A model generated the notes under the pieces. The model saw only the letters and a program-made list of their open reading frames with translations. It did no database searches and was not told the DNA's origin. Below, piece by piece: positions 1 through 64,000 of a stretch of DNA of 64,000 nucleotides. The DNA comes from Flavobacterium piscisymbiosum (GTDB taxonomy: Bacteria; Bacteroidota; Bacteroidia; Flavobacteriales; Flavobacteriaceae), in the NCBI RefSeq assembly GCF_020905295.1, contig NZ_JAJJMM010000001.1, forward strand, positions 3,038,001 to 3,102,000, read 5' to 3'. Made by a program: the position numbers and the translations under genes. Position 1 is the stretch's first letter; the number at the start of each line of letters is the position of its first letter.

Positions 1-343
1 CATTTATTTCTGTAATAATAATGAGCTTTTTATTGGCCATTTTAGAAACATCCTGCAACAATTGATTCTGATTGATTTCTATTTTTTTACTCCACTCTTG
101 TATCGTAGAATCTGAACTTTTTTGTTGTGCAATTTGACTTTTTGAAATAATTGATTTCGTTACATTCGCAGTTGCAATAAAAAAAAAGGCTTCTATTTCT
201 TCCTTTTCCGTTTTAGCAAAAGTTTCATTTTTTAGTGATGCTTCTATCGGATTATTTTTCTTGCACGACGTGATGCAAAGTAGAATTGTCAATAAAAAAA
301 TTAGTCTAAAAATTGTCGCTTTTAGTTGTTGCACTGCTATCAT
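1..343 (-). CDS. DUF4142-like lipoprotein, truncated by window edge
   Basis: The reading frame is open from an ATG at 343 to the left edge, giving the first 114 residues. The N-terminus is a lipoprotein signal: a hydrophobic stretch ending in a CITSC lipobox, followed by KK. The following helical part (EEIEAFFFIATANVTKSII, later VSKMANKKLI) resembles the helical DUF4142 family of exported bacterial proteins, in which acidic and alanine-rich helices precede a histidine-containing segment. That assignment is by eye. The C-terminal part lies outside the window, so completeness cannot be judged. It is probably anchored in the outer or inner membrane and faces the periplasm. Confidence 0.6.
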   Translation of the reverse strand, partial: MIAVQQLKATIFRLIFLLTILLCITSCKKNNPIEASLKNETFAKTEKEEIEAFFFIATANVTKSIISKSQIAQQKSSDSTIQEWSKKIEINQNQLLQDVSKMANKKLIIITEIN

Positions 344-500
344 TATTACTTCATAAAGTATTACATTACAAAGATGCTAACGAAACAAACATTTTACTTT
401 ACAGCATAAAAAAGAATCTTTATATAATTCCCATAATAGATTTATACGGGTCTTTTATCCTTTAATTTTCAAGGTTTTATTAATTAAAGTTTAAGGCAAA

Positions 501-538
501 AAAAAAGAAACCACAGTTCTTTTTGTGATTTCTTTTTT
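501..538 (-). terminator. Hairpin terminator, minus strand
   Basis: A stem of about nine base pairs (GAAATCACA / TGTGGTTTC, with one G-U pair as minus-strand RNA) is followed on the minus strand by a T-rich run. It could end transcripts coming from the histidine kinase after they cross the repeat region at 591-957. Confidence 0.5.
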
Positions 539-590
539 CTGTTTAGTATTAATTTAGATGTGATTTCTTTTCTTACAGATTTTTTCCTGG

Positions 591-780
591 TTTACAGTCT
601 CGGTCTCAGTTTGCAGTCTCAGTTTGCAGTCTCAGTTTGCAGTCTCATTTTGCAGTCTCAGTTTACAGTCTAAGTTTACAGTCTAAGTTTACAGTCTCAG
701 TTTACAGTCTAAGTCTCAGTCTTCGGTCTCAGTCTTCGGTCTCGATTTGCAGTCTCAGTTTGCAGTCTCAGTGTTCAGTC
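591..780. repeat. 13-bp tandem repeat array
   Basis: About a dozen imperfect copies of the 13-mer GCAGTCTCAGTTT, with variants using TTACAG, TCTAAG and TTCGG. The unit resembles the reverse complement of the 37-bp repeat at 828-957, so the two arrays can pair as a long imperfect stem. No gene is visible in 344-960 apart from this and the hairpin at 501-538. Confidence 0.85.
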
Positions 781-827
781 AGTATTCAGTGTTTTAGTTG
801 GCAGTTTTAGTTTTCAGTTTTGCATTC

Positions 828-957
828 ACTGTAAACTGCGACTGTGACTGTAAACTTTTTTAAAACTGTAAACTGCGACTGTGACTGCAGACTTTTTAAG
901 AACTGCAAACTGCGACTGTGACTGCAGATTTTTTTAAGAACTGTAAACTGTGACTGA
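828..957. repeat. 37-bp tandem repeat, four copies
   Basis: The core ACTGTAAACTGCGACTGTG starts at 828, 865, 902 and 940, giving a period of 37-38 bp. Copies differ by a few bases and are separated by T-rich spacers. The array ends right at the stop codon of the histidine kinase (961). The CTGCAAACTG words are the complement of the CAGTTTGCAG words in the array at 591-780. Confidence 0.85.
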
Positions 958-960
958 AAA

Positions 961-2745
961 CTATTCCGGCAGAAACACTGTAAAAACAGATCCTTTATTA
1001 GGAGTACTGTCGGCTATGATGTGACCTTTGTGGTTGTCGACAATTTTTTTGCAAATGGCAAGGCCAATTCCGGTTCCGGGATAATCTGTTTTAGAATGCA
1101 AACGCTGGAACAAAACAAAAATAGTTTCCTTAAACTGAGGATCAAATCCCATTCCGTTATCGGTGAAAGTTATTTTATGGAATTTTTTAATATTAGGTTC
1201 TAATAAATCAGGATAATCGGCAGAGTTTACTTTTTCGCTTTCGATCTTGATTTCAGGCGCGATATCAGGCTGACTGTATTTTAATGAATTCCCGATAAGG
1301 TTTATAAAAAGCTGTTCGATTTGGTATGGAATAACAGCCAGTTTAGGCAATTTCGAAACTGTAATAACGGCATGTTTTTCCTCGATGATTTCAGCCAATT
1401 CAGATTCGGCATTTTCCAGCAGTTCGTTTAAGCTTAATTTTATAAATTCTTTTTTGGTAGTATTGGTTCTTGAGAATAAAAGTAAATCGTCTATTAAAAC
1501 TCGCATTCTTTTGGCCGAAACTTCGATTTTAGAAATGTAACCTTTTGCACTTTCTGACATAACAGCTTTATCAGCTTCTGGGATTCGCGAAACAAAAGTT
1601 TGAATTTTTCTTAAAGGTTCCTGCAAATCATGACTCGCAACATGGTTAAAAGAAGCCAGTTCTTTATTGCTTTTTTCCAGTTCTCTGTTACGTTCCTGAA
1701 GTTCGATATTTAATAGATGTTCATCTGTAATATCAAAATTGATTCCCAATAAAATTTTACTTCCCTGTTGATCGGTCAATAATTTTCCGGTAGATTTAAA
1801 ATATCTTATTTCGTAATCCGGTCTTGTAATTTTATAGTATACAAAAGGCAATTGTTTTTTCTCTACAATACCTTCCATCGATTTTGCTACAGTTTCTTTG
1901 TCATCAGGATGTACAAATTCCAGGAAAGTTGCTCTTTCAGGAACAAAGGCATTAGGTTCAAAACCCAATAAACGAAACTGATTGTCTGAGTAATCTATTT
2001 TATTAGAATCCAGATCCCATTGCCAGGTACTGAATTTACCAATACTTTCAGATTCGGCCATTAGTCCGCTTGAGATCAAAAGTTTTTTATTGTAAATTTT
2101 CAAACGTTCAAAGTCACGACTAATTTGTCTGTAAGCCAATAAAATAAAACTTAGCGCTACAAGAAATAAAGAAATAGAAAATAGAGGACTTAATGAGATT
2201 TCGGCAGCATAAATTTTAAGTCTTTTTGCCAGATAATTTTTCTCGATGTCGTTCATTTCGTCTACCTGAAAACGAATGTTTTCCATCAGGATTCGACCGC
2301 CAAACATATGATTATCGAGTTTTCTCTTATCATATGTTTTGGGATCGCTGTATTTTAGACAATTTTCGAAAGAAACAAAACGCTGAATAATTAATTTGAA
2401 TAATTTTTCAAGATTTTTTTGCTGCTTCGGATTGTCAGCAGTAAGTTTTTTTAGAGTAATAAATGACGTATTTACTTTATCGCGTGAGTAAATATAAGGT
2501 GTTAGAAATCGGGCATTTCGTGTTATAATATAGCCACGCTGCCCGGTTTCGGCATCCTTAATTGCCGACATTAATCGCTCTAATTGAATGTTTATTTCAT
2601 ACGTATGCATTACCACTTTGCTGGATTCATCTAAATCCCGATTGTGCTTGTAAGCAATAGAAGAAAGAAATAACAGAATGAAAACCGCGATTACAAAAAT
2701 AACTCTCAATGAGTTTGAAGAATTAAAATTTGGTATCCATTTCAT
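961..2745 (-). CDS. CHASE3-PAS sensor histidine kinase
   Basis: A 594-residue membrane sensor kinase. The order is: an N-terminal membrane helix (about 13-32), an extracytoplasmic CHASE3 domain (about 38-180, with the typical AETGQRGYIIT segment), a second membrane helix (about 184-203), a PAS_3-type PAS domain (about 235-345), a short coiled coil, HisKA with the phosphoacceptor His372 in ASHDLQEPLRKI, and HATPase_c with N-box NLIGNSLKYS and G-box GTGIGLAICKKI. It has no receiver domain. It lies 10 bp downstream of a single-domain response regulator and in the same operon as an AraC protein, so it most likely phosphorylates that regulator. The input signal is unknown. Confidence 0.95.
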   Translation of the reverse strand: MKWIPNFNSSNSLRVIFVIAVFILLFLSSIAYKHNRDLDESSKVVMHTYEINIQLERLMSAIKDAETGQRGYIITRNARFLTPYIYSRDKVNTSFITLKKLTADNPKQQKNLEKLFKLIIQRFVSFENCLKYSDPKTYDKRKLDNHMFGGRILMENIRFQVDEMNDIEKNYLAKRLKIYAAEISLSPLFSISLFLVALSFILLAYRQISRDFERLKIYNKKLLISSGLMAESESIGKFSTWQWDLDSNKIDYSDNQFRLLGFEPNAFVPERATFLEFVHPDDKETVAKSMEGIVEKKQLPFVYYKITRPDYEIRYFKSTGKLLTDQQGSKILLGINFDITDEHLLNIELQERNRELEKSNKELASFNHVASHDLQEPLRKIQTFVSRIPEADKAVMSESAKGYISKIEVSAKRMRVLIDDLLLFSRTNTTKKEFIKLSLNELLENAESELAEIIEEKHAVITVSKLPKLAVIPYQIEQLFINLIGNSLKYSQPDIAPEIKIESEKVNSADYPDLLEPNIKKFHKITFTDNGMGFDPQFKETIFVLFQRLHSKTDYPGTGIGLAICKKIVDNHKGHIIADSTPNKGSVFTVFLPE

Positions 2746-2755
2746 TGGTATGCTA

Positions 2756-3205
2756 TTATTTTAGTCGAAGCAGGAAGTTATCACGGTTTAAACCTGATGT
2801 ATGATAATGCCAGTTTACTGTCACGACTTCATTAATTATTTTTTTAAGCGTATTAAAATCGCTTGGTTTTTTGATATAAATATTCGCTCCCTGAATAAAG
2901 GTGTCTTCTATGTCTTCTTCGGATGACGAAGTAGAATAAATGGCAATAATAATATTTTTAAGATGTTCTGTTTTTTTTATTTCGATCAAACATTCTTTAC
3001 CAGTTTTTTTAGGCATGTTCAAATCCAGAAATAAAATATCAGGTAATTTGGTTTCAGGATCCATCAAATGATCCATCAACTGCATTCCGTCATGAACAAA
3101 ATCAACTTTTGTCTGAATTTTTATTTCTTCAAAAGCATCCTTAAAAAAAAGACGATCATCTTCATCATCATCAGCCAATAAAATGTATAATGCGTTTTTT
3201 TGCAT
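2756..3205 (-). CDS. Single-domain response regulator
   Basis: A 149-residue CheY-like receiver with no output domain. The acidic pocket is in LLADDDEDD near the start, the phosphoacceptor is Asp61 in LFLDLNMPKKTG, the conserved Ser/Thr position is in YSTSSS and the lysine is in IKKPSD. This long-insert, Rcp1-like receiver type is common in Bacteroidota beside PAS-containing kinases and usually works by protein-protein contact. It is the middle gene of AraC - regulator - kinase, with 21 bp before it and 10 bp after it, so it is the likely partner of the kinase at 961-2745. Confidence 0.94.
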   Translation of the reverse strand: MQKNALYILLADDDEDDRLFFKDAFEEIKIQTKVDFVHDGMQLMDHLMDPETKLPDILFLDLNMPKKTGKECLIEIKKTEHLKNIIIAIYSTSSSEEDIEDTFIQGANIYIKKPSDFNTLKKIINEVVTVNWHYHTSGLNRDNFLLRLK

Positions 3206-3226
3206 TTTAGTATGGTATTATGGGTT

Positions 3227-3778
3227 TTATTTTAAATTTTCTCTACGTTTCTTAATGATTCTCTGAAAAGCCGATGGCGTAATTCCCGTCGTATTTTTAA
3301 ACTGTGTACTCAAATGGGCAACACTCGAGTAGTTTAGTAAAAAAGCAATTTCGGTCAAACTCATTTCATTAATAATAATTAATTGTTTGGCTCTTTCAAT
3401 TTTTTGTAAAATGATAAAGTTTTCAATAGAAGAGTATGTCACTTCTGAGAAAACATTAGACAAGTAACCGTAACTGTGATTTAATTTCTCTGCTAAAAAC
3501 ACAGAACTTTTATAATTATTGCTGTCTTCCATAAAAACAAGCTCAATTATAGCATCCTTTATTTTTTGAACAAGAACACTTTTCTGATTTTCGACCACTT
3601 CAAAACCACACGGCAACAAATTATTTTTTAAAGATTCGAGAGCATCTGCATCAAGATTGTCCGCAATTTCAATTTCGCCAAATCCCAGAGTTGTAAAATT
3701 TATGTTATTTTGTTCCAGGTTTTGTTTCAAAAAAAGCGAGCAAATGGTGTTTATGTCGAACTTTATAAATAGTTTCAT
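3227..3778 (-). CDS. AraC-family regulator with small N-terminal alpha/beta domain
   Basis: 183 residues. The C-terminal half (about 85-180) is an AraC-type double helix-turn-helix, with LSEIAFLLNYSS-like and STQFKNTTGITPSAFQ segments. The N-terminal 65 residues (KLFIKFDINTIC, then GEIEIADNLDADALESLKNNL) do not look like a cupin. They resemble the ferredoxin-like domain of a short AraC subfamily frequent in Bacteroidota. It is the first gene of an operon with the response regulator and histidine kinase, and CsbD and Dps genes lie upstream. A role in stress or redox response is plausible but inferred from context only. Confidence 0.9.
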   Translation of the reverse strand: MKLFIKFDINTICSLFLKQNLEQNNINFTTLGFGEIEIADNLDADALESLKNNLLPCGFEVVENQKSVLVQKIKDAIIELVFMEDSNNYKSSVFLAEKLNHSYGYLSNVFSEVTYSSIENFIILQKIERAKQLIIINEMSLTEIAFLLNYSSVAHLSTQFKNTTGITPSAFQRIIKKRRENLK

Positions 3779-3876
3779 TTTGTAGAAATTTGGTTAAAGA
3801 TAATTAATTTATTTTTGGTTATAGAGTTTAATGCTTGATAGCAGTTTAGAACATTGAAAAATTTAAATAAAATCCT

Positions 3877-3915
3877 CAAAAAAATACCGCCTAATATGTT
3901 GTACTAGACGGTATT
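3877..3915 (-). terminator. Terminator after csbD-like gene
   Basis: AATACCG...CGGTATT stem with additional internal pairing, followed on the minus strand by a run of seven T. It sits 20 bp after the CsbD stop, separating the stress gene from the AraC operon. Confidence 0.8.
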
Positions 3916-3935
3916 TGTAGTTGATTTATAACGAT

Positions 3936-4121
3936 TTACAAATCTGCAATAATTTTGCGGACTTCATCTTTTGTTTTTCCCAATTTTTGTTGAAGTTTTC
4001 CGTACATTTCGTCTTCTTTACCTTCATCATACAACAAATCGTCATCTGTAAGATCTGCATATTGTTGTTTCAATTTTCCTTTCAACTCGTTCCAGTTTCC
4101 TTTTATCTCTGTAGTATTCAT
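3936..4121 (-). CDS. CsbD family stress protein
   Basis: A 61-residue hydrophilic protein matching the CsbD family along its length: [19 protein letters not shown], then YADLTDDDL and a lysine-rich helical end. CsbD proteins are small, abundant general-stress proteins whose biochemical role is unknown. The family is usually 55-70 residues, so this is full length. It is followed by a strong terminator and preceded by the Dps gene on the same strand, which fits a stationary-phase or general-stress cluster. Confidence 0.93.
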
Positions 4122-4229
4122 GATATTTTTTTTTATGTATTTATAATATTGTAAATTTCCTTATTCTGTTTTGCTTTGTCGTTATATGAATTTTGCAAAC
4201 CGTTTCATAATTCACATTTTCGTACTTTT

Positions 4230-4703
4230 CTATACCTGATAGCGGCGTAAAACCCACGCCATTTTTTCGTGTTGTTGCAATAAACCTGTTACAAAATCTG
4301 CAGAACCTATATCATTATTATCGTCTTCAAAAGCCGGAATATAATCTCTGAACTCCGTAACCAGTTGCTCGTGATTTTCTAAAAGTTCCTCAAGCATATG
4401 TTTTTGCGAAGCGTATTCTTTAGGAGATTCTTTTAAAGTCGAATTATCGATAAACTCCTTCATTGTACCAATTGTTTTTTCTCCCAACTGACTAATGCGT
4501 TCTGCAACTTCATCAATATTAGCTTCCAGAATTCGGTATTGTTCCTCAAACAATTTATGCAGCTCCATAAAACTATTTCCTGAAATATTCCAATGAAATT
4601 TTCTTGTTTTCACATACAGCGTCATTTCATTAGATAAAATAGTGGCTAATATAGAAGTACTTTTCTTTAAGTTTTTTGGCGTAATTCCGATATGTGGAGT
4701 CAT
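4230..4703 (-). CDS. dps: Dps family DNA-protection ferritin
   Basis: 157 residues with the Dps fold. The ferroxidase ligands lie in KFHWNISGNSFMELHKLF and in the following helix EANIDEVAERI, which supplies the acidic residues. Dps dodecamers oxidise and store iron using peroxide and can bind DNA, protecting cells in stationary phase. The length is normal for the family. It is adjacent to the CsbD gene on the same strand (108 bp gap), and the catalase gene lies about 5 kb away, but no shared operator was identified. Confidence 0.93.
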   Translation of the reverse strand: MTPHIGITPKNLKKSTSILATILSNEMTLYVKTRKFHWNISGNSFMELHKLFEEQYRILEANIDEVAERISQLGEKTIGTMKEFIDNSTLKESPKEYASQKHMLEELLENHEQLVTEFRDYIPAFEDDNNDIGSADFVTGLLQQHEKMAWVLRRYQV

Positions 4704-4808
4704 AATTGGTTGATTTAAGGTTCTTTATCAAAAATAGAAAAGAAGCCTTTCTGTTTTCTTACATAATTTATTGAAGATGTTACATGAATTCAATGTTGCG
4801 GTAACACG

Positions 4809-4834
4809 TTTGTAATTCTAAAAGTGTAGTTTTG
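4809..4834 (+). promoter_or_regulatory. Probable promoter of the OmpA-family gene
   Basis: A -7 element TAGTTTTG (4827-4834) fits the Bacteroidota consensus TAnnTTTG. A TTTG at 4809-4812 lies only 14 bp upstream, shorter than the usual 17-23, so the -33 element is uncertain. The start codon is 32 bp downstream. Confidence 0.45.
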
Positions 4835-4865
4835 CCCCCGAATTTATCTAAAAAACCAAATTTTA

Positions 4866-7049
4866 ATGAAAAAAACTTTACTTAGTTTATTACTTATTAC
4901 CATTACTTTTTCGGCCAAAGCCCAATCTTATTTAGGATATACGCATGATAATTATGCAGGTATTCAAAGTGTACTTTTCAATCCGGCTTCTATTGCCGAT
5001 TCGCGTTTTAAAACAGATATCAATATCTTTTCTGTTAGCGGATCTGTTGCAAATGATTTGTACGGAGTAAATATTTTCGATACCTATAAAAAAGGGTACG
5101 ATTTTGATAGTCAGTCTAAAATGACTCCAAAAAATAATAACAATGGTCTTGCTAATTTCGATATCATGGGGCCGTCATTTATGTTTAATATTGCTCCCAA
5201 ACATACCGTTGCGGTATTTACAAGAGCAAGATCAGTTAGCAACGTAAGGAACATTAACGGAAATCTTGTAGATCAGGTAAAAGATGGTTTGGATAAAGCA
5301 AGCGATTTTAATTTTAATGCAGGAAACGCCAATGGCGCTTCGAATACCTGGGCAGAACTCGGACTTTCTTACGCAGCAGTTTTATACCAAAAAGACCAAC
5401 ACTTTTTAAAAGGAGGTTTAACTGCCAAATATTTGCAAGGTGGTGTAAACGGATATGTAAAAGGCAATAATGTAAATGTTGCTTATAACGAAAATACAGT
5501 AAATCCTGAGCAGGGAACTCTTGTATCAAGCGGACAAATTTCTGTGGGTACAAGCCAGGATTTTGAAGCGAACGAAGATTATAAATTTGACTCGAATGCA
5601 AACGGATTCGGCTTTGATTTTGGATTGGTGTACGAATGGAGACCAGATTATGATCAATATGATTTGAGCAGAGCAAAACCGGCAGATAATAATTTTAGAG
5701 ATTTAAATAAATACAAAGTACGTTTCGGATTATCGGTTACTGATATTGGATCAATCAATTACAAAAATGGAAGACAGGATACTTATAATGTAAACGGTAC
5801 CATTACGCAGGAAATGATTGATGATGCAGATAATTTCTACGATTTCCTTAACGAACATTATACCAAAACATCTTCTAAAAAAGGAATGAAAACCAATTTA
5901 CCAACAGCGCTTCATGCTGATGTAGACTGGAATATATACCAAAAATTCTATTTGAATCTTAACGGAGATATCAATATGGTATCTGCCGATAAAATCAATG
6001 GTTACGGAATCGCTGATCGTGTAACCCTTACACCTCGTTACGAAAGCAGATGGTTCAGTTTTTATGTACCAATGACGTATATGGAGTACAGCGGAATGCA
6101 GGTAGGTTCAGGATTAAGAGTAGGAGCATTCTTTATTGGTTCAGGTTCTATTTTGACCAATTTAGTTTCGAAAGAATCAAAAGCAGCTGATTTTCACCTT
6201 GGGATAAAAATTCCGGTTTATGAGAAGAAATTCAAAGACACAGACGAAGATGGAGTAATCGACAAAGAAGATGCCTGCAGAAAAGTAGCTGGCCCGGCAG
6301 AAAATAAAGGTTGTCCTTGGCCGGATACAGATAAAGATGGCGTTTTTGATAAAGATGATGCTTGTCCGGATGTAAAAGGCCCGGCAGAAAATAAAGGCTG
6401 CCCTTGGAAAGATACAGACGGAGATACACTTTTAGATAATGTAGATGCTTGTCCTGCAATTGCAGGTCCTGTAGAAAACAAAGGTTGTCCTTGGCCGGAT
6501 ACTGACGGAGACGGCGTTCTGGACAAAGACGATGCGTGCCCAACAGTTGCCGGTTTAGCAGAAAATAAAGGTTGTCCGGTTTTGGATGCTGACAAAGACG
6601 GTGTTCCGGATAATGTAGATGATTGCCCTTTAATTGCTGGTCCTGCTGAAAATAAAGGTTGTCCTAAAGTGACTAAAGCGACTTTAGAAAAATTAAAAGT
6701 AGAAGCTAAATCGATCTTTTTCGTTACCGGAAAAGCAACGTTAAGCGATGCGAAAAAAGGCGTAACTTCAGGAAGGTTAGGCGCTATCAAAGAAATCCTG
6801 AAAAATTATCCTAATGCTAAATTCGCTATTAACGGACATACTGATAATGTTGGAAATGCAGCGGCAAACCAGAAATTGTCTGAAGCAAGAGCAAAAGTAG
6901 TAATGGATGCTCTGATTGCAAAAGGAGTTAATCCTGATAATTTGAGTTCTCAGGGATTTGGTGCTACAAAACCTGTTGCAACAAATAAAACAGCTGCAGG
7001 AAGAGCAGAAAACAGAAGAACAGAAATTGTTTACTTAGGTAATTTATAA
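4866..7049 (+). CDS. DUF5723/OmpA-family outer membrane protein with TSP3 repeats
   Basis: 727 residues. A signal peptide ends near AKAQS. Residues about 20-450 form the DUF5723-type beta-barrel-like region of Bacteroidota (SYLGYTHDNYAGIQSVLFNPA). Residues about 458-600 hold five thrombospondin type 3 calcium-binding repeats (D-x-D-x-DG, then ENKGCPW). The last 110 residues are an OmpA C-terminal peptidoglycan-binding domain with NGHTDNVG and LSEARAKVV. It probably tethers the outer membrane to the cell wall. The TSP3 DNA itself forms an 81-bp-like repeat (6239-6664), which creates long spurious reading frames on the opposite strand. It is monocistronic, with its own terminator. Confidence 0.93.
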   Translation: MKKTLLSLLLITITFSAKAQSYLGYTHDNYAGIQSVLFNPASIADSRFKTDINIFSVSGSVANDLYGVNIFDTYKKGYDFDSQSKMTPKNNNNGLANFDIMGPSFMFNIAPKHTVAVFTRARSVSNVRNINGNLVDQVKDGLDKASDFNFNAGNANGASNTWAELGLSYAAVLYQKDQHFLKGGLTAKYLQGGVNGYVKGNNVNVAYNENTVNPEQGTLVSSGQISVGTSQDFEANEDYKFDSNANGFGFDFGLVYEWRPDYDQYDLSRAKPADNNFRDLNKYKVRFGLSVTDIGSINYKNGRQDTYNVNGTITQEMIDDADNFYDFLNEHYTKTSSKKGMKTNLPTALHADVDWNIYQKFYLNLNGDINMVSADKINGYGIADRVTLTPRYESRWFSFYVPMTYMEYSGMQVGSGLRVGAFFIGSGSILTNLVSKESKAADFHLGIKIPVYEKKFKDTDEDGVIDKEDACRKVAGPAENKGCPWPDTDKDGVFDKDDACPDVKGPAENKGCPWKDTDGDTLLDNVDACPAIAGPVENKGCPWPDTDGDGVLDKDDACPTVAGLAENKGCPVLDADKDGVPDNVDDCPLIAGPAENKGCPKVTKATLEKLKVEAKSIFFVTGKATLSDAKKGVTSGRLGAIKEILKNYPNAKFAINGHTDNVGNAAANQKLSEARAKVVMDALIAKGVNPDNLSSQGFGATKPVATNKTAAGRAENRRTEIVYLGNL

Positions 7050-7070
7050 GCCTAAGCTGAATATAAAACC

Positions 7071-7102
7071 AAAAAGCCATTCGTAATTGAATGGCTTTTT
7101 TT
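7071..7102 (+). terminator. Terminator after OmpA-family gene
   Basis: AAAAGCCATTC - loop - GAATGGCTTTT stem followed by a T run, 22 bp after the stop codon. Confidence 0.9.
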
Positions 7103-7164
7103 ATTTTTGCGTACTTCTAAAAAAGAATCACTTTTGATGTATTAGAAGAACTAAAAAAACAAGA

Positions 7165-7992
7165 ATGACAACACAACAACTACACGAACAAATTCTTTTA
7201 AAAAAATCATTTTTATGCGTGGGGCTAGATCCTGATCTCACCAAAATCCCGCCTCATTTATTAGAAACCGAAGATCCTATTTTCGAATTCAATAAAGCTA
7301 TAATCGATGCAACGCATGATTTGGCTGTAGGTTATAAACCTAATACTGCTTTTTTTGAAGCGTACGGAATAAAAGGCTGGCTTTCATTGCAGAAAACGAT
7401 CAATTACATCAACGAGAATTTTCCTGAAATTTTCACCATTGCCGATGCAAAACGCGGTGATATCGGGAATACATCAAGCATGTATGCGAAAGCTTTTTTT
7501 GAAGATTTGAATTTTGATAGTGTAACTGTTGCGCCTTATATGGGTAAAGATTCGGTGGAGCCATTTTTGGCTTTCGAAAACAAACATACAATCATGTTAG
7601 CATTGACATCAAACGAAGGTGCTTTCGATTTTCAGACTTTAACTACCAACGGAAAAGAATTATACAAACAAGTTTTAGAGACTTCTAAAACATGGAAAAA
7701 CAGCCATAACTTAATGTATGTGGTTGGCGCGACAAAAGCAGAATATTTTGCTGATATCAGAAAAATTGTTCCGGATAGTTTTTTATTAGTTCCCGGAATT
7801 GGCGCTCAGGGCGGAAGTTTATCTGAAGTATGCAAATACGGAATGAATGATAAAGTTGGCTTATTAGTCAACTCAGCCAGAGCGATTATCTATGCCTCAA
7901 AAGGAACTGATTTTGCAGAAAAGGCGAGGGAAGAAGCTTTATCTGTTCAACAAGAAATGGAAGGGATTTTAAATTTGAAGTTTCAGGTTTAA
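7165..7992 (+). CDS. pyrF: Orotidine 5'-phosphate decarboxylase, type 2
   Basis: 275 residues. It decarboxylates OMP to UMP, the last step of de novo pyrimidine synthesis, in the cytoplasm. The family signature [20 protein letters not shown] carries the catalytic Asp/Lys network, and [11 protein letters not shown] and the phosphate-binding VPGIGAQGG segment are present. The length of about 270 and the motif form are those of the longer type 2 subfamily found in Bacteroidota, mycobacteria and others. The gene stands alone here, preceded by the OmpA terminator and followed by a repeat-rich spacer. Confidence 0.96.
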
Positions 7993-8010
7993 AGTTACTT
8001 TGAACATAAT

Positions 8011-8240
8011 TTTTTACCACAGAGTTACACAAAGTTTTTTCACAGAGTTACACTAAGAAGTTTTACCGCAAAGTTTCGTAAAGAATTTTTAATTGCTGTT
8101 TAATAATAAGTAGTCAAATTTCACAAAGCTTTGCGCATAGCTTTGTGAGCTTTTTTTCGATAGAAAATAATTTTCCGCAAGAGTATAAAACTTTGCGAAT
8201 CTCTGTGCAGAACTTTGTGTAACTCTGTGGTAGAAAAAAC
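8011..8240. repeat. Inverted CACAGAGTTACAC-type repeat block
   Basis: The left part (TACCACAGAGTTACACAAAG and relatives) is echoed in reverse complement at the right end (CTTTGTGTAACTCTGTGGTA), so the 230-bp spacer between pyrF and the binding-protein gene can form a long imperfect stem. Similar word families occur at 9098-9170, 31380-31600 and 52425-52510. Confidence 0.8.
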
Positions 8241-8276
8241 ACAATCCAACAACTTTAAACAAAATAAACCTGAAAC

Positions 8277-9077
8277 ATGAAACAATTCCTCGATCAGCTC
8301 GGTACTTTACATTCTTTTGAGAAAACTCCAAGAAGAATCATTTCGTTAGTACCATCTCAAACCGAATTGCTGTTTGATTTAGGTTTAGAAGAAAAGATCA
8401 TCGGGATCACTAAGTTTTGTGTACATCCGTATCATTTAAAATCGACTAAGAAGATAGTTGGCGGAACCAAGAAAATTCATTTCGAAAAGATAAAATTATT
8501 GCAGCCTGATATTATCATTTGCAATAAAGAAGAAAACACGCCCGAAATTGTAGAGCAATTAAGTACTATTTGTCCGGTGTGGGTAACGAATATTATTAGT
8601 ATAGAAGATAATTTCCAAATGATTTCAGATTTTGGTCAACTCTTCAATTGCAGAACCGAATCTCAAAAATGGAATGACAAACTGACTTTCGCTTTAAGCG
8701 ATTTCAAAAAATATATGGGAGATATTCCGGTACAAAAAGCAGCCTATTTTATCTGGAAAAATCCATTTATGGTGGCCGGAAAAGATACTTATATAAATGA
8801 GTTATTAAAACTAAATCATTTCTCGAATATCTACGAAGACAAAGGACGTTATCCTGAAATAGAACTCAAAAAAATGCGTATCGAAGGCGATCCTGATATT
8901 GTCTTTCTTTCATCAGAACCTTATCCTTTTAAAGAAGAAGACGCTTTCGAAATTGGACGTTTTACACATCATGCCAAAACAATCTTTGTCGATGGTGAAA
9001 TGTTCTCATGGCATGGAAGTAGATTATTAAAGGCTTTTCCATACTTTAAAATACTGCACGAAAGATTGAAGAATTAA
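8277..9077 (+). CDS. BtuF/TroA-like periplasmic-binding-fold protein
   Basis: 266 residues with the helical-backbone metal receptor fold. The N-terminal RIISLVPSQTELLFDLGLEEKIIGIT matches the start of ABC-type cobalamin/Fe-siderophore binding domains, and VFLSSEPYPFKEED with the final FSWHGSRL segment fits the C-terminal lobe. No signal peptide or lipobox is visible, unlike true periplasmic BtuF, and no ABC permease or ATPase is adjacent. It may be a cytoplasmic or orphan member. The start follows a purine-poor leader (AAACCTGAAACATG). A link to B12 supply for the mutase at 22088 is speculative. Confidence 0.85.
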   Translation: MKQFLDQLGTLHSFEKTPRRIISLVPSQTELLFDLGLEEKIIGITKFCVHPYHLKSTKKIVGGTKKIHFEKIKLLQPDIIICNKEENTPEIVEQLSTICPVWVTNIISIEDNFQMISDFGQLFNCRTESQKWNDKLTFALSDFKKYMGDIPVQKAAYFIWKNPFMVAGKDTYINELLKLNHFSNIYEDKGRYPEIELKKMRIEGDPDIVFLSSEPYPFKEEDAFEIGRFTHHAKTIFVDGEMFSWHGSRLLKAFPYFKILHERLKN

Positions 9078-9097
9078 TTTCAGATTTATTGGATTTA

Positions 9098-9170
9098 ATT
9101 TTCTACCACAGAGATTCACAAAGTAAATTATTTTCCTTTGTGAAACTTTGCGTAATCTTTGTGGTAAAAT
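9098..9170. repeat. Short inverted CACAGAG/TTTGTGG repeat
   Basis: TACCACAGAGATTCACAAAG is followed 30 bp later by its degenerate reverse complement (CTTTGCGTAATCTTTGTGGTA). It belongs to the same family as the block at 8011-8240 and forms a possible hairpin after the binding-protein gene. Confidence 0.7.
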
Positions 9171-9219
9171 TAAGCTAAAAAGTAAAGCAACCATAATTTG
9201 GAATTTAACCCAAAAAAGA

Positions 9220-9246
9220 ATGCCGGCATCTCGAAGACGCCGGCAT
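9220..9246. terminator. Strong GC-rich hairpin
   Basis: ATGCCGGC ... GCCGGCAT, an 8-bp perfect stem. On the minus strand it is followed by TTCTTTTTTG, so it looks like a minus-strand terminator, yet no minus-strand gene lies upstream of it. On the plus strand it lacks a T run. The rest of the 9078-9501 spacer holds the repeat above and the katA promoter. Confidence 0.5.
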
Positions 9247-9439
9247 CATTTAACTAACCAAAACCAAAATAATAAATAACCAGTTTATTACACTACAAAG
9301 ATCTAACATATATGAATGTTTTGCTGTTAAGGTTTTGTTATTACTTTGTTGGACATAAGTTAAGATTTTTCAATATTCATTTCTGAGCTTTCTATTGCGT
9401 TAAATAGCTTTTGATTATTAAAATATAATAACAATCAAT

Positions 9440-9470
9440 TTTGGTTATGAATATCGTAAAGATATCTTTG
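9440..9470 (+). promoter_or_regulatory. katA promoter
   Basis: TTTG (9440-9443), 19 bp, TATCTTTG (9463-9470): an exact match to the Bacteroidota -33/-7 consensus at the preferred spacing. A second TATATTTG immediately follows (9471-9478). The predicted start of transcription is about 25 bp before the katA ATG. No regulator site was recognised. Confidence 0.7.
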
Positions 9471-9501
9471 TATATTTGATAAAACATTAAATATCAGCAT
9501 T

Positions 9502-10995
9502 ATGGATTCAAACAAAAAATTAACAACTGCAACAGGAACCCCTGTTCCGGACAATCAAAATATACAAACTGCAGGTCCGCGTGGACCCGTTTTATTGCAA
9601 GATTTTTGGTTTTTAGAAAAAATGGCGCATTTTGACCGCGAGGTAATTCCGGAAAGAAGAATGCATGCCAAAGGTTCTGGAGCTTATGGGACTTTTACTG
9701 TAACTCACGATATTTCAAAATACACAAGAGCAGATTTGTTTTCGGAAATTGGTAAAAAAACAGAAATGTTTGTGCGTTTTTCAACCGTTGCAGGTGAAAG
9801 AGGTGCTGCTGACGCTGAAAGAGACATTCGTGGTTTTGCCATGAAATTTTATACCAATGAAGGAAATTGGGATTTGGTAGGAAACAATACACCGGTTTTC
9901 TTTTTTCGTGATCCAATGAAATTTCCGGATTTAAATCACGCTGTAAAACGTGATCCAAAAACCAATTTAAGAAGTGCTGATAACAATTGGGATTTTTGGA
10001 CTTTATTGCCTGAAGCTTTACATCAGGTTACCATTGTAATGAGTGATCGTGGAATTCCCAGATCATACAGGCAAATGCACGGATTTGGAAGTCATACTTT
10101 TAGTTTCCTAAACGCTCAAAACGAAAGACATTATGTGAAATTTCACTTTGTATCTCAACAAGGAATCGAAAATTTATCTGATGAAGAAGCAGCGCTATTA
10201 GTAGGTAACGACAGAGAAAGCCATCAAAGAGATTTATTCGATGCTATTGAAGAAGGAAACTTCCCAAAATGGAAAATGTTCGTTCAGATCATGACCGAAG
10301 ATCAGGCGGCAAATTATCGTTTCCATCCTTTCGATTTGACTAAAGTTTGGTTAAAAGGCGATTTTCCTCTAATTCCGGTTGGAGAATTCGAATTGAATAA
10401 AAATCCTGAAAACTATTTTGCAGAGGTAGAGCAAGCGGCCTTTAATCCGGCGCACGTACCACCCGGAATTAGTTTCTCACCAGATAAAATGTTACAAGCC
10501 CGTTTATTTTCTTACGGAGATGCACACCGTTACCGCTTAGGAGTAAACAATTACCAAATTCCGGTAAACTCGTCAAGATGTCCTTATAACACTTTCCACA
10601 GAGACGGAGCAATGCGTGTAGACGGAAATAACGGAGGACGCAAACATTACGAACCAAACAGCTTTGGAGAATGGCAGGAACAACCTGAATTCAAAGAACC
10701 GCCATTAAAACTTCATGGTGATGCGTACGCACATAATTTCAGGGATGATGATAATGATTACTTTACCCAGCCAGGTTTATTATTCCGTTTATTAACCGAT
10801 GAGAAAAAACAATTATTGTTCAAAAATACTGCAGGACAAGTAGGAGGAGCACAAAGATTTATTCAGGTGCGCCACATCAGAAACTGTTACAAAGCCGATC
10901 CTGCATACGGAGAAGGTGTAGCAAACGCTTTAGGTTTAACAATGGATGAAGTAAATAATTTTTCTGATCCAAGATTGTTAATCGAAGTGAGATAG
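9502..10995 (+). CDS. katA: Monofunctional heme catalase
   Basis: 497 residues, a small-subunit (clade 3 type) catalase that dismutates hydrogen peroxide. The distal His55 is in [14 protein letters not shown], the distal Asn lies in the [12 protein letters not shown] region, and the proximal heme-ligand tyrosine is in [14 protein letters not shown]. No signal peptide, so cytoplasmic. It has its own promoter and a strong terminator and is monocistronic. It shares peroxide-defence logic with the Dps gene at 4230, but no common operator was seen. Confidence 0.97.
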
Positions 10996-11060
10996 GTTTT
11001 TTTGAGGTTCAAAGGGACAGGGTTGCAAAGGCTCAAGGTTCTCTTTGATATTAAATAGTA

Positions 11061-11094
11061 AACCCGACAAGTTTTTAAAATTTGTCGGGTTTTG
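11061..11094 (+). terminator. katA terminator
   Basis: AACCCGACAA - loop - TTGTCGGGTTTT, a 10-bp perfect stem followed by T-rich sequence, 66 bp after the katA stop. Confidence 0.9.
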
Positions 11095-11122
11095 TTATTT
11101 GATACAAATAAAACTTTTATGT

Positions 11123-11171
11123 AAACTGGACTGAAGTCCAGCTCTACAATATAATTCGTTCCTTCGGAACT
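11123..11171 (-). repeat. Two-hairpin element, copy 1 (inverted)
   Basis: Read on the minus strand: a GTTCCGAAGGAAC hairpin, a spacer ending in ATTGTAG, then a second hairpin CTGGACTTCAGTCCAG. It is oriented opposite to the next copy at 11179. Members of this family recur at 26848, 27087 and 53134-53416. Confidence 0.75.
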
Positions 11172-11178
11172 ATTAAAA

Positions 11179-11223
11179 AGCCTTTGGCTTTATCGATATT
11201 GTAGGGCCGGACTTTAGTCCGGT
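11179..11223 (+). repeat. Two-hairpin element, copy 2
   Basis: AGCCTTTGGCT hairpin, spacer ending in ATATTGTAG, then CCGGACTTTAGTCCGG. It forms a divergent pair with the copy at 11123-11171. The rest of the 11095-11410 spacer holds degenerate CTTAGCATCTTAG and CTTTGCG words but no gene. Confidence 0.75.
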
Positions 11224-11410
11224 TTAAGAAAAAACCAGTGAAAACCCGTTTCAATCCGCACAATCCGTGGGCCAATAATTATACTCAAAGCTTTGCTATC
11301 TTCGTATTCTTTTACATTGCTACAATAAAACTTAGCGATCTTTGCGTAACCCTTCGCGCACTTTTTTGTAAGAAAAAACTTAGAGCCTTAGTAGCTTAGC
11401 ATCTTAGTCA

Positions 11411-12265
11411 CTAAGAGAAAACAACCGTCTTATTGCTATAAACCATTGTCTTACGTTCCGCATGCAGTTTTATGGCTCTTGCCAAAACGATACGCTCCAG
11501 ATCACGCCCTTTCATAATAAAATCATCAACCGAATGTATGTGCGAAACCCTCGCTATATCCTGTTCGATAATTGGCCCTTCATCTAATTCAGCCGTAACA
11601 TAATGACTCGTTGCCCCAATAATCTTAACACCACGTTTAAAAGCCGAATGATACGGTTTCGCACCTGGAAAAGCAGGTAAAAACGAATGATGAATATTAA
11701 TGATTTTATTCTCATAAAGCGCAATTAAATTTGGCGTAATGATTTGCATGTAACGCGCCAAAACAATAAAATTAATCTGGTATCGCTGCAATAATTCAAT
11801 TTGTTTCGCTTCGCCTTCTTCCTTATTATCTTTTGTAAAAGGTACACAATGAAACGGAATATCAAATCGTTCCGCAATCGATCTTAAATCGTTGTGATTA
11901 CTTATAATTACCGGAATTTCAACATTCAGTTCTCCAGCGCTGTAGCGGCCTAAAATATCAAAAAGGCAATGATCGTATTTCGATACAAACAAAGCCATTT
12001 TTGGTTTCTGTTCCTGATTGTACAAATCCCATGACATATTAAAATCAGTTGCGATTGTTTTGTCAAAGTCAGCTTTCAGGCTTTCAATAGTAATGTTATG
12101 ATTGGTCAGTTCACATTCCAATCGCATAAAAAATACATTTTGTTCTACATCAACATGCTGATCGATGTAAGTAATGTTTCCTTCTACTTTAGCAATAAAA
12201 GTGGTCACTGCGGCGATAATTCCTTTTTGATCTTTACAATGAATCAGAATGGTAATTTTTTGCAT
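11411..12265 (-). CDS. purU: Formyltetrahydrofolate deformylase
   Basis: 284 residues from the ATG at 12265. An upstream in-frame start at 12313 would add 16 residues that do not fit the family, which begins with the ACT domain (here KITILIHCKDQKGIIAAVT). Residues 1-80 are the ACT domain and about 85-284 are the formyltransferase-like hydrolase domain, with NIHHSFLPAFPGAKPYHSAF and the catalytic ATSHYVTAELDEGPII. It hydrolyses 10-formyl-THF to formate and THF, balancing one-carbon pools and supplying formate for purine synthesis. No partner gene is adjacent. Confidence 0.95.
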   Translation of the reverse strand: MQKITILIHCKDQKGIIAAVTTFIAKVEGNITYIDQHVDVEQNVFFMRLECELTNHNITIESLKADFDKTIATDFNMSWDLYNQEQKPKMALFVSKYDHCLFDILGRYSAGELNVEIPVIISNHNDLRSIAERFDIPFHCVPFTKDNKEEGEAKQIELLQRYQINFIVLARYMQIITPNLIALYENKIINIHHSFLPAFPGAKPYHSAFKRGVKIIGATSHYVTAELDEGPIIEQDIARVSHIHSVDDFIMKGRDLERIVLARAIKLHAERKTMVYSNKTVVFS

Positions 12266-12370
12266 TTCAAGGTTTGGTTTATTTTGGTTAGTTACAAAGG
12301 TGCAAAGGTTCAAAGCGACAAAGGCTGCTTTATACCTTTGTTACTCTGAAACTTTGAGCCTTAAAAAAAA

Positions 12371-13093
12371 TTATTTTTTGTCCTGCATTGCAAACACTTT
12401 TTGTAGTAAAGGTGTTGTTCTTGCATTAATATTGGTACGAATATCTTTTTCTTCGACAGCGATCATTTTAAAAACACCCGCCAAAGCCTGATTCGTAGTA
12501 TAATCGGTTAAATCCGGATTTACTTTTCTCACTAACGGAATTGTGTTGTATTTATTAATGATGTTTTTCCAAACCACATCAGCACCCACTTTTTCAAAGG
12601 AGGTTTTAATCACCGGATTAAATTTCGCGTACAAAGCAGTATTAGTACCCTTTTGCAAATATGTAGTTGCAGCACTTTCATTTCCTAATAAAATGTTTTT
12701 AGCATCTGTAAACGACATATTTTTTACAGCCGTAACAAATATTGGGGTAGCTTCTTTTACGGCATCTTCGGCAGCACGATTTAATACTTTAATCCCTTCA
12801 TCGGCAAGAGATGATAATCCAATTTTACGTAACGTAGCGTCTACTTTTTGTAATTCTTCGGGCATTAGAATTTTTACGGCTTCATTTTTATAAAAACCAT
12901 CCACGGCGGTCAATTTACTCACTTGTTCAGTAATTCCTTTGTTTAAAGCTTCCTTTAATCCAGAAGCAATATCAACGCCGCCAACTCCTGAAAGCTGAGT
13001 CGATAATTTTGCCAGTTTTTGAGCTAAAGTTTCTTTTACCTGAGCTTGAGAGCTAAGAGATAATAGAAGAGATAGAATTAAAATCTTTTTCAT
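12371..13093 (-). CDS. DUF4197 domain-containing exported protein
   Basis: 240 residues with a signal peptide (KKILILSLLLSLSSQAQ). The mature part matches DUF4197: GLKEALNKGITEQVSKLTAVDGFYKNEAVKILMPEE near the start and TNQALAGVFKMIAVEEKDIR near the end. DUF4197 proteins are alpha-helical periplasmic or secreted proteins of unknown function, found in proteobacteria and Bacteroidota at this size. It is downstream of no obvious partner. purU follows 105 bp later on the same strand. Confidence 0.9.
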   Translation of the reverse strand: MKKILILSLLLSLSSQAQVKETLAQKLAKLSTQLSGVGGVDIASGLKEALNKGITEQVSKLTAVDGFYKNEAVKILMPEELQKVDATLRKIGLSSLADEGIKVLNRAAEDAVKEATPIFVTAVKNMSFTDAKNILLGNESAATTYLQKGTNTALYAKFNPVIKTSFEKVGADVVWKNIINKYNTIPLVRKVNPDLTDYTTNQALAGVFKMIAVEEKDIRTNINARTTPLLQKVFAMQDKK

Positions 13094-13157
13094 TAGATAG
13101 TTTTATATAAGTTTCAAAAATACTACTTATTCAAAAACAAAGCCACAATTTTCTTTA

Positions 13158-13266
13158 GGAGTAGAAACAATTTGTTTTATAATTAACATTCGTCCCGCTG
13201 TTCGTTGCAATCTTTTGCTTTTTGGCAGCAAAAATCAAAAGGATTTCCACTTCTATCGGGGCTAGA
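13158..13266 (-). ncRNA. Flavo-1-like structured RNA element, copy A
   Basis: On the minus strand it reads CTAGCCCCGATAGAAGTGG, then AATCCTTTT, a variable hairpin, AAAAGATTGCAACG and ACAGCGGGA, with a CTCCT further on. The conserved blocks CTAGCCC(C/T)GAT, ATCCTTTT, AAAAGAT and (A)CAG/TAGCGGGA are shared with copies at 31136, 51955 and 57603. From memory this resembles the Flavo-1 RNA motif of Flavobacteria, whose function is unknown. This copy has a diverged 3' end. Confidence 0.5.
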
Positions 13267-13309
13267 TTATAGGTTTTTGGGTTTTTAAGACGTGACGGTT
13301 TTTGCGCAT

Positions 13310-13346
13310 AAAAAAAAGAGATTCAGCCTTAGCCAAATCTCTTTTT
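13310..13346 (-). terminator. Terminator after the 419-aa exported protein
   Basis: AGAGATT...AATCTCT stem followed on the minus strand by eight T, about 20 bp after the stop at 13366. Confidence 0.85.
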
Positions 13347-13365
13347 AAATTCTGTTAATAAGAAT

Positions 13366-14625
13366 TTATTTTTTCAATTCAAATTTACCATCTTTCTCAC
13401 AGTAAATATCATTCGAACCAGATTCGTATTTTTTATAGCATGAATCAGCTGTTTTTTCAACCAGAATAAAACCATTATCGTATTTAATAAATTTCAATTC
13501 CTGTCCTTTATCAGTTGTAATTGTAGTTTTATCATTTACAACAACAAAATCAACCTCTCCATTATCTTTATACACCCAAACTTTTGCCTGAGTAGGATCA
13601 TTTGCTTGTAAAATACTTCCTTCTGTACGATTTGCAAATCGATCAGTTTTTAGTTTTCCTGTAAGTGTTTTTCCGTCTTGAGAGACAGTTCCGTTAAGAT
13701 AAATGTAATAAACAGAGTCAAAAGTTGGGTTTGCAACCTTAGTACCAATATTCTTTTGGTTTACGGCCATCAAACTTTTAATGTTTGCTGTAGCTTCGTC
13801 TGGCCACATGCTCATCATTCCTGCACCTTGTTTGGCAGTTTCAAGATATTCAAGAGCCTTGTCAAAATTTAAAAGAAACACTTGAGTCAAAGATAAATTC
13901 AGATAAATTACTTTGTTGTAATCTTTTGGCTTTAGTTTTTTGTATTCTTTACCCACATAACCCAAATAGAATTTTTCAAGATCTGTAAGGTAGGCTTGAT
14001 CTAAAGAATTCCCTGCAATTTTGTTTAGGAATTCATCTGTTTTAGTATTAAACTCAACAAGTTCCGGAAACTCTTCTGCTTTTTCGAATAAACCGTAGTT
14101 CAATGAAAATTCTTTTTCAGAGGTCAGAATGTTATTGTCTGTAAGATATTTGTAACCCAAATTGTTCAGGTCACTGGCAAGGCTTTGATTTGGTTTACCA
14201 TTAATATAAGTTGGCGAATACATTTTAGCATTTGAACCTTTTTCGTATAAGATTTCATTGTTTTTTCCTAAAACTAAATATTTAAAATCTCCATCCAAAA
14301 CATAAGTACCATTATCCGCTTTCTTATAAGTTGCACCCTTATATCCCATTAAAACACGAACATCAGGATTTGCTACATCTTTTTTAGTGTAATCTTCAAT
14401 AGTGTTTTTAGGTACATTATGCTCGTAAGTTTTAGTGGTTTTATCTGCATAATCAGCATTCCACGTATCGTCTCCCTGAACAATAATGTTGTAGGTTTTA
14501 ATGTCTTTAAAAAGTTCTGATTTTGGTATTGTAATCTTAACTTTTTTCTTGTTAGTATCTGCCTTTTGAGCATAAGAAGTACTGCCAATTAAAGTTAGCA
14601 ATAAGAATAGTGTAGTTTTTTTCAT
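13366..14625 (-). CDS. Exported protein of unknown function
   Basis: 419 residues from the ATG at 14625. The longer frame to 14682 would place an unneeded 19 residues before a standard signal peptide (MKKTTLFLLLTLIGSTSYAQ), so the later ATG is preferred. I do not recognise the mature protein. A central part (about 190-290: LTDLEKFYLGYVGKEYKKL, later LLNFDKALEYLETAKQGAG) looks like helical repeats of TPR type. The N- and C-terminal parts look beta-rich and include VNDKTTITTDKGQELKFIKYDNG. It is probably periplasmic. Its own terminator follows. It is the last member of a run of minus-strand exported proteins (13.4-20 kb). Confidence 0.8.
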   Translation of the reverse strand: MKKTTLFLLLTLIGSTSYAQKADTNKKKVKITIPKSELFKDIKTYNIIVQGDDTWNADYADKTTKTYEHNVPKNTIEDYTKKDVANPDVRVLMGYKGATYKKADNGTYVLDGDFKYLVLGKNNEILYEKGSNAKMYSPTYINGKPNQSLASDLNNLGYKYLTDNNILTSEKEFSLNYGLFEKAEEFPELVEFNTKTDEFLNKIAGNSLDQAYLTDLEKFYLGYVGKEYKKLKPKDYNKVIYLNLSLTQVFLLNFDKALEYLETAKQGAGMMSMWPDEATANIKSLMAVNQKNIGTKVANPTFDSVYYIYLNGTVSQDGKTLTGKLKTDRFANRTEGSILQANDPTQAKVWVYKDNGEVDFVVVNDKTTITTDKGQELKFIKYDNGFILVEKTADSCYKKYESGSNDIYCEKDGKFELKK

Positions 14626-14843
14626 GGGGTAAATTTTTGCCAAATATAAGAATATAGCAATCAAAACGACAAATGAAGACAATGTTTTAATTGAAATAAA
14701 ACAATTGCTTAATTTACTGTTTTTAAATGTCTTATAATTCGGTTTCTTTTACTAAGAATTAAGATGTACTTTTAATTCTTCAATTTGGTTTTAAGATTCC
14801 AATCTCTCAGAATCTTAGCAACTTAGAACCTTAGCATCTTTTC

Positions 14844-15422
14844 CTAGGGCCAATACATTCGAACATTATAATTCCAATAGGTTTTGCTGGAGATATAAGT
14901 AGGTTGAAATTCCGGTATCCGCATGTTATTTTCGTCAAACAGTTGGACTCTGATAATTTTCTCGTTGGTGTCATCTTTTAAATCGATATTTCCTTCGGCG
15001 TCGTCAATGAGTTTCTTTTTCTTCAAATACAAATCAGGTTTTTCGATAATAAAAACTACTCCCGATTCATTTTTAGATGCGGCTTCTCCGGCCAGTTTTC
15101 CATTAACATCAAAGGTTTGAATTTTTTCTAAATAATCATTTTTGTAATAGAAAAGCTGGTACCCAATTCCGCCATGCTGTACTTGTAGTTTGTGATGGTC
15201 TAAACGAAAACGCAACACTTGCTTTTTTGCATTTGTAAATTCTGCTGAACCATTTCCGGTTGCATCAACGTGTTTGGATAAAATTTTGGCAGGTTTCGAA
15301 AACTGATTTACCTTATTAATAATGACTTGGTAATTACCCGATTGTGCTACTACAGAAACGCATTGCAGAAAACTAAAACAGATCAATAATAATTGTATTC
15401 GTTTTCGGTTTGCGCTAATCAT
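14844..15422 (-). CDS. Exported protein of unknown function
   Basis: 192 residues from the ATG at 15422, which lies 1 nt after the stop codon of the upstream gene (15424-15426). An in-frame GTG at 15437 would overlap that gene and is less likely. The N-terminus is a signal peptide (IQLLLICFSFLQCVSVVAQ). The mature part is beta-rich with no family I recognise: NYQVIINKVNQFSKPAKIL, later IDLKDDTNEKIIRVQLFDEN. The one-base spacing indicates translational coupling with the 206-residue protein upstream, so the two probably work together. Confidence 0.75.
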   Translation of the reverse strand: MISANRKRIQLLLICFSFLQCVSVVAQSGNYQVIINKVNQFSKPAKILSKHVDATGNGSAEFTNAKKQVLRFRLDHHKLQVQHGGIGYQLFYYKNDYLEKIQTFDVNGKLAGEAASKNESGVVFIIEKPDLYLKKKKLIDDAEGNIDLKDDTNEKIIRVQLFDENNMRIPEFQPTYISSKTYWNYNVRMYWP

Positions 15423-15423
15423 T

Positions 15424-16044
15424 CTAATTGTATTCACCGTTGATGTTTTTGCGGTTTATTTGTTTGATTCCGGTTTTGGTAAAAGAATAAGTCGATTCTT
15501 CCTGCCAGCTCCATGTTTTTTGTTTGTCAAGATCTTCGCCCACTGCACTGTAAAGAATCTTAATCGTTTCCTTAGTTGTAATCATTTTAATTTCAATAAA
15601 ATGATCCTGAATTTTTGCCGAAGATTCTGTTTTATTACAATATTGCAATCTGTCCAGCACTTTTGTATCTTCCTTGAACCATTTTTTCAAAAAAGACAAA
15701 TGAGTTTCAGAACATTGATAGCCTAAATTAAGTGCAGAGAGAAATTTACATTTTAAATTGCTGGCATCTGCTTTTTTTGCGCCATCCCAATTGCATTCAC
15801 TACTAACATCTGTTGCGATATAACCTAATGCGGCGCGCTGTTGGTCTGTTAATGTTTTAATGTAATTAGTATTGAGCTGAAGAGTTCCGGTGTTGTCCAG
15901 CCATAATATTTTGATATAAATATCCTGACTTTCATTTTCTGTAGCAGATTTATTTACTGTTGTAGAGGATATTGCATTATTTTGAGAAAATACTGAAGTG
16001 CAAAAATTAAAAAGAAATAATAAGGTAAGCAGGCGGATATTCAT
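15424..16044 (-). CDS. Exported protein of unknown function
   Basis: 206 residues with a signal peptide (NIRLLTLLFLFNFCTSVFSQ). The mature protein is not recognised. It contains three or four cysteines (SSECNWDGAKK, LKCKFL, YQCSETHL, YCNKTES) that could form disulphides in the periplasm. It is the first gene of a two-gene unit with the coupled 192-residue exported protein downstream. A promoter was not identified. The 16115-16141 terminator separates it from the upstream gene. Confidence 0.75.
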   Translation of the reverse strand: MNIRLLTLLFLFNFCTSVFSQNNAISSTTVNKSATENESQDIYIKILWLDNTGTLQLNTNYIKTLTDQQRAALGYIATDVSSECNWDGAKKADASNLKCKFLSALNLGYQCSETHLSFLKKWFKEDTKVLDRLQYCNKTESSAKIQDHFIEIKMITTKETIKILYSAVGEDLDKQKTWSWQEESTYSFTKTGIKQINRKNINGEYN

Positions 16045-16104
16045 AATCTAAAAAATGTGAAAATTTGTTTTTGATAAAGATACTGTATCTAATATTGTTT
16101 TTTC

Positions 16105-16141
16105 AATAAAAAAAGGCAGAAATCTTTTTTAAGAATCTGCC
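16105..16141 (-). terminator. Terminator after Coa1-like gene
   Basis: GGCAGATTCTT - loop - AGATTTCTGCC stem followed by a run of T on the minus strand, 16 bp after the stop at 16157. Confidence 0.88.
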
Positions 16142-16156
16142 TCAATTTATATGCAA

Positions 16157-16576
16157 TTATTTTTTCAGTAAATCAATCTCTTCTTTTGTCGCTTTAACAA
16201 AAACAGTCATTTCGCTGTATTTCCATATTCCTCTTTTTTCGGCAACGACAAATAAGGTTGCTTTTCCTTTAGGGCCTTTTATCGGAATTTGTAAATTACA
16301 ATTCCCACTATCATTGGTTGTGCTGATGTTTCCTGAAGTCATTCCGTCATCTTCGATTGGTGTTCCCAGTTTTTCGATTACCGTTTTGTTCTTTTGTGCT
16401 TCGGTCATGGCACCTTTATAAGCATCAGAATTAGTCATCATCGAGGTAACTCCAAAGAAAATACTGGCAATAAATACCACAAAAATCAGCAAAATACTCA
16501 CACATCCTGTTGGTACAAACCATTTCCAGTTTCTTTCCCACCAGCTTTTTCGAACTTCAACGTAATCGTCTTCCAT
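16157..16576 (-). CDS. Coa1-like small membrane protein
   Basis: 139 residues. A basic, tryptophan-rich N-terminus (RKSWWERNWKWFVP) leads into one membrane helix (about 22-44), then a soluble domain with a helix (AYKGAMTEAQKNKTVIEKLG) and a beta-rich end (GNCNLQIPIKGPKGKATLFVVAEKRG). This matches small bacterial proteins annotated as cytochrome c oxidase assembly factor Coa1 family, in which the pattern LG-x-P-I and the final KGPKGKG-like sheet are conserved. A role in oxidase assembly is not established for bacterial members, and no oxidase gene is nearby. Confidence 0.7.
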   Translation of the reverse strand: MEDDYVEVRKSWWERNWKWFVPTGCVSILLIFVVFIASIFFGVTSMMTNSDAYKGAMTEAQKNKTVIEKLGTPIEDDGMTSGNISTTNDSGNCNLQIPIKGPKGKATLFVVAEKRGIWKYSEMTVFVKATKEEIDLLKK

Positions 16577-16654
16577 AATAGATCTCAGTTTAAAGTTAGA
16601 AAGATACTATTATTTTTGTTGAAATTAAAAAAAGGGTATTCTGAATAACTCTAA

Positions 16655-17305
16655 TTATTTCGCGGGTGCATAGCTATTGGTAAACAAACGACCTTGTCCA
16701 ATTTCTATTAGTGTTTTATGCGGATCACCATAATCATCAGACATGATTGATGCCATTTGTAAATTTTTGATACCTTTTATTTTATTATTCTGAACATCTA
16801 TTTCGCCGGATAAAATAATCAGGTTTTGAAATTTTGAAACTGAATTGTTACTTTCTAATTCCCCATTGCTATGTAATAAAATAGAGAATTTATTGCCTTC
16901 TCCAGATATAAAAGAACCTTTTCCCTGCCAGGTTTCATTTTTAAACATGATAGAGTAGATCAGAAAATTGTTGAAATCGACACTTAGTTTTGCAGTATTC
17001 TGATTCGAAAGTGTAAGGGTTGATAAACCGACTTCTAAGTCCTCGAAAGTATCGTTAGGTTGAGTAGATTTAGCACAATAAAAAGGGTTTATCGCATAAA
17101 CGCCTTCTACATTAGGAGGAGTCAAGCCTTTGTGAATGGTGATGCCAAGATCATCAATTGCTTTTTGCATGGCAGTATTTACATAGTAATCGTAAGAGTT
17201 TTTTTCAGGGATGATATTCTCTTCTTCGTTAGAATCATTAGAGGAACATGATGTAACACTTAAAAAGATGCATAGTAAAAATACTTTAATTGTAGTGGTT
17301 TTCAT
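16655..17305 (-). CDS. Lipoprotein of unknown function
   Basis: 216 residues with a clear lipobox (FLSVTSCSSNDSNEEE). The acid/serine-rich stretch after the cysteine is typical of Bacteroidota surface lipoproteins. The mature part is beta-rich (LSTLTLSNQNTAKLSVDFN, INVQNNKIKGIKNLQMASI) with no recognised family. It is transcribed alone on the minus strand between the Coa1-like gene and the DKNYY remnant. Confidence 0.75.
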   Translation of the reverse strand: MKTTTIKVFLLCIFLSVTSCSSNDSNEEENIIPEKNSYDYYVNTAMQKAIDDLGITIHKGLTPPNVEGVYAINPFYCAKSTQPNDTFEDLEVGLSTLTLSNQNTAKLSVDFNNFLIYSIMFKNETWQGKGSFISGEGNKFSILLHSNGELESNNSVSKFQNLIILSGEIDVQNNKIKGIKNLQMASIMSDDYGDPHKTLIEIGQGRLFTNSYAPAK

Positions 17306-17431
17306 AGCTTTGATCGTTTTAGAATATTGCTTTAAATTATTTGCAAAAATCTTTATAAAAGTTGCTTTTTTTTACTTCTAAAAGTTTAAAAACTATCACT
17401 TTAGGGTTTTGTTTTTCAATTCAATAATCTG

Positions 17432-18036
17432 CTAAATATTCTTTGGCTTTTTTTGAGTTGTTTTTTCATCAAATAGGTAGTAATCGTCTTTATCTTTTGC
17501 TAAACAATCTTTAGTAACATGAAATGTTTTAAGATTGGCCTTAATAGTCTTAAGGTTTCGCTCTGGATAAATATGATTTCTGTCTTTTGCAAAGCAGCTG
17601 TTTTTGATGATTTCAAAACTGGCATAGTCTACATGGCTGGATAAAAATTTCCTCCATAAGCCATTACATAGTGATGATAGACATGCTTTTTGTCTCTATA
17701 AAAAGATTGTCCTATAAAATGAAATGTTATTGTGTCAATAATTGTTTTTAGTGGTATATAATCTGCAAGTGGCGTTTTTGTAATAAAGAAAACGTTCACA
17801 TCTTTTTCAGAGACTTTATGGTCTTTAAAACCAATATCACCAAGTTTGTTTACCTATAAACCATATTTCAATTTTTTCTATTGAAGTGTTTGATCTTCCT
17901 TACTCAGGTTTTCCTGAGAAGCTTCAATTTTAGTTTCGAAATCATTTGAATATGATCTGTAGATTACAAGGGCGGTAACTAACAGTACCATTAAACTTAG
18001 AATGAGAAGTAGGGCTGATTTGTTTTTAGTACTCAT
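17432..18036 (-). pseudogene. Broken DKNYY-family gene
   Basis: Read from the ATG at 18036 the frame gives a membrane-anchor start (STKNKSALLLILSLMVLLVT), then TAG stops at 17878-17880 and 17854-17856, then continues in the same frame through VNKLGDIGFKDHKVSEKD and YRDKKHVYHHYVMAYGG to a third TAG at 17629-17631. The homologous sequence then resumes in another frame (DYASFEIIKNSCFAKDRNHIY) to a stop at 17432-17434. The repeated DK-x-x-(H/Y)-(V/I)-Y pattern is that of the DKNYY family. The frame starts 4 nt after the WG-repeat gene, so it was an operon partner. At least two stops plus a frameshift make it non-functional as one polypeptide. Confidence 0.8.
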
Positions 18037-18040
18037 TATA

Positions 18041-19516
18041 TTAGTCTTTTATTCTTGCTGCATTAATAAAACCCCATTTGGTGTTTTTCATTACCATAAA
18101 TTTCCCTTCGCTTACAACACTTGAAATGTCATCGTATTGAAATGGCAGAATAGTTTCTCCTTTTTTATTGATTACTCCCCATTTACCATTAAATACTACT
18201 CTCGCAAAACCATCTTCAAATTCATTTGCAACGCTGTAAATAGTAGGAATTATAATCTTACCCGTTTTATCAATATAGCCGCATTTGCCTTCTTTTTGAA
18301 CAATTGCCAAGCCGTCATTAAAATAGGTTTTCGAAAAATCGGCAATATCATATTTTAAGGGAATGATTTCTTTGCCTGCTGTATCAATAAAACCACTTTT
18401 TGTACCTAATTCTACATAAGCCATTCCTTCTCTGAAATTTGCAATATTATCATACTTGAGAGTTGTAATTTCTTTGCCGCTTGTATCTATAAAGCTCCAT
18501 TTTTTGTTTGCATATATTGGAGCAAAACCATTATGGAAATAACGTGCGCCCTGATCTTTTGTATAATAATCAAAATCATATCTTAGGGGCGTTATTTCTT
18601 GGCCATTTTTATTAATAAAACCACATTTTTTATTAAGCATTACGTAAGCAAAATCACCATCAAAATCCCAAAGGACATCATATTTTAGCGGAGTTAGGTT
18701 TTTGCCTGTTTTATCAATGAACCCCATTTTTTTATTTAATTCTACTTTAACATATCCGTTTTTAAAGCGGGAAATATTATCATAAATAATTGGGATAATT
18801 TCTTTCCCTGTATTATCAATGTATCCCCATTTATTTTTTAGTTCTGCTATGCACAAGTCCTCTAAGTCGTTTGCAAATCCAGATAAACCATCATATTTAA
18901 AAGGAGTAATTGCTTTACCTTTAAAATCAATCAATGCCCATTTCGTATCCTGTCGCACCGCAAACACAAACGGTTTTTTTGTTTGATCCATTTGTATTTC
19001 ATCATAAATAAATGGAATGATTATTTCGCCACTGATATCAATAACGCCACATTTTTTATTAAGTTTTGCAATAGTAATACCTTGATGAAAAAGATTTACT
19101 TCATTGTATTTGGCATCAATAATTAAATTTCCGGTTTTGTCAATAAAGCCATATTTTTCATTTATTTGAACGTATGCAATACCTTCAAAAAAAGAAGTGA
19201 CATTACTATATTTTAAGGGAATAATTTCTTTACCATCTGTATTAATAAAACCATGCTTTTGATTTAGTTCTACATGTGCCATGTTTTCATCAAACCAGGT
19301 AACATTATCGTATTTTATGGGAGTTATTTCTTTACCCTCTGTATTAATAAACCCCCATTTATTATTTAGTTTTACAGCAGCAAATTCTTCATGGTAAGGA
19401 GCTACTTCATCATACTTACATATTAAAGTATCATTTTGAGTATTTTGCGCTTTTACGCATTTAGTAGAAACAAAAGAAAGAGTTGAGATAAAAAGAAGTG
19501 CTGCTATTTTTTTCAT
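18041..19516 (-). CDS. WG-repeat protein, exported
   Basis: 491 residues from the ATG at 19516. An earlier in-frame start at 19537 adds seven residues before the signal peptide (KKIAALLFISTLSFVSTKCVKAQ) and is less likely. The mature protein is almost entirely WG/KWGFI repeats: about a dozen units of 30-40 residues of the form KWGFI(N/D)-x-x-GKEI-x-P-x-KYD. WG repeats form beta-structures in bacterial surface or periplasmic proteins and probably mediate binding. The exact ligand is unknown. It lies 4 nt upstream of the remnant DKNYY gene, a similar repeat class. Confidence 0.92.
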   Translation of the reverse strand: MKKIAALLFISTLSFVSTKCVKAQNTQNDTLICKYDEVAPYHEEFAAVKLNNKWGFINTEGKEITPIKYDNVTWFDENMAHVELNQKHGFINTDGKEIIPLKYSNVTSFFEGIAYVQINEKYGFIDKTGNLIIDAKYNEVNLFHQGITIAKLNKKCGVIDISGEIIIPFIYDEIQMDQTKKPFVFAVRQDTKWALIDFKGKAITPFKYDGLSGFANDLEDLCIAELKNKWGYIDNTGKEIIPIIYDNISRFKNGYVKVELNKKMGFIDKTGKNLTPLKYDVLWDFDGDFAYVMLNKKCGFINKNGQEITPLRYDFDYYTKDQGARYFHNGFAPIYANKKWSFIDTSGKEITTLKYDNIANFREGMAYVELGTKSGFIDTAGKEIIPLKYDIADFSKTYFNDGLAIVQKEGKCGYIDKTGKIIIPTIYSVANEFEDGFARVVFNGKWGVINKKGETILPFQYDDISSVVSEGKFMVMKNTKWGFINAARIKD

Positions 19517-19683
19517 TTTTTGATAATTGACCTGCAAAAAATTTTAGTTTTTCCTTCAAATAAAGTTTATATTCTCATCAGAACGACTGTTTGATACCTG
19601 TTGATTTTTATCTAAAACATGCGCAGGTACTTAAGTATTGTTATCATAAAAAGTTTTTTAATTACTGCTTTAAGACAAATAAA

Positions 19684-20037
19684 TTAATTAAACTGTAAGT
19701 ATTGTGTGTTAGGATTGTAAACTGGATTATTTCTATTTAACTCGCTCAATATTGTTTGGGTATAGTCTTTTCCTCCTTTAATTAAATAGTATAAAGATGT
19801 GACCACATAAATTGGTGCCAAGGGAAAAGCGCGCCAGCTTACAGCCAGATTAACAAAAAAATGTTTTAAGGCGTATTTAAAAGTTTTTTCTTCTGGACGA
19901 ATAAAATAAATATTTGAACATTTAAATTTTTTAACCAGTTTCGAAATGGTATTCGGAAAAATTACAAATCTTCCTCCTTGTTGTATTAATACATTTATTT
20001 CAAACATCGTCAGTCCTTCTGTATTATTCGTTTTCAT
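19684..20037 (-). CDS. Small protein of unknown function
   Basis: 117 residues, no signal peptide. The first 70 residues are mixed alpha/beta (FEINVLIQQGGRFVIFPNTIS) and basic. A moderately hydrophobic stretch (about 72-92, SWRAFPLAPIYVVTSLYYLI) could be a membrane-associated helix. No family was recognised. Flavobacterial genomes often carry similar short proteins. It is oriented like its neighbours but 168 bp upstream of the WG gene, so not clearly in an operon. Confidence 0.6.
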   Translation of the reverse strand: MKTNNTEGLTMFEINVLIQQGGRFVIFPNTISKLVKKFKCSNIYFIRPEEKTFKYALKHFFVNLAVSWRAFPLAPIYVVTSLYYLIKGGKDYTQTILSELNRNNPVYNPNTQYLQFN

Positions 20038-20154
20038 AGTATTAAATTAAAAAAAATAAATAGTGGTATAATATTTTGCAAAGGTCAGTAAATGTAAATT
20101 TATTTTTAGGACGTAAAAGGTTTAAAAGTAGTAGTTTAAGGTATTTTTTAAGCG

Positions 20155-20196
20155 GATAAAAAAAATCGGAAACCCAACTAAATGAGTTTCCGATTG
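20155..20196 (-). terminator. Terminator after L,D-transpeptidase gene
   Basis: AATCGGAAACTCA - loop - GGTTTCCGATT stem followed by T8 on the minus strand, about 20 bp after the stop. Confidence 0.88.
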
Positions 20197-20215
20197 ATTC
20201 TTTATTTTTGACAAA

Positions 20216-21781
20216 TTAATTTAGACTGATAGCTTTTTCAGGGCTTAACTCAGCATCTTTTTCATAAACATCCTGATAGAAACCAATTTCGCCATTTTCA
20301 TTTACTAATGAAGTAAAATAAGTTATGTAAATAGGTATTTTTTTAGAAAGTTTAAAACTGTTTTCTGTTTTACCTTCCATGGCTTTATCAATTTTGGCCT
20401 GATTCCATTCTGGATAATCCTGAAGCATTGCAACTGCTAATTCTTTTGCCATTTTTACATTGATACAACCATGGCTAAAAGTTCTTTTTTCAAAATCGAA
20501 TAAAGTTTTAGATGGTGTATCGTGCAAATAGATGTCATCCGGGTTTGGAAACATAAATTTTACCAATCCTAAAGAATTATCAGGGCCTGGTTTTTGTCTT
20601 ACCTGACCATTTACTATTTCCATATTTTTTTCGGCAAGATAATTTTTATTTGAGGCTATTTTACCTTTTAACTCGTTGTTCACAATACTTTGTGGCACTG
20701 TCCAGTAAGGGCTAAAAACGATTCTGTCAATTTCACTGTTAAAAATAGTAGTTTTAGTCAATGGCGCACCAACAAAAACGCTCGAGGTCAATTGAACTTT
20801 TCCGTTTTTAACATAAATTAATTCATACGAAGGAACGTTTACTAAAACATATTCATCACTAGCGGCAATTTGAGCCGAAATAGCACGACATCTTTCCATA
20901 TTAAGTTTTAGTGTTTCCATTTTATCAGAAAGCGGAATATTCATTTCTTTAATATGTTCTTCTGCAAGAATATAGTTAGGTTTAAAACCATTACGGACTT
21001 TATATTTCATTACAGCATCCATCAATTCACGATCGTAAACGTCGCTTTTAGAATCTGTTTTTAAATCTCCTAATAAGTATAATCGATTTCTAACTTGCGT
21101 AATAGTGTTCGAAACAGCATCCGGACGTAAATCTTTATAAGGTGTTTCTGCCGGAACAATAGGTTTCCATTTATTAGTTCGGTCTAGTTTTTTATATTTT
21201 TTTAGAACATCCTGCAATTTGTAATATTGATCATATTCTACTTTTACATCTGCAGTGGCTGTTGAGGCATTTGCTTCTTCGATAGTGCTGTAATTTAAGA
21301 AATCTTTCAGCATGGCATCATAAGATACTTTTTTCTTAGAATCAATAATACTTTTTTTAGCATAAGCAATATATAAAGAGCTTATAAGCATATCAGCATC
21401 TGTTTTAGAAATTTTTGTTTCTGAGGATGAAAAAAGGTCATCAATTTCTTTTTGATAAGGAATAATTAAGTCGTTTGTTTTTTTTGCTTTTTCGTAAAGT
21501 ACAGATCCAAATTCATTAATGTTATCTTCGTCAAACCAAATAGTTCCCAAAGTTCTGTTTTTGTATAATGACATGACATCAGATTTATATTTTTTTAAAT
21601 CAGAATATCTTTTAAAGAAATCATTTGAAAGTTCTTCTACATTATCAGCATCTGAATTAGTGTAAACAGTTGTGCCGGATGCAGTTTTTTTATAGGATAG
21701 AATGTCGTTTTCTACTGTATTAAAAGAAGATACAAAGAAAGTCAAACTTAAAATTACGGTGAATTGGAATAATGTTTTCAT
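20216..21781 (-). CDS. L,D-transpeptidase, YcbB/LdtD-like
   Basis: 521 residues with a signal peptide (TLFQFTVILSLTFFVSSF). The N-terminal 250 residues are a helical scaffold with a peptidoglycan-binding-like segment (ITQVRNRLYLLGD). The YkuD catalytic domain (about 305-490) carries YLHDTPSKTLFDFEKR and the catalytic Cys439 in SHGCINV. The family cross-links peptidoglycan 3-3 or attaches proteins to it in the periplasm. The architecture and length fit the YcbB/LdtD group. It is monocistronic with its own terminator. Confidence 0.93.
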   Translation of the reverse strand: MKTLFQFTVILSLTFFVSSFNTVENDILSYKKTASGTTVYTNSDADNVEELSNDFFKRYSDLKKYKSDVMSLYKNRTLGTIWFDEDNINEFGSVLYEKAKKTNDLIIPYQKEIDDLFSSSETKISKTDADMLISSLYIAYAKKSIIDSKKKVSYDAMLKDFLNYSTIEEANASTATADVKVEYDQYYKLQDVLKKYKKLDRTNKWKPIVPAETPYKDLRPDAVSNTITQVRNRLYLLGDLKTDSKSDVYDRELMDAVMKYKVRNGFKPNYILAEEHIKEMNIPLSDKMETLKLNMERCRAISAQIAASDEYVLVNVPSYELIYVKNGKVQLTSSVFVGAPLTKTTIFNSEIDRIVFSPYWTVPQSIVNNELKGKIASNKNYLAEKNMEIVNGQVRQKPGPDNSLGLVKFMFPNPDDIYLHDTPSKTLFDFEKRTFSHGCINVKMAKELAVAMLQDYPEWNQAKIDKAMEGKTENSFKLSKKIPIYITYFTSLVNENGEIGFYQDVYEKDAELSPEKAISLN

Positions 21782-22087
21782 TTTTTAAATTTTTACGTTT
21801 ATTACTTGAGAATAAAAGTTTTTGGGTAAAAATTTGGGGCTTTTCTACCATGCTAAATTACTTTAGGTATCTGGAAAACAAGTTGTTGTATTTAAATTAA
21901 ATTTTTCAAGATTACCATGTTGTTAACTTTTCTATAAGACTTATATAGGATATATACGATAACGATTGAAATTGTTACCCCTCTCTATAAAAAAAATATT
22001 CTTTTTTTTGTTAAGAAAAAGATATTACGATAACCAAATATTATAATATTTTGTAAATTGCTCCCTTAAAATTATCATATTCATAAA

Positions 22088-25000
22088 ATGGAACAACAAA
22101 TACCATATATTCCTAAAAATAAAGTAAGAATTGTTACTGCAGCATCACTTTTTGACGGACACGATGCAGCGATCAATATTATGCGTCGTATTATTCAGTC
22201 AACTGGGGTTGAGGTGATTCACCTGGGGCACGATCGTAGTGTCGAAGAGGTGGTAAATACCGCTATTCAGGAAGATGCAAATGCGATTGCCATGACATCT
22301 TATCAGGGCGGACACAATGAGTACTTTAAATATATGTATGATTTGCTCCACGAAAAAGGGGCAGGGCATATCAAGATTTTTGGCGGTGGAGGCGGAGTAA
22401 TCCTGCCAAGCGAAATTTCAGAATTACACGAATATGGTATTACAAGAATTTATTCTCCGGATGATGGCCGTTCTTTAGGGCTGCAGGGAATGATCAACGA
22501 TTTGGTAGAACGTTCTGATTATCCAATTGGAGACAAACTAAACGGAGAAATCGATCATATCGAAAATAAAATTCCAACTGCAATTGCACGATTAATTTCG
22601 GCAGCTGAGAATTTCCCTGAAATTGCAAAACCGGTTTTCGATCAGATTCATACCAATAATACCAATTCTAAAATTCCGGTTTTGGGAATTACAGGAACGG
22701 GTGGAGCGGGAAAATCATCTTTGGTAGATGAATTGGTTCGTCGTTTTTTAATTGATTTCCCTGAAAAAACAATCGGATTAATTTCTGTCGATCCTTCGAA
22801 ACGTAAAACAGGCGGAGCGCTTTTAGGAGACAGAATCCGAATGAATGCGATTAATAATCCTCGTGTTTATATGCGTTCGCTGGCGACACGTCAGTCGAAT
22901 TTGGCATTGTCAAAATATGTAGCCGAAGCGATTCAGGTTTTAAAAGCTGCAAAATACGATTTGATTATTCTTGAAACTTCAGGAATTGGACAATCAGATA
23001 CCGAGATTATGGATCATTCTGATGTATCCTTATATGTAATGACACCGGAATTTGGTGCAGCAACACAATTAGAAAAAATCGACATGCTTGATTTTGCTGA
23101 TTTGGTGGCTTTGAATAAATTCGATAAAAGAGGCGCACTTGACGCCATTCGTGACGTTAAAAAACAATATCAAAGAAATCATAATCTTTGGGATAAAAAT
23201 CCTGATGATATGCCAGTTTTCGGAACCATTGCTTCGCAGTTTAATGATCCGGGAATGAACACGCTGTATAAAGCGATTATGGATAAGATTGTTGAAAAAA
23301 CAGATTCAGATCTAAAATCGACTTTTGAAATCACGCGCGAAATGAGTGAGAAAATCTTCGTGATTCCGCCACACAGAACGCGTTATTTATCTGAAATTGC
23401 AGAGAATAACAGATCGTATGATGAAAGTGCGCTTTCGCAACAAAAAGTAGCTCAAAAATTATACGGAATCTTTAAAACCATAGAATCAGTTTCAGGAAAA
23501 ATTCCGCAAATTAATAAAGCAGGAATTGATGAAGATAGTGTCACCCTGAGCGCAGCCCAAGGACTTGACGAAAATAGAATATTTCTTAATCTTTTACTGA
23601 ATCAGTTTGATAAAGTAAAAATGGATTTAGATCCGTACAATTGGGAAATTATCCTGAATTGGGATGAGAAAGTAAACAAATACAAAAATCCGGTGTATAC
23701 GTTTAAAGTGCGTGATAAAGAAATTAAAATCGCGACACATACTGAGAGTTTATCACACATACAAATCCCGAAAATTGCTTTGCCTAAATACGAAGCCTGG
23801 GGCGATATCCTGCGTTGGAATTTACAGGAAAATGTTCCGGGAGAATTTCCGTTTGCTTCAGGATTGTATCCGTTCAAGCGTGAAGGCGAAGATCCGTCAA
23901 GAATGTTTGCGGGAGAAGGCGGACCGGAAAGAACCAACAAACGTTTTCATTACGTAAGCGCAGGATTGCCTGCAAAACGTCTTTCAACAGCTTTTGACAG
24001 TGTAACTTTATACGGAAACGATCCTGATATTCGTCCTGATATCTACGGAAAAATTGGAAATGCCGGAGTTTCGATTTGTTGTCTGGATGATGCTAAAAAA
24101 TTGTATTCAGGTTTCGATCTGGTTCATGCTTTAACTTCTGTAAGTATGACCATAAACGGGCCCGCGCCAATGTTATTGGGTTTCTTTATGAATGCAGCAA
24201 TCGATCAGCAATGCGAGTATTATATTAAGGAGAACGAATTAGAAAAAGAAGTTGAGGTAAAAATCAACAAAATATATAAAGAAAGCGGATTAGAACGCCC
24301 AAGATATCAAGGCGATTTACCGGAAGGAAACAATGGTTTAGGTTTAATGCTTTTGGGCGTTACAGGAGATCAGGTTTTGCCTCAGGAAGTGTATAATGAA
24401 ATAAAAGCCAGAACATTATCACAAGTTCGTGGAACGGTTCAGGCTGATATTTTAAAAGAAGATCAGGCGCAAAACACTTGTATTTTTTCCACCGAATTTG
24501 CGTTGCGATTAATGGGCGACGTTCAGGAATATTTTATTACCAAAAACGTTCGTAATTTCTATTCGGTTTCCATTTCAGGATATCATATTGCCGAGGCAGG
24601 AGCGAACCCAATTACGCAATTGGCATTTACGCTTTCTAATGGTTTCACTTACGTGGAATATTACCTAAGCCGCGGAATGAGCATCAACGATTTTGGACCA
24701 AATTTATCGTTCTTCTTTTCGAACGGAGTAGATCCTGAATATTCGGTTATTGGTCGCGTGGCACGTAAAATTTGGGCAAAAGCCATGAAAAACAAATACG
24801 GGGCCAACGAAAGAGCGCAAATGCTAAAATATCATATTCAAACTTCAGGACGTTCGTTACACGCACAGGAAATTGATTTTAATGATATCAGAACCACTTT
24901 GCAGGCTTTGTATGCGATTTACGACAACTGTAATTCGCTACATACAAATGCTTATGATGAAGCGATTACAACACCAACCGAAGAATCTGTGCGTAGAGCA

Positions 25001-25528
25001 ATGGCGATTCAGTTGATTATTAATAAAGAATTAGGTCTGGCTAAAAATGAAAACCCAATTCAAGGTTCGTTTATCATCGAAGAATTAACAGATTTGGTAG
25101 AAGCAGCCGTTCTACAAGAATTCGACCGAATCACAGAACGTGGCGGAGTTCTAGGTGCAATGGAAACGATGTACCAACGTTCTAAAATTCAGGAAGAAAG
25201 TTTGTATTACGAAACCCTGAAACACAACGGCGATTTCCCAATTGTGGGTGTCAACACATTCCTAAGCTCAAAAGGTTCTCCAACGGTAATTCCGGCAGAA
25301 GTAATTCGCGCCACCGAAGAAGAAAAACAATATCAGATTACCATGCTGGATAACTTACACCAGTTTCACGAAGCAAAAGTAAACGAGCATCTCAACAAAC
25401 TACAGGAAGCCGCCATTAAAAACGAAAATTTATTCGACCATTTAATGGAAGCTACAAAGGTTTGTTCGCTGGGTCAGATTACTTCGGCATTGTTTGAAGT
25501 TGGCGGGCAGTATAGAAGGAATATGTAG
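22088..25528 (+). CDS. icmF: Fused B12-dependent acyl-CoA mutase, IcmF type
   Basis: 1146 residues. The order is: B12-binding domain (about 10-150, with the cobalt-ligand His25 in [11 protein letters not shown]), a MeaB/ArgK-like G-protein chaperone (Walker A at 203-210, Lys209; [16 protein letters not shown]), then the acyl-CoA mutase barrel (about 560-1130). This order, chaperone in the middle, is that of IcmF, isobutyryl-CoA mutase fused. The residues that align by eye with Tyr89 and Arg207 of methylmalonyl-CoA mutase are Phe607 (RMFAGEGG) and Gln795 (DQAQNTC), the IcmF pattern, so isobutyryl/n-butyryl or isovaleryl/pivalyl-CoA is more likely than methylmalonyl-CoA. It is monocistronic. 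The common label methylmalonyl-CoA mutase would mislead. Confidence 0.9.
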
Positions 25529-25574
25529 AATTTTATTTCAAATGTCCTAAATTATCGGACGTTTATTCAATATG

Positions 25575-25606
25575 AAAATCCTCTCAGAAATGAGAGGATT
25601 TTATTT
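25575..25606 (+). terminator. icmF terminator
   Basis: AAAATCCTCTCA - GAAA - TGAGAGGATTTT: a perfect 12-bp stem with a tetraloop, 46 bp after the stop. It can act in both directions and may also end the convergent protease transcript. Confidence 0.92.
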
Positions 25607-25641
25607 TAATAAAAAGTTCTCAGACCAAATAGTAAAAGTCG

Positions 25642-26487
25642 TTAGGCAACGAATCCTTTTTTTATAAATTTTTCTTTAAACGTAAATTTTTCCGCCATTT
25701 TAAAAGCTTCAATTATTAACCATATCCTATTGGCAATTACGCAAAAGTACTTTCCAGTTCTAAATTCGGTCATTATGCCTACTAATCTATAATCAACTTC
25801 AGTTTTGCCTGTCGCAGGGTTATCATAAATCAATAAAAGCCATAGTCCACAGCCACTTATGCCATGAAATTGAGGAATTATTTTATCTCTTTTATTAGTA
25901 TTAACATTTGTACCTTTTCCTTTTACATTCAATATCATGTGGTCTCTTTTGTTGAACTTATAAAGTTGATATGGCTTATCATTAGTAGGAGGACTACCCA
26001 AAAAAAATGTTGCGCCTGTATTAAAAGATTTTTCTTCTTTAGTAATATTGATAGCGGGATAACCAAGTACACAATAATTGGTTCCATTTAATAAATTGTT
26101 GTGGTGTCGAAATTTTTCTATAGTAACAGGAATGTAAGCTTTTGACAAATTGAATGTCGTTTGTTTGTCAAGCTTAATGTATGCCAAATCAATAGGTTCA
26201 CTTTTTTCAATAATTGAATATTTTACTTCACCTAATACAGGTATAAAAAGTTTGTTACTAACTCTAATTCTTAAATATTCATTAGGATGATCTTCAAAGA
26301 AACTTGCAACGTGTGATGCCGTTATAATAAAATAATCATTATAAATCTTAGCAAAGACACCAGAACCAAATGGTTTGAGTTTACCATTTACCTCATTTAA
26401 GAATTGAATAGTATGCTTCATGATTTTACTGTTTATTTGCTCTAAAACAGCTTCATCAGTTTCATTAGTAAATATCTTTTCTTTCAT
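25642..26487 (-). CDS. Trypsin-like serine protease, lone
   Basis: 281 residues without a signal peptide. The chymotrypsin-fold motifs are in order: GSGVFAKIYNDYFIITASHVA with His59, EPIDLAYIKL with Asp100, and PQFHGISGCGLW with Ser211 in a G-I-S-G-C-G context, giving a complete predicted triad. No PDZ, membrane or effector domain is present. Such standalone cytoplasmic trypsin-like proteins appear in bacterial accessory regions, sometimes in defence or conflict loci, but no partner gene is adjacent: icmF converges on it and a repeat-filled spacer lies upstream. Substrate unknown. Confidence 0.82.
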   Translation of the reverse strand: MKEKIFTNETDEAVLEQINSKIMKHTIQFLNEVNGKLKPFGSGVFAKIYNDYFIITASHVASFFEDHPNEYLRIRVSNKLFIPVLGEVKYSIIEKSEPIDLAYIKLDKQTTFNLSKAYIPVTIEKFRHHNNLLNGTNYCVLGYPAINITKEEKSFNTGATFFLGSPPTNDKPYQLYKFNKRDHMILNVKGKGTNVNTNKRDKIIPQFHGISGCGLWLLLIYDNPATGKTEVDYRLVGIMTEFRTGKYFCVIANRIWLIIEAFKMAEKFTFKEKFIKKGFVA

Positions 26488-26847
26488 TATTGTAGAATTT
26501 ACTGTTTAATTTTTTACTCTGTTGCCCATGATACATTTGCGTTTATTCATAGTAATAGAATTAAATATTTGATTCATATATTTTAATTCTTATTCACGCA
26601 ACGTAATTCAAATATATTAAAAGCTTAATGATTAACATTAAGTGTAAATACATACTTTTTTCTTATTCGCTCAAGTTTTCTGTTCGTAAAACCAAATTAT
26701 ATCCTCACAGTTTTGTCATTTCGACGAAGGAGAAATCCCCACGAGTAGCTCTATAAAGATTGAATTTTCGTTGCGGAGTTACTTGCGAAGATTTCTCCTC
26801 CGTCGAAATGACAATATTGTGACTATTTTTGATGAAGTTTAAAAAAA

Positions 26848-26894
26848 GTTCCGAAGGAACAAAACATAATGTAGGGACGGATTTTAATCCGTCC
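26848..26894 (+). repeat. Two-hairpin element, copy 3
   Basis: GTTCCGAAGGAAC hairpin, spacer with ATGTAGG, then GGACGGATTTTAATCCGTCC. Same architecture as the copies at 11123, 11179, 27087 and 53134. Confidence 0.8.
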
Positions 26895-27086
26895 ATGACA
26901 AAGAAATTCGTAATCAAAATTCATTAGCGCCAGCAGTAAAACAATAAAGCACCATAAAGTTTGTCATTTCGACCGAAGGGAGAAATCTCCAAACGCTGAG
27001 CAAGCACTGTTGAGGAGTTACCAGCGAAGATTTCTCCTTCGTCGAAATGAGAATATTGTGACTATTTTTGATAAAGTTTAAAAAAA

Positions 27087-27133
27087 GTTCCGAAGGAACA
27101 AAACATATTGTAGGGACGGATTAAAATCCGTCC
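27087..27133 (+). repeat. Two-hairpin element, copy 4
   Basis: GTTCCGAAGGAAC hairpin, CATATTGTAGG spacer, then GGACGGATTAAAATCCGTCC. The loop differs from copy 3 (TTTTAA versus TTAAAA) while the stem is kept. Confidence 0.8.
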
Positions 27134-27200
27134 ATGACAAAGAAATTTGTTCTCATAATTCATTAGCACTAGCAAAACCATAAAAATCCTATTATCAAAT

Positions 27201-27278
27201 ATAGCCCGTGGTTTCAACCACGGGGACACAATACGAGAAAGACAATATGACGCTCCCGTGGTTGAAACCACGGGCTAT
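27201..27278. repeat. Perfect 24-bp inverted repeat of a palindromic unit
   Basis: The left arm (27201-27224) and right arm (27255-27278) are exact reverse complements. Each arm is itself a hairpin (CCCGTGG - TTTCAA - CCACGGG). The paired arrangement with a 30-bp spacer resembles REP/BIME units. Confidence 0.88.
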
Positions 27279-27312
27279 GTTTATACCGTTTTGAAATAGC
27301 AAAAAAAGAAAA

Positions 27313-27630
27313 TCATTCTCCAACCATTTCCCCAACATAGCCCAAAAACTCCATTTCATTCAAAGGGAACATTTGCAGGACGGTTTCTAAAATAAGCCCC
27401 ACATTTATAGATTGGTTTTTCTTTTCGTTCACATTGTGCATATCGTGATCAAGTGCCAAAATACATAATTTTATCATATCGGTAATAGCGCAACCTAATT
27501 CAAAGTAATTTAAAAACTTAATTTGAGCGATGTAAGTTTCTTGTTGATCGTTGGCAGGTTGTAAGGTGCGAAAATATAATGCAGTTAATTTTTTAAGTCT
27601 CGTTAAAGTATCTGTTTCATTAGTTTCCAT
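27313..27630 (-). CDS. Small helical protein of unknown function
   Basis: 105 residues, predicted mostly alpha-helical, no signal peptide: ETNETDTLTRLKKLTALYF, IKFLNYFELGCAITDMIKLC, then an acidic end. No family recognised. It is divergent from the XRE regulator gene (206 bp between starts), so the two may share regulation. This gene-regulator pairing could be a simple control module, but nothing in the protein points to a toxin or antitoxin fold. Confidence 0.65.
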   Translation of the reverse strand: METNETDTLTRLKKLTALYFRTLQPANDQQETYIAQIKFLNYFELGCAITDMIKLCILALDHDMHNVNEKKNQSINVGLILETVLQMFPLNEMEFLGYVGEMVGE

Positions 27631-27800
27631 AGGGCGTATATTTATTATTTGTGTCTTGTTGATCGTTTTACAAATTTGCGGGTATAATTTTATAGAGAGA
27701 AAAATCGTACTTTTGTTTGGTTCAGCGAAGTAAGAAACAGATTGTATCGTACCAAACCGTTTTGGCTGGTATCCTACTGTCTAAATAAGTTTTTTACCAG

Positions 27801-27832
27801 TTGAAGTTTTTCACACTTAATTATTATCTTTG
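27801..27832 (+). promoter_or_regulatory. Promoter of XRE gene, leaderless arrangement
   Basis: TTG (27801-27803), 21 bp, TATCTTTG (27825-27832) fits the Bacteroidota consensus. The -7 element ends 4 nt before the ATG at 27837, so transcription would start at or within a base or two of the start codon. Confidence 0.65.
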
Positions 27833-27836
27833 AATT

Positions 27837-28244
27837 ATGAGCACACTTACAAAACCAAATCATATAGGGCGTAAAATAAGCCGTATTCGTGAACTTCGTG
27901 ATATGAAACAGGAAGCTTTGGCCCAAGCTTTAGGGATAAGCCAGCAAACAATATCTGCTATTGAAAACAGCGAAACCATCGAAGAAGAAAGACTTGTTGA
28001 AGTGGCAAAAGCATTGGGTGTGACGGTTGAAGCCATTAAGAATTTTTCGGAAGAATTGGCAATTAATTATTTTAATACTTTTAATGATTCAGATAATAAT
28101 TTTAATCATTATAATACATGTACTTTCAATCCATTAGACAAATTAATGGAAGCGGTAGAAGAAAATAAAAAACTGTACGAACGTTTGCTCAAAGCAGAAC
28201 AAGATAAAATCGAATATTTAGAACAATTACTTAAAGGGAAATAA
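27837..28244 (+). CDS. XRE-family helix-turn-helix regulator
   Basis: 135 residues. An N-terminal HTH_3 domain (about 10-65: IGRKISRIRELRDMKQEAL, LGISQQTISAIENSE) is followed by an asparagine-rich linker (FNDSDNNFNHYNTCTFNP) and a C-terminal coiled coil (EENKKLYERLLKAEQDKIEYLEQLL), probably for dimerisation. This XRE architecture recurs in Bacteroidota. The promoter places the transcription start at the ATG, so the mRNA may be leaderless. Target genes are unknown; the divergent 105-residue protein is the nearest candidate. Confidence 0.92.
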   Translation: MSTLTKPNHIGRKISRIRELRDMKQEALAQALGISQQTISAIENSETIEEERLVEVAKALGVTVEAIKNFSEELAINYFNTFNDSDNNFNHYNTCTFNPLDKLMEAVEENKKLYERLLKAEQDKIEYLEQLLKGK

Positions 28245-28451
28245 TATTTTCAAGAGAGATTTATTCGCTCATTTGTGTTTGTGAACCCAAACTTTATATA
28301 TCAGAAATTAAGTTGATATGCACGAGCGGGACATTTATGCCATCAGAAGCAAGGAAAATTTCTAATTGAAGTGAAAGTAGCTGTAGAATTATTACAGTTT
28401 AAAATAATTCCAGTTATAATTTTTTTCAAAATAAATTTAGGGGATAATGAT

Positions 28452-28856
28452 ATGGATAAAAAAAAATATACTCTCCTTTTAATTGTAATTATTGGTGTGA
28501 TAATGGTTTTATGGGGGAAAGAATTGACCAAGAATAAAATTAAAAAAGATTTAGGTAATTACGATTATGCAATTGGAAATATTGATGTCTTTTTTTATAG
28601 AGCTCCAGTAGGAAATAATGTTCGTTTTAGTTCTATTACATATTCTTATGTAGTAAATAATATTAGATACGTAAATAATTATGATGCTCTAGATTATAAA
28701 TTACCTTCTTCACCAGATGTTAATGATAAGTTTATGGTAGTCTTTAACAAAAAAGATCCCAAAAAAAGCCTTTTATTAGGTGATTATCCAATAAAAACAG
28801 AAGAAGATTTTAAGATATTTATTGATACCAATAAAAATTTCAAAATTAAATTTTAA
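28452..28856 (+). CDS. Single-span membrane protein of unknown function
   Basis: 134 residues from the ATG at 28452. The frame is open back to 28371, but those 27 residues look like untranslated AT-rich sequence, and the later start gives a clean KK-positive N-terminus followed by a membrane helix (YTLLLIVIIGVIMVLWG). The soluble part (IGNIDVFFYRAPVGNNVRFSS, ITYSYVVNNIRYVNN, KFMVVFNKKDPKKSLLL) resembles the beta-rich DUF3592-like layout in spacing, but I cannot assign it firmly. Confidence 0.65.
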   Translation: MDKKKYTLLLIVIIGVIMVLWGKELTKNKIKKDLGNYDYAIGNIDVFFYRAPVGNNVRFSSITYSYVVNNIRYVNNYDALDYKLPSSPDVNDKFMVVFNKKDPKKSLLLGDYPIKTEEDFKIFIDTNKNFKIKF

Positions 28857-28938
28857 AAAAGTAAAAATAAATCTTCTGATAGATTCGCATAAAAGAATTC
28901 AGCTTTAATAAATGCTTTTCTATTTTGAGTAAAACAAT

Positions 28939-28968
28939 AAAAAACTCTCAGCAATGCGAGTTTTTTCA
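28939..28968. terminator. Bidirectional terminator
   Basis: AAAAAACTCTC - loop - GCGAGTTTTTT, between two convergent genes (stops at 28856 and 28997). T runs lie on both sides. Confidence 0.8.
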
Positions 28969-28996
28969 TTTTAAGTTCCTAAAGAAACAAAATCCA

Positions 28997-29389
28997 CTAT
29001 ATTTTACGCTTTACCATTGCATTAGATTTGCTTTTTAGTTTTTCTATCAATGCATCCGCTTTTTCATTTTGAGAAAGAGATCGCAAAGATTCTGCGTAGC
29101 GATAGTAATAAATAGGATCTAAATCTGAAGTCATAGCAAATAGTTCGCCGTACCATACTGCTGCTTTCTCAAAATAGCAATGCGTATAAGAGGAGTTTCC
29201 TAACTTTTGAAACAGGTCTACAGATTTGTATCCTTTTGCGGCAACATTTTCATAAGTTTTAATTACGTCGACATAAGCATATTTGTCGCTAATTTTATCA
29301 GTAGTGTAAAATTCTTCAGTCTGGGCAGCAACCCGAAATGAAAAAGCAGTCAATGATATTAAAATAGCTAGTTTTTGTTGCATAGACAT
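28997..29389 (-). CDS. Orphan TPR-like exported protein (N-terminal module of OmpA/PD40 proteins)
   Basis: 130 residues with a signal peptide (QQKLAILISLTAFSFRVAAQ). The mature part, KYAYVDVIKTYENVAAKGYKS, FQKLGNSSYTHCYFEKAAVWYG and DPIYYYRYAESLRSL, matches the TPR start of flavobacterial proteins that normally continue into PD40 beta-propeller and OmpA domains (about 640 residues, PorE-like). Here the protein ends after the TPR block and a terminator follows, so it is a free-standing or truncated module. Whether it still binds a partner is unknown. It neighbours the secreted-paralog cluster. Confidence 0.75.
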   Translation of the reverse strand: MSMQQKLAILISLTAFSFRVAAQTEEFYTTDKISDKYAYVDVIKTYENVAAKGYKSVDLFQKLGNSSYTHCYFEKAAVWYGELFAMTSDLDPIYYYRYAESLRSLSQNEKADALIEKLKSKSNAMVKRKI

Positions 29390-29557
29390 TTTGAATGAAT
29401 TTGAAAAATACTTAATTCTTAAAACAATAAAAAAATTGAATTGTATTTATTCTTATTTGCAAAATTATGTAAATCAGTTATATAACTCACAATTTTTTGT
29501 TTTATTATAGTTTTGTATTAAATATTTCATTATTCATAAAATCACTTTTTATATAAC

Positions 29558-29590
29558 AAAAAAAAGCATCAGCCACGGCCGATGCTTTTC
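29558..29590 (-). terminator. Terminator after first secreted paralog
   Basis: AAAAGCATCGGCC - GTGGC - TGATGCTTTT type stem followed by T8 on the minus strand, about 20 bp after the stop at 29610. Confidence 0.88.
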
Positions 29591-29609
29591 AGTTTTAAGT
29601 AAAAAACAA

Positions 29610-29996
29610 TTAACGACGGAAACCAGGACTTTCGTTTACTGATTCGTCAAGCTTAATAGTTTTTGATTTTTTAGCAGAAACAGCAATATCGTGTTTCGCA
29701 ACTTTACCATTTTCGTTTACTTCTAAAGTATAAGTTCCGGCAGGAAATGCCTCTAAACTTAAAGTTTTCGAAATCTCTAATTTATCTGTAGCAGATGATC
29801 CTGTGTACACTAAATTATGGTTTTCGTCGTAGATAGAAAAAACTGATTTCTCAACGTTGTTCAAAGTAAAGCTAATTACTTTTCCGTTTCCGGTTTTTAT
29901 ATTCAAAATATAATCCCCTTTTCCATCAATTGCGTAAGTAAAGATTGTTGTTAAAAATGCGGCAACAACTAAGCCCATTTTGGTAAAATTTGTCAT
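29610..29996 (-). CDS. Small secreted beta-sandwich-like protein, paralog 1
   Basis: 128 residues. Signal peptide (GLVVAAFLTTIFTYA, cut before IDGKGDY). The mature part keeps the pattern of the two paralogs at 30372 and 31755: GKVISFTLNNVEKSVFSIYD, LVYTGSSATDK, SLEAFPAGTYTLEVNENG, KHDIAVSAKK. The (L/F)PAGTY-x-L-x-V strand and the short length suggest the same beta-sandwich as T9SS C-terminal sorting tails (inference). It is the most diverged of the three. It has its own terminator and probably its own promoter. Confidence 0.8.
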   Translation of the reverse strand: MTNFTKMGLVVAAFLTTIFTYAIDGKGDYILNIKTGNGKVISFTLNNVEKSVFSIYDENHNLVYTGSSATDKLEISKTLSLEAFPAGTYTLEVNENGKVAKHDIAVSAKKSKTIKLDESVNESPGFRR

Positions 29997-30266
29997 GTTT
30001 TTTTTAAATTGTTAATTACTGTTTGTGGAACGCCCAAAACTACAAATTGAAATTTAATTTTATGCAAAAAAATCACTTTTTTCTATGTCTAAATTGCTGA
30101 ATTAAAGATGTTTCTGCGCTTTGGCTGAACTATGTACGTAATTACTGGGCTTTTGGATGTTTTTTAGTTCCTGTTTTTTAATGGTGTAATAATCAAAGTA
30201 TTATATTTATTAAGAATAGTTTTCTAAAAATAAAATAGCTAGAGGTTACTGGAAAAAATTGGGCAT

Positions 30267-30300
30267 AAAAAAACAGCTCAATAACCACAAAGAGCTGTTC
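30267..30300 (-). terminator. Terminator after second secreted paralog
   Basis: AACAGCTC - loop - GAGCTGTT stem, T7 on the minus strand. Nearly the same terminator follows paralog 3 at 31646-31681, so it was copied with the gene. Confidence 0.85.
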
Positions 30301-30371
30301 TAAAAACGAATTTCTCGTTTTAAACTTTACTAACTATCTAACCTCATTTTTATACTTTTCAGTATAACTTT

Positions 30372-30779
30372 TTAGCGTACTGCTACGCTTGAATTTTTAG
30401 CAGAAAAACCTGCTTTGTAAACCGATGAAATTGCTTTTTTTGATAATACAGTTGCATCATCAGTTATAGTAATTTCGTGTCTCACTTTTTTTACATTATC
30501 TTCAACTTCTAAGAAGTAAGTTCCGGCAGGAAACTCTTCTAAGCTAAAAGTTCTCAAAATTCCATCTTTACCTGAAGCGCTTTCAGAATAAATTAAAGTA
30601 CCCTCTTTATCATAAATCGATAAATTGGCTTTTTTTACCTGATTAAGAGCAAACGTAATTAGTTTTCCATTATTCTTTAATACGTGAAGATTAAAATCTT
30701 CATTCCCGTCAATTGCATAAGTACTCATTCCTGAAAAAAGTACCGCACATACTAAACTTAATTTTAAAATCTTTTTCAT
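30372..30779 (-). CDS. Small secreted beta-sandwich-like protein, paralog 2
   Basis: 135 residues. Signal peptide KKILKLSLVCAVLFSGMSTYA, then IDGNEDFNLHVLKNNGKL. It is closely related along its whole length to the protein at 31755, including the C-terminal SSVAVR, and also shares 3' terminator and about 180 bp of upstream sequence with it, so the pair is a recent duplication of a roughly 700-bp unit (30267-30960 and 31646-32352). No catalytic residues are evident. Secretion is expected. Function is unknown; see the AraC gene at 32624 for the possible regulator. Confidence 0.82.
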   Translation of the reverse strand: MKKILKLSLVCAVLFSGMSTYAIDGNEDFNLHVLKNNGKLITFALNQVKKANLSIYDKEGTLIYSESASGKDGILRTFSLEEFPAGTYFLEVEDNVKKVRHEITITDDATVLSKKAISSVYKAGFSAKNSSVAVR

Positions 30780-30884
30780 GGTATTTAGTTTTAAATTAAT
30801 AGTTCTAATTCTCTGATGCTAAATTAGTTCGGATGTATGTTTTTTATCACAACTCTATTTTCCGATTTCGATGCTATATTCTCA

Positions 30885-30960
30885 TTTACGAAACCGTTAT
30901 AGGTTAAAGTTTAAGTTATTTTTAGCGTTTCTGTTAATTTGGTTATTATTTTTTAATGTT
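30885..30960. repeat. Shared upstream element, copy 1
   Basis: TTTACGAAACCGTTATAGG plus about 55 bp, found also at 32280-32352 and 32542-32615. The first two copies lie about 105 bp upstream of the secreted paralogs. The third leads into the AraC gene. Confidence 0.8.
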
Positions 30961-31135
30961 TTGTTTAAATTGAGATAATATTGGTTGTTCTTGTTTTCTT
31001 ACAAAAGTTTTGTGGATTAATGTTGAGATGGTACACGGATGACACGGATTCGCTAAAGCGAAAACGCAGATAAAAACGGATTTTTTATGCTCATTTTTGT
31101 CATTTCGATCTATGATAAAAAGCAAATCTTTTTTT

Positions 31136-31230
31136 CGGGAGCTAATCCCGCTATCCGTTTCAATCTTTTGTGTCCGCCGCGGCGAACAAAAAAGGATTTT
31201 CTCCCGAAGCTTCGGGACTATCGGGGCTAG
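31136..31230 (-). ncRNA. Flavo-1-like structured RNA element, copy B
   Basis: On the minus strand: CTAGCCCCGATAG, a CCCGAAGCTTCGGG hairpin, ATCCTTTT, a GC-rich hairpin (TCGCCGCGGCGG), AAAAGATTGAAACGG, ATAGCGGGATTAGCTCC. All conserved blocks are present, and the two variable hairpins differ from the other copies in sequence while keeping complementarity. Confidence 0.55.
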
Positions 31231-31379
31231 AGCCATCTTTTTCATAATAATACTTCGTTTATTTTGTGAGGGATTTTCAAACGCGGTATCTTCGGAACTT
31301 AAGCTTTATATTGACAAAGCTTTGTGAACTCCGTGTTTTTGAGCGTACTCTTAGATAAAACTCTTAGTGTTCTCTGTGT

Positions 31380-31600
31380 TTAAATCTCATTTTGAAGTAG
31401 ATTATTTTACCGCAAAGATTTATTTAACCGCAAAGACCGCAAAGATTAAACTTTAAGGGTTTTATAAAAAATACAAAGTTCGCAAAGCTTTTTTTAAATT
31501 AGCTTTACGAACGTTGTGTAAATCTTTGCGAACCATTGCGTATCCCGATAGCTATCGGGATTGCGGTCTTTGCGGTTAAATAAAACTTTATAAATAAAAA
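31380..31600. repeat. Degenerate CCGCAAAG word repeats
   Basis: ACCGCAAAGA words are repeated several times and mirrored (TTTGCGGT) toward 31580, with TATCCCGATAGCTATCGGGA in the middle. The 30961-31645 spacer holds this, the Flavo-1-like element and no recognisable gene. The reading frames across it look spurious. Confidence 0.65.
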
Positions 31601-31645
31601 CTTTGTGTCTTAGTGCCTTTGCGGCAAATTCAAAAAAGTATGGCA

Positions 31646-31681
31646 CAAAAAAAACAGCTCAATAACCACAAAGAGCTGTTT
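31646..31681 (-). terminator. Terminator after third secreted paralog
   Basis: AACAGCTC - loop - GAGCTGTT with T8 on the minus strand, a copy of the one at 30267-30300. Confidence 0.85.
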
Positions 31682-31754
31682 CAAAACAATCACGTTTTTA
31701 ACTTTACTAACTATCTAACCTCATTTTTATACTTTATGAGAAGTATAAACTTTT

Positions 31755-32174
31755 TTAGCGTGTTGCTACGCTTGAATTTTGAGCAATTGTATTTGCTTTA
31801 TATGCTGACGAAACTGCTTTTGAAGATAATACAGATGTATCATCAGTAATTGTAATTTCGTGTCTTACTTTTTTAACGCTGTCTTCAACTTGTAAGAAGT
31901 AAGTTCCCTCTGGAAGTTCTTCTAAACTAAAAGTTCTTAAAATACCATCTTTCCCAAAAGCATTTTCAGAATAGATTAAAGTATTGTTTTTATCATAAAT
32001 ACTAATACTTGCTTTTTTAACCTGGTTTAAAGCAAACGTAATTAGCTTTCCATTAGCCTTTAATACATGAAGGTTAAAATCAGCTGCTCCATTATCATTA
32101 CCATCAATTGCATAAGTACTCATTCCAGTAAAAAGTACTGCGATCACTAAACTTAATTTTAATATCTTTTTCAT
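31755..32174 (-). CDS. Small secreted beta-sandwich-like protein, paralog 3
   Basis: 139 residues. Signal peptide KKILKLSLVIAVLFTGMSTYA, then IDGNDNGAADFNLHVLKANG, four residues longer than paralog 2 at this point. The core (LITFALNQVKKASISIYD, LRTFSLEELPEGTYFLQVED, KKVRHEITITDD) is nearly identical in layout. The C-terminus ends SSVATR. It is the nearest paralog to the divergent AraC gene at 32624; the 449 bp between their starts carry two copies of the shared upstream element. Confidence 0.82.
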   Translation of the reverse strand: MKKILKLSLVIAVLFTGMSTYAIDGNDNGAADFNLHVLKANGKLITFALNQVKKASISIYDKNNTLIYSENAFGKDGILRTFSLEELPEGTYFLQVEDSVKKVRHEITITDDTSVLSSKAVSSAYKANTIAQNSSVATR

Positions 32175-32279
32175 AACACTTCGTTTTAAATTGTTTGTTC
32201 TAATTTTCTGATGCTAAATTACTGTAGGGATTACTTTTTTTTCACAACTGTATTTTCCAATTTATGTGCTGTATTCTCA

Positions 32280-32352
32280 TTTACGAAACCGTTATAGGTT
32301 AATTTTTGAATTATATTAGGTGTTTTTGTTAATTCGGCTATTATTTTTCAAT
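32280..32352. repeat. Shared upstream element, copy 2
   Basis: Same roughly 73-bp sequence as 30885-30960 and 32542-32615, about 105 bp upstream of paralog 3. Confidence 0.85.
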
Positions 32353-32541
32353 TATTCAATAAAATTAACATTTGTGTAAAAGCTCTATTATTCTTACAAA
32401 TAAGAGGTATCTGTATTTAAAGTCGCTAGTAAATACGATTTATGAAAAAAATCTACCAAAAAAATACGGATCATTAAAAAAATCCATCAAATTCGGGAAC
32501 TTGATGATTTAACTTTTAATGATTATTATGCAAAATTCTTA

Positions 32542-32615
32542 TTTACGAAACCGTTATAGGTTAATTTTTAAATTATATTAGGCATTTTTGTTAAATTTGC
32601 TATTATTTTTTAAAG
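32542..32615. repeat. Shared upstream element, copy 3, with AraC promoter
   Basis: Third copy of the element. Here its 3' part contains TAAATTTG (32592-32599), a good -7 element 24 bp before the AraC ATG. The other copies have a mismatched version (TAATTCGG or TAATTTGG). Confidence 0.75.
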
Positions 32616-32623
32616 AAATTATC

Positions 32624-33496
32624 ATGAAGACAATTGCCCCAGCTCTTGAAGTGATATCAAACTCATACGGAAGTTCTTTTACCTACACAAAGCACGCCGA
32701 AAAGACCAATAGTAAAGCTCATTTATGGCATTATCATCCAGAAATCGAGTTGGTTTATATAAATGGTGGAGCGGGGAAAAGACAAATAGGAAGCCATGTT
32801 TCTTATTATACAAATGGTAGTTTGATACTTATAGGTGCTAATTTGCCACATTGTGGTTTTACAAATGAACAAACGGGAAATATTAATGAAACCGTTATTC
32901 ATATCAAACCTGAGTTTTTAGGGAATGATTTTTTTGTTGCTCCCGAAATGAAAAAGGTACAGAATCTTTTTAGTCAGGCAAAAGCCGGAATTGCTTTTGG
33001 CGGAGAAACTAAAAAAAGAATCGGTAAGAAAATCGAGATGATGGAACACCAGCTTCCGTTTGAACGTTTATTGACGCTTTTGAGTGTTTTAGACGAATTA
33101 GATTCTTCTGAAGAATATACTGTGCTGAATGCCGACGGATTTTCGTTGGAATTGCAAACGCAGGATAATGATCGTATTAATGTTGTTTTTAACTACGTGA
33201 AAGATCATTTTCAGGAATCTATTGCAATAGACGAAGTTTCGAGCTTGGTAAGTATGACAACACCTTCGTTTTGCCGTTATTTTAAGAAGATTTCGAACAA
33301 AACATTTACGGAGTTTGTAAACGAATATCGTTTGGTACACGCATCAAAATTATTGGCCGAAAAACCAATAAGCATAAACGAAGTATGTTACGAAAGCGGC
33401 TTTAATAATTTCAGTCATTTTAGTAAATCCTTCAAACAATACACCGGTAAAAGCGCTTCGCAATACCGTCACGAACACAAAATAATTATTAGCTAA
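32624..33496 (+). CDS. AraC-family regulator with cupin domain
   Basis: 290 residues from the ATG at 32624. The frame extends to 32588, but that would overlap the -7 element, and the residues before MKTIAPALEV are unlike the family. An N-terminal cupin-like sensing domain (HLWHYHPEIELVYINGG, IGSHVSYYTNGSLILIGANLPH) is followed by two C-terminal HTH motifs (IAIDEVSSLVSMTTPSFCRYFK, ISINEVCYESGFNNFSHFSK). Such regulators often respond to sugars or small ligands. It is divergent from paralog 3, and its promoter lies in the repeat shared with the upstream regions of paralogs 2 and 3, so it may control itself and them (inference). Confidence 0.93.
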   Translation: MKTIAPALEVISNSYGSSFTYTKHAEKTNSKAHLWHYHPEIELVYINGGAGKRQIGSHVSYYTNGSLILIGANLPHCGFTNEQTGNINETVIHIKPEFLGNDFFVAPEMKKVQNLFSQAKAGIAFGGETKKRIGKKIEMMEHQLPFERLLTLLSVLDELDSSEEYTVLNADGFSLELQTQDNDRINVVFNYVKDHFQESIAIDEVSSLVSMTTPSFCRYFKKISNKTFTEFVNEYRLVHASKLLAEKPISINEVCYESGFNNFSHFSKSFKQYTGKSASQYRHEHKIIIS

Positions 33497-33521
33497 TTCC
33501 ATAGGAGGAAGCTTTATATTT

Positions 33522-33612
33522 TTTGCCACGAATTCCACAAATTAGCACTAATTTTTTCTAAGTAAAAGGAAAATATTAATTCGTGTTAATTTGTGGAATT
33601 CGTGGCAAACTT
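33522..33612. repeat. Inverted CCACGAATTCCACA repeat
   Basis: TTGCCACGAATTCCACAAA and its reverse complement TTTGTGGAATTCGTGGCAA bracket a 45-bp centre, forming a long stem. Related words occur at 36040-36060 and 56800-56840. The rest of 33497-33827 is AT-rich; nothing else seen. Confidence 0.85.
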
Positions 33613-33827
33613 TTTTATTATGTCTAGCTGAGCGTAGTTGAAGCTTTTTTTGGAATTTAAAAATTAAAATTTTCACCAATCACTATTAAGTTCAGTATTG
33701 GAATTTAAATTAAACTTTGGAATTTTTTTAAATTTGTTGTTATAAAAATTATATTTACATGCTTGTTATTTTTAAATTATAACAATCCAAATAATAGATT
33801 TAATCCATCACCAAAATTTATAACCGA

Positions 33828-35864
33828 ATGAGTTTATTTAGAAAACCTGTTACATTCCTCCTTATCGGAATGACTTTTTTTAGCTGTAACAAAAAAGAAG
33901 TCGCATTTTCAGATCCTTTAATTACCAATCGCGACACCACCATCAATCCGGCAGATGATTTTTTTAATTATGCTAATAATGGCTGGTTCAAAAAAAATCC
34001 TATTGCAAAAACAGACAGCAATAACGGAATTATGAGAACTGTAATTGATACAATCAACGGACAGATTAAAAATATCTGCGAAAGCTCGGCCAAAGACGAA
34101 TCGGCAGCAAAAGGAAGTAACAAACAAAAAATAGGTGATTTTTATGCTTCAGGAATGGATACGATTGCCATCGAAAAAGCAGGTTTGTCTCCGCTAAATG
34201 CCGAGATTAAAAAAATCAACGAAATTAAAGATGTTTCAGGATTAATCAATACAATTGCGCATTTGCAAACCGTAGGAGCAGATCCGGCTTTTACATTTTA
34301 TGTTTCGCAAGACGATAAAATCAGTACAAAATATGCGTTGTTTTTCGGGCAAGGCGGTTTAGGAATGAGACAAAGAGATTATTATCTCGATACAGACAAA
34401 CGAAATGTAGAAATTCGTACAGCTTATGTAGCACATCTTAAAACGATGATGCGATTTACGGGAGATGAAGAGGCGATTGCGGTAAAAAATGCTGCAACGA
34501 TTATGAAACTCGAAACCGAATTGGCAAAATCATCACGAAAATTAGAAGCACTTCGTGATCCTATAAAAAATTACAACAAACTTTCGGTAGAAAAATTCAA
34601 TTCGCTTACACCTGATATCGACTGGAAAAAAGTATTGCCAATTTTAGGTATTGCAAAAGCAGATACTGTAATAGTAGGACAGCCGGAATTCTTTACAGCC
34701 CTAAATACTACGATTAAAAAATATTCGATCGAAGATTGGAAAACGTATTTGAAGTGGAATCTTGTAAGTTCATACGCTCCTTATCTGAATGCTGCTATCG
34801 AAAAAGAAAATTTCAAGTTTTATGCCACAACGTTAAATGGAGTAGCAACTCAAAAACCACGTTGGAAAAGAGTAGTAGAGCAAACAGATTCTTCTTTAGG
34901 AGAATTAATAGGTCAGGTTTATGTGAGTGATTATATGCCAAAAGGTGTCAAAGAGAAATTATTGGAGGTTGGAAACAACATTCGTGATGTATTTGCTTCG
35001 CACATTAAAAAACTGGATTGGATGAGCAAACCTACCAAGCAAAAAGCATTATTCAAGCTGAGTAAAATGGTCATGAAATTGGGATATCCTGATAAATGGA
35101 AAGATATGAGTGCACTTTCTATAGATCGAAAATCATATTGTGGGAATGTTATGAGTGCCAATATTTGGGATTATAAATACATGATCAACAAATACGGGAA
35201 ACCGGTAGACAGAAACGAATGGGTGATGCAGCCGCAAACTTACAATGCATACTATAACCCAAGTAACAATGAAATTGTAATTCCAGCGTGTAATATTATT
35301 GTTCCGGGTTATGAAGGACGTATGCCGGACGATGCTATTTTGTACGGAATTATTGGAGGTTCTTTCTTCGGGCATGAAATTACACATGGTTTTGATGATC
35401 AGGGAAGTCAATATGACGAGAAAGGAAATCTAAACAATTGGTGGACAGCTGAAGATTTGAAAAAATTTAAAGCAAAAACGAAATTGATAGTAGAGCAATA
35501 TAATAAATATACAATATTGGGCAAAAATGTAAATGGAGATGCCACTCAAGGTGAAAACATTGCTGATTTAGGCGGCGTAATTATGGGTTATGAGGCATTC
35601 CAGAAAACAACACAATTTAAAAACAAGGAAAAAATTAGCGGATTAACTCCGGAGCAACGTTATTTCCTTGCTTATGCGTATTCCTGGATGATCAACAGAA
35701 GAGACGAATCGAAAATCAATCAAATCATGACCGATGTACATTCGCCGGAACAATTTAGAGTGAATGGACCTTTGAGTAATATCCCTGAATTTCATAAAGC
35801 ATTCAATGTCAAAAAAGGAGATAAAATGTATCAGCCGGATAGTTTGCGAGTAGTAATCTGGTAA
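33828..35864 (+). CDS. M13 family zinc metallopeptidase (neprilysin/PepO-like)
   Basis: 678 residues. A lipoprotein-like N-terminus (LLIGMTFFSCNKKEV) places it in the envelope. It then follows the M13 plan: PADDFFNYANNGWFKKNPI at the start of the N-terminal domain, and the catalytic domain with zinc ligands His516 and His520 in GHEITHGFDDQG (Glu517 catalytic) and the third ligand in GENIADLGG. The C-terminal VNGPLSNIPEFHKAFN is conserved. It cleaves oligopeptides. It is monocistronic with its own terminator. Confidence 0.96.
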   Translation: MSLFRKPVTFLLIGMTFFSCNKKEVAFSDPLITNRDTTINPADDFFNYANNGWFKKNPIAKTDSNNGIMRTVIDTINGQIKNICESSAKDESAAKGSNKQKIGDFYASGMDTIAIEKAGLSPLNAEIKKINEIKDVSGLINTIAHLQTVGADPAFTFYVSQDDKISTKYALFFGQGGLGMRQRDYYLDTDKRNVEIRTAYVAHLKTMMRFTGDEEAIAVKNAATIMKLETELAKSSRKLEALRDPIKNYNKLSVEKFNSLTPDIDWKKVLPILGIAKADTVIVGQPEFFTALNTTIKKYSIEDWKTYLKWNLVSSYAPYLNAAIEKENFKFYATTLNGVATQKPRWKRVVEQTDSSLGELIGQVYVSDYMPKGVKEKLLEVGNNIRDVFASHIKKLDWMSKPTKQKALFKLSKMVMKLGYPDKWKDMSALSIDRKSYCGNVMSANIWDYKYMINKYGKPVDRNEWVMQPQTYNAYYNPSNNEIVIPACNIIVPGYEGRMPDDAILYGIIGGSFFGHEITHGFDDQGSQYDEKGNLNNWWTAEDLKKFKAKTKLIVEQYNKYTILGKNVNGDATQGENIADLGGVIMGYEAFQKTTQFKNKEKISGLTPEQRYFLAYAYSWMINRRDESKINQIMTDVHSPEQFRVNGPLSNIPEFHKAFNVKKGDKMYQPDSLRVVIW

Positions 35865-35885
35865 GAAATAATCTAATTTATATTT

Positions 35886-35918
35886 AAAACCATTCGTTGC
35901 GGCGAATGGTTTTTTTGT
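35886..35918 (+). terminator. M13 peptidase gene terminator
   Basis: AAAACCATTCG - TTGCGG - CGAATGGTTTT stem followed by a T run, about 22 bp after the stop. Confidence 0.9.
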
Positions 35919-35969
35919 TTTAGGATGTAATGGGCCGCGGGTTAAGCGGATTAAACTGGTTATCGCGGA

Positions 35970-36133
35970 TTTTTTTTTTTTTTTTTTTTGCCACAGATTA
36001 AATGATTAAAATGATTTTTTAATCTGTGTATATTTTTTTGCCACGAATTCCACGAATTTTCACGAATTAAATGGATGCTGATTTTTGGCCTTTTCGCAGC
36101 TAAAAAAATCATTTTAATCATTTAATCTGTGGC
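35970..36133. repeat. T20 tract and long inverted repeat
   Basis: A 20-base T homopolymer (35970-35989) abuts GCCACAGATTAAATGATTAA (35990 on), whose reverse complement recurs at 36103-36133, giving a roughly 30-bp stem. Between the arms are CCACGAATT words. The 35919-36286 spacer holds this, a further CGTGAAAATTCGTG stretch near 36170, and the start of the esterase gene. Confidence 0.85.
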
Positions 36134-36286
36134 TTTTTTTTTTCGCAACAAATTATTCATAATCCAATTCGTGAAAATTCGTGCAATTAGTGGCAACCTT
36201 TCATTATCGAAAAACCAGTCGGATTTTTCATATAATTTACGCGGAAAAAACTATATTTACAATCCCAAAAAAGAAAAAATATAACT

Positions 36287-37156
36287 ATGAAAAACTTTAG
36301 AATTTTAGTATTTGCTGTTCTTTTATGCGCTTCTTCAATGAGTTATGCCGCAAAAGTAGATACTTTACAAGTTGCCAGTACAGCCATGAGCAAAACCTAC
36401 AAAGCGGCGGTAGTGTTGCCTAATTCGTATGCAAAAAGCAAATCGGCGTTTCCGGTGATGTATTTATTGCATGGTGCTTACGGTCATTTTAGTGATTGGC
36501 TGAAAAATACGCCAAACAAAAAATTAGTTCAAAATTTATCTGATCAGTATAATATTATTATTGTAATGCCCGAAGGAGAGACATTCAGTTTTTATTTGGA
36601 CAGTCCGGTAAATAAAGGAAGTCAGTTTGAGACTTTTATTACACAGGAAGTGGTTCAAAAAGTAGACAAAACCTATAGAACGATAAGTAACCGAAACGGA
36701 AGAGTAATAACAGGCCTTTCTATGGGAGGTCATGGCGCATTATACTTATCTGCCAAACATCCTGAATTGTTTTGCGCTGCCGGAAGTATGAGCGGTGCCG
36801 TAGATATGAGTACAATGCTCAATCGTGAATCTTCGGCACAGGTTGTAAAACTGATGCAGCCCGTTTTTGGAGATAAAAGCGATAGCTCAGAAATGTACGC
36901 ACAATATGCTGTAATGGGAATGCTGGATAAAATAAAAGCCAATAAACTACCTCTAATTATTGATTGTGGAGTTGATGATTTTTTGATAGAACCCAACAGA
37001 GAATTACACCGAAGATTAGTGTATAATAAAGTAGATCACGATTATACAGAGCGTCCGGGAGCACATACTTGGGATTATTGGGAAAATTCACTACCTTATC
37101 ATGTGTTGTTTTTTAATAAAATCTTGCTTAAAAATCAGGTGGTTGCAAAAAAATAA
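36287..37156 (+). CDS. Esterase-D-like alpha/beta hydrolase, exported
   Basis: 289 residues with a signal peptide (KNFRILVFAVLLCASSMSYA). An esterase_D/tributyrin-esterase domain follows: VMYLLHGAYGHFSDWLKN with the oxyanion region, the nucleophile Ser145 in GLSMGGHGAL, an aspartate in CGVDDFLIEPN and His in GAHTWDYW. The closest characterised kin are acetyl-xylan/feruloyl-type and S-formylglutathione hydrolase-like esterases. The exact substrate cannot be told. A short lipoprotein gene follows 88 bp downstream. Confidence 0.9.
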   Translation: MKNFRILVFAVLLCASSMSYAAKVDTLQVASTAMSKTYKAAVVLPNSYAKSKSAFPVMYLLHGAYGHFSDWLKNTPNKKLVQNLSDQYNIIIVMPEGETFSFYLDSPVNKGSQFETFITQEVVQKVDKTYRTISNRNGRVITGLSMGGHGALYLSAKHPELFCAAGSMSGAVDMSTMLNRESSAQVVKLMQPVFGDKSDSSEMYAQYAVMGMLDKIKANKLPLIIDCGVDDFLIEPNRELHRRLVYNKVDHDYTERPGAHTWDYWENSLPYHVLFFNKILLKNQVVAKK

Positions 37157-37244
37157 TACAACTTTTAGTAAGGAATCACTCAAAAAGCTTTTTTTGGTTT
37201 GATTTTTGGAATACCTTTATATATAAACTTAAAAAATAAAAATT

Positions 37245-37775
37245 ATGAAAAAGATACTTACCTTATTCGCAGTTGTTGGATTAATCGTGTTTTCTAGCTG
37301 TGAAGGCGATCAAGGACCTCCGGGTGAATCGGTTGCCGCTAACGTTTTTGAAGTTGAAAAAGTAAATTTTAGTGCGACTGCTAATTCTGATTTTGATTTT
37401 AATTTTAAATCACGAATTTTTCCAGGTGATGTCGTTTTAGTATATAGATATGCTGGATTCTCTCCTACTACTAATTTAGATGTCTGGACAATTCTTCCTG
37501 ATTCTCACTATTACACAGACGGAGGGCTTTATTTTAGCTATAAATTTGATTTTACTCAAGATGATGTTAAAATTTATACAGAAGGATTGGATTTAATTGC
37601 AAATCCAATACCAGCTGATTTAAGGACTAATCAAATATTTCGTATTGTAGTTGTTCCTGGTAACAATCCTATAGTTACTACGGCTAAATCTACAAATAAA
37701 GCTGACTATTCAGATTATTATGCAGTTATTAAGAAATATGGTATTGATGACAGTAATGTTACGAAATTAAACTAA
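37245..37775 (+). CDS. Small lipoprotein of unknown function
   Basis: 176 residues. Lipobox IVFSSCEGDQGPPGESV: the cysteine is followed by one short collagen-like G-x-x run (GDQGPPGES). The mature part is beta-rich (VFEVEKVNFSATANSDFDF, FPGDVVLVYRYAGFSP, LRTNQIFRIVVVPG) with no recognised domain. Similar lipoproteins with a collagen-like start are common in Flavobacteria. It ends with its own terminator and is convergent with the T9SS cargo gene. Confidence 0.8.
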   Translation: MKKILTLFAVVGLIVFSSCEGDQGPPGESVAANVFEVEKVNFSATANSDFDFNFKSRIFPGDVVLVYRYAGFSPTTNLDVWTILPDSHYYTDGGLYFSYKFDFTQDDVKIYTEGLDLIANPIPADLRTNQIFRIVVVPGNNPIVTTAKSTNKADYSDYYAVIKKYGIDDSNVTKLN

Positions 37776-37791
37776 TTACTACAATGAAAAC

Positions 37792-37827
37792 AAAAAAAGG
37801 AAATCTTACGATTTCCTTTTTTTTTAT
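37792..37827. terminator. Bidirectional terminator
   Basis: AAAGGAAATC - TTAC - GATTTCCTTT stem with A and T runs on either side, serving the convergent genes ending at 37775 and 37835. The stem is almost the same as the one at 39608-39638. Confidence 0.9.
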
Positions 37828-37834
37828 TGAAATT

Positions 37835-39493
37835 TTAATTTTTAATGAACTGACCTGTATAAATAATTCTATTATTTCGTGAGATATTTACAATGTAAAT
37901 TGCTGCAGGTAAATTTGAAATGTCGACAGTAGCTAGTTTAGAGTTAACTAAAGTGAAATTATTTGAATTTACTATATTGCCAAAAAAGTTTGTAATAATG
38001 ATACTTGCGCCTTCTAATTGAGATCCTCCATATGTTCTATTATTTGTGTCTTCAATATTTATAATTGACGTTGCTGGATTTGGAAATATTTTTATAGATT
38101 CATTTGTATTATTTGCTCGAGCTTCGAAATTAATTTGTACAGTATTGCTCGTGTAATTTGTACTTTTCTCATAATCGAATAAGATTCTTCTGTAATATTG
38201 TATTTGGAAACTAGGAGTTCTACGTGTATCTTCCATTAGTGGTGTTGGCGTATAATTTTGGGTAGTTCCATTTTGAATAGGATCCCAATTTACATTGTCT
38301 TGAGAGACAAGCCATTGGTAATATGAGAAGTTATGAAAATCACCATTTAATGGACTTGCAAGATTATCTGAACTTACTGTTTGATCACAACATATTGTAT
38401 TCTTTGTAGCATTAGCTATTAAAGGTATTATTTCAATAACATTACTTGCTGCACATCTTCTATAGCTCGATTTATCATTTGGGTCTTCTAATATTAACCG
38501 TCTATATTCCATTCCTGTATTTGTCTGAGGAGGTAAGTAATTCATTTGTGTAGCTCCTGAAATATCTCTCCAGCCATACATTGAGAAAAAAACAGCACTC
38601 ATATTGGTCCAGGTAGAAGGGTATTTAATTCTCGATTGCCATTGGATGTTATAGCTTTTTAACGAGTTTCTAACGGATTGATCTCGTTGGCGTCCGCCCC
38701 CTGTTGCTTTTATAGTGTGACTTTCCGTAGGTTCATTGCCTACAATCATCTCAGGGACTTGTCCAGTTGTTAAATATTGGTTACCCGTGATTGTATTATT
38801 TACATATAGATTATCGAATTGTGGCAGGAAATTAACTATATTGAAAATAACTTTGCCACTGTATGAGATTGTGCCATCATCAAAAGTGGTCTTTTCTCTT
38901 AATTCACCGCCCTGATAAAACGGTGACCCTGGTTGTATTATTTGGTCGCCATAAGCCCATTCTTGAGATGCGACATAAGAGTATTCATGGAATAAGGGTA
39001 AAATAGGAGTTCCTCCATAAGGTACTATTTCAATAAACTTGTAAGGTAATGGAGGTGGAGGTGGAGATGTGCCATCTTTTATGACAGCGATATTGGAACT
39101 TTTGTAAGTTGCTCCAGCATAATTTTTGTATTCGGCATATATATTACCTCCTGAAGTATTAAAGTCTGCGCTATCTAGATAGATAACGAAGTTAATAATT
39201 CCAATTTTTCCTCCGCCAAAATTTAAAAATACTCCGTTACCACCTCTAGCTATGTTAGCACCCAAAGCAGGACTTTTTTCATAATAGATACTAATAGTTC
39301 CATTATCTGGACTATTTGTGGGGGTTTCTACTTTAACATTTAAAGCTATTGTTGAAGAAGTTGAACCACCTAAGTTAATAGGTCCATTGTTAACGTTTGA
39401 TCCATTTACAACTGTTGGCGTTAAAGTGACTTTCTGTCCAAACATTATTGTGCTAAATAATAATAAAACGAGATACATGTAATTTTTTCTCAT
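37835..39493 (-). CDS. T9SS type A sorting-domain protein
   Basis: 552 residues. Signal peptide (YLVLLLFSTIMFGQ). A large beta-rich secreted body with a proline-rich spot (TSPPPPPLPYKF) and Ig-like segments. The C-terminal 85 residues form a Por_Secre_tail type A signal: IKIFPNPATSIINIEDTNN, then IIITNFFGNIV, ISNLPAAIYIVNISRN, and a basic end. That tail directs export across the outer membrane by the type IX system and surface attachment. No catalytic domain was recognised, so adhesion or structural function is the default guess. Confidence 0.9.
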   Translation of the reverse strand: MRKNYMYLVLLLFSTIMFGQKVTLTPTVVNGSNVNNGPINLGGSTSSTIALNVKVETPTNSPDNGTISIYYEKSPALGANIARGGNGVFLNFGGGKIGIINFVIYLDSADFNTSGGNIYAEYKNYAGATYKSSNIAVIKDGTSPPPPPLPYKFIEIVPYGGTPILPLFHEYSYVASQEWAYGDQIIQPGSPFYQGGELREKTTFDDGTISYSGKVIFNIVNFLPQFDNLYVNNTITGNQYLTTGQVPEMIVGNEPTESHTIKATGGGRQRDQSVRNSLKSYNIQWQSRIKYPSTWTNMSAVFFSMYGWRDISGATQMNYLPPQTNTGMEYRRLILEDPNDKSSYRRCAASNVIEIIPLIANATKNTICCDQTVSSDNLASPLNGDFHNFSYYQWLVSQDNVNWDPIQNGTTQNYTPTPLMEDTRRTPSFQIQYYRRILFDYEKSTNYTSNTVQINFEARANNTNESIKIFPNPATSIINIEDTNNRTYGGSQLEGASIIITNFFGNIVNSNNFTLVNSKLATVDISNLPAAIYIVNISRNNRIIYTGQFIKN

Positions 39494-39607
39494 GATAAGG
39501 CTTTTAAAAATTTATAATGAGCTAAATGTATTGAATATAAAAGTATTATCTTATTTTTAATCGTTAAATTGTAGTATAATATTTATTTTTATCTAATTCT
39601 AAACATT

Positions 39608-39638
39608 AAAAAAGGAAATCGCAAGATTTCCTTTTTTT
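39608..39638 (-). terminator. Terminator after TerC-family gene
   Basis: AAAGGAAATC - GCAA - GATTTCCTTT followed by T on the minus strand, 23 bp after the stop. Confidence 0.88.
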
Positions 39639-39660
39639 ATAAATATATGTTTCAGGAATA

Positions 39661-40635
39661 TTATTCCTGTTCTAAATCAGTATCAGTAAGTTCTTTTTCT
39701 TTTCCGAATTTAAGAGAAACTAAAATCCCTACTAAAAGCGAAAGTGCAATAAATCCTAATGAAGCCCATTCTGGAACATGAATCCATTCGTGAAGTAACA
39801 TTTTTAATCCCACAAAGGCTAAAATGGCTACCAGACTATATTCTAAGTAACTGAATTTTGCCAGCATATTCGCCAGGAAGAAATACATAGAACGTAATCC
39901 AAGGATAGCAAATATATTAGAACTGAATACCAAAAACGGATCTGATGTAATCGCTAAAATTGCCGGAACACTATCTACAGCAAAAAGAACATCCATAACT
40001 TCTATTACAATCAAAGCAACAAATAATGGAGTTGCAGCTCTTTTGGCAGTTTTTGTCGAAATGAAAAACTTTTCTCCATCCATTTCAGCAGTGATCGGAA
40101 TAATTTTCCCTAATGTTTTATATACAAAAGAATCTTTGGGCTGGAAATCATCATCTTCTCCGGAGAACAACATTTTTATTGCAGTAAAAAGCAGGAAAAG
40201 TCCAAATACATAGGTAGTCCATGCAAATTTATTAATAAGCATTACTCCAAAGAAAATCATTAATCCGCGGAAGATTACAGCGCCCAGGATTCCCCAGAAT
40301 AAAACGCGGTGTTGGTATTTTTGTGGTATTTTGAACGAAGCGAAAATAATCGCAATAACAAAAATATTGTCTACACTTAAAGACAGCTCAATCAAATAAC
40401 CGGTAATAAACTTCATAGAAGCTACAGCTGGTTTTAGATTGTCAGGATTCGCAATATAATCAGTAGTGTAAAGCCAGTAAATTACTCCCGAAAACAGAAA
40501 TGATAAAGTCACCCAAATAAGTGTCCATTTACTTGCTTCTTTGGTACTAATAATATGGGGATTTTTATTGAAAACACCCAAGTCTAAAGCAAGAATAAAA
40601 ACAACGGCTAATAAAAACAAAATCCAGACTATCAT
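39661..40635 (-). CDS. TerC/Alx-family membrane protein
   Basis: 324 residues with about nine membrane helices. The TerC signature acidic motifs are present: ELSLSVDNIFVIAIIF (about 80-100) and EVMDVLFAVDSVPAILAIT (about 205-225). Family members (Alx, TerC) are linked to manganese homeostasis and tellurite resistance; Alx/MntP-like manganese export is the best-supported activity. No ter operon genes are adjacent, so metal homeostasis is likelier than tellurite resistance. Confidence 0.93.
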   Translation of the reverse strand: MIVWILFLLAVVFILALDLGVFNKNPHIISTKEASKWTLIWVTLSFLFSGVIYWLYTTDYIANPDNLKPAVASMKFITGYLIELSLSVDNIFVIAIIFASFKIPQKYQHRVLFWGILGAVIFRGLMIFFGVMLINKFAWTTYVFGLFLLFTAIKMLFSGEDDDFQPKDSFVYKTLGKIIPITAEMDGEKFFISTKTAKRAATPLFVALIVIEVMDVLFAVDSVPAILAITSDPFLVFSSNIFAILGLRSMYFFLANMLAKFSYLEYSLVAILAFVGLKMLLHEWIHVPEWASLGFIALSLLVGILVSLKFGKEKELTDTDLEQE

Positions 40636-40772
40636 GATACTTTTTTTAAATGATTTACAAAGATAGTTTTTGAAGTTTAACTTAAAAATTTATTATCGAA
40701 AACTTATGTTGAAATTCTGAATAAAACTTCGCTATCTTAACTCTTGTGGCGGTGAGGTTTGAGTAAGATAAG

Positions 40773-40805
40773 AACTTTGTCAAAGTTTTAAACTTTGACA
40801 AAGTT
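40773..40805. repeat. 33-bp palindromic element, copy 1
   Basis: AACTTTGTCAAAGTTTTAAA and its mirror half. An identical 33-bp copy sits at 57467-57499, also close to a terminator. Each copy forms a cruciform-type hairpin. Confidence 0.85.
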
Positions 40806-40831
40806 TTGTGACTTTCAAAATGATGATAAAT

Positions 40832-40865
40832 AAAAAAAAGTGCCAACAATTACGATGGCACTTTT
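40832..40865 (-). terminator. GSII terminator
   Basis: AAAAGTGCCA - loop - TGGCACTTTT stem followed by T8 on the minus strand, about 22 bp after the stop of the GSII gene. Confidence 0.88.
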
Positions 40866-40887
40866 AAGATATAATCTAAGCTTTGAA

Positions 40888-41904
40888 TTATAGCGCTGAT
40901 TTTACAGTTTTGATAATTCTTGCAGCAATTTTGTATGGATCTCCGTTTGAAGCTGGTCTTCTGTCTTCAAGATATCCTTTCCATCCTTTTTGAACAGTGT
41001 ATAAAGGAATTCTGATTGAAGCTCCTCTATCAGATACTCCGTAAGAGAAATCGTGAATAGAAGCAGTTTCGTGTTTACCAGTTAAACGTTGGTCGTTGTA
41101 AGCTCCGTAAACTGCAATGTGTTCTGCAACAACAGGACGGAAAGCTTCACATATTTTTTCGTAAGTTTCTTTAGATCCACATGTTCTTAATACTTCGTTA
41201 GAGAAGTTAGCATGCATACCTGAACCATTCCAGTCAGTATCTCCAAGTGGTTTTGGGTGGTATTCGATATAGTAACCATATTTTTCAGTCAAACGATCTA
41301 GTAAGTAACGGGCAACCCAAATTTCGTCTCCGGCTTTTTTAGCACCTTTAGCGAATAATTGAAATTCCCATTGTCCGCAGGCAACCTCTTGGTTAATACC
41401 TTCAAAGTTAAGTCCGGCAGCGATACATAGGTCAGCATGTTCTTCTACTAATTTTCTTCCGTGAGTGTTTTTTCCACCTACAGAGCAGTAGTACATACCT
41501 TGTGGAGCAGGATATCCTCCAACAGGGAAACCTAATGGCAATAAAGTTTTAGTATCCATGATGAAATACTCTTGTTCGAAACCAAACCAAAAATCATCAT
41601 TATCATCATCAATTGTAGCTCTACCGTTAGAAGGGTGTGGTGCTCCGTCAGCATACATAACTTCTGACATTACAAGGTATCCGTTTATACGAGTTGGATC
41701 AGGGTAGATTGCAACAGGAACTAATAAACAGTCAGAAGATCCGCCTTCAGCTTGTTTTGTTGATGAACCATCAAATGACCAGTTTCCAAGTTCTTCTAAT
41801 GTTCCTTTGAAATTTTCATGCTCTTCAACTTTAGTTTTACTTCTAAGATTTTGAGTTGGTTCATATCCATCTAACCAAATGTACTCTAACTTAATTTTAG
41901 CCAT
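40888..41904 (-). CDS. glnII: Glutamine synthetase, type II
   Basis: 338 residues, the short (eukaryotic-type) class. A beta-grasp domain (KIKLEYIWLDGYEPTQNLRSKTK) precedes the catalytic domain. Signatures: WSFDGSSTKQAEGGSSDCLL, PWFGFEQEYF-type DFWFGFEQEYFIMD, GINQEVACGQWEFQLF and NGSGMHANFS. It makes glutamine from glutamate, ammonium and ATP. It is divergent from the GSIII gene (42332) with 427 bp between, so both nitrogen-assimilation enzymes may respond to a shared control region. Confidence 0.96.
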   Translation of the reverse strand: MAKIKLEYIWLDGYEPTQNLRSKTKVEEHENFKGTLEELGNWSFDGSSTKQAEGGSSDCLLVPVAIYPDPTRINGYLVMSEVMYADGAPHPSNGRATIDDDNDDFWFGFEQEYFIMDTKTLLPLGFPVGGYPAPQGMYYCSVGGKNTHGRKLVEEHADLCIAAGLNFEGINQEVACGQWEFQLFAKGAKKAGDEIWVARYLLDRLTEKYGYYIEYHPKPLGDTDWNGSGMHANFSNEVLRTCGSKETYEKICEAFRPVVAEHIAVYGAYNDQRLTGKHETASIHDFSYGVSDRGASIRIPLYTVQKGWKGYLEDRRPASNGDPYKIAARIIKTVKSAL

Positions 41905-41942
41905 AATAATATAAATTAATTTTTTTGTTTTTTTCGTTGGGT

Positions 41943-41950
41943 CAAATATA
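41943..41950 (-). promoter_or_regulatory. -7 element of the GSII gene
   Basis: TATATTTG on the minus strand, 39 bp upstream of the start codon. A TTTT lies about 20 bp further upstream in place of TTTG, so only the -7 is convincing. Confidence 0.5.
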
Positions 41951-42275
41951 GATTTATTTTTTTAGCCGTAAAAATTAGGGGGCTGTTTTGTTTATGTCTC
42001 TATTATTTTTTGGATAAGCGCAATTTTCTGAGGGGTATATTTTTAAAAAAGCAATTTTTAACACTATTAAAAAATAAATTCGTAAAAATTACAGCTGTTT
42101 TTTATAAATCAGGGTTAAGGAATTATGAAAAAATGTTTATTTAATGAAGAATACTGATGTATTTTGTTACATTTCTTTAAATCAAATTCATTATTCTTTG
42201 AAAAAAGCATCTTACATTGAAAAATCGTCGAATAAAAATCTCAAATTTATCCTATAAACAGCCTTTTTATTTGTT

Positions 42276-42283
42276 TATATTTG
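42276..42283 (+). promoter_or_regulatory. -7 element of the GSIII gene
   Basis: TATATTTG, 48 bp upstream of the ATG at 42332. No clear TTTG is found at -33. The remaining 41951-42275 is AT-rich, and no further structure was identified. Confidence 0.5.
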
Positions 42284-42331
42284 TCGATCATTTTTTAGTA
42301 AAAATTATTACAAATTTTAAACTTATTATAC

Positions 42332-44521
42332 ATGTCAACATTACGTTTCCAGGCCTTGAGAGATGCTTCTACAAGAAAGCCAGTACATTTTGAAGAAATC
42401 GATAGAAAATCTAACATTTTTGGCGCAAATGTGTTTAATGAAAAAGCTATGAAGCAGTTTTTGACTTCAGATGCTTTAAAGGGAGTTAGAGATGCCATCC
42501 AGCACGGAACTAAAATAGACAGAAAACTGGCAGATTATATCGCCATGGGAATGAAAGAATGGGCTTTATCTAAAGGTGTTACTCATTATACACACTGGTT
42601 TCAGCCGCTTACAGGAACAACAGCAGAAAAACACGATGCTTTTTTTGAAGTTTCATATGACGGAAGTGATCCTGTAGAGAAATTTGGCGGAGCGCAACTG
42701 GTACAACAAGAACCGGATGCATCTAGTTTCCCGAATGGCGGAATCAGAAATACATTCGAAGCAAGAGGATATACGGCCTGGGATCCCACTTCTCCGGCAT
42801 TTATTTACGGAACTACTTTATGTATTCCGACTGTATTTATTGCTTATACAGGAGAAGCATTAGACAATAAAATTCCGTTGTTAAGAGCTTTATCTGCTAT
42901 AGATGAAGCAGCGACAGAAGTATGTAGATATTTTGATAAAAATGTAAAAAAGGTAACGGCTACTTTAGGATGGGAGCAGGAATATTTCCTTATTGATAAA
43001 GCATTGGCCAATTCCCGTCCTGACTTGATGATGACCGGGAGAACCTTATTAGGACATACGTCTGCAAAAGGGCAACAATTAGATGATCATTATTTTGGTT
43101 CTATTCCAACTCGTGCCCTTACTTATATGAGAGATTTAGAGCAGGAATGTATGTTGTTGGGAATTCCGGTAAAAACACGTCATAACGAAGTAGCACCAAA
43201 TCAGTTTGAGCTGGCACCCATTTTCGAAGAAACCAATCTTGCGGTAGATCATAACTCCTTATTAATGGATGTGATGCAAAAAGTGGCCGAGCGTCACGAC
43301 TTTAAAGTATTATTTCACGAAAAACCTTTTAAAGGAGTAAACGGATCAGGAAAACACAATAACTGGTCACTGGCAACAGATACAGGAGTTAATTTATTGA
43401 GTCCGAGTAAAACGCCAATGAGTAATTTACAATTTTTGACTTTCTTTATTAATACCATAAAAGCAGTTAATGATTACGAAACTTTATTAAGAGCGGCGAT
43501 CGCAACAGCAAGTAACGATCACAGGTTAGGAGCAAATGAAGCACCGCCGGCAATTATCTCTGTTTTTATTGGGGCACAATTAACAAAAGTTTTATCTGAG
43601 TTAGAAAGTGTGACAACAGGAAAATTGTCTCCTGAAGAAAAAACAGATTTAAAACTGAATGTAGTAGGTAAAATCCCGGACGTTCTGCTTGATAATACAG
43701 ACAGAAACAGAACTTCGCCTTTTGCCTTTACCGGAAATAAATGGGAATTCAGAGCAGTGGGATCAAATTCAAACTGTTCGAACGCGATGACCACTTTGAA
43801 TGCGATTGTAGCCAAACAATTAAAAGACTTTAAAATAGAAGTTGATACTTTGATCGAGTCGAAAGACATGAAAAAAGATGATGCTATTTTTAATGTTTTA
43901 AGAGAATACATTAAACAATCTAAAAAAATACTTTTTGAAGGTGACGGATATAGTGACAGTTGGGAAAAAGAAGCGGCAAAAAGAGGTTTAAGTAATTTTA
44001 AAACTACTCCGGAAGCAATTAAGGCCAAAGTTTCGAAACAAGCTTTGGATTTGTTTTCTGAATTAGGAATTCTAAACCATGTAGAAGCCGAAGCGCGTTA
44101 CGAAATAGAATTAGAAGAATACACTAAAAAGATCCAGATTGAAGGAAGAGTTTTGGGTGACATTGCAAGAAACCACGTTATCCCAACAGCAATTCGTTAC
44201 CAAAATACTTTAATTGAGAATGTAAAAGGTTTGAAAGAAATCTTTGGAAAAGAATTCGAAACCATTGCAAAAGAGCAAATCGTTTTGATTAAAGAAATTT
44301 CAGGCCATATTGAAGGTATTAATTCTAAAGTATTGGCCATGACTGACGAAAGAAGAACCGCCAATCATTTGACCGATGCACAAAAAATGGCCGAAGCGTA
44401 TTGCAATAAAGTGAAGCCTTATTTTGAAGATATTCGTAACCATTGTGATAAATTAGAGTTACTTGTAGACGACGAAAGCTGGACATTAACCAAGTACAGA
44501 GAGTTATTGTTTACCAAATAA
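42332..44521 (+). CDS. glnN: Glutamine synthetase, type III
   Basis: 729 residues, the large GSIII class of Bacteroidota and cyanobacteria. GSIII-N region (LRFQALRDASTRKP, SNIFGANVFN) precedes the catalytic core with GTTAEKHDAFF, TLGWEQEYFLIDKA, KTRHNEVAPNQFELAPIFEE and the adenylate-binding GKHNNWSLAT. A C-terminal GSIII-specific helical region ends the protein. GSIII forms dodecamers and assimilates ammonium. It has a strong terminator. The pairing with GSII is typical of flavobacteria. Confidence 0.96.
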   Translation: MSTLRFQALRDASTRKPVHFEEIDRKSNIFGANVFNEKAMKQFLTSDALKGVRDAIQHGTKIDRKLADYIAMGMKEWALSKGVTHYTHWFQPLTGTTAEKHDAFFEVSYDGSDPVEKFGGAQLVQQEPDASSFPNGGIRNTFEARGYTAWDPTSPAFIYGTTLCIPTVFIAYTGEALDNKIPLLRALSAIDEAATEVCRYFDKNVKKVTATLGWEQEYFLIDKALANSRPDLMMTGRTLLGHTSAKGQQLDDHYFGSIPTRALTYMRDLEQECMLLGIPVKTRHNEVAPNQFELAPIFEETNLAVDHNSLLMDVMQKVAERHDFKVLFHEKPFKGVNGSGKHNNWSLATDTGVNLLSPSKTPMSNLQFLTFFINTIKAVNDYETLLRAAIATASNDHRLGANEAPPAIISVFIGAQLTKVLSELESVTTGKLSPEEKTDLKLNVVGKIPDVLLDNTDRNRTSPFAFTGNKWEFRAVGSNSNCSNAMTTLNAIVAKQLKDFKIEVDTLIESKDMKKDDAIFNVLREYIKQSKKILFEGDGYSDSWEKEAAKRGLSNFKTTPEAIKAKVSKQALDLFSELGILNHVEAEARYEIELEEYTKKIQIEGRVLGDIARNHVIPTAIRYQNTLIENVKGLKEIFGKEFETIAKEQIVLIKEISGHIEGINSKVLAMTDERRTANHLTDAQKMAEAYCNKVKPYFEDIRNHCDKLELLVDDESWTLTKYRELLFTK

Positions 44522-44542
44522 TAACAATTGAACAGTTCTATT

Positions 44543-44573
44543 AAGCCCATCGAATTACGGTGGGCTTTTTTTT
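44543..44573 (+). terminator. glnN terminator
   Basis: AAGCCCATCG - loop - CGGTGGGCTT stem (one G-U pair) followed by T8, about 22 bp after the stop. Confidence 0.9.
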
Positions 44574-44760
44574 GTTTTAATGTTAAAATAAAGTAAGATT
44601 AACATTGTTTTTAGCAGATGAGAGGGTATAAATGTAAGGAAATTGTAATAATTAAGTAATTTCCTACTTACGTTTTTTGGCATTTCAGTAGTTCATCGAG
44701 ATAGTTTTACAGTTCATCGAAAAGTCGTTATGTTATTGTAAAATAGGTATTTATACTTGA

Positions 44761-44789
44761 TTTGGTTTTCGATAAGTTTTCTAATTTTG
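44761..44789 (+). promoter_or_regulatory. Curli operon promoter
   Basis: TTTG (44761-44764), 17 bp, TAATTTTG (44782-44789): both elements fit the Bacteroidota consensus. The implied leader to the csgA ATG is about 120 nt. Nothing else definable was seen in 44574-44915. Confidence 0.65.
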
Positions 44790-44915
44790 GTCATGAAGAA
44801 AGAAAATAAGTCTTCTGATTTTATTTTCGAATGACGTTTTTGATGGCCTGATTTCCCCCAAATCACACTGACCTACATAATAAGTTGTATTAATAACCAA
44901 TTAAATATATCTATT

Positions 44916-45761
44916 ATGAAAAAAGTAATTTTAAGCATCTCAGCGATGCTGTTTGTAGGGGCTGCAGCTATTGCGCAGGGAAACACTTCATCAGTGAATC
45001 AGGTAGGAAACTCTGACCAGGGTCTTGTTACTCAAAATGGTTCAAATAACGGATCTCTTGTTGATCAATTAGGAGATAACAACAAATCTGAAGTTTTTCA
45101 GGGAATTCAACCAGGATTGTATGCAGCAAAAGACAACAAAGCTGATGTGAAACAAAATGGTAATGGTAATGGGGCTTTTATTTCTCAAAGCAACCATGAT
45201 AACGAAGCTTATCAAACACAAAAAGGGAATAGCAACAGAGCTACAATCTGGCAAGATCAAATTGTAAACGCACCAAGTTCAACAGGTGGATTTGACAAAG
45301 CCTGGCAAACACAAACAGGAGACAGTAATACTGCTACTGTAGATCAGGGTACAACAGGTAATGAGAAACCAACAGGTGCTCCTTTTACTGCTGCTCAAAT
45401 CGGACATGCTAATGGTGTAACTGTTCCGGTTGGTCCTCATAATAACAATAAAGCTTGGCAAACACAAAAAGGTGATAACAACGTAGCATATGCAAGTCAA
45501 GGAGGTCAAAGAAACGAGTCTACACAAACTCAAACTTCTCCAAGCGGTACTTCTGCAGCGAACAAAAACACTTCAAACCACTATCAATATGGTGATGATA
45601 ACAAAGCTACATCTGTACAAAACGGTACTAAGTTAACTGAAGATACTTTGCAAATTGGTAACTTAAACAAAGCGACTGTGACTCAAACCGGAGCATCTCA
45701 TGCTAGTATTGCATTCTCAAAAGGAAACTCAAATACAATTGTAGTTACTCAGACTAACTAA
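44916..45761 (+). CDS. csgA: Curlin-repeat amyloid subunit, CsgA-like
   Basis: 281 residues with a signal peptide (KKVILSISAMLFVGAAAIAQ). The mature part is built of degenerate curlin repeats with the pattern Q-x-G-x2-N-x-A/S: VNQVGNSDQGL, DQLGDNNKSEV, KQNGNGNGAFIS, QTQKGNSNRATIWQ, QTQTGDSNTATV, QTQKGDNNVAYASQ, QYGDDNKATSVQ. These form the stacked beta-turns of curli amyloid fibres on the cell surface. It is the first gene of the csg operon. The terminator after it probably makes it the most abundant transcript. Confidence 0.92.
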   Translation: MKKVILSISAMLFVGAAAIAQGNTSSVNQVGNSDQGLVTQNGSNNGSLVDQLGDNNKSEVFQGIQPGLYAAKDNKADVKQNGNGNGAFISQSNHDNEAYQTQKGNSNRATIWQDQIVNAPSSTGGFDKAWQTQTGDSNTATVDQGTTGNEKPTGAPFTAAQIGHANGVTVPVGPHNNNKAWQTQKGDNNVAYASQGGQRNESTQTQTSPSGTSAANKNTSNHYQYGDDNKATSVQNGTKLTEDTLQIGNLNKATVTQTGASHASIAFSKGNSNTIVVTQTN

Positions 45762-45775
45762 TAGCATAAAATATA

Positions 45776-45814
45776 AATGAGATAGTCATAGAACGTGACT
45801 ATCTCATTTTTTTA
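45776..45814 (+). terminator. Intra-operon terminator after csgA
   Basis: AAATGAGATAGTCA - TAGAACG - TGACTATCTCATTT, a perfect 14-bp stem followed by T7. It lies between csgA and the next csg gene, with no clear new promoter before 45831. Confidence 0.85.
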
Positions 45815-45830
45815 ATCTAAATCAATAAAG

Positions 45831-46352
45831 ATGAAAACTTTCATTTTAAATATTGTGATCCTTTTAGTTTTTTCTCCCGTATTATATGCGCAGGAAAAAG
45901 AGGATAACTCAGATTTTAAAAATTATAGCTCCTCTGTTTTTAATTCAAAACAAGTGGCTTTTAGTGTAGTTTCTTCAATGGATAAAAAAGCTCAAAATGA
46001 TTTAAATCAAAAAATCCAATCGGGTATTAATATTCAGCAAATTGGGGATTTGAATAAAGTAATAGCAAATTTAAAATCGAATGAAATCAAGGTTGCTATA
46101 AATCAAAACGGAGATAGTAATCAATTGTTTTTAGATAAAAAAGCAAAATCAATTACTCAAAATTTTGTACAGCAAGGAGATAACAATAAAATTTCTGATT
46201 TTACATTGAATACCAATTATAATGTAAATATGGAAATGATCCAAAAAGGAGACAATCAAAACATTCAAAGTATTGGAACCAATTCACTGTCAAAAAATAT
46301 GAAAATTACCCAGACAGGAAATGGCGCTTCAGTAATTCTTATTAATAAATAA
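45831..46352 (+). CDS. csgB: Second curlin-repeat protein, CsgB-like nucleator
   Basis: 173 residues with a signal peptide (TFILNIVILLVFSPVLYAQ). Repeats are sparser than in the upstream subunit: NIQQIGDLNKVIANL, AINQNGDSNQLFL, FVQQGDNNKISDF, MIQKGDNQNIQSI, ITQTGNGASVILI. The position right after csgA, the shorter length and the hydrophobic, lysine-bearing repeats support a CsgB role: nucleating fibres at the outer membrane. The symbol is by analogy. Confidence 0.82.
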   Translation: MKTFILNIVILLVFSPVLYAQEKEDNSDFKNYSSSVFNSKQVAFSVVSSMDKKAQNDLNQKIQSGINIQQIGDLNKVIANLKSNEIKVAINQNGDSNQLFLDKKAKSITQNFVQQGDNNKISDFTLNTNYNVNMEMIQKGDNQNIQSIGTNSLSKNMKITQTGNGASVILINK

Positions 46353-46360
46353 ATTTAAAC

Positions 46361-47094
46361 ATGCGTTTTTTATATCGACATATCACATTCGTATTTCTGG
46401 TTTTTACTGCCATAGTATATGGTCAGGTCCCCCAAGACAAAATAAAAGCAAAACTGGAAATTGAAAAAGTAGAGGGTAATGTAAAAATTACGGGTACAGC
46501 TGAAAATCTTACTGATGTCATCAGAGGTGCTGCCTATAGAATGTCTGTTATAAAAAATAATAATAAAAGTAATAATCAGTCTAATAATGACCAGGTTGGT
46601 GTTTTTACCTTACAGCCAAACGAAAAGCAAAAATTATCTACATCTCAGATTAATCTGTCTGAGGATGATGAGGTAGTCGTTTTATTATTGTTTTATGATG
46701 AAGACAAGCAAATAATAGCGAAGGATCGTGTGGTTTTGGGTGAAGAAAAAAAAAAGATGTAGAAGTAATTGTATTGCCTGTTGACGGATTTGTGTTAAGA
46801 GGAATTATTACAGACGATACTAAAACCAAAATGGGAAAAGATTTTTACGACAGGTATTATTACAAATACAATGATATTGGAATCAACGCTGAAAAAATAG
46901 TCACAATAGGTGAAGAATATAGTTTTGCAAGAAATACATCCATAACCATAAGTATCGACAACGAAGTTATTTATGAGTTTCTGGCAAGGCCGGATGATGA
47001 ATTTTTGGATGCAGTTGCAGAAGAATCTGTAAATGCCACCTTCACTTACCTGAAAGAAAAAGAAAAAGAGCGCAAATATTTCACTCAGTATTAA
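46361..47094 (+). CDS. csgE: CsgH-like plus CsgE curli assembly protein, split by a frameshift at an A10 tract
   Basis: The first frame (46361-46762, 133 residues) has a signal peptide (YRHITFVFLVFTAIVYGQ) and a beta-sandwich domain of CsgH/CsgC type (KLEIEKVEGNVKITGTAENL). It hits TAG at 46760-46762, just after A10 at 46746-46755. The other frame then runs through DVEVIVLPVDGFVLRGIITD to a CsgE domain (KMGKDFYDRYYY, FARPDDEFLDAV) ending at 47094. That frame has a TGA at 46741-46743 and only a TTG as a possible start, with no signal peptide. One added A (or two lost) joins both halves into about 245 residues, the expected fused flavobacterial form. CsgE gates the CsgG secretion channel. Confidence 0.82.
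46746..46755 (+). repeat. A10 homopolymer at the CsgH/CsgE junction
   Basis: Ten A between GAAG and GATG. The zero frame reads on to TAG within 7 bases; the shifted frame enters the CsgE domain. Confidence 0.95.
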
Positions 47095-47110
47095 TTTTAT
47101 TATTAGCGAC

Positions 47111-47515
47111 ATGAAATTTATAATCACCCTGGCAGTATTCCTGCTTATTTCTCCGTTTATAAATGCTCAGGCATTAGTTTATAAACCAGTCAATCCGGCT
47201 TTTGGAGGAGATACCTTTAACTATCAATGGCTTTTGAGTAGTGCCGAAGCTCAGAATAAGCAAAAAGATAAAACAGCCGAAACAAAAACACAAACTGATT
47301 TAGAGCGATTTAAAGCCAATTTAAATTCGCAATTATTGAGTCAGATTTCAAGTACACTCTACAAGCAACAATTTGGTACTGATGGCATAAAAGAAGGTTC
47401 TTATACTTTCGGGAGCTATTCAGTTGATGTTTACCCATCTGCAGACGGGCTTACCCTAAATATTTTAGACACCAATACCGGCGAACAAACTCAAGTAATT
47501 ATCCCAAATCACTAA
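47111..47515 (+). CDS. csgF: Curli assembly protein CsgF
   Basis: 134 residues. Signal peptide (KFIITLAVFLLISPFINAQ) then LVYKPVNPAFGGDTFNYQWLLSSAEAQN, the CsgF signature: NPAFGG followed by the helical hairpin. CsgF threads its N-terminus into the CsgG pore and couples secretion to nucleation at the cell surface. It lies between csgE and csgG with 16 bp and 1 bp gaps, as expected for a single operon. Confidence 0.95.
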   Translation: MKFIITLAVFLLISPFINAQALVYKPVNPAFGGDTFNYQWLLSSAEAQNKQKDKTAETKTQTDLERFKANLNSQLLSQISSTLYKQQFGTDGIKEGSYTFGSYSVDVYPSADGLTLNILDTNTGEQTQVIIPNH

Positions 47516-47516
47516 C

Positions 47517-48878
47517 ATGAGATTACATCACTACTTATTTATAGTATCCGGATTACTTTTTTCGGGTTGCGGTGCTTATTATAATCAGCCAACCGGCGTG
47601 CAAAAAGCAGTTTTAGGAGAAGGAACTCCTGCCACTTCATTATTAAAAGATCTGCCAAAACCCAAAGAACAAGTTGTCGTGGGTGTCTATAAATTCAGAG
47701 ACCAGACCGGACAATATAAACCACAGGAAAACGGAAGCAGTTTTAGTACTGCCGTGACCCAGGGCGCCACTTCTATATTGATAAAAGCGCTGGAAGATTC
47801 TAAATGGTTTATACCCATCGAGCGTGAAAATATTGGTAATTTATTGCAGGAACGAAATCTTATTCGGGCAACGCGTCAGGAATATGTGAAAAATGCCAAT
47901 CCAAACGAACCTCAGTTAACCCCTTTATTATATGCAGGGGTTTTATTAGAGGGCGGAATAGTTTCATATGATTCTAATATTATTACCGGAGGTTTCGGGG
48001 CACGATATTTTGGAGCCGGAGCTTCTGTAAAATACCGTCAGGATCGTGTTACGGTTTATTTGAGAATGATTTCAACATCTAACGGAAAAATTTTAAAATC
48101 AGTTTATATCTCTAAAACTATTTTGTCTCAGGCTATTGATGAAAGTTTGTTTCGATATGTAAATTTTAAAAGACTATTAGAAGTTGAAACCGGATACACC
48201 ACAAACGAACCCGTACATATGGCGGTTACCGAAGCCATCGAAAAAGCAGTAGAATCTTTGGTTCTGGAAGGTATAAAAGATAATATCTGGGAAGCAGATG
48301 CACCAAAATTTGAAGTTGATAATCTACTAAAAGCATATGCCGAAGAAACCAAAACGGCTGATGTAACCGCGCTTTACGGAAGAGAATTAGAAAACAGAAG
48401 AAGCAAATTTGCTATCGAAATTTCCGGCGGTGCGACCCTTATGGATGGCGATTATCAAGATCCGCTTTTACGGCCTTTTGGTCGCGGCGCTTTAAAGTAT
48501 TTTATAATTCCAAGCTTTAATATAAGCGCTTCTACAAACGTGGTCAATCTCGCCAACACAAATTTACTCGACGTAGGTTATATCACTTATGATCTTAATC
48601 TCGAATGGATTTTACTCCCCAAAGATCGTTTTACTCCTTATCTCTACGGAGGCGGTGGATATGCAACAAACAGGAAATTCGAGAATGCCTATGGTAAAAT
48701 TCAATACGGTTTAGGACTTGAATATCTGATTTCAGACAAAATTGGAATCAAATTGTTTGGAGAGCAAAACATTAATTTTAGTGATAATGTCGACTATATA
48801 AAAGCAGGAACCCGTGACGATTACTATTATAAATTCGGGTTAGGACTTACTTATTATTTTGGGAAAAAGAAAAAATAA
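47517..48878 (+). CDS. csgG: CsgG curli secretion channel with C-terminal barrel extension
   Basis: 453 residues. Lipoprotein signal (SGLLFSGCGAYYNQ). Residues about 20-265 are CsgG proper (VVVGVYKFRDQTGQYKPQ, ALEDSKWFIPIERENIGNLLQERN, RVTVYLRMISTSNGKIL), which forms the nonameric outer-membrane pore. About 160 extra C-terminal residues look like an outer-membrane beta-barrel (EISGGATLMDGDY, FTPYLYGGGGYATN, YYKFGLGLTYYFG, ending in aromatic residues). The E. coli protein is about 277 residues and lacks this part. The start is 1 bp after csgF. Confidence 0.93.
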   Translation: MRLHHYLFIVSGLLFSGCGAYYNQPTGVQKAVLGEGTPATSLLKDLPKPKEQVVVGVYKFRDQTGQYKPQENGSSFSTAVTQGATSILIKALEDSKWFIPIERENIGNLLQERNLIRATRQEYVKNANPNEPQLTPLLYAGVLLEGGIVSYDSNIITGGFGARYFGAGASVKYRQDRVTVYLRMISTSNGKILKSVYISKTILSQAIDESLFRYVNFKRLLEVETGYTTNEPVHMAVTEAIEKAVESLVLEGIKDNIWEADAPKFEVDNLLKAYAEETKTADVTALYGRELENRRSKFAIEISGGATLMDGDYQDPLLRPFGRGALKYFIIPSFNISASTNVVNLANTNLLDVGYITYDLNLEWILLPKDRFTPYLYGGGGYATNRKFENAYGKIQYGLGLEYLISDKIGIKLFGEQNINFSDNVDYIKAGTRDDYYYKFGLGLTYYFGKKKK

Positions 48879-48942
48879 GGAATTGTGAAAATCAGAATTT
48901 AAAAATATAACGATGAAGTTTAAATTTAAAAACAAATTAATA

Positions 48943-50427
48943 ATGAAGTATTTATACAAAATAGCAAGCGTACTTTTTTTATTGTTTTTGGTTTCATGCA
49001 GTGAAGAGAAAATAGGAGAATCGGCATATGGTACCGTTAGCGGAAGAGTGGTGAATGCAGATACTTTTGAACCAATGGAAAATGTAAAAATCCTTTCAAG
49101 CCCCACAACAAGTACCGTTTTTACAGATGCCGAAGGTAAATTTACAGTTTCGAACGTGAAGGTGGGCGAATATTCTTTTCAGGCTCAAAAAGATGGTTTT
49201 ATAGCAAAATTTGAAGCCACAACGGTTACTGCAAATAATACATCACAAGTGGTTTTTGAACTCAAAAAAGCATCAGCCAATAACAAACCGCCAACAGTTC
49301 CCGTATTAGTAAGTCCGGTTGATAATAGTACGGCTCAGGCAGTAACATTAGACCTGACTTGGACAGCTACAGATCCGGACAAAGATGAATTAATTTTTAA
49401 AATAACCCTTAGAAACGACAGTAACAGCGAGGTAAAAGTTTATGACGCTATAAAAGCGAACAAACTTACATTGACAGATTTGATCTTTGGAGCAAAATAC
49501 TACTGGCAAATTGAAGTTACAGATGGTGTAAATACACCTGTTTTAAGCACCGTAAGTACCTTTACTACAATTGCTTTTCCGGCGACAAGATATTTGTTTG
49601 TAAAAAACATAAACGATAATAATGTGATTTTTACTGCCGATGATGCAGGTAAACAATATCAATTAACAAGTTCAGACAGAAATTACTGGCGCCCAAGAAG
49701 AAATAATCTGGTAAAGAAAATTGCCTTTATAGGAACAAATGGTTCCCAAAATGATCTTTATACCATGAATTTTGACGGAACGGGAATTAAAAAATTAACC
49801 AGTTCAGTGCCAATTGCCGGATTCAATTCAGATTATATAGGGTATTCCTGGAACGCTTCAGGAAGTGAATTGATTTATCCTAATTTCGATAAATTATACA
49901 AAATCAACAATGACGGAAGCGGTTTGACCAAAATATTCCAAACACCAAATGGCAAATTCATATCAGAGTGTGACTGGAGCGCAGACGGATCGAAAATCGC
50001 TTTAAAAGTAAATGATGCCAACGGATATAATGTCGAGGTTTATGTAATTAATACTGCTGGCGCGGTTATAGCGACAGTTCTTTCTGGTCAAAACGGAGCA
50101 GTAGGCGGCCTAAACTTTTCCATCACAGGACAAAAATTAGTGTATACCCGAGATGTTACAGGATTCGAAAGTTCAAATTACCGACAATTAGATTCTAAAA
50201 TTTTCGAATACAGTTTTGCATCCGGAAATTCTACACAAATTATAACAGAGAAAATATCCGGAACAAACGATCTCGATGTACGATATTCTCCAAACGAGTC
50301 CGAATTAATTTTTACCAATACCTCAAATGATGGTATTTCGATAAAAAATATTGTAAAAACCACAGTAGGAGTTGTCAATTCCAGAGTAGTATTATTTTCA
50401 GGAACAGCAATGCCCGACTGGGAGTAA
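48943..50427 (+). CDS. Curli-operon lipoprotein with CarboxypepD, Fn3-like and beta-propeller domains
   Basis: 494 residues from the ATG at 48943. The ATG at 48913 would add ten residues before the signal sequence. Lipobox LLFLVSCSEEK. Then a carboxypeptidase regulatory-like domain (about 22-105: GTVSGRVVNADTFEPMENV), a fibronectin III-like domain (about 115-215: YWQIEVTDGVN), and WD40/PD40-like TolB propeller blades (about 220-490: LYTMNFDGTGIKKLTSS, LYKINNDGSGLTKIF). It is 64 bp after csgG on the same strand and followed by the operon terminator, so it is probably a curli-associated envelope protein. Exact role unknown. Confidence 0.85.
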   Translation: MKYLYKIASVLFLLFLVSCSEEKIGESAYGTVSGRVVNADTFEPMENVKILSSPTTSTVFTDAEGKFTVSNVKVGEYSFQAQKDGFIAKFEATTVTANNTSQVVFELKKASANNKPPTVPVLVSPVDNSTAQAVTLDLTWTATDPDKDELIFKITLRNDSNSEVKVYDAIKANKLTLTDLIFGAKYYWQIEVTDGVNTPVLSTVSTFTTIAFPATRYLFVKNINDNNVIFTADDAGKQYQLTSSDRNYWRPRRNNLVKKIAFIGTNGSQNDLYTMNFDGTGIKKLTSSVPIAGFNSDYIGYSWNASGSELIYPNFDKLYKINNDGSGLTKIFQTPNGKFISECDWSADGSKIALKVNDANGYNVEVYVINTAGAVIATVLSGQNGAVGGLNFSITGQKLVYTRDVTGFESSNYRQLDSKIFEYSFASGNSTQIITEKISGTNDLDVRYSPNESELIFTNTSNDGISIKNIVKTTVGVVNSRVVLFSGTAMPDWE

Positions 50428-50466
50428 CTTTTAGGAGCCAAAATTTTATAACCAATTTTACTCAGG

Positions 50467-50504
50467 AAATTCGGCAGCGCTATAAAACCTGCCGAATTTT
50501 TTTT
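50467..50504 (+). terminator. Curli operon terminator
   Basis: AAATTCGGCAG - loop - CTGCCGAATTT stem followed by T8, about 40 bp after the last gene. Confidence 0.92.
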
Positions 50505-50559
50505 GTGCGTCAAATATTCAATTTTAAATAGTATAGCCCTGAGAATTAAAAAAAGGGAT

Positions 50560-50567
50560 TATCTTTG
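50560..50567 (+). promoter_or_regulatory. -7 element of purM
   Basis: TATCTTTG, 26 bp upstream of the ATG at 50594. The -33 region has CCTG instead of TTTG. Confidence 0.5.
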
Positions 50568-50593
50568 CACCACATCAACACAAACTAAGTTTC

Positions 50594-51772
50594 ATGAGTT
50601 CAGATTCTAGCAAAAGGTACGCACAAAGAGGTGTTTCGGCATCAAAAGAAGACGTACACAACGCCATAAAAAATATCGATAAAGGTTTATTTCCTCAAGC
50701 ATTTTGCAAAATTGTACCTGATTATTTAACACAGGACGAAGAATATTGCTTAATAATGCACGCTGACGGCGCTGGTACAAAATCGTCTTTGGCGTATATG
50801 TACTGGAAAGAAACAGGCGATATTTCGGTTTGGAAAGGAATTGCTCAGGATGCCTTAATCATGAATATCGACGATTTATTATGTGTTGGCGCGACAGATA
50901 ATATTTTGCTTTCATCTACTATTGGAAGAAACAAAAACTTAATTCCTGCAGAAGTTATTTCGGCAATCATCAACGGAACAGAGGAATTAATCAACGAATT
51001 AAAATCTTTTGGCGTAACCATTCATTCAACAGGCGGAGAAACTGCCGATGTTGGAGATGTAGTTCGTACCATAATTGTAGATTCTACCGTAACCGCTCGC
51101 ATGAAACGCAGCGACGTTGTAGACAATGCAAACATAAAAGCAGGCGACGTAATCGTAGGTTTAACCTCTTTTGGTCAGGCAACTTACGAAAAAAGCTATA
51201 ATGGCGGAATGGGAAGTAACGGATTAACATCTGCCCGTCACGACGTTTTTGGTAAATATTTAGCTAAAAAATATCCAGAAAGTTATGATGTACTTGTTCC
51301 CGAAGAATTAATTTATTCAGGTCAGGTAAATCTAACCGATGAGGTAGAAAACAGCCCAATAAACGCAGGTCAGTTGGTACTTTCTCCAACTCGTACTTAC
51401 GCGCCAATTATCAAGAAAATTTTAGACACTTATACTCCAAACGAAATTCACGGAATGGTGCATTGCAGTGGAGGAGCGCAAACTAAAATTTTACATTTTG
51501 TTCAAAATTTACACATTATAAAAGACAATTTATTCCCTGTTCCGCCATTGTTCAAGTTAATTCAGGAACAATCAAAAACCGATTGGAAAGAAATGTATCA
51601 GGTTTTCAATTGCGGTCACCGTATGGAAATTTACGTTCCTGAAAACATTGCACAAGATATTATTGCGATTTCAAAATCGTTCAATGTCGACGCACAAATC
51701 GTAGGTAGAGTAGAAGCAGCCGATGCTAAAAAACTAACGATCACCAGCGAATACGGAACATTCGAATATTAA
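50594..51772 (+). CDS. purM: AIR synthase (phosphoribosylformylglycinamidine cyclo-ligase)
   Basis: 392 residues, slightly longer than the E. coli enzyme (345). It carries the ATP-grasp-independent AIRS fold: HADGAGTKSSLAY, DIAQDALIMNIDDLLCVGA and STGGETADVGDVVRT near the active site, and GMVHCSGG in the C-terminal half. It closes FGAM to AIR in purine synthesis. It is monocistronic; the GG-rich repeat-bearing spacer after it holds a Flavo-1-like element. Confidence 0.93.
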   Translation: MSSDSSKRYAQRGVSASKEDVHNAIKNIDKGLFPQAFCKIVPDYLTQDEEYCLIMHADGAGTKSSLAYMYWKETGDISVWKGIAQDALIMNIDDLLCVGATDNILLSSTIGRNKNLIPAEVISAIINGTEELINELKSFGVTIHSTGGETADVGDVVRTIIVDSTVTARMKRSDVVDNANIKAGDVIVGLTSFGQATYEKSYNGGMGSNGLTSARHDVFGKYLAKKYPESYDVLVPEELIYSGQVNLTDEVENSPINAGQLVLSPTRTYAPIIKKILDTYTPNEIHGMVHCSGGAQTKILHFVQNLHIIKDNLFPVPPLFKLIQEQSKTDWKEMYQVFNCGHRMEIYVPENIAQDIIAISKSFNVDAQIVGRVEAADAKKLTITSEYGTFEY

Positions 51773-51954
51773 TATTTTTAAGGTGCTAAGGTTCTGAGTT
51801 GCTAAGATTCTAAGTTACAAAGATTCTGAACTTATTCTTAAAAGAAAAATTAGAATTTATTCATCAGGTAATGTGTAGAGGCGCACAGCAGTGCGTCTTA
51901 CGCAATGCTGATTTGGATTGCATTCGTTATAAAAATAATAACCATTAGCTTTTT

Positions 51955-52036
51955 TTAGGAGCTAATCCCGCTATCCGTTACAATCTTTTATTTTTTAAAG
52001 AAAAAAATAAAAGGATTTTCACTACTATCGGGGCTA
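51955..52036 (-). ncRNA. Flavo-1-like structured RNA element, copy C
   Basis: On the minus strand: TTAGCCCCGATAGTAGTG, ATCCTTTTATTTTTTT, loop, AAAAGATTGTAACGG, ATAGCGGGATTAGCTCC. It lies in the spacer after purM, immediately upstream of the gene at 52051. The orientation is opposite to that gene. The rest of 51773-51954 has CTAAGTTGCTAAGATTCTAAG words and no gene. Confidence 0.55.
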
Positions 52037-52050
52037 AAAAACACCAGGCT

Positions 52051-52407
52051 ATGTACGAATTACTTTTTTGGAAATATTTAGAAGAAGTTTACCTAAACCA
52101 CCACGAAGTTTACGAAGCTCTTGTAGAAAAAGAAACAGTAGAAGGTCTTGAAATACTTCCGGTTGAGGTAATCATGAACCGAATCAATTCTGTTTTTTCT
52201 AAATGGGAAAAAGTAGACGAAAACAGCTGGCAAAATACTACAGGAAAAGGCGCTTTTCAGGTAATCACAACCCCACAAAGCATCAAAATCGACTGTTATG
52301 GCACCGAAGGTAAAACCATGAATAAATTGGTAGAAGTAATGGAAGAATTCAAATTACCGTTGTACGATCCGCAAGTGCCGGAGCGATATGACGAAATGAG
52401 TGAATAG
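52051..52407 (+). CDS. Small cytoplasmic protein of unknown function
   Basis: 118 residues: YELLFWKYLEEVYLNHHEVYE, FSKWEKVDENSWQNTTGKGAFQ, MNKLVEVMEEFKLPLYDPQVPERYDE. Predicted mixed alpha/beta with a helical start, no signal peptide. Homologues are expected in flavobacteria, but I know no function. It stands between purM and a GNAT gene. Confidence 0.75.
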   Translation: MYELLFWKYLEEVYLNHHEVYEALVEKETVEGLEILPVEVIMNRINSVFSKWEKVDENSWQNTTGKGAFQVITTPQSIKIDCYGTEGKTMNKLVEVMEEFKLPLYDPQVPERYDEMSE

Positions 52408-52424
52408 TTTTTTTCTTTTATACC

Positions 52425-52510
52425 TTTTGTGAGTCTCTGTGAAATACTTCGTGCATCTCTGTGGAAAAGTTTTTACACAAAGTCACGCAAAGATTCACAC
52501 AGAGCATCAC
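52425..52510. repeat. Inverted TCTCTGTG/CACAGAG block
   Basis: TTTTGTGAGTCTCTGTG at the left is mirrored by CACAAAGTCACGCAAAG and CACACAGAG at the right. Same word family as 8011-8240. Confidence 0.7.
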
Positions 52511-52523
52511 AAAAAAATAGCTT

Positions 52524-53129
52524 ATGACAACACCAATTTTCAGTTTCTCAGACAATATCATTTTAGAAGACGATTTAGTTTTATTACGTCCTTTACAAGA
52601 ATCAGACGTTGATAATTTATTAGAAATATCGATTAACGAACCAGAAACCTGGAAATATTCATTAGTAGGAGCAGACGGAAAAGAGAATCTGATCAAATAT
52701 ATTCAGCTGGCGATAAAAGCACGAGAAAATCAAAAAGAATTTCCGTTTATTGTTTTCGATAAAAAGACTCAAAAATACGCAGGTTCAACCCGTTTTTACG
52801 ATATGAATCTTGAATTCAAAACACTTCAGTTAGGCTACACTTGGTACGGTTCTGCTTTTAGAGGCACCGGACTCAACAAACATTGTAAATTCTTACTATT
52901 ACAATTTGCTTTTGAAACCCTCGGAATGGAGCGCGTAGAATTCCGTGCAGATAATGACAACAAGCGAAGTATCGCTGCCATGAAAAGCATCGGTTGCAAA
53001 GTCGAAGGTGTTTTACGCAGCCATATGCCCACAATAGATAAAGAAATACGCCGTGATTCCATCGTTCTGAGTATTCTTAAAAACGAATGGTTCGACGAAG
53101 TAAAAGCAAACCTAAAACAAAAGCTTTAA
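52524..53129 (+). CDS. GNAT N-acetyltransferase, RimJ/RimL-like
   Basis: 201 residues of the Acetyltransf_3 type: LEDDLVLLRPLQESDVDNLL at the start, GYTWYGSAFRGTGLNKHCKFLL with the acetyl-CoA loop, and ERVEFRADNDNKRSIAAMKSIG, VEGVLRSHMP, the classic RimL-family end. It would acetylate a protein N-terminus or small amine in the cytoplasm. Ribosomal L7/L12 acetylation is not implied by sequence alone. Confidence 0.9.
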   Translation: MTTPIFSFSDNIILEDDLVLLRPLQESDVDNLLEISINEPETWKYSLVGADGKENLIKYIQLAIKARENQKEFPFIVFDKKTQKYAGSTRFYDMNLEFKTLQLGYTWYGSAFRGTGLNKHCKFLLLQFAFETLGMERVEFRADNDNKRSIAAMKSIGCKVEGVLRSHMPTIDKEIRRDSIVLSILKNEWFDEVKANLKQKL

Positions 53130-53133
53130 AAAA

Positions 53134-53416
53134 GAGCCATAGGCTCGCCAAATATTGTAGTGCTGTCCCCAAGCTTCGGGATCACTCCAGTCTAGACAAT
53201 CAAGGAAAAAAAGAGCCATAGGTTCGCCAAATATTGTAGTGCTGTCCCGAAGCTTCGGGATCAGTCTAGTCTAGACAATCAAGGAAAAAAGGGCCATAGG
53301 CTCGCCAAATATTGTAGTGCTGTCCCGAAGCTTCGGGATCAGTCCAGTCTAGACAATCAAGTAGAAAAGAGCCATAGGCTCGCCAAATATTGTAGGGCTG
53401 GATTTTAATCCAGTCT
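53134..53416 (+). repeat. Four-copy 78-bp array of two-hairpin elements
   Basis: Copies start at 53134, 53213, 53291 and 53369. Each has GAGCCATAGGCTCGCC, ATATTGTAG, then a palindrome: CCCGAAGCTTCGGG in copies 1-3 and CTGGATTTTAATCCAG in copy 4, and TCTAGACAATCAAG as a link in copies 1-3. The array fills the spacer between the GNAT gene and the convergent gene at 53511. No gene is inside. Confidence 0.9.
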
Positions 53417-53510
53417 AGCAAAGATTTACCCAATATTTAAATTGAAATTTGGAATTTAAATCGAGATTTAGATTAGAATTTAGAATTTAAAAAATTAGAA
53501 TTTAAAACTT

Positions 53511-54134
53511 CTACCCATCTTGCAAAATAAGATCTTGTTCTTTTCTCATCTTTACAACTAAAGTATCAATATGAGTTTTTATTTTTGGTGGTAAAGAATT
53601 CCAGCTAGCATCTTTTTTAAAACTTCGGCAATAATCCAGGTCGCATTCTACGGCGCGAATTACATATTTTTTATTCTTATAAACCGTAATAATTTTAATG
53701 CGTTTTATTTCATTATTTTCATTTCTGGTTCCGTAAACAATTACAGGATCGATATAGCCATCGCCGTCAAGATCTTTGGTGCTGCAGTATTTGGTCCAGA
53801 ACCAAATCTTAGTTTCTTTAGGTTCAGTGTTTTCAAGCAAGTCATTAATTCTCCATTTTTCTAAAAAACCGCCATGATCAGCCATGGTATAAATAGCTTG
53901 AATTTTGGTGCTTAAAGTATCTTTTTTAGAAATAATTTTTTGATTTTCGCACAAAAGCAAATTATATACGCCGCCTTTATCAGAACATTCAAAAGCCTTG
54001 TAAATAGGGAAATCCGAAACCTGATCGAGTTCTCTTTCTTTTATCTCACTTTTTGTTAATTTATAACTTTCTGTTTTTTGCGAAAAGCTCAATATGGAGT
54101 AAAAAAACAACAAGAATAGAAAATATTTTTTCAT
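53511..54134 (-). CDS. Exported protein of unknown function
   Basis: 207 residues from the ATG at 54134; a further in-frame ATG at 54143 gives three extra residues and is less likely. Signal peptide (KKYFLFLLFFYSILSFSQ). The mature part (YKLTKSEIKERELDQVSDF, FECSDKGGVYNLLLCENQ, TKYCSTKDLDGDGYIDPVIVYG) contains an EF-hand-like D-x-D-x-D-G-Y loop and several cysteines. It resembles small exported Bacteroidota proteins with M949_RS01915-type beta domains, but this is not firm. Confidence 0.75.
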   Translation of the reverse strand: MKKYFLFLLFFYSILSFSQKTESYKLTKSEIKERELDQVSDFPIYKAFECSDKGGVYNLLLCENQKIISKKDTLSTKIQAIYTMADHGGFLEKWRINDLLENTEPKETKIWFWTKYCSTKDLDGDGYIDPVIVYGTRNENNEIKRIKIITVYKNKKYVIRAVECDLDYCRSFKKDASWNSLPPKIKTHIDTLVVKMRKEQDLILQDG

Positions 54135-54315
54135 GTGTAGCATGGTATTTTTTGATCAATCAAAGATATTTAAAAGCTTTTTAGTTCTCTAAATTTTATA
54201 TTTTTTAAAAAGCAGATTTTGTTGTATTTTTCTAACCTGGAATTATTAGAAAAACGTTTTAGTAAGTGCCTGATATTGTTTTGTAGAAAATTTAATGTTT
54301 AAATAAAAATACCTG

Positions 54316-56649
54316 ATGAATAGAATAAATTGCAAAAGTTTTCTCTTTGGATTCTCATTTTTAGTAATTGGCTTTGGAGTAAATGCTCAGAAAAAAGCAA
54401 TAGAAAAACGTAATTTAATTCAGTACGTAGATCCTATGATTGGTACAGCTAAAATGGGACATACTTATCCAGGAGCAACCGTTCCGTTTGGTAGCGTACA
54501 ATTAAGTCCGGAAACTGATACTATTGCGTACAGTTTAAACGGAAAATATAACGGAGACGTCTATAAATATTGTGCAGGATACCAATATGAGGACAAAACC
54601 ATTGTAGGTTTTAGTCATACGCATTTTAGCGGAACAGGACATTCAGATTTAGGCGATTTTCTAATAATGCCTACAACCGGAAAATTGCAACTGAATCCCG
54701 GAGTAGCTTCAAAACCATTATCAGGTTATCGATCATCATTTTCTCATTCGACCGAAAAAGCAGAACCTGCTTATTACAGCGTATTGCTGGAAGATCATAA
54801 AATTAAGGTAGAACTTACGGCAACAACGCGTGTGGGAATGCATCAGTATACATTTCCAAAGTCGGATGAAGCACATATTATTCTCGACCTGACTTCCGGA
54901 ATTTATAATTATGATAAAAAGAATGTATGGACATTTGTTCGAGTAGAAAATGATACTTTAATTACAGGATATCGCCAAACTAATGGATGGGCAAGAACCA
55001 GAACTGTTTATTTTGCGATGTCTTTTAGTAAACCAATTAAAAGTTACGGACAAGCTCCTCTTGAAAAAAGTGTTTACAGAGGTTTTTGGGGAAGATTTGA
55101 TCAAACAAAAAATTTTCCGGAAATGGCAGGTCAAAATTTAAAATTGTTTTTTGATTTTAATACTAATGAAGGAGAAAAGATCAAAATAAAAATGGCTTTA
55201 TCTCCCGTAAGTTCTGCCGGAGCGCTTGAAAACATGAAAAAAGAAGTTCCGGGTTGGGATTTCGAAAAAGTGAAAAAACAAAGTCAGGAAGTCTGGAACA
55301 ATGAATTGAATAAAATTCAGGTAGAAACCGTTCAGAAAGAAGATTTGGTGAATTTTTATACGGCAATGTATCACGCCTTTTTAGGTCCAACAGAATACAT
55401 GGATTTAGACGGAAATTACAAAGGTTTGGATATGAATGTTCATAAAGCAGAGAACTTTAAAAATTATACGAGTTATTCGTTATGGGATACTTACAGGGCT
55501 TTACATCCATTATTCAATTTGGTGCAACCAGCCAGAAACTCAGACATGATTAGTTCGATGTTGGCGCATTCAGACCAAAGTGCACATAAAATGTTGCCGA
55601 TATGGTCGCATTATGCCAATGAAAACTGGTGTATGATTGGTTATCATTCGGTTTCTGTAATTGCCGATGCAATTGTAAAAGGAAATGGAAATTTTGATCC
55701 TGAAAAAGCACTTCAGGCTTGTGTAAATACAGCAAAAGTCCCGTATTATGACGGATTAGAATATTACATGAAAATGGGCTACGTACCTGAAGATAAAAAT
55801 GGAGCTTCGGTATCTAAAACTTTAGAATATGCCTATGATGATTGGGCAATTGCTCAGGCCGCTAAGAAATTGGGGAAAACAGAAATTTATAATGAATTTA
55901 TAGAAAGATCTAAAAATTATAAAAACGTTTACGATGCTAAAACAGGTTTTATGCGTCCTAAATTAAACGACGGAACTTTCAAAAAAGAGTTTGATCCGCT
56001 GGACACGCACGGACAAGGATTTATTGAAGGAAATTCGTGGAATTATAGTTTGTATGTTCCTCAAGATCCTGCAGATATGATCAAAATGATGGGAGGAAAC
56101 GACAAGTTTAATGTTCGCCTTGATTCGTTGTTTAGCATGCATTTGCCTGACAAGTATTTTGAAAACACAGAAGATATTACCAGAGACGGAATAATAGGTA
56201 ATTATGTTCACGGAAATGAACCTTCGCATCATGTAGTGTATTTATACAATTGGACTAATTCGCCTTGGAAAGCGCAAGACAAAATTAGAATGATTTTGAA
56301 AAAAATGTATAGAAATGGTGCCGATGGTTTAGGAGGAAATGATGATTTTGGGCAAATGAGTGCCTGGTATATTTTTAGCAGTTTAGGGTTTTACCCAGTT
56401 GCGCCGGGTTCTGATGAATATGCTTTGGGAAGTCCATTGGTTAAAAAAGCGGTTTTTAATTTAGAAAACGAAAAGAATTTTGAAGTCGAAACCGTAAATC
56501 AATCAGATAAAAATGTGTTTGTGAGTAAAGTGCTTTTAAACGGAAAACAATTAGAGAAACCTTTCCTGAAACATTCGGATGTTATTAATGGTGGAAAAAT
56601 TACTTTTTATATGAGTGCTAAACCAAACAAGAAGAATTACCAGAATTAA
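54316..56649 (+). CDS. GH92 alpha-mannosidase
   Basis: 777 residues. Signal peptide (SFLFGFSFLVIGFGVNAQ). The glycoside hydrolase 92 plan follows: LIQYVDPMIGTAKMGHTYPGATVPFG at the N-terminus, then GFSHTHFSGTGHSDLGD, and in the catalytic (alpha/alpha)6 domain SLWDTYRALHPLFNLV, EGNSWNYSLYVPQDP, GNEPSHHVVYLYNW and GNDDFGQMSAWYIFSSLGFYPVAPGS. GH92 enzymes are calcium-dependent exo-alpha-mannosidases (mostly alpha-1,2) acting on N-glycan or yeast mannans. It is not in a SusC/SusD locus here. Confidence 0.96.
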   Translation: MNRINCKSFLFGFSFLVIGFGVNAQKKAIEKRNLIQYVDPMIGTAKMGHTYPGATVPFGSVQLSPETDTIAYSLNGKYNGDVYKYCAGYQYEDKTIVGFSHTHFSGTGHSDLGDFLIMPTTGKLQLNPGVASKPLSGYRSSFSHSTEKAEPAYYSVLLEDHKIKVELTATTRVGMHQYTFPKSDEAHIILDLTSGIYNYDKKNVWTFVRVENDTLITGYRQTNGWARTRTVYFAMSFSKPIKSYGQAPLEKSVYRGFWGRFDQTKNFPEMAGQNLKLFFDFNTNEGEKIKIKMALSPVSSAGALENMKKEVPGWDFEKVKKQSQEVWNNELNKIQVETVQKEDLVNFYTAMYHAFLGPTEYMDLDGNYKGLDMNVHKAENFKNYTSYSLWDTYRALHPLFNLVQPARNSDMISSMLAHSDQSAHKMLPIWSHYANENWCMIGYHSVSVIADAIVKGNGNFDPEKALQACVNTAKVPYYDGLEYYMKMGYVPEDKNGASVSKTLEYAYDDWAIAQAAKKLGKTEIYNEFIERSKNYKNVYDAKTGFMRPKLNDGTFKKEFDPLDTHGQGFIEGNSWNYSLYVPQDPADMIKMMGGNDKFNVRLDSLFSMHLPDKYFENTEDITRDGIIGNYVHGNEPSHHVVYLYNWTNSPWKAQDKIRMILKKMYRNGADGLGGNDDFGQMSAWYIFSSLGFYPVAPGSDEYALGSPLVKKAVFNLENEKNFEVETVNQSDKNVFVSKVLLNGKQLEKPFLKHSDVINGGKITFYMSAKPNKKNYQN

Positions 56650-56699
56650 TGTTGCCCACGGGTTTTACGGATGAAACGGGTTTACGCGGATTTTTTGTT

Positions 56700-56767
56700 A
56701 TTGTCACCCTGAGCGAAGTCGAAGGGCTTTAGGTCGATGAGGGCTTCGACTTCGCTCAGCCTGACAA
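56700..56767. repeat. Inverted repeat GTCACCCTGAGCGAAGTCGAAG
   Basis: TTGTCACCCTGAGCGAAGTC and its near-mirror GACTTCGCTCAGCCTGACAA bracket a 20-bp centre. Rest of 56650-57006 holds CGTGATTCGTGTGATTCGTG words (about 56800-56840) and CTGATAGCTATCGGGA (about 56868), no gene. Confidence 0.85.
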
Positions 56768-57006
56768 TTGTATTCTTATTTTATTACCGTATTAAATTCG
56801 TGATAATTCGCGTGATTCGTGTGATTCGTGGCAAAAAAGTATTTTAATCCTTTATCCTGATAGCTATCGGGAGTGGCTAACTTTTTTCTCTCGCAGATTT
56901 AGCAGATTTAATTTATGCAAATTCGTGGCGAAAAAAATAATAAAAAAGAATCATAACAGACTTTGCAAAAACTTCACGAAATTTGCACTTTAAATAAAAA
57001 GTAAAT

Positions 57007-57450
57007 ATGAAAATAAATCTAAAATCGGGAATTGATAAATTGCTTTTCGGAATGAGGCAAAACGATGTAACTGCTGCTTGGGGAAAACCGGATAAAAATT
57101 ATGTAGACGAAGATGATAATGTGATTTTTGTATACAATGCACACAAAATCAGATTGACATTTTATCAGGAAGAAGACTTGAAATTGGGTTATTTAGTAGC
57201 TTCGAGCAATGAGTTAGAAGTTTTTGGATTCAAATTAATTGGAAGAAAAATTGCTGATGTAAAGAAAGATTTGGCTACAAAAGGAATTACAAAATACACT
57301 CAGGAGACTTTTGATACTTTCGAAAATTATTTCAACGAAGACAATTGGTTTATTCTTCAAACTGAATTTGATGAAGTTGTGAAGTTTGAAGTTGGAGCAA
57401 TCATCAATGATAAAGACGAATTTGACTGGAAATTTCCGGTGAAGAAATAA
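57007..57450 (+). CDS. Small cytoplasmic protein of unknown function
   Basis: 147 residues: GIDKLLFGMRQNDVTAAWGKP, DDNVIFVYNAHKIRLTFYQEED, KLIGRKIADVKKDLATKGI, DNWFILQTEFDEVVKFEVGA. The pattern of a GM-x-x-x-(D/E)V helix followed by paired beta-strands resembles SmpA/BamE-like or SUKH-like small domains, but neither can be claimed. No signal peptide. It is monocistronic with a strong terminator. Confidence 0.75.
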   Translation: MKINLKSGIDKLLFGMRQNDVTAAWGKPDKNYVDEDDNVIFVYNAHKIRLTFYQEEDLKLGYLVASSNELEVFGFKLIGRKIADVKKDLATKGITKYTQETFDTFENYFNEDNWFILQTEFDEVVKFEVGAIINDKDEFDWKFPVKK

Positions 57451-57466
57451 GAGAAATGCGCTTAAA

Positions 57467-57499
57467 AACTTTGTCAAAGTTTTAAACTTTGACAAAGTT
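57467..57499. repeat. 33-bp palindromic element, copy 2
   Basis: Identical to the element at 40773-40805. Confidence 0.85.
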
Positions 57500-57506
57500 G
57501 AATGGA

Positions 57507-57553
57507 CATCAAGCAAAAAACCGACAAGTGATTGTCGGTTTTTTGCTTGATGT
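57507..57553 (+). terminator. Strong terminator
   Basis: CATCAAGCAAAAAACCGACAA ... mirror half, a 21-bp perfect stem with a 5-nt loop, including a T6 on the descending arm. It ends the gene at 57007. Confidence 0.88.
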
Positions 57554-57602
57554 CATAATCTAAGAGCAGGTAATACACTAAAGTTCTTAAAACGCCTAAA
57601 TC

Positions 57603-57682
57603 CCTAGCCCTGATGGGAACGGCATCCTTTTGTGGTGGGGTTCACCACAAAAGATACAGTGGACAGCAGGAAATAGCTCCTT
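57603..57682 (+). ncRNA. Flavo-1-like structured RNA element, copy D
   Basis: CTAGCCCTGATGGGAACGG, ATCCTTTTGTGGTG - loop - CACCACAAAAGAT, ACAGTGG, ACAGCAGGAAATAGCTCCTT. This is the best-preserved copy and the only one on the plus strand. It lies between two terminators (57507-57553 and 57721-57753), so it would be a separate transcript or a mobile structured element. Confidence 0.6.
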
Positions 57683-57720
57683 ATTTTTATTATTTAATAC
57701 TTATTCTGACAAACTAAAAC

Positions 57721-57753
57721 AAAAAAAACCGACAATCACTTGTCGGTTTTTTT
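57721..57753 (-). terminator. Terminator after the M61 peptidase gene
   Basis: AAAACCGACAA - TCACT - TTGTCGGTTTT stem with T runs on both sides, about 20 bp after the stop at 57773. Confidence 0.9.
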
Positions 57754-57772
57754 ATGTTTTGATGAAAAGAAA

Positions 57773-59626
57773 TTATCCTTTTAACCATGCATTTTTAAGT
57801 TTCTCTTTTGAAGCATCTGTTGCTTTAAAAGTTTCTTTTTCTTCGAATGGTACTTTTACAGTTCCTTTGATGGTTTGTTCTTTTCCGTCGCGTTTGATTT
57901 TAATCGTGATAAGATCGTTTTCTTTCCAGTTTTCACTTTCGGTAATCAAATCATAAATATTGTCTAAGTTGTACGCTTTGTCGTTTACAGTTAGGATTTG
58001 ATCTCCTGCTTTAAGATTTAAACTGGTAAAAAATACGTTTAAATCAAGATCCTTACGAACGCTTATTACTTTAGTTGCTTTATCAATAGTAATATATGGA
58101 TTTTGCCCTTTTATGAAAATTGATCCCGGAACTTTTTCTGAGGCTTTGCCAACTCCAACTTTTGCCAAATAAAAATCGTAAGGAATTGGAGTTGTTCCCT
58201 GAACATATTTAGTCAAAAATTCGCCCACTTCAGGATAAGTAAGCTGTGTGATTTTTGCAAAAAGCTCATCATCATTAAATGGTTTTTCTACACCATATTC
58301 ACTAGCTAATTTGTGCATTAGGTCCAGAATTCCTCTTTCGCCATTGCTTTTTTCTCTAATGATAATATCGATGCACATACCAATTAAAGCTCCTTTTTGG
58401 TACACATTTAGGTACTGATCTTTATAAGGTTGCTCTAATACATTTTTACTCATTACAGTAAACGACATTGTATCGTTTAAGCTTTTTGCCTGTTCGATTT
58501 TATCAGCAATACGAGTATAAAATTCGGCTTCGTCAATTAATCCCTGATTGATTTGAAAAAGATTTGCAAAATATTCTGTTACTCCTTCGTACATCCATAA
58601 ATGTTCAGACATTTTTGGGGCATTATAATCAAAATACTGAATTTCTTTTGAGTGAACAGTAAGTGGAGTTACAATATGAAAAAACTCGTGAGAAACAACG
58701 TCCTTCATTGATTCTACCAATTTTTCTTTTGGCATAGATTCCGGTAAAACAACGGTAGTTGCAGTAGGATGTTCCAGAGCTCCAAAACCGTGAGCATCAT
58801 CTTTTGCCATACTTGACAAATACAATAAAACAGTATATTTTTTAGTCGCATTTACTTTTCCTAAAAAGTTTTTTTGCGCCGTCATCATTGTTTTCATTTC
58901 AGGAGTAATACTTTCGGCAGTAAATTTTCCTGTTGGAGAGTAAACAGCGATTAAAATATCCATTCCGTTTACATTAAACGTTGTATAATCCGGTTTAGAA
59001 TACATGATTGGGTTTTCGACTAAAACAGCATAACGAGGCGTTGTAAAAACGTCGCTTGTATTACTTGCGTCTTCGTCATTCATTGAAGTTGCTCCCCAAA
59101 TTGTTTCAGGATGTGTGATGGTAACTTTATAAGGTACATCTAGTTTATCCTGAAAATAACCTACAAAACCATGCGTGTTCACCATAAAATTGATTCCTGC
59201 ATTGATATTGGTTCCAGCTGGCGAAAAAACATCGTCGTTACCAAATCCGGTTCCTTTTTCGGTATCAAAAGTATCACCTACTAAATAAGTTACTTTTTTT
59301 AATTTTTTTGCATCAGCAATTGACCATGAATTATCGTCGATTCTTTTTACTGTTAATGGGTTGCCTTTTGCATCAAAAGCTTTAAAATCATCTGAAAATT
59401 TACCGTAGTTATCTGTAGAGTAAGTTCCAGGAACTGTTTTTGGGATACTATAAATTACTTGGTCGGTTTTTATTTGAGGAGGGGTAACGGTTACCAGTAC
59501 TTTGTCATCTTTTACATCGATAAGATCAATATTAACACCTACAACATTTGCGGCACCAGATGAGCTTCCTGTTTTACAACTCCAAAGGGTCGCTGCAAGA
59601 GCTAAGGTGTAAAGTATTTTTTTCAT
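57773..59626 (-). CDS. M61 family metallopeptidase with PDZ domain
   Basis: 617 residues. A lipoprotein signal (LALAATLWSCKTGSS). An N-terminal beta domain (about 25-200), the glycyl-aminopeptidase-like M61 catalytic core with zinc site His313-Glu314-x-x-His317 in VVSHEFFHIVTPL and the downstream LWMYEGVTEYFAN supplying the third ligand, then a C-terminal PDZ domain (about 520-600: LNVFFTSLNLKAGDQILTVNDKAYN). It is envelope-anchored and degrades or trims peptides. Length and order are standard for M61. Confidence 0.94.
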   Translation of the reverse strand: MKKILYTLALAATLWSCKTGSSSGAANVVGVNIDLIDVKDDKVLVTVTPPQIKTDQVIYSIPKTVPGTYSTDNYGKFSDDFKAFDAKGNPLTVKRIDDNSWSIADAKKLKKVTYLVGDTFDTEKGTGFGNDDVFSPAGTNINAGINFMVNTHGFVGYFQDKLDVPYKVTITHPETIWGATSMNDEDASNTSDVFTTPRYAVLVENPIMYSKPDYTTFNVNGMDILIAVYSPTGKFTAESITPEMKTMMTAQKNFLGKVNATKKYTVLLYLSSMAKDDAHGFGALEHPTATTVVLPESMPKEKLVESMKDVVSHEFFHIVTPLTVHSKEIQYFDYNAPKMSEHLWMYEGVTEYFANLFQINQGLIDEAEFYTRIADKIEQAKSLNDTMSFTVMSKNVLEQPYKDQYLNVYQKGALIGMCIDIIIREKSNGERGILDLMHKLASEYGVEKPFNDDELFAKITQLTYPEVGEFLTKYVQGTTPIPYDFYLAKVGVGKASEKVPGSIFIKGQNPYITIDKATKVISVRKDLDLNVFFTSLNLKAGDQILTVNDKAYNLDNIYDLITESENWKENDLITIKIKRDGKEQTIKGTVKVPFEEKETFKATDASKEKLKNAWLKG

Positions 59627-59726
59627 TTGTTTGAATTTAGTTATTCGTATATGACTTGTAAATTATCAAAAAGTTACACTAAGATTAAAAGTAATAAAAA
59701 AACTCCTGAATTTCAGGAGTTCTGCC

Positions 59727-60005
59727 TTAGTCTAGCTTATTTTTTATATAATATTTACCATCCAGATCTTCGTCAAAATCATCTATTTTAACTGGTTTTG
59801 GTTTTGGTTTATTTGCAATTGCCTTTTTTTTCCACATTTCAAATTTTTCAAGTGGCATCTTCTTTTTCATGATTTCCAGAACTTCTTTTTCTGCCAATCC
59901 AAATTCCTTTTTAATGATCTCAAATGGATTTTTTTCTTCTAAGGCTAACGAAACAAGTTTTTCGGTTTGCTCCCAATTCAATTCTTTGCGGTTACTCTTT
60001 TTCAT
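59727..60005 (-). CDS. DUF2805/TIGR03643 small protein
   Basis: 92 residues from the ATG at 60005; the frame begins one codon earlier at a GTG. It matches the TIGR03643 family: LNWEQTEKLVSLALEEKNPFEIIKKEFGLAEKEVLEIM has helix-turn-helix character, followed by a proline/lysine-rich linker (KPKPKPVKIDDFDED). Function unknown; a nucleic-acid-binding role is suggested by the helical layout only. Confidence 0.88.
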   Translation of the reverse strand: MKKSNRKELNWEQTEKLVSLALEEKNPFEIIKKEFGLAEKEVLEIMKKKMPLEKFEMWKKKAIANKPKPKPVKIDDFDEDLDGKYYIKNKLD

Positions 60006-60125
60006 CACGTGAAAATTAATTCAAAATAGGGGTTAATGATTAATAGATTGATTTTCAATTTAAGTATCAATATTAATAAAAAAAATAATTAGTTGGTTCG
60101 ATCTGAGATGTTTTTTTTAATGATT

Positions 60126-60953
60126 TTAACTGTTTTTTGCAGATCTTGATTTTTGAAACGGAATTTGCAATAAATTTTGCAATTTATTGTTTTCTTCAGG
60201 TCCCATATGTGTATCGACTCCGTAGATTATTTCTTCTTTTGAAAGGGTGGTAAAAGTGCCAAAAAGCCGATCCCAAACTGAAAAAATATTCCCATAATTG
60301 CTATCAGTATAAGGTAAAACATAATGATGATGTACTTTATGCATATTGGGTGAAATGATAAAATAACTCAAAAAGGCATCAAATTTAGGAGGCAAAGAAA
60401 TATTAGCATGATTAAACTGCGAGAAAATAACGGATAAACTTTGGTATAAAAAAACCATCCACATAGGGCTTCCTACAATTAGAACGCCCAGAGTAGTAAA
60501 TATAAACCGAATAACACTTTCTCCCGGATGATGTCTATTGGCGGTTGTGGTGTCGATCCAGGTATCGGTATGATGTACGATATGAAAACGCCAGAGAAAT
60601 TTTATTTTGTGCTGAACGAAATGCGCTAAATAAGCCCCAATTAAATCTAATAAAAGAAGTCCTGTAATGGTATACAGCCAAATTGGTATTGCGGGTATCC
60701 ATTGCAGTATTCCAAAATGATTTTCTGTTGTCCAGTTCGCCGTTGTAATGAGGATAAAAGCCAACACAAAATTTACAATAATGGTAGTAAATGTCAAAAA
60801 GAAATTGATTCCTGCGTGCTGCCATTTTCTGTATTTCATTTGAAACAGCGGGAAGGTGTTTTCGATGAGCCAAAAGATAGTAATTCCTCCCACCAGAATT
60901 AAACTTCGATGGGTAGACGGAATCGTGCTGAAATATGCTATAATATCATCCAT
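60126..60953 (-). CDS. Sterol desaturase/fatty-acid hydroxylase family protein
   Basis: 275 residues with about four membrane helices and the di-iron histidine clusters of the FA_hydroxylase superfamily: HFVQHKIKFLWRFHIVHHTD, then TANRHHPGE and MHKVHHHYVLPYTDSNYG. Members hydroxylate or desaturate lipids such as carotenoids and sterols. Bacteroidota homologues are of unknown substrate; ornithine- or sulphonolipid hydroxylation is possible. It stands alone here. Confidence 0.92.
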   Translation of the reverse strand: MDDIIAYFSTIPSTHRSLILVGGITIFWLIENTFPLFQMKYRKWQHAGINFFLTFTTIIVNFVLAFILITTANWTTENHFGILQWIPAIPIWLYTITGLLLLDLIGAYLAHFVQHKIKFLWRFHIVHHTDTWIDTTTANRHHPGESVIRFIFTTLGVLIVGSPMWMVFLYQSLSVIFSQFNHANISLPPKFDAFLSYFIISPNMHKVHHHYVLPYTDSNYGNIFSVWDRLFGTFTTLSKEEIIYGVDTHMGPEENNKLQNLLQIPFQKSRSAKNS

Positions 60954-61092
60954 AAGTAAAATTTAGATTGATAAAAGTTGTAATCTGTTTTCTATGAATA
61001 GGTTAATTTGAAATACAGGCATATAAAAAAAGAGAAAACCGAATATAAATATATCAGATTTTCTCTTTAAAAGTAAGTTATAAGGTGTTTTT

Positions 61093-61335
61093 TTATGCTT
61101 TTTTAATCAGGCTGATTAAAAAGAGTAATACCCAGGCTCCTCCAACAGCAATTAAAATTTGCCAAAGAAGTCCGCCGCCGCCAATGCCAAGATTGCCGGC
61201 AATCCAGCCACCAATAATTCCGCCAATGATCCCGACGATAATATTACCCAATAATCCAAAACCTGCACCTTTCCAGATTTGGCCAGCAAGCCATCCTGAA
61301 ATTGCTCCGATAAGTAAAAAATATAAAAATGCCAT
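61093..61335 (-). CDS. GlsB/YeaQ/YmgE-family small membrane protein
   Basis: 80 residues, glycine-rich with three membrane helices: FLLIGAISGWLAGQIWKGAG, GLLGNIIVGIIGGIIGGWIAG, ILIAVGGAWVLLFLISLIKK. This is the transglycosylase-associated (Gly-rich) family linked to stress responses. It lies 30 bp downstream of the aquaporin gene on the same strand, so the two are probably cotranscribed, fitting an osmotic-stress theme. Confidence 0.92.
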   Translation of the reverse strand: MAFLYFLLIGAISGWLAGQIWKGAGFGLLGNIIVGIIGGIIGGWIAGNLGIGGGGLLWQILIAVGGAWVLLFLISLIKKA

Positions 61336-61365
61336 ATGATGTTTTTTTAGTTAAATTGAATTTGA

Positions 61366-62073
61366 TTAAGCTGCGTCGTGATTTTGTAACAACGTTTTGT
61401 ATAAAAATCCGGCTACAATGGCTCCCAAAATTGGTGCAACCCAAAATAACCAAACTTGTGCTAGTGGCTCGCCTCCTGTAAAAATTGCCTGAGATAAAGA
61501 TCTTGCAGGGTTTACAGAAGTGTTCGTAATAGGAATACTGATTAAGTGAATTAGAGTTAATGCCAAACCAATTGCTATACCGGCAAATCTTCCGTTTGCA
61601 AATTTATCTGTAGCGCCAAGGATTACTAATAAGAAGAATAATGTTAGAACAAATTCTGCAATAAATGCTGATGCCATAGAATAGTTGTCGGGAGAGAACG
61701 CTCCGTAACCATTTGAAGCAAAAGCTCCGGCTTGTGTATTATTGATTGCATTTCCTGCTTTTCCTGACCAGATGATGAATAATGTTCCGGCAGCAGCAAG
61801 TGCACCAACGCATTGTGAGATAATGTAAGGTAAAAGATCTTTTGCCGGGAATCTTCCGCCGGCCCATAGACCAAATGAAACTGCCGGATTAAAATGTCCG
61901 CCAGAAATGTGCCCTACAGCATACGCCATCGTTAGTACTGTTAAACCGAAAGCCAATGCAACTCCTGCAAATCCAATTCCTAAATTAGGAATTCCAGCAG
62001 CAAAAAGTGCGCTTCCACAACCTCCAAAAACTAGCCAATAAGTTCCAAAGAACTCTGCAAATAATTTTTTCAT
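61366..62073 (-). CDS. aqpZ: Aquaporin Z-like water channel
   Basis: 235 residues, six membrane helices plus two half-helices with NPA motifs: HFNPAVSFG (residues 62-64) and SVNPARSLS. The narrow-filter neighbourhood (Phe in LAFGLTV, His in [12 protein letters not shown], Arg after the second NPA) matches AqpZ, so water rather than glycerol is the likely substrate. It is in a minus-strand run DoxX-like - aqpZ - GlsB-type with 29-30 bp gaps. Confidence 0.95.
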
Positions 62074-62102
62074 AATAAAATAATTTAATTAATAGTTGAT
62101 TG

Positions 62103-62459
62103 TTAAAGGGTATATTGGTATGCCCAAAAAATCAAAACAAATTGTAAGGGCAAACGTACAAATAAAATCCAATTTGGTAAACCAAAACTTGCTTTTTTAT
62201 TTTGATACATGAAAAGATTCGCAGGAAATACAGCTATTAATAATGCTATAATTCCCCACGCAGCAAAATTTGTTGTGTAACTAATCATCAGGAGTATGCC
62301 AAGAACAACTTCGGCAACTCCGCTTAAAATATTTATTAATTTGGGGTTCGAGAAAAAGGGCGGAATGATTCTGATGTACATTCCGGGATTTCTAAAATGA
62401 TTTAATCCGGCAATAATATAGAGCGCTGCCATTAAATATAAATGCCAAGGTAAATTCAT
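62103..62459 (-). CDS. DoxX/MauE-like membrane protein
   Basis: 118 residues with four membrane helices: HLYLMAALYIIAGLNHFRNP, INILSGVAEVVLGILLMISY, AAWGIIALLIAVFPANLFM, LPLQFVLIFWAYQYTL. The layout fits the DoxX-like family. Some members act in thiosulphate or respiratory oxidation, but these short forms are of unknown role. It is 29 bp upstream of aqpZ on the same strand and probably cotranscribed. Confidence 0.88.
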   Translation of the reverse strand: MNLPWHLYLMAALYIIAGLNHFRNPGMYIRIIPPFFSNPKLINILSGVAEVVLGILLMISYTTNFAAWGIIALLIAVFPANLFMYQNKKASFGLPNWILFVRLPLQFVLIFWAYQYTL

Positions 62460-62546
62460 GATAATTAAATGTTTATCACGAATTTATAAAAAAATTAACA
62501 ATTATTACATTACAAGTCTCTTTTTTTTAGATCCGGATAAAATAAG

Positions 62547-63443
62547 TTAATTTTTACGTTTAAAATTGACGTTCATAATAATTATGGCAAGAATGATCAG
62601 GACAATTCCAATCCATTGAGAAAGAATAACTTGTTCGTCTAATAATACATAAGCCATCATTACGGAAACAGGAAGTTCAAGTGCTGAAACAATACTTCCT
62701 AAACCAATTCCGGTTAATGGGAAACCTGCAGTCATAAGCATAGGAGGAATAATAGTTCCGAAAAGAGCTAAGATAATTCCCCATTTCATGAAGATCTCAA
62801 AGTTAAAAGGAGTAACCTGAGTAGCAATTGCGAATGAAAATACAATTACCGATCCTCCTAAAAGCATATATAAACTACGTTGTGCTGATGAAATCTCTGT
62901 AGCAACGCTATTTGCCGTAAACATAGTTGTAGTAAATGAGGCTGCTGCCAAAACTCCCCAGGCAAGACCGCGCCAGTCAAGATCTACATCATTATGAATG
63001 ATATTGGTAGCCAGAACAGTACCAATAAGTACAATAATTACAGCAATTACTTTTTGTTTTGATGGTAATTTTTTTTCTAAAAACATTTCCAGTAAAACTC
63101 CCATCCAAACGGTTTGCATTAATAAAACAATACCAATAGAAACCGGAATATATTTTACAGCCAGATAATAGAATAAACTTGTCATACCTAATGATGTACC
63201 GGCAAGCATTAAACTGAATATATTTTTTTTGGTCGCTTTTACAACCTTATCCTTATGTTTTGCTTTTTGAAAAGCGTTTATCAATAAAATACCAATGATT
63301 CCTAATATAAATTGAGATGTGGTTACTTCGGCAGTTGTATATCCTTCTGAATAGGCCATTTTTACGAAAGTAGCTAACATTCCGTAAGTTGTAGCACCTA
63401 TTGCTACTAAAAATACTCCCTTTAATACATTGTTTTGTGACAT
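62547..63443 (-). CDS. EamA-family (DMT) transporter
   Basis: 298 residues with ten predicted membrane helices in two EamA repeats (about 8-140 and 155-290). Repeat ends are marked by VSIGIVLLMQTVWMGVLLEMFLEKK and SIVSALELPVSVMMAYVLLDE. DMT members export metabolites such as amino acids or nucleosides; the substrate here is unknown. A -7 element TACCTTTG (63477-63484, minus strand) lies 34 bp upstream of the start codon. Confidence 0.92.
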   Translation of the reverse strand: MSQNNVLKGVFLVAIGATTYGMLATFVKMAYSEGYTTAEVTTSQFILGIIGILLINAFQKAKHKDKVVKATKKNIFSLMLAGTSLGMTSLFYYLAVKYIPVSIGIVLLMQTVWMGVLLEMFLEKKLPSKQKVIAVIIVLIGTVLATNIIHNDVDLDWRGLAWGVLAAASFTTTMFTANSVATEISSAQRSLYMLLGGSVIVFSFAIATQVTPFNFEIFMKWGIILALFGTIIPPMLMTAGFPLTGIGLGSIVSALELPVSVMMAYVLLDEQVILSQWIGIVLIILAIIIMNVNFKRKN

Positions 63444-63476
63444 CTTAACTTGTTTAGATTAAAAAAATAAAGCCGG

Positions 63477-63484
63477 CAAAGGTA
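63477..63484 (-). promoter_or_regulatory. -7 element of the EamA gene
   Basis: TACCTTTG on the minus strand, 34 bp upstream of the ATG. No convincing TTTG at -33. Confidence 0.45.
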
Positions 63485-63656
63485 AGTTATTTTGTTTAGG
63501 ATTTAATAGAAAATGCTATTAAACATTATTATGAGTTTGGTTTTCGGCTTAATTTATATGCTAATATTGTGAATTTGATATAATTGTATGAAATAAAAAA
63601 CCCATCAAAATATAGAATTTCGATGGGTTTGAATATATTCTGATAAAATAAAAATC

Positions 63657-64000
63657 TTATTTTGTTAAAGGCTGTTTTTGGTATGTTTCAATTTCAAAAA
63701 CCAAAGTAGAGTTTGGCGGAATAACTCCTCCGGCACCCTTTTCTCCGTAAGCTAAATTTGAAGGAAGAAAGAAGATTGCTTTTTCTCCATCAGTCATCAT
63801 GTCTAATGCTTCGATGAAACCAGGAATCATTCCGTCTTTTTTACCTACTGTAAACGGGAAAGCCTGATATCCTTTTTGAGCATCGCGGTTTGCATCATAT
63901 TTGCCATACGCTTTTGCAACGCTTGCAATACTGCTGTCAAAAAGATTTCCATTTTCAAAATACCCTGCATAGTGGAAATAAATGTTAGAACCTTCGGCAC
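63657..64000 (-). CDS. FKBP-type peptidyl-prolyl isomerase, truncated by window edge
   Basis: The last 114 residues before a TAA at 63657. The FKBP core is clear: EGSNIYFHYAGYFENGNLFDSS, then AFPFTVGKKDGMIPGFIEALDMM, GEKAIFFLPSNLAYGEKGAGGVIPPNSTLVFEIET. It accelerates proline isomerisation during folding. The N-terminal part, including any signal sequence, lies past the right edge. A spacer hairpin (CCCATCAAAATATAG ... CGATGGG, near 63600-63627) may be its terminator. Confidence 0.93.
   Translation of the reverse strand, partial: AEGSNIYFHYAGYFENGNLFDSSIASVAKAYGKYDANRDAQKGYQAFPFTVGKKDGMIPGFIEALDMMTDGEKAIFFLPSNLAYGEKGAGGVIPPNSTLVFEIETYQKQPLTK

Follow-up and report, generated by a model that had tools for sequence, protein, structure and literature searches.

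Why is a gene of the curli secretion system broken into two reading frames at a run of ten adenines? The gene lies in a 64,000-nucleotide stretch of the Flavobacterium piscisymbiosum genome, hereafter the window, of which positions 44916–48878 are a curli operon made up of a curlin gene, a gene for a small protein, a split csgE gene (46361–47094) and the genes for CsgF and CsgG (Table 1). The product of the small gene is perhaps a minor subunit, judging from its position and composition. Comparison with related genomes shows that dozens of Flavobacterium species carry csgE split at exactly A10, and slippage at this tract very probably makes two products from it, a free amyloid chaperone and a longer fusion of the chaperone with CsgE.

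The frame break is confirmed by the reading frames themselves. In the upstream frame the tract reads GAA AAA AAA AAG and is followed by ATG and TAG, so that the upstream ORF, 133 codons long, terminates one codon past the A10G run. The CsgE frame lies one base back (−1) relative to this ORF. As a sequence-only reading of the locus had noted, it offers no ATG 5′ of the CsgE domain (only TTG and GTG are present), contains no signal peptide and is closed by a TGA just upstream of the tract. The only signal-like segment is the hydrophobic start of the upstream ORF, as that reading had also stated and as we judged by eye. Its further expectation, that a restored frame would encode a single protein of about 245 residues, agrees with the 21 in-frame relatives examined, each of which encodes one protein of 240–249 aa with one signal-like start.

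Table 1. Features of the curli operon and of the frame break in csgE (positions are those of the window)
Feature	Position	Strand	Evidence or remark
Curlin-repeat protein (CsgA/B-like subunit)	44916..45761	+	PF07012, 7 stretches, 69 bits
Small protein adjoining curlin gene	45831..46352	+	ORF; no Pfam family above cut-off
Zero-frame ORF, CsgH/CsgC-like beta-sandwich with signal-like segment, ending EEKKKM-stop	46361..46762	+	Predicted short product
TGA closing the CsgE frame 5′ of the tract	46741..46743	+	Sequence
A10 tract, candidate slippage site	46746..46755	+	Length common to 51/51 distinct split orthologs
A_AAA_AAG heptamer in zero-frame phase, inside the tract	46750..46756	+	Possible −1 ribosomal shift site
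Zero-frame stop TAG	46760..46762	+	Sequence
CsgE frame	46756..47094	+	Reaches the signal-like segment only via a one-base shift
CsgE domain	46795..47076	+	PF10627, 56.4 bits, residues 14–107
CsgF	47111..47515	+	PF10614, 138 bits
CsgG secretion channel	47517..48878	+	PF03783, 224 bits

The identity of the downstream half is clear from its Pfam score, which exceeds the cut-off of 25 bits, and from a profile match to the CsgE structure 2na4 (E = 0.0012). The upstream protein is related to the NCBIfam family CsgH (NF041112; E = 1.3e-8), with 34.7 bits lying just under the cut-off of 35, and it also matches NCBIfam CsgC (E = 6e-4) and, below the cut-off of 25, Pfam CsgC (14.3 bits). An AlphaFold model of this protein (22 sequences, pLDDT 83.9) had the CsgH solution structure 2n59 as its first match in the PDB (E = 1e-5) and E. 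coli CsgC (2xsk) as its seventh, at a TM score of 0.80 to the target, with other Ig-like folds scoring close behind; the sequence profile found CsgC in the PDB only at E = 0.43. The model thus points to an Ig-like beta-sandwich of the CsgC/CsgH fold. The disulphide cysteine pattern of CsgC and CsgH, as defined in PMC4838910 (partial text), is absent from the upstream protein, which contains no cysteine at all, and 11 of the 51 distinct split-locus N-domains contain any cysteine. A model of a natural in-frame ortholog, L143 (21-sequence alignment, pLDDT 77.8), has two folded parts and a low-confidence joining stretch (residues 129–146) that includes the tract-encoded lysines; with a pTM of 0.42 the relative placement of the two domains in it is meaningless. 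Its fold matches have CsgH first and CsgC third, and CsgE 2na4 is not among the 50 matches listed. Since the low-confidence stretch sits at the location of the tract, the short product is predicted to be a complete chaperone domain.

Homopolymers are error-prone in sequencing, and the sequence-only reading had named a sequencing or assembly error as the main alternative. A total of 72 among the 299 genomes of our genus sample encode CsgE. Classed by domain and frame, 37 of these make one in-frame CsgH–CsgE protein and 35 are split, all 35 at exactly A10 followed by G and in one phase, with G (31 loci) or C (four loci) before the tract and the zero-frame stop 0–10 codons past it. A scan of named genomes, limited to the best 80 of 107 loci, gave 46 split loci and 34 fused ones (22 of them from Chryseobacterium), the split set including F. 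johnsoniae CI04, F. piscis, F. aquidurense, F. succinicans and F. frigoris; the CsgE of the window is 98% identical to that of F. piscis and others. Both scans were pooled with 29 wider-family loci, giving 181, and identical CsgE stretches were dropped, leaving 146, namely 94 fused, 51 split and one cut by a contig end. That last gene, L090 (G529), seemed at first sight to be split outside the genus and was rejected for this reason, and L136 was counted as split by its domain frames, which the open-frame length criterion alone misses. Throughout the 51 distinct split loci the longest linker A run is 10, the next base is G, and the codons AAA AAA AAG place the heptamer A_AAA_AAG in the zero-frame phase; an A7 or interrupted run occurs in none of them. 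The tract is unchanged at identities to the window down to 42% in CsgE (20 sequences) and 35% in the N-domain (22 sequences). Such conservation, in which separate assemblies agree on both length and phase at 51 distinct loci, leads us to reject a sequencing or assembly error, the probability of which we consider negligible.

The same constancy bears on slipped-strand phase variation, also raised by the sequence-only reading, in which changes in tract length would switch curli export on and off. The split class has no spread of lengths between species, and this makes the proposal weak; its only hint comes from three species with an in-frame A11 (F. turcicum, F. poyangense and F. ichthyis). We regard such a switch as very improbable.

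Purifying selection acts on CsgE as strongly in the split genes as it does in fused orthologs. The median dN/dS of CsgE is 0.057 in split loci (445 pairs) and 0.057 in fused Flavobacterium loci (51 pairs), and that of the N-domain is 0.079 (334 pairs) and 0.103 (49 pairs), respectively, for pairs within Flavobacterium of 75–97% identity. A comparison giving a CsgE dN/dS of 0.57 in fused versus 0.05 in split loci was discarded, its pairs having been picked by dS and its fused set including distant genera. The selection on CsgE indicates that the part of the gene behind the break is used. In principle, ribosomes could reinitiate past the zero-frame stop and make CsgE as a separate protein. The distance is short, with 0–4 codons between the tract codons and the stop in 50 of the 51 split orthologs (10 codons in the other one) and with the CsgE domain beginning 6–11 codons past the tract. 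Databases record the split gene as two short proteins, and 41 database relatives of the CsgE half, from a search limited to proteins of at most 196 aa, are 87–120 aa long, several being named CsgE. However, none of the 51 split loci encodes 10 consecutive hydrophobic or small residues ahead of the CsgE domain, and only 4/51 have an ATG there. A separate CsgE with its own signal peptide, which by the sequence-only reading would have spoken against a fusion, was thus not found among the split relatives. Given how secretion works, a CsgE without a signal-like run could not reach the periplasm, where CsgE would therefore be expected only within the fusion; the short database proteins, having no signal peptide, would presumably not arrive there either. 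We consider reinitiation to be extremely unlikely.

If the two halves are joined, the tract is the place where this would happen, and its sequence is strictly kept. Fitch counts over the split loci, made on the gene tree described below, gave no third-base change in the four tract codons, compared with 9–19 in every one of the 14 codons ahead of them. The position directly 3′ of the tract was equally constant, although the second and third bases of its codon changed 9 and 16 times. Three changes (G or C) were counted at the base that opens the first tract codon and precedes the run. Codons ending in G make up 21% (GAG), 40% (CAG) and 16% (AAG) of their kind nearby, and with this usage interruptions of the tract would be allowed. 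Runs of nine or more are a recognised class of transcriptional slippage site (PMC1088944, partial text), and at csgE an A run of that class stands at the frame transition in 51/51 split loci; test cassettes with 11, 9 and 7 A's shift 63, 40 and 10%, respectively (PMC3711429, partial text). In addition, the frame break is conserved across species and the frame downstream of it is under selection. Slippage at the tract, as proposed by the sequence-only reading, is the best explanation of these findings, and we think it probable that csgE is a programmed slippage gene, in which slippage of RNA polymerase gives both a free CsgH-like chaperone and a CsgH–CsgE fusion.

In E. coli, dnaX undergoes programmed −1 ribosomal frameshifting at A_AAA_AAG. 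Ribosomes shifting at the same heptamer in csgE could make the fusion from a uniform mRNA; the heptamer is in the right phase in every split locus and the G that completes it never changes. Furthermore, the split csgE genes share a single direction of shift (the tract-bearing fusions encoded in the templated frame have A11, A10GG or A9), and one direction among orthologs is a sign of ribosomal shifting, differing directions being one of transcriptional slippage (PMC3711429, partial text). Both the single direction and the invariant G count against transcriptional slippage, although the G may have another cause, as only A and G keep the zero-frame lysine, and of these two A would make the run longer. 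On the other side, a heptamer needs seven bases only, yet among split loci the A's outside it are as invariant as those inside, and shorter or broken runs do not occur. A stimulatory structure is expected a few bases downstream of a slippery heptamer, but no conserved pair was found there in 15 split sequences, and 12 single folds differ. The mean folding z downstream of the tract in split loci is −1.06 to −1.57. In windows anchored on CsgE, split loci fold more strongly than fused Flavobacterium loci closest to the tract, with a mean z of −1.25 vs −0.63 in the first window, and of the three windows further on two show little difference (split/fused −1.30/−1.13, −1.36/−0.88 and −1.07/−1.05). 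From these values we claim no stimulator, although one may be present. An upstream SD-like motif, which can stimulate −1 frameshifting and is not obligatory, occurs in only 1/51 split loci. Slippage at csgE is hence, in our view, more likely transcriptional than ribosomal. Frameshifting on a uniform mRNA is an unlikely source of the fusion, and ribosomal shifting may contribute alongside transcriptional slippage.

The textbook frameshift gene dnaX is itself split in this genome at A10G, in the same phase as csgE (L248:1502–1511; G000:C1:5433750–5433761). Among the other dnaX loci in the genus, the 30 with the best scores include 28 with the same break at A10; of these 28, L277 has its downstream part cut by a contig end and L285 has C as the next base. 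Two loci have A11: L268 is in frame, and L267 is broken in the opposite direction, which by the rule of PMC3711429 (partial text) is a mark of transcriptional slippage. Among the dnaX matches listed, six above-cut-off open frames are 566–614 aa long and the others 358–401 aa. Production of tau and gamma by A-tract slippage has been described for the A9 of Thermus thermophilus and for dnaX with A10 (PMC3711429 and PMC1088944, partial texts), and the A10 found here lies in the same phase. The systems differ in that dnaX encodes a clamp loader, whereas the short form of csgE would be a separate amyloid-chaperone domain. With both genes in one genome, dnaX provides a built-in positive control for the measurement of slippage.

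In the mechanism that we propose, RNA polymerase would slip on A10 and produce a mixed population of mRNAs. Templated A10 mRNAs and those of most other lengths would yield the CsgH-like amyloid chaperone in free, secreted form. At all 51 split loci the third frame is closed within 10 codons, so that slips not leading to the fusion would again give the free domain. Messages with one extra A or two fewer would encode a CsgH–CsgE fusion able to act at the CsgG channel. With a single promoter and a single start, the tract would in this way fix the proportion of chaperone that is free and that is bound to the gate. In E. coli, CsgC prevents the nucleation of CsgA and holds it ready for CsgE–CsgG (PMC4838910, partial text). 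On balance, we lean towards a wider proposal, in which one gene divides its output between a free periplasmic amyloid inhibitor and the same inhibitor tethered to the CsgE gate of CsgG, at a ratio written in the DNA. In this proposal, in-frame fusions gave rise to the arrangement, probably on two occasions, in a genus that was already using the same tract in dnaX.

The starting point of that history can be placed by looking beyond the genus. CsgE was found in 86 of 397 genomes of a wider-family sample, this one included, and the other 85 have open frames of at least 238 aa, except for one of 152 aa that is cut by a contig end; DNA examined at 29 of these loci was fused at 28 and at a contig edge in one. 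An internal TAA was seen in one genome of this sample (G539). In a class-wide sample, 12 of 395 genomes have CsgE, with open frames of 177–257 aa apart from this genome. The long in-frame open frames of both samples indicate that the in-frame fusion is probably ancestral.

We built a tree from 126 of the 145 distinct classed loci, without 19 loci from Chryseobacterium and without the one at a contig edge; it describes csg genes and not species, and some of its deep supports are low (0.15, 0.25 and 0.42). A main clade of 58 loci (support 1.0) has a linker A10 or A11 in 57 and is split in 50. Its in-frame members carry A10 with different following bases (L052, L027, L033 and L131), A11 (L029, L123 and L143) or no tract (L051); the presence of the three A11 loci and of tract-free L051 in this clade counts against a programmed break. 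Far from the main clade, L055 (G231:C62) is split with A10G and adjoins a fused, tract-free relative (support 1.0), which makes it probably a second origin of the A10 split. Parsimony requires six changes between fused and split over the 126 tips. A separate lineage (L030, L034, L154, L155, L156 and L167) has an in-frame A9 at the same linker; L030 and L155, the two members tested, meet a stop within 3 codons in the other frames. The fused gene of Chryseobacterium shigense (L168) has an in-frame A10 with C as its next base, while no run exceeds 8 in the remaining 21 loci of that genus.

A long A tract could also have lost its frame without any gain, by a chance one-base change that was rescued by unavoidable slippage, leaving two products of no benefit. 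In-frame relatives already have tracts of A9–A11 at this position, and fused lineages are common. However, A10 would be expected to mutate to A11 often, yet the long-tract clade is mostly split (50/58) with only three loci at A11, and the apparent second origin in L055 is a further point against such an accident. We judge a tolerated indel to be quite improbable; as it overlaps on mechanism with both transcriptional slippage and ribosomal shifting, the probabilities of the three do not sum to one. A point against programmed slippage is that 37 of the 72 CsgE-bearing genomes of the genus sample are fused in frame, 31 of them with no linker A run of 9 or more, from which it follows that two products are not generally needed.

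Programmed A-tract slippage is already known, and what csgE would add is a new type of system, curli, with strong conservation. A close likeness is tssM1 of the type VI secretion system of Citrobacter rodentium. There, too, an A run (A11) is closely followed by a premature stop, and slippage extends the protein by its C-terminal part; the short and the long variant are both required, as is the ratio between them (PMC4256274, partial text). The machine and the protein are different ones, two species were reported there compared with dozens for csgE, and tssM1 is backed by RNA and functional evidence, whereas the case for csgE is a comparative one. Transcriptional slippage also operates in the secretion-system genes spa13, mxiE, spa33 and mxiA of the Shigella type III system (PMC4256274, and for spa13 and mxiE also PMC5009743; partial texts), a machine unrelated to curli. 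The CsgC/CsgH chaperones and CsgE are described in PMC4838910 and PMC3521004 (partial texts), and the domains found here match them by profile and fold. The chaperone and CsgE are encoded by separate genes in E. coli, by a fused gene in the relatives examined, and by a gene split by the tract here. Bacteroidetes are stated to lack csgC (PMC3521004, partial text), and CsgH sub-families have been noted in them (PMC4838910, partial text). Our searches of open-licence papers listed none that describes slippage or frameshifting for a curli gene; curli and Csg are absent from the available part of PMC3711429, as are curli and CsgE from that of PMC5009743. If true, programmed slippage at csgE would, by these searches, be the first for curli (type VIII) secretion, and it makes testable whether free and gate-bound chaperone must stand in a set ratio for amyloid to be exported.

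Tracts of this length are not confined to csgE and dnaX. Searches for exact A10 and A11 tracts, with a long open frame defined as 60 or more codons either side of the tract, gave 83 A10 tracts in this genome; among the 82 besides csgE, three lie inside a long open frame and one, dnaX, at a frame transition. The 14 A11 tracts include one in-frame gene and no frame transition. One in-frame A10 (L193:1502–1511, a minus-strand tract; G000:C1:1298123–1298134) lies in an open frame of 403 residues, between what by eye is a glycosyltransferase-like part and a following membrane-like part, and slippage there would release the first part. Long T runs occur in the window itself, at 35970–35989 (T20) and 36134–36143 (T10), in an intergenic stretch with repeated motifs that is, judged by eye, apparently an intergenic repeat element.
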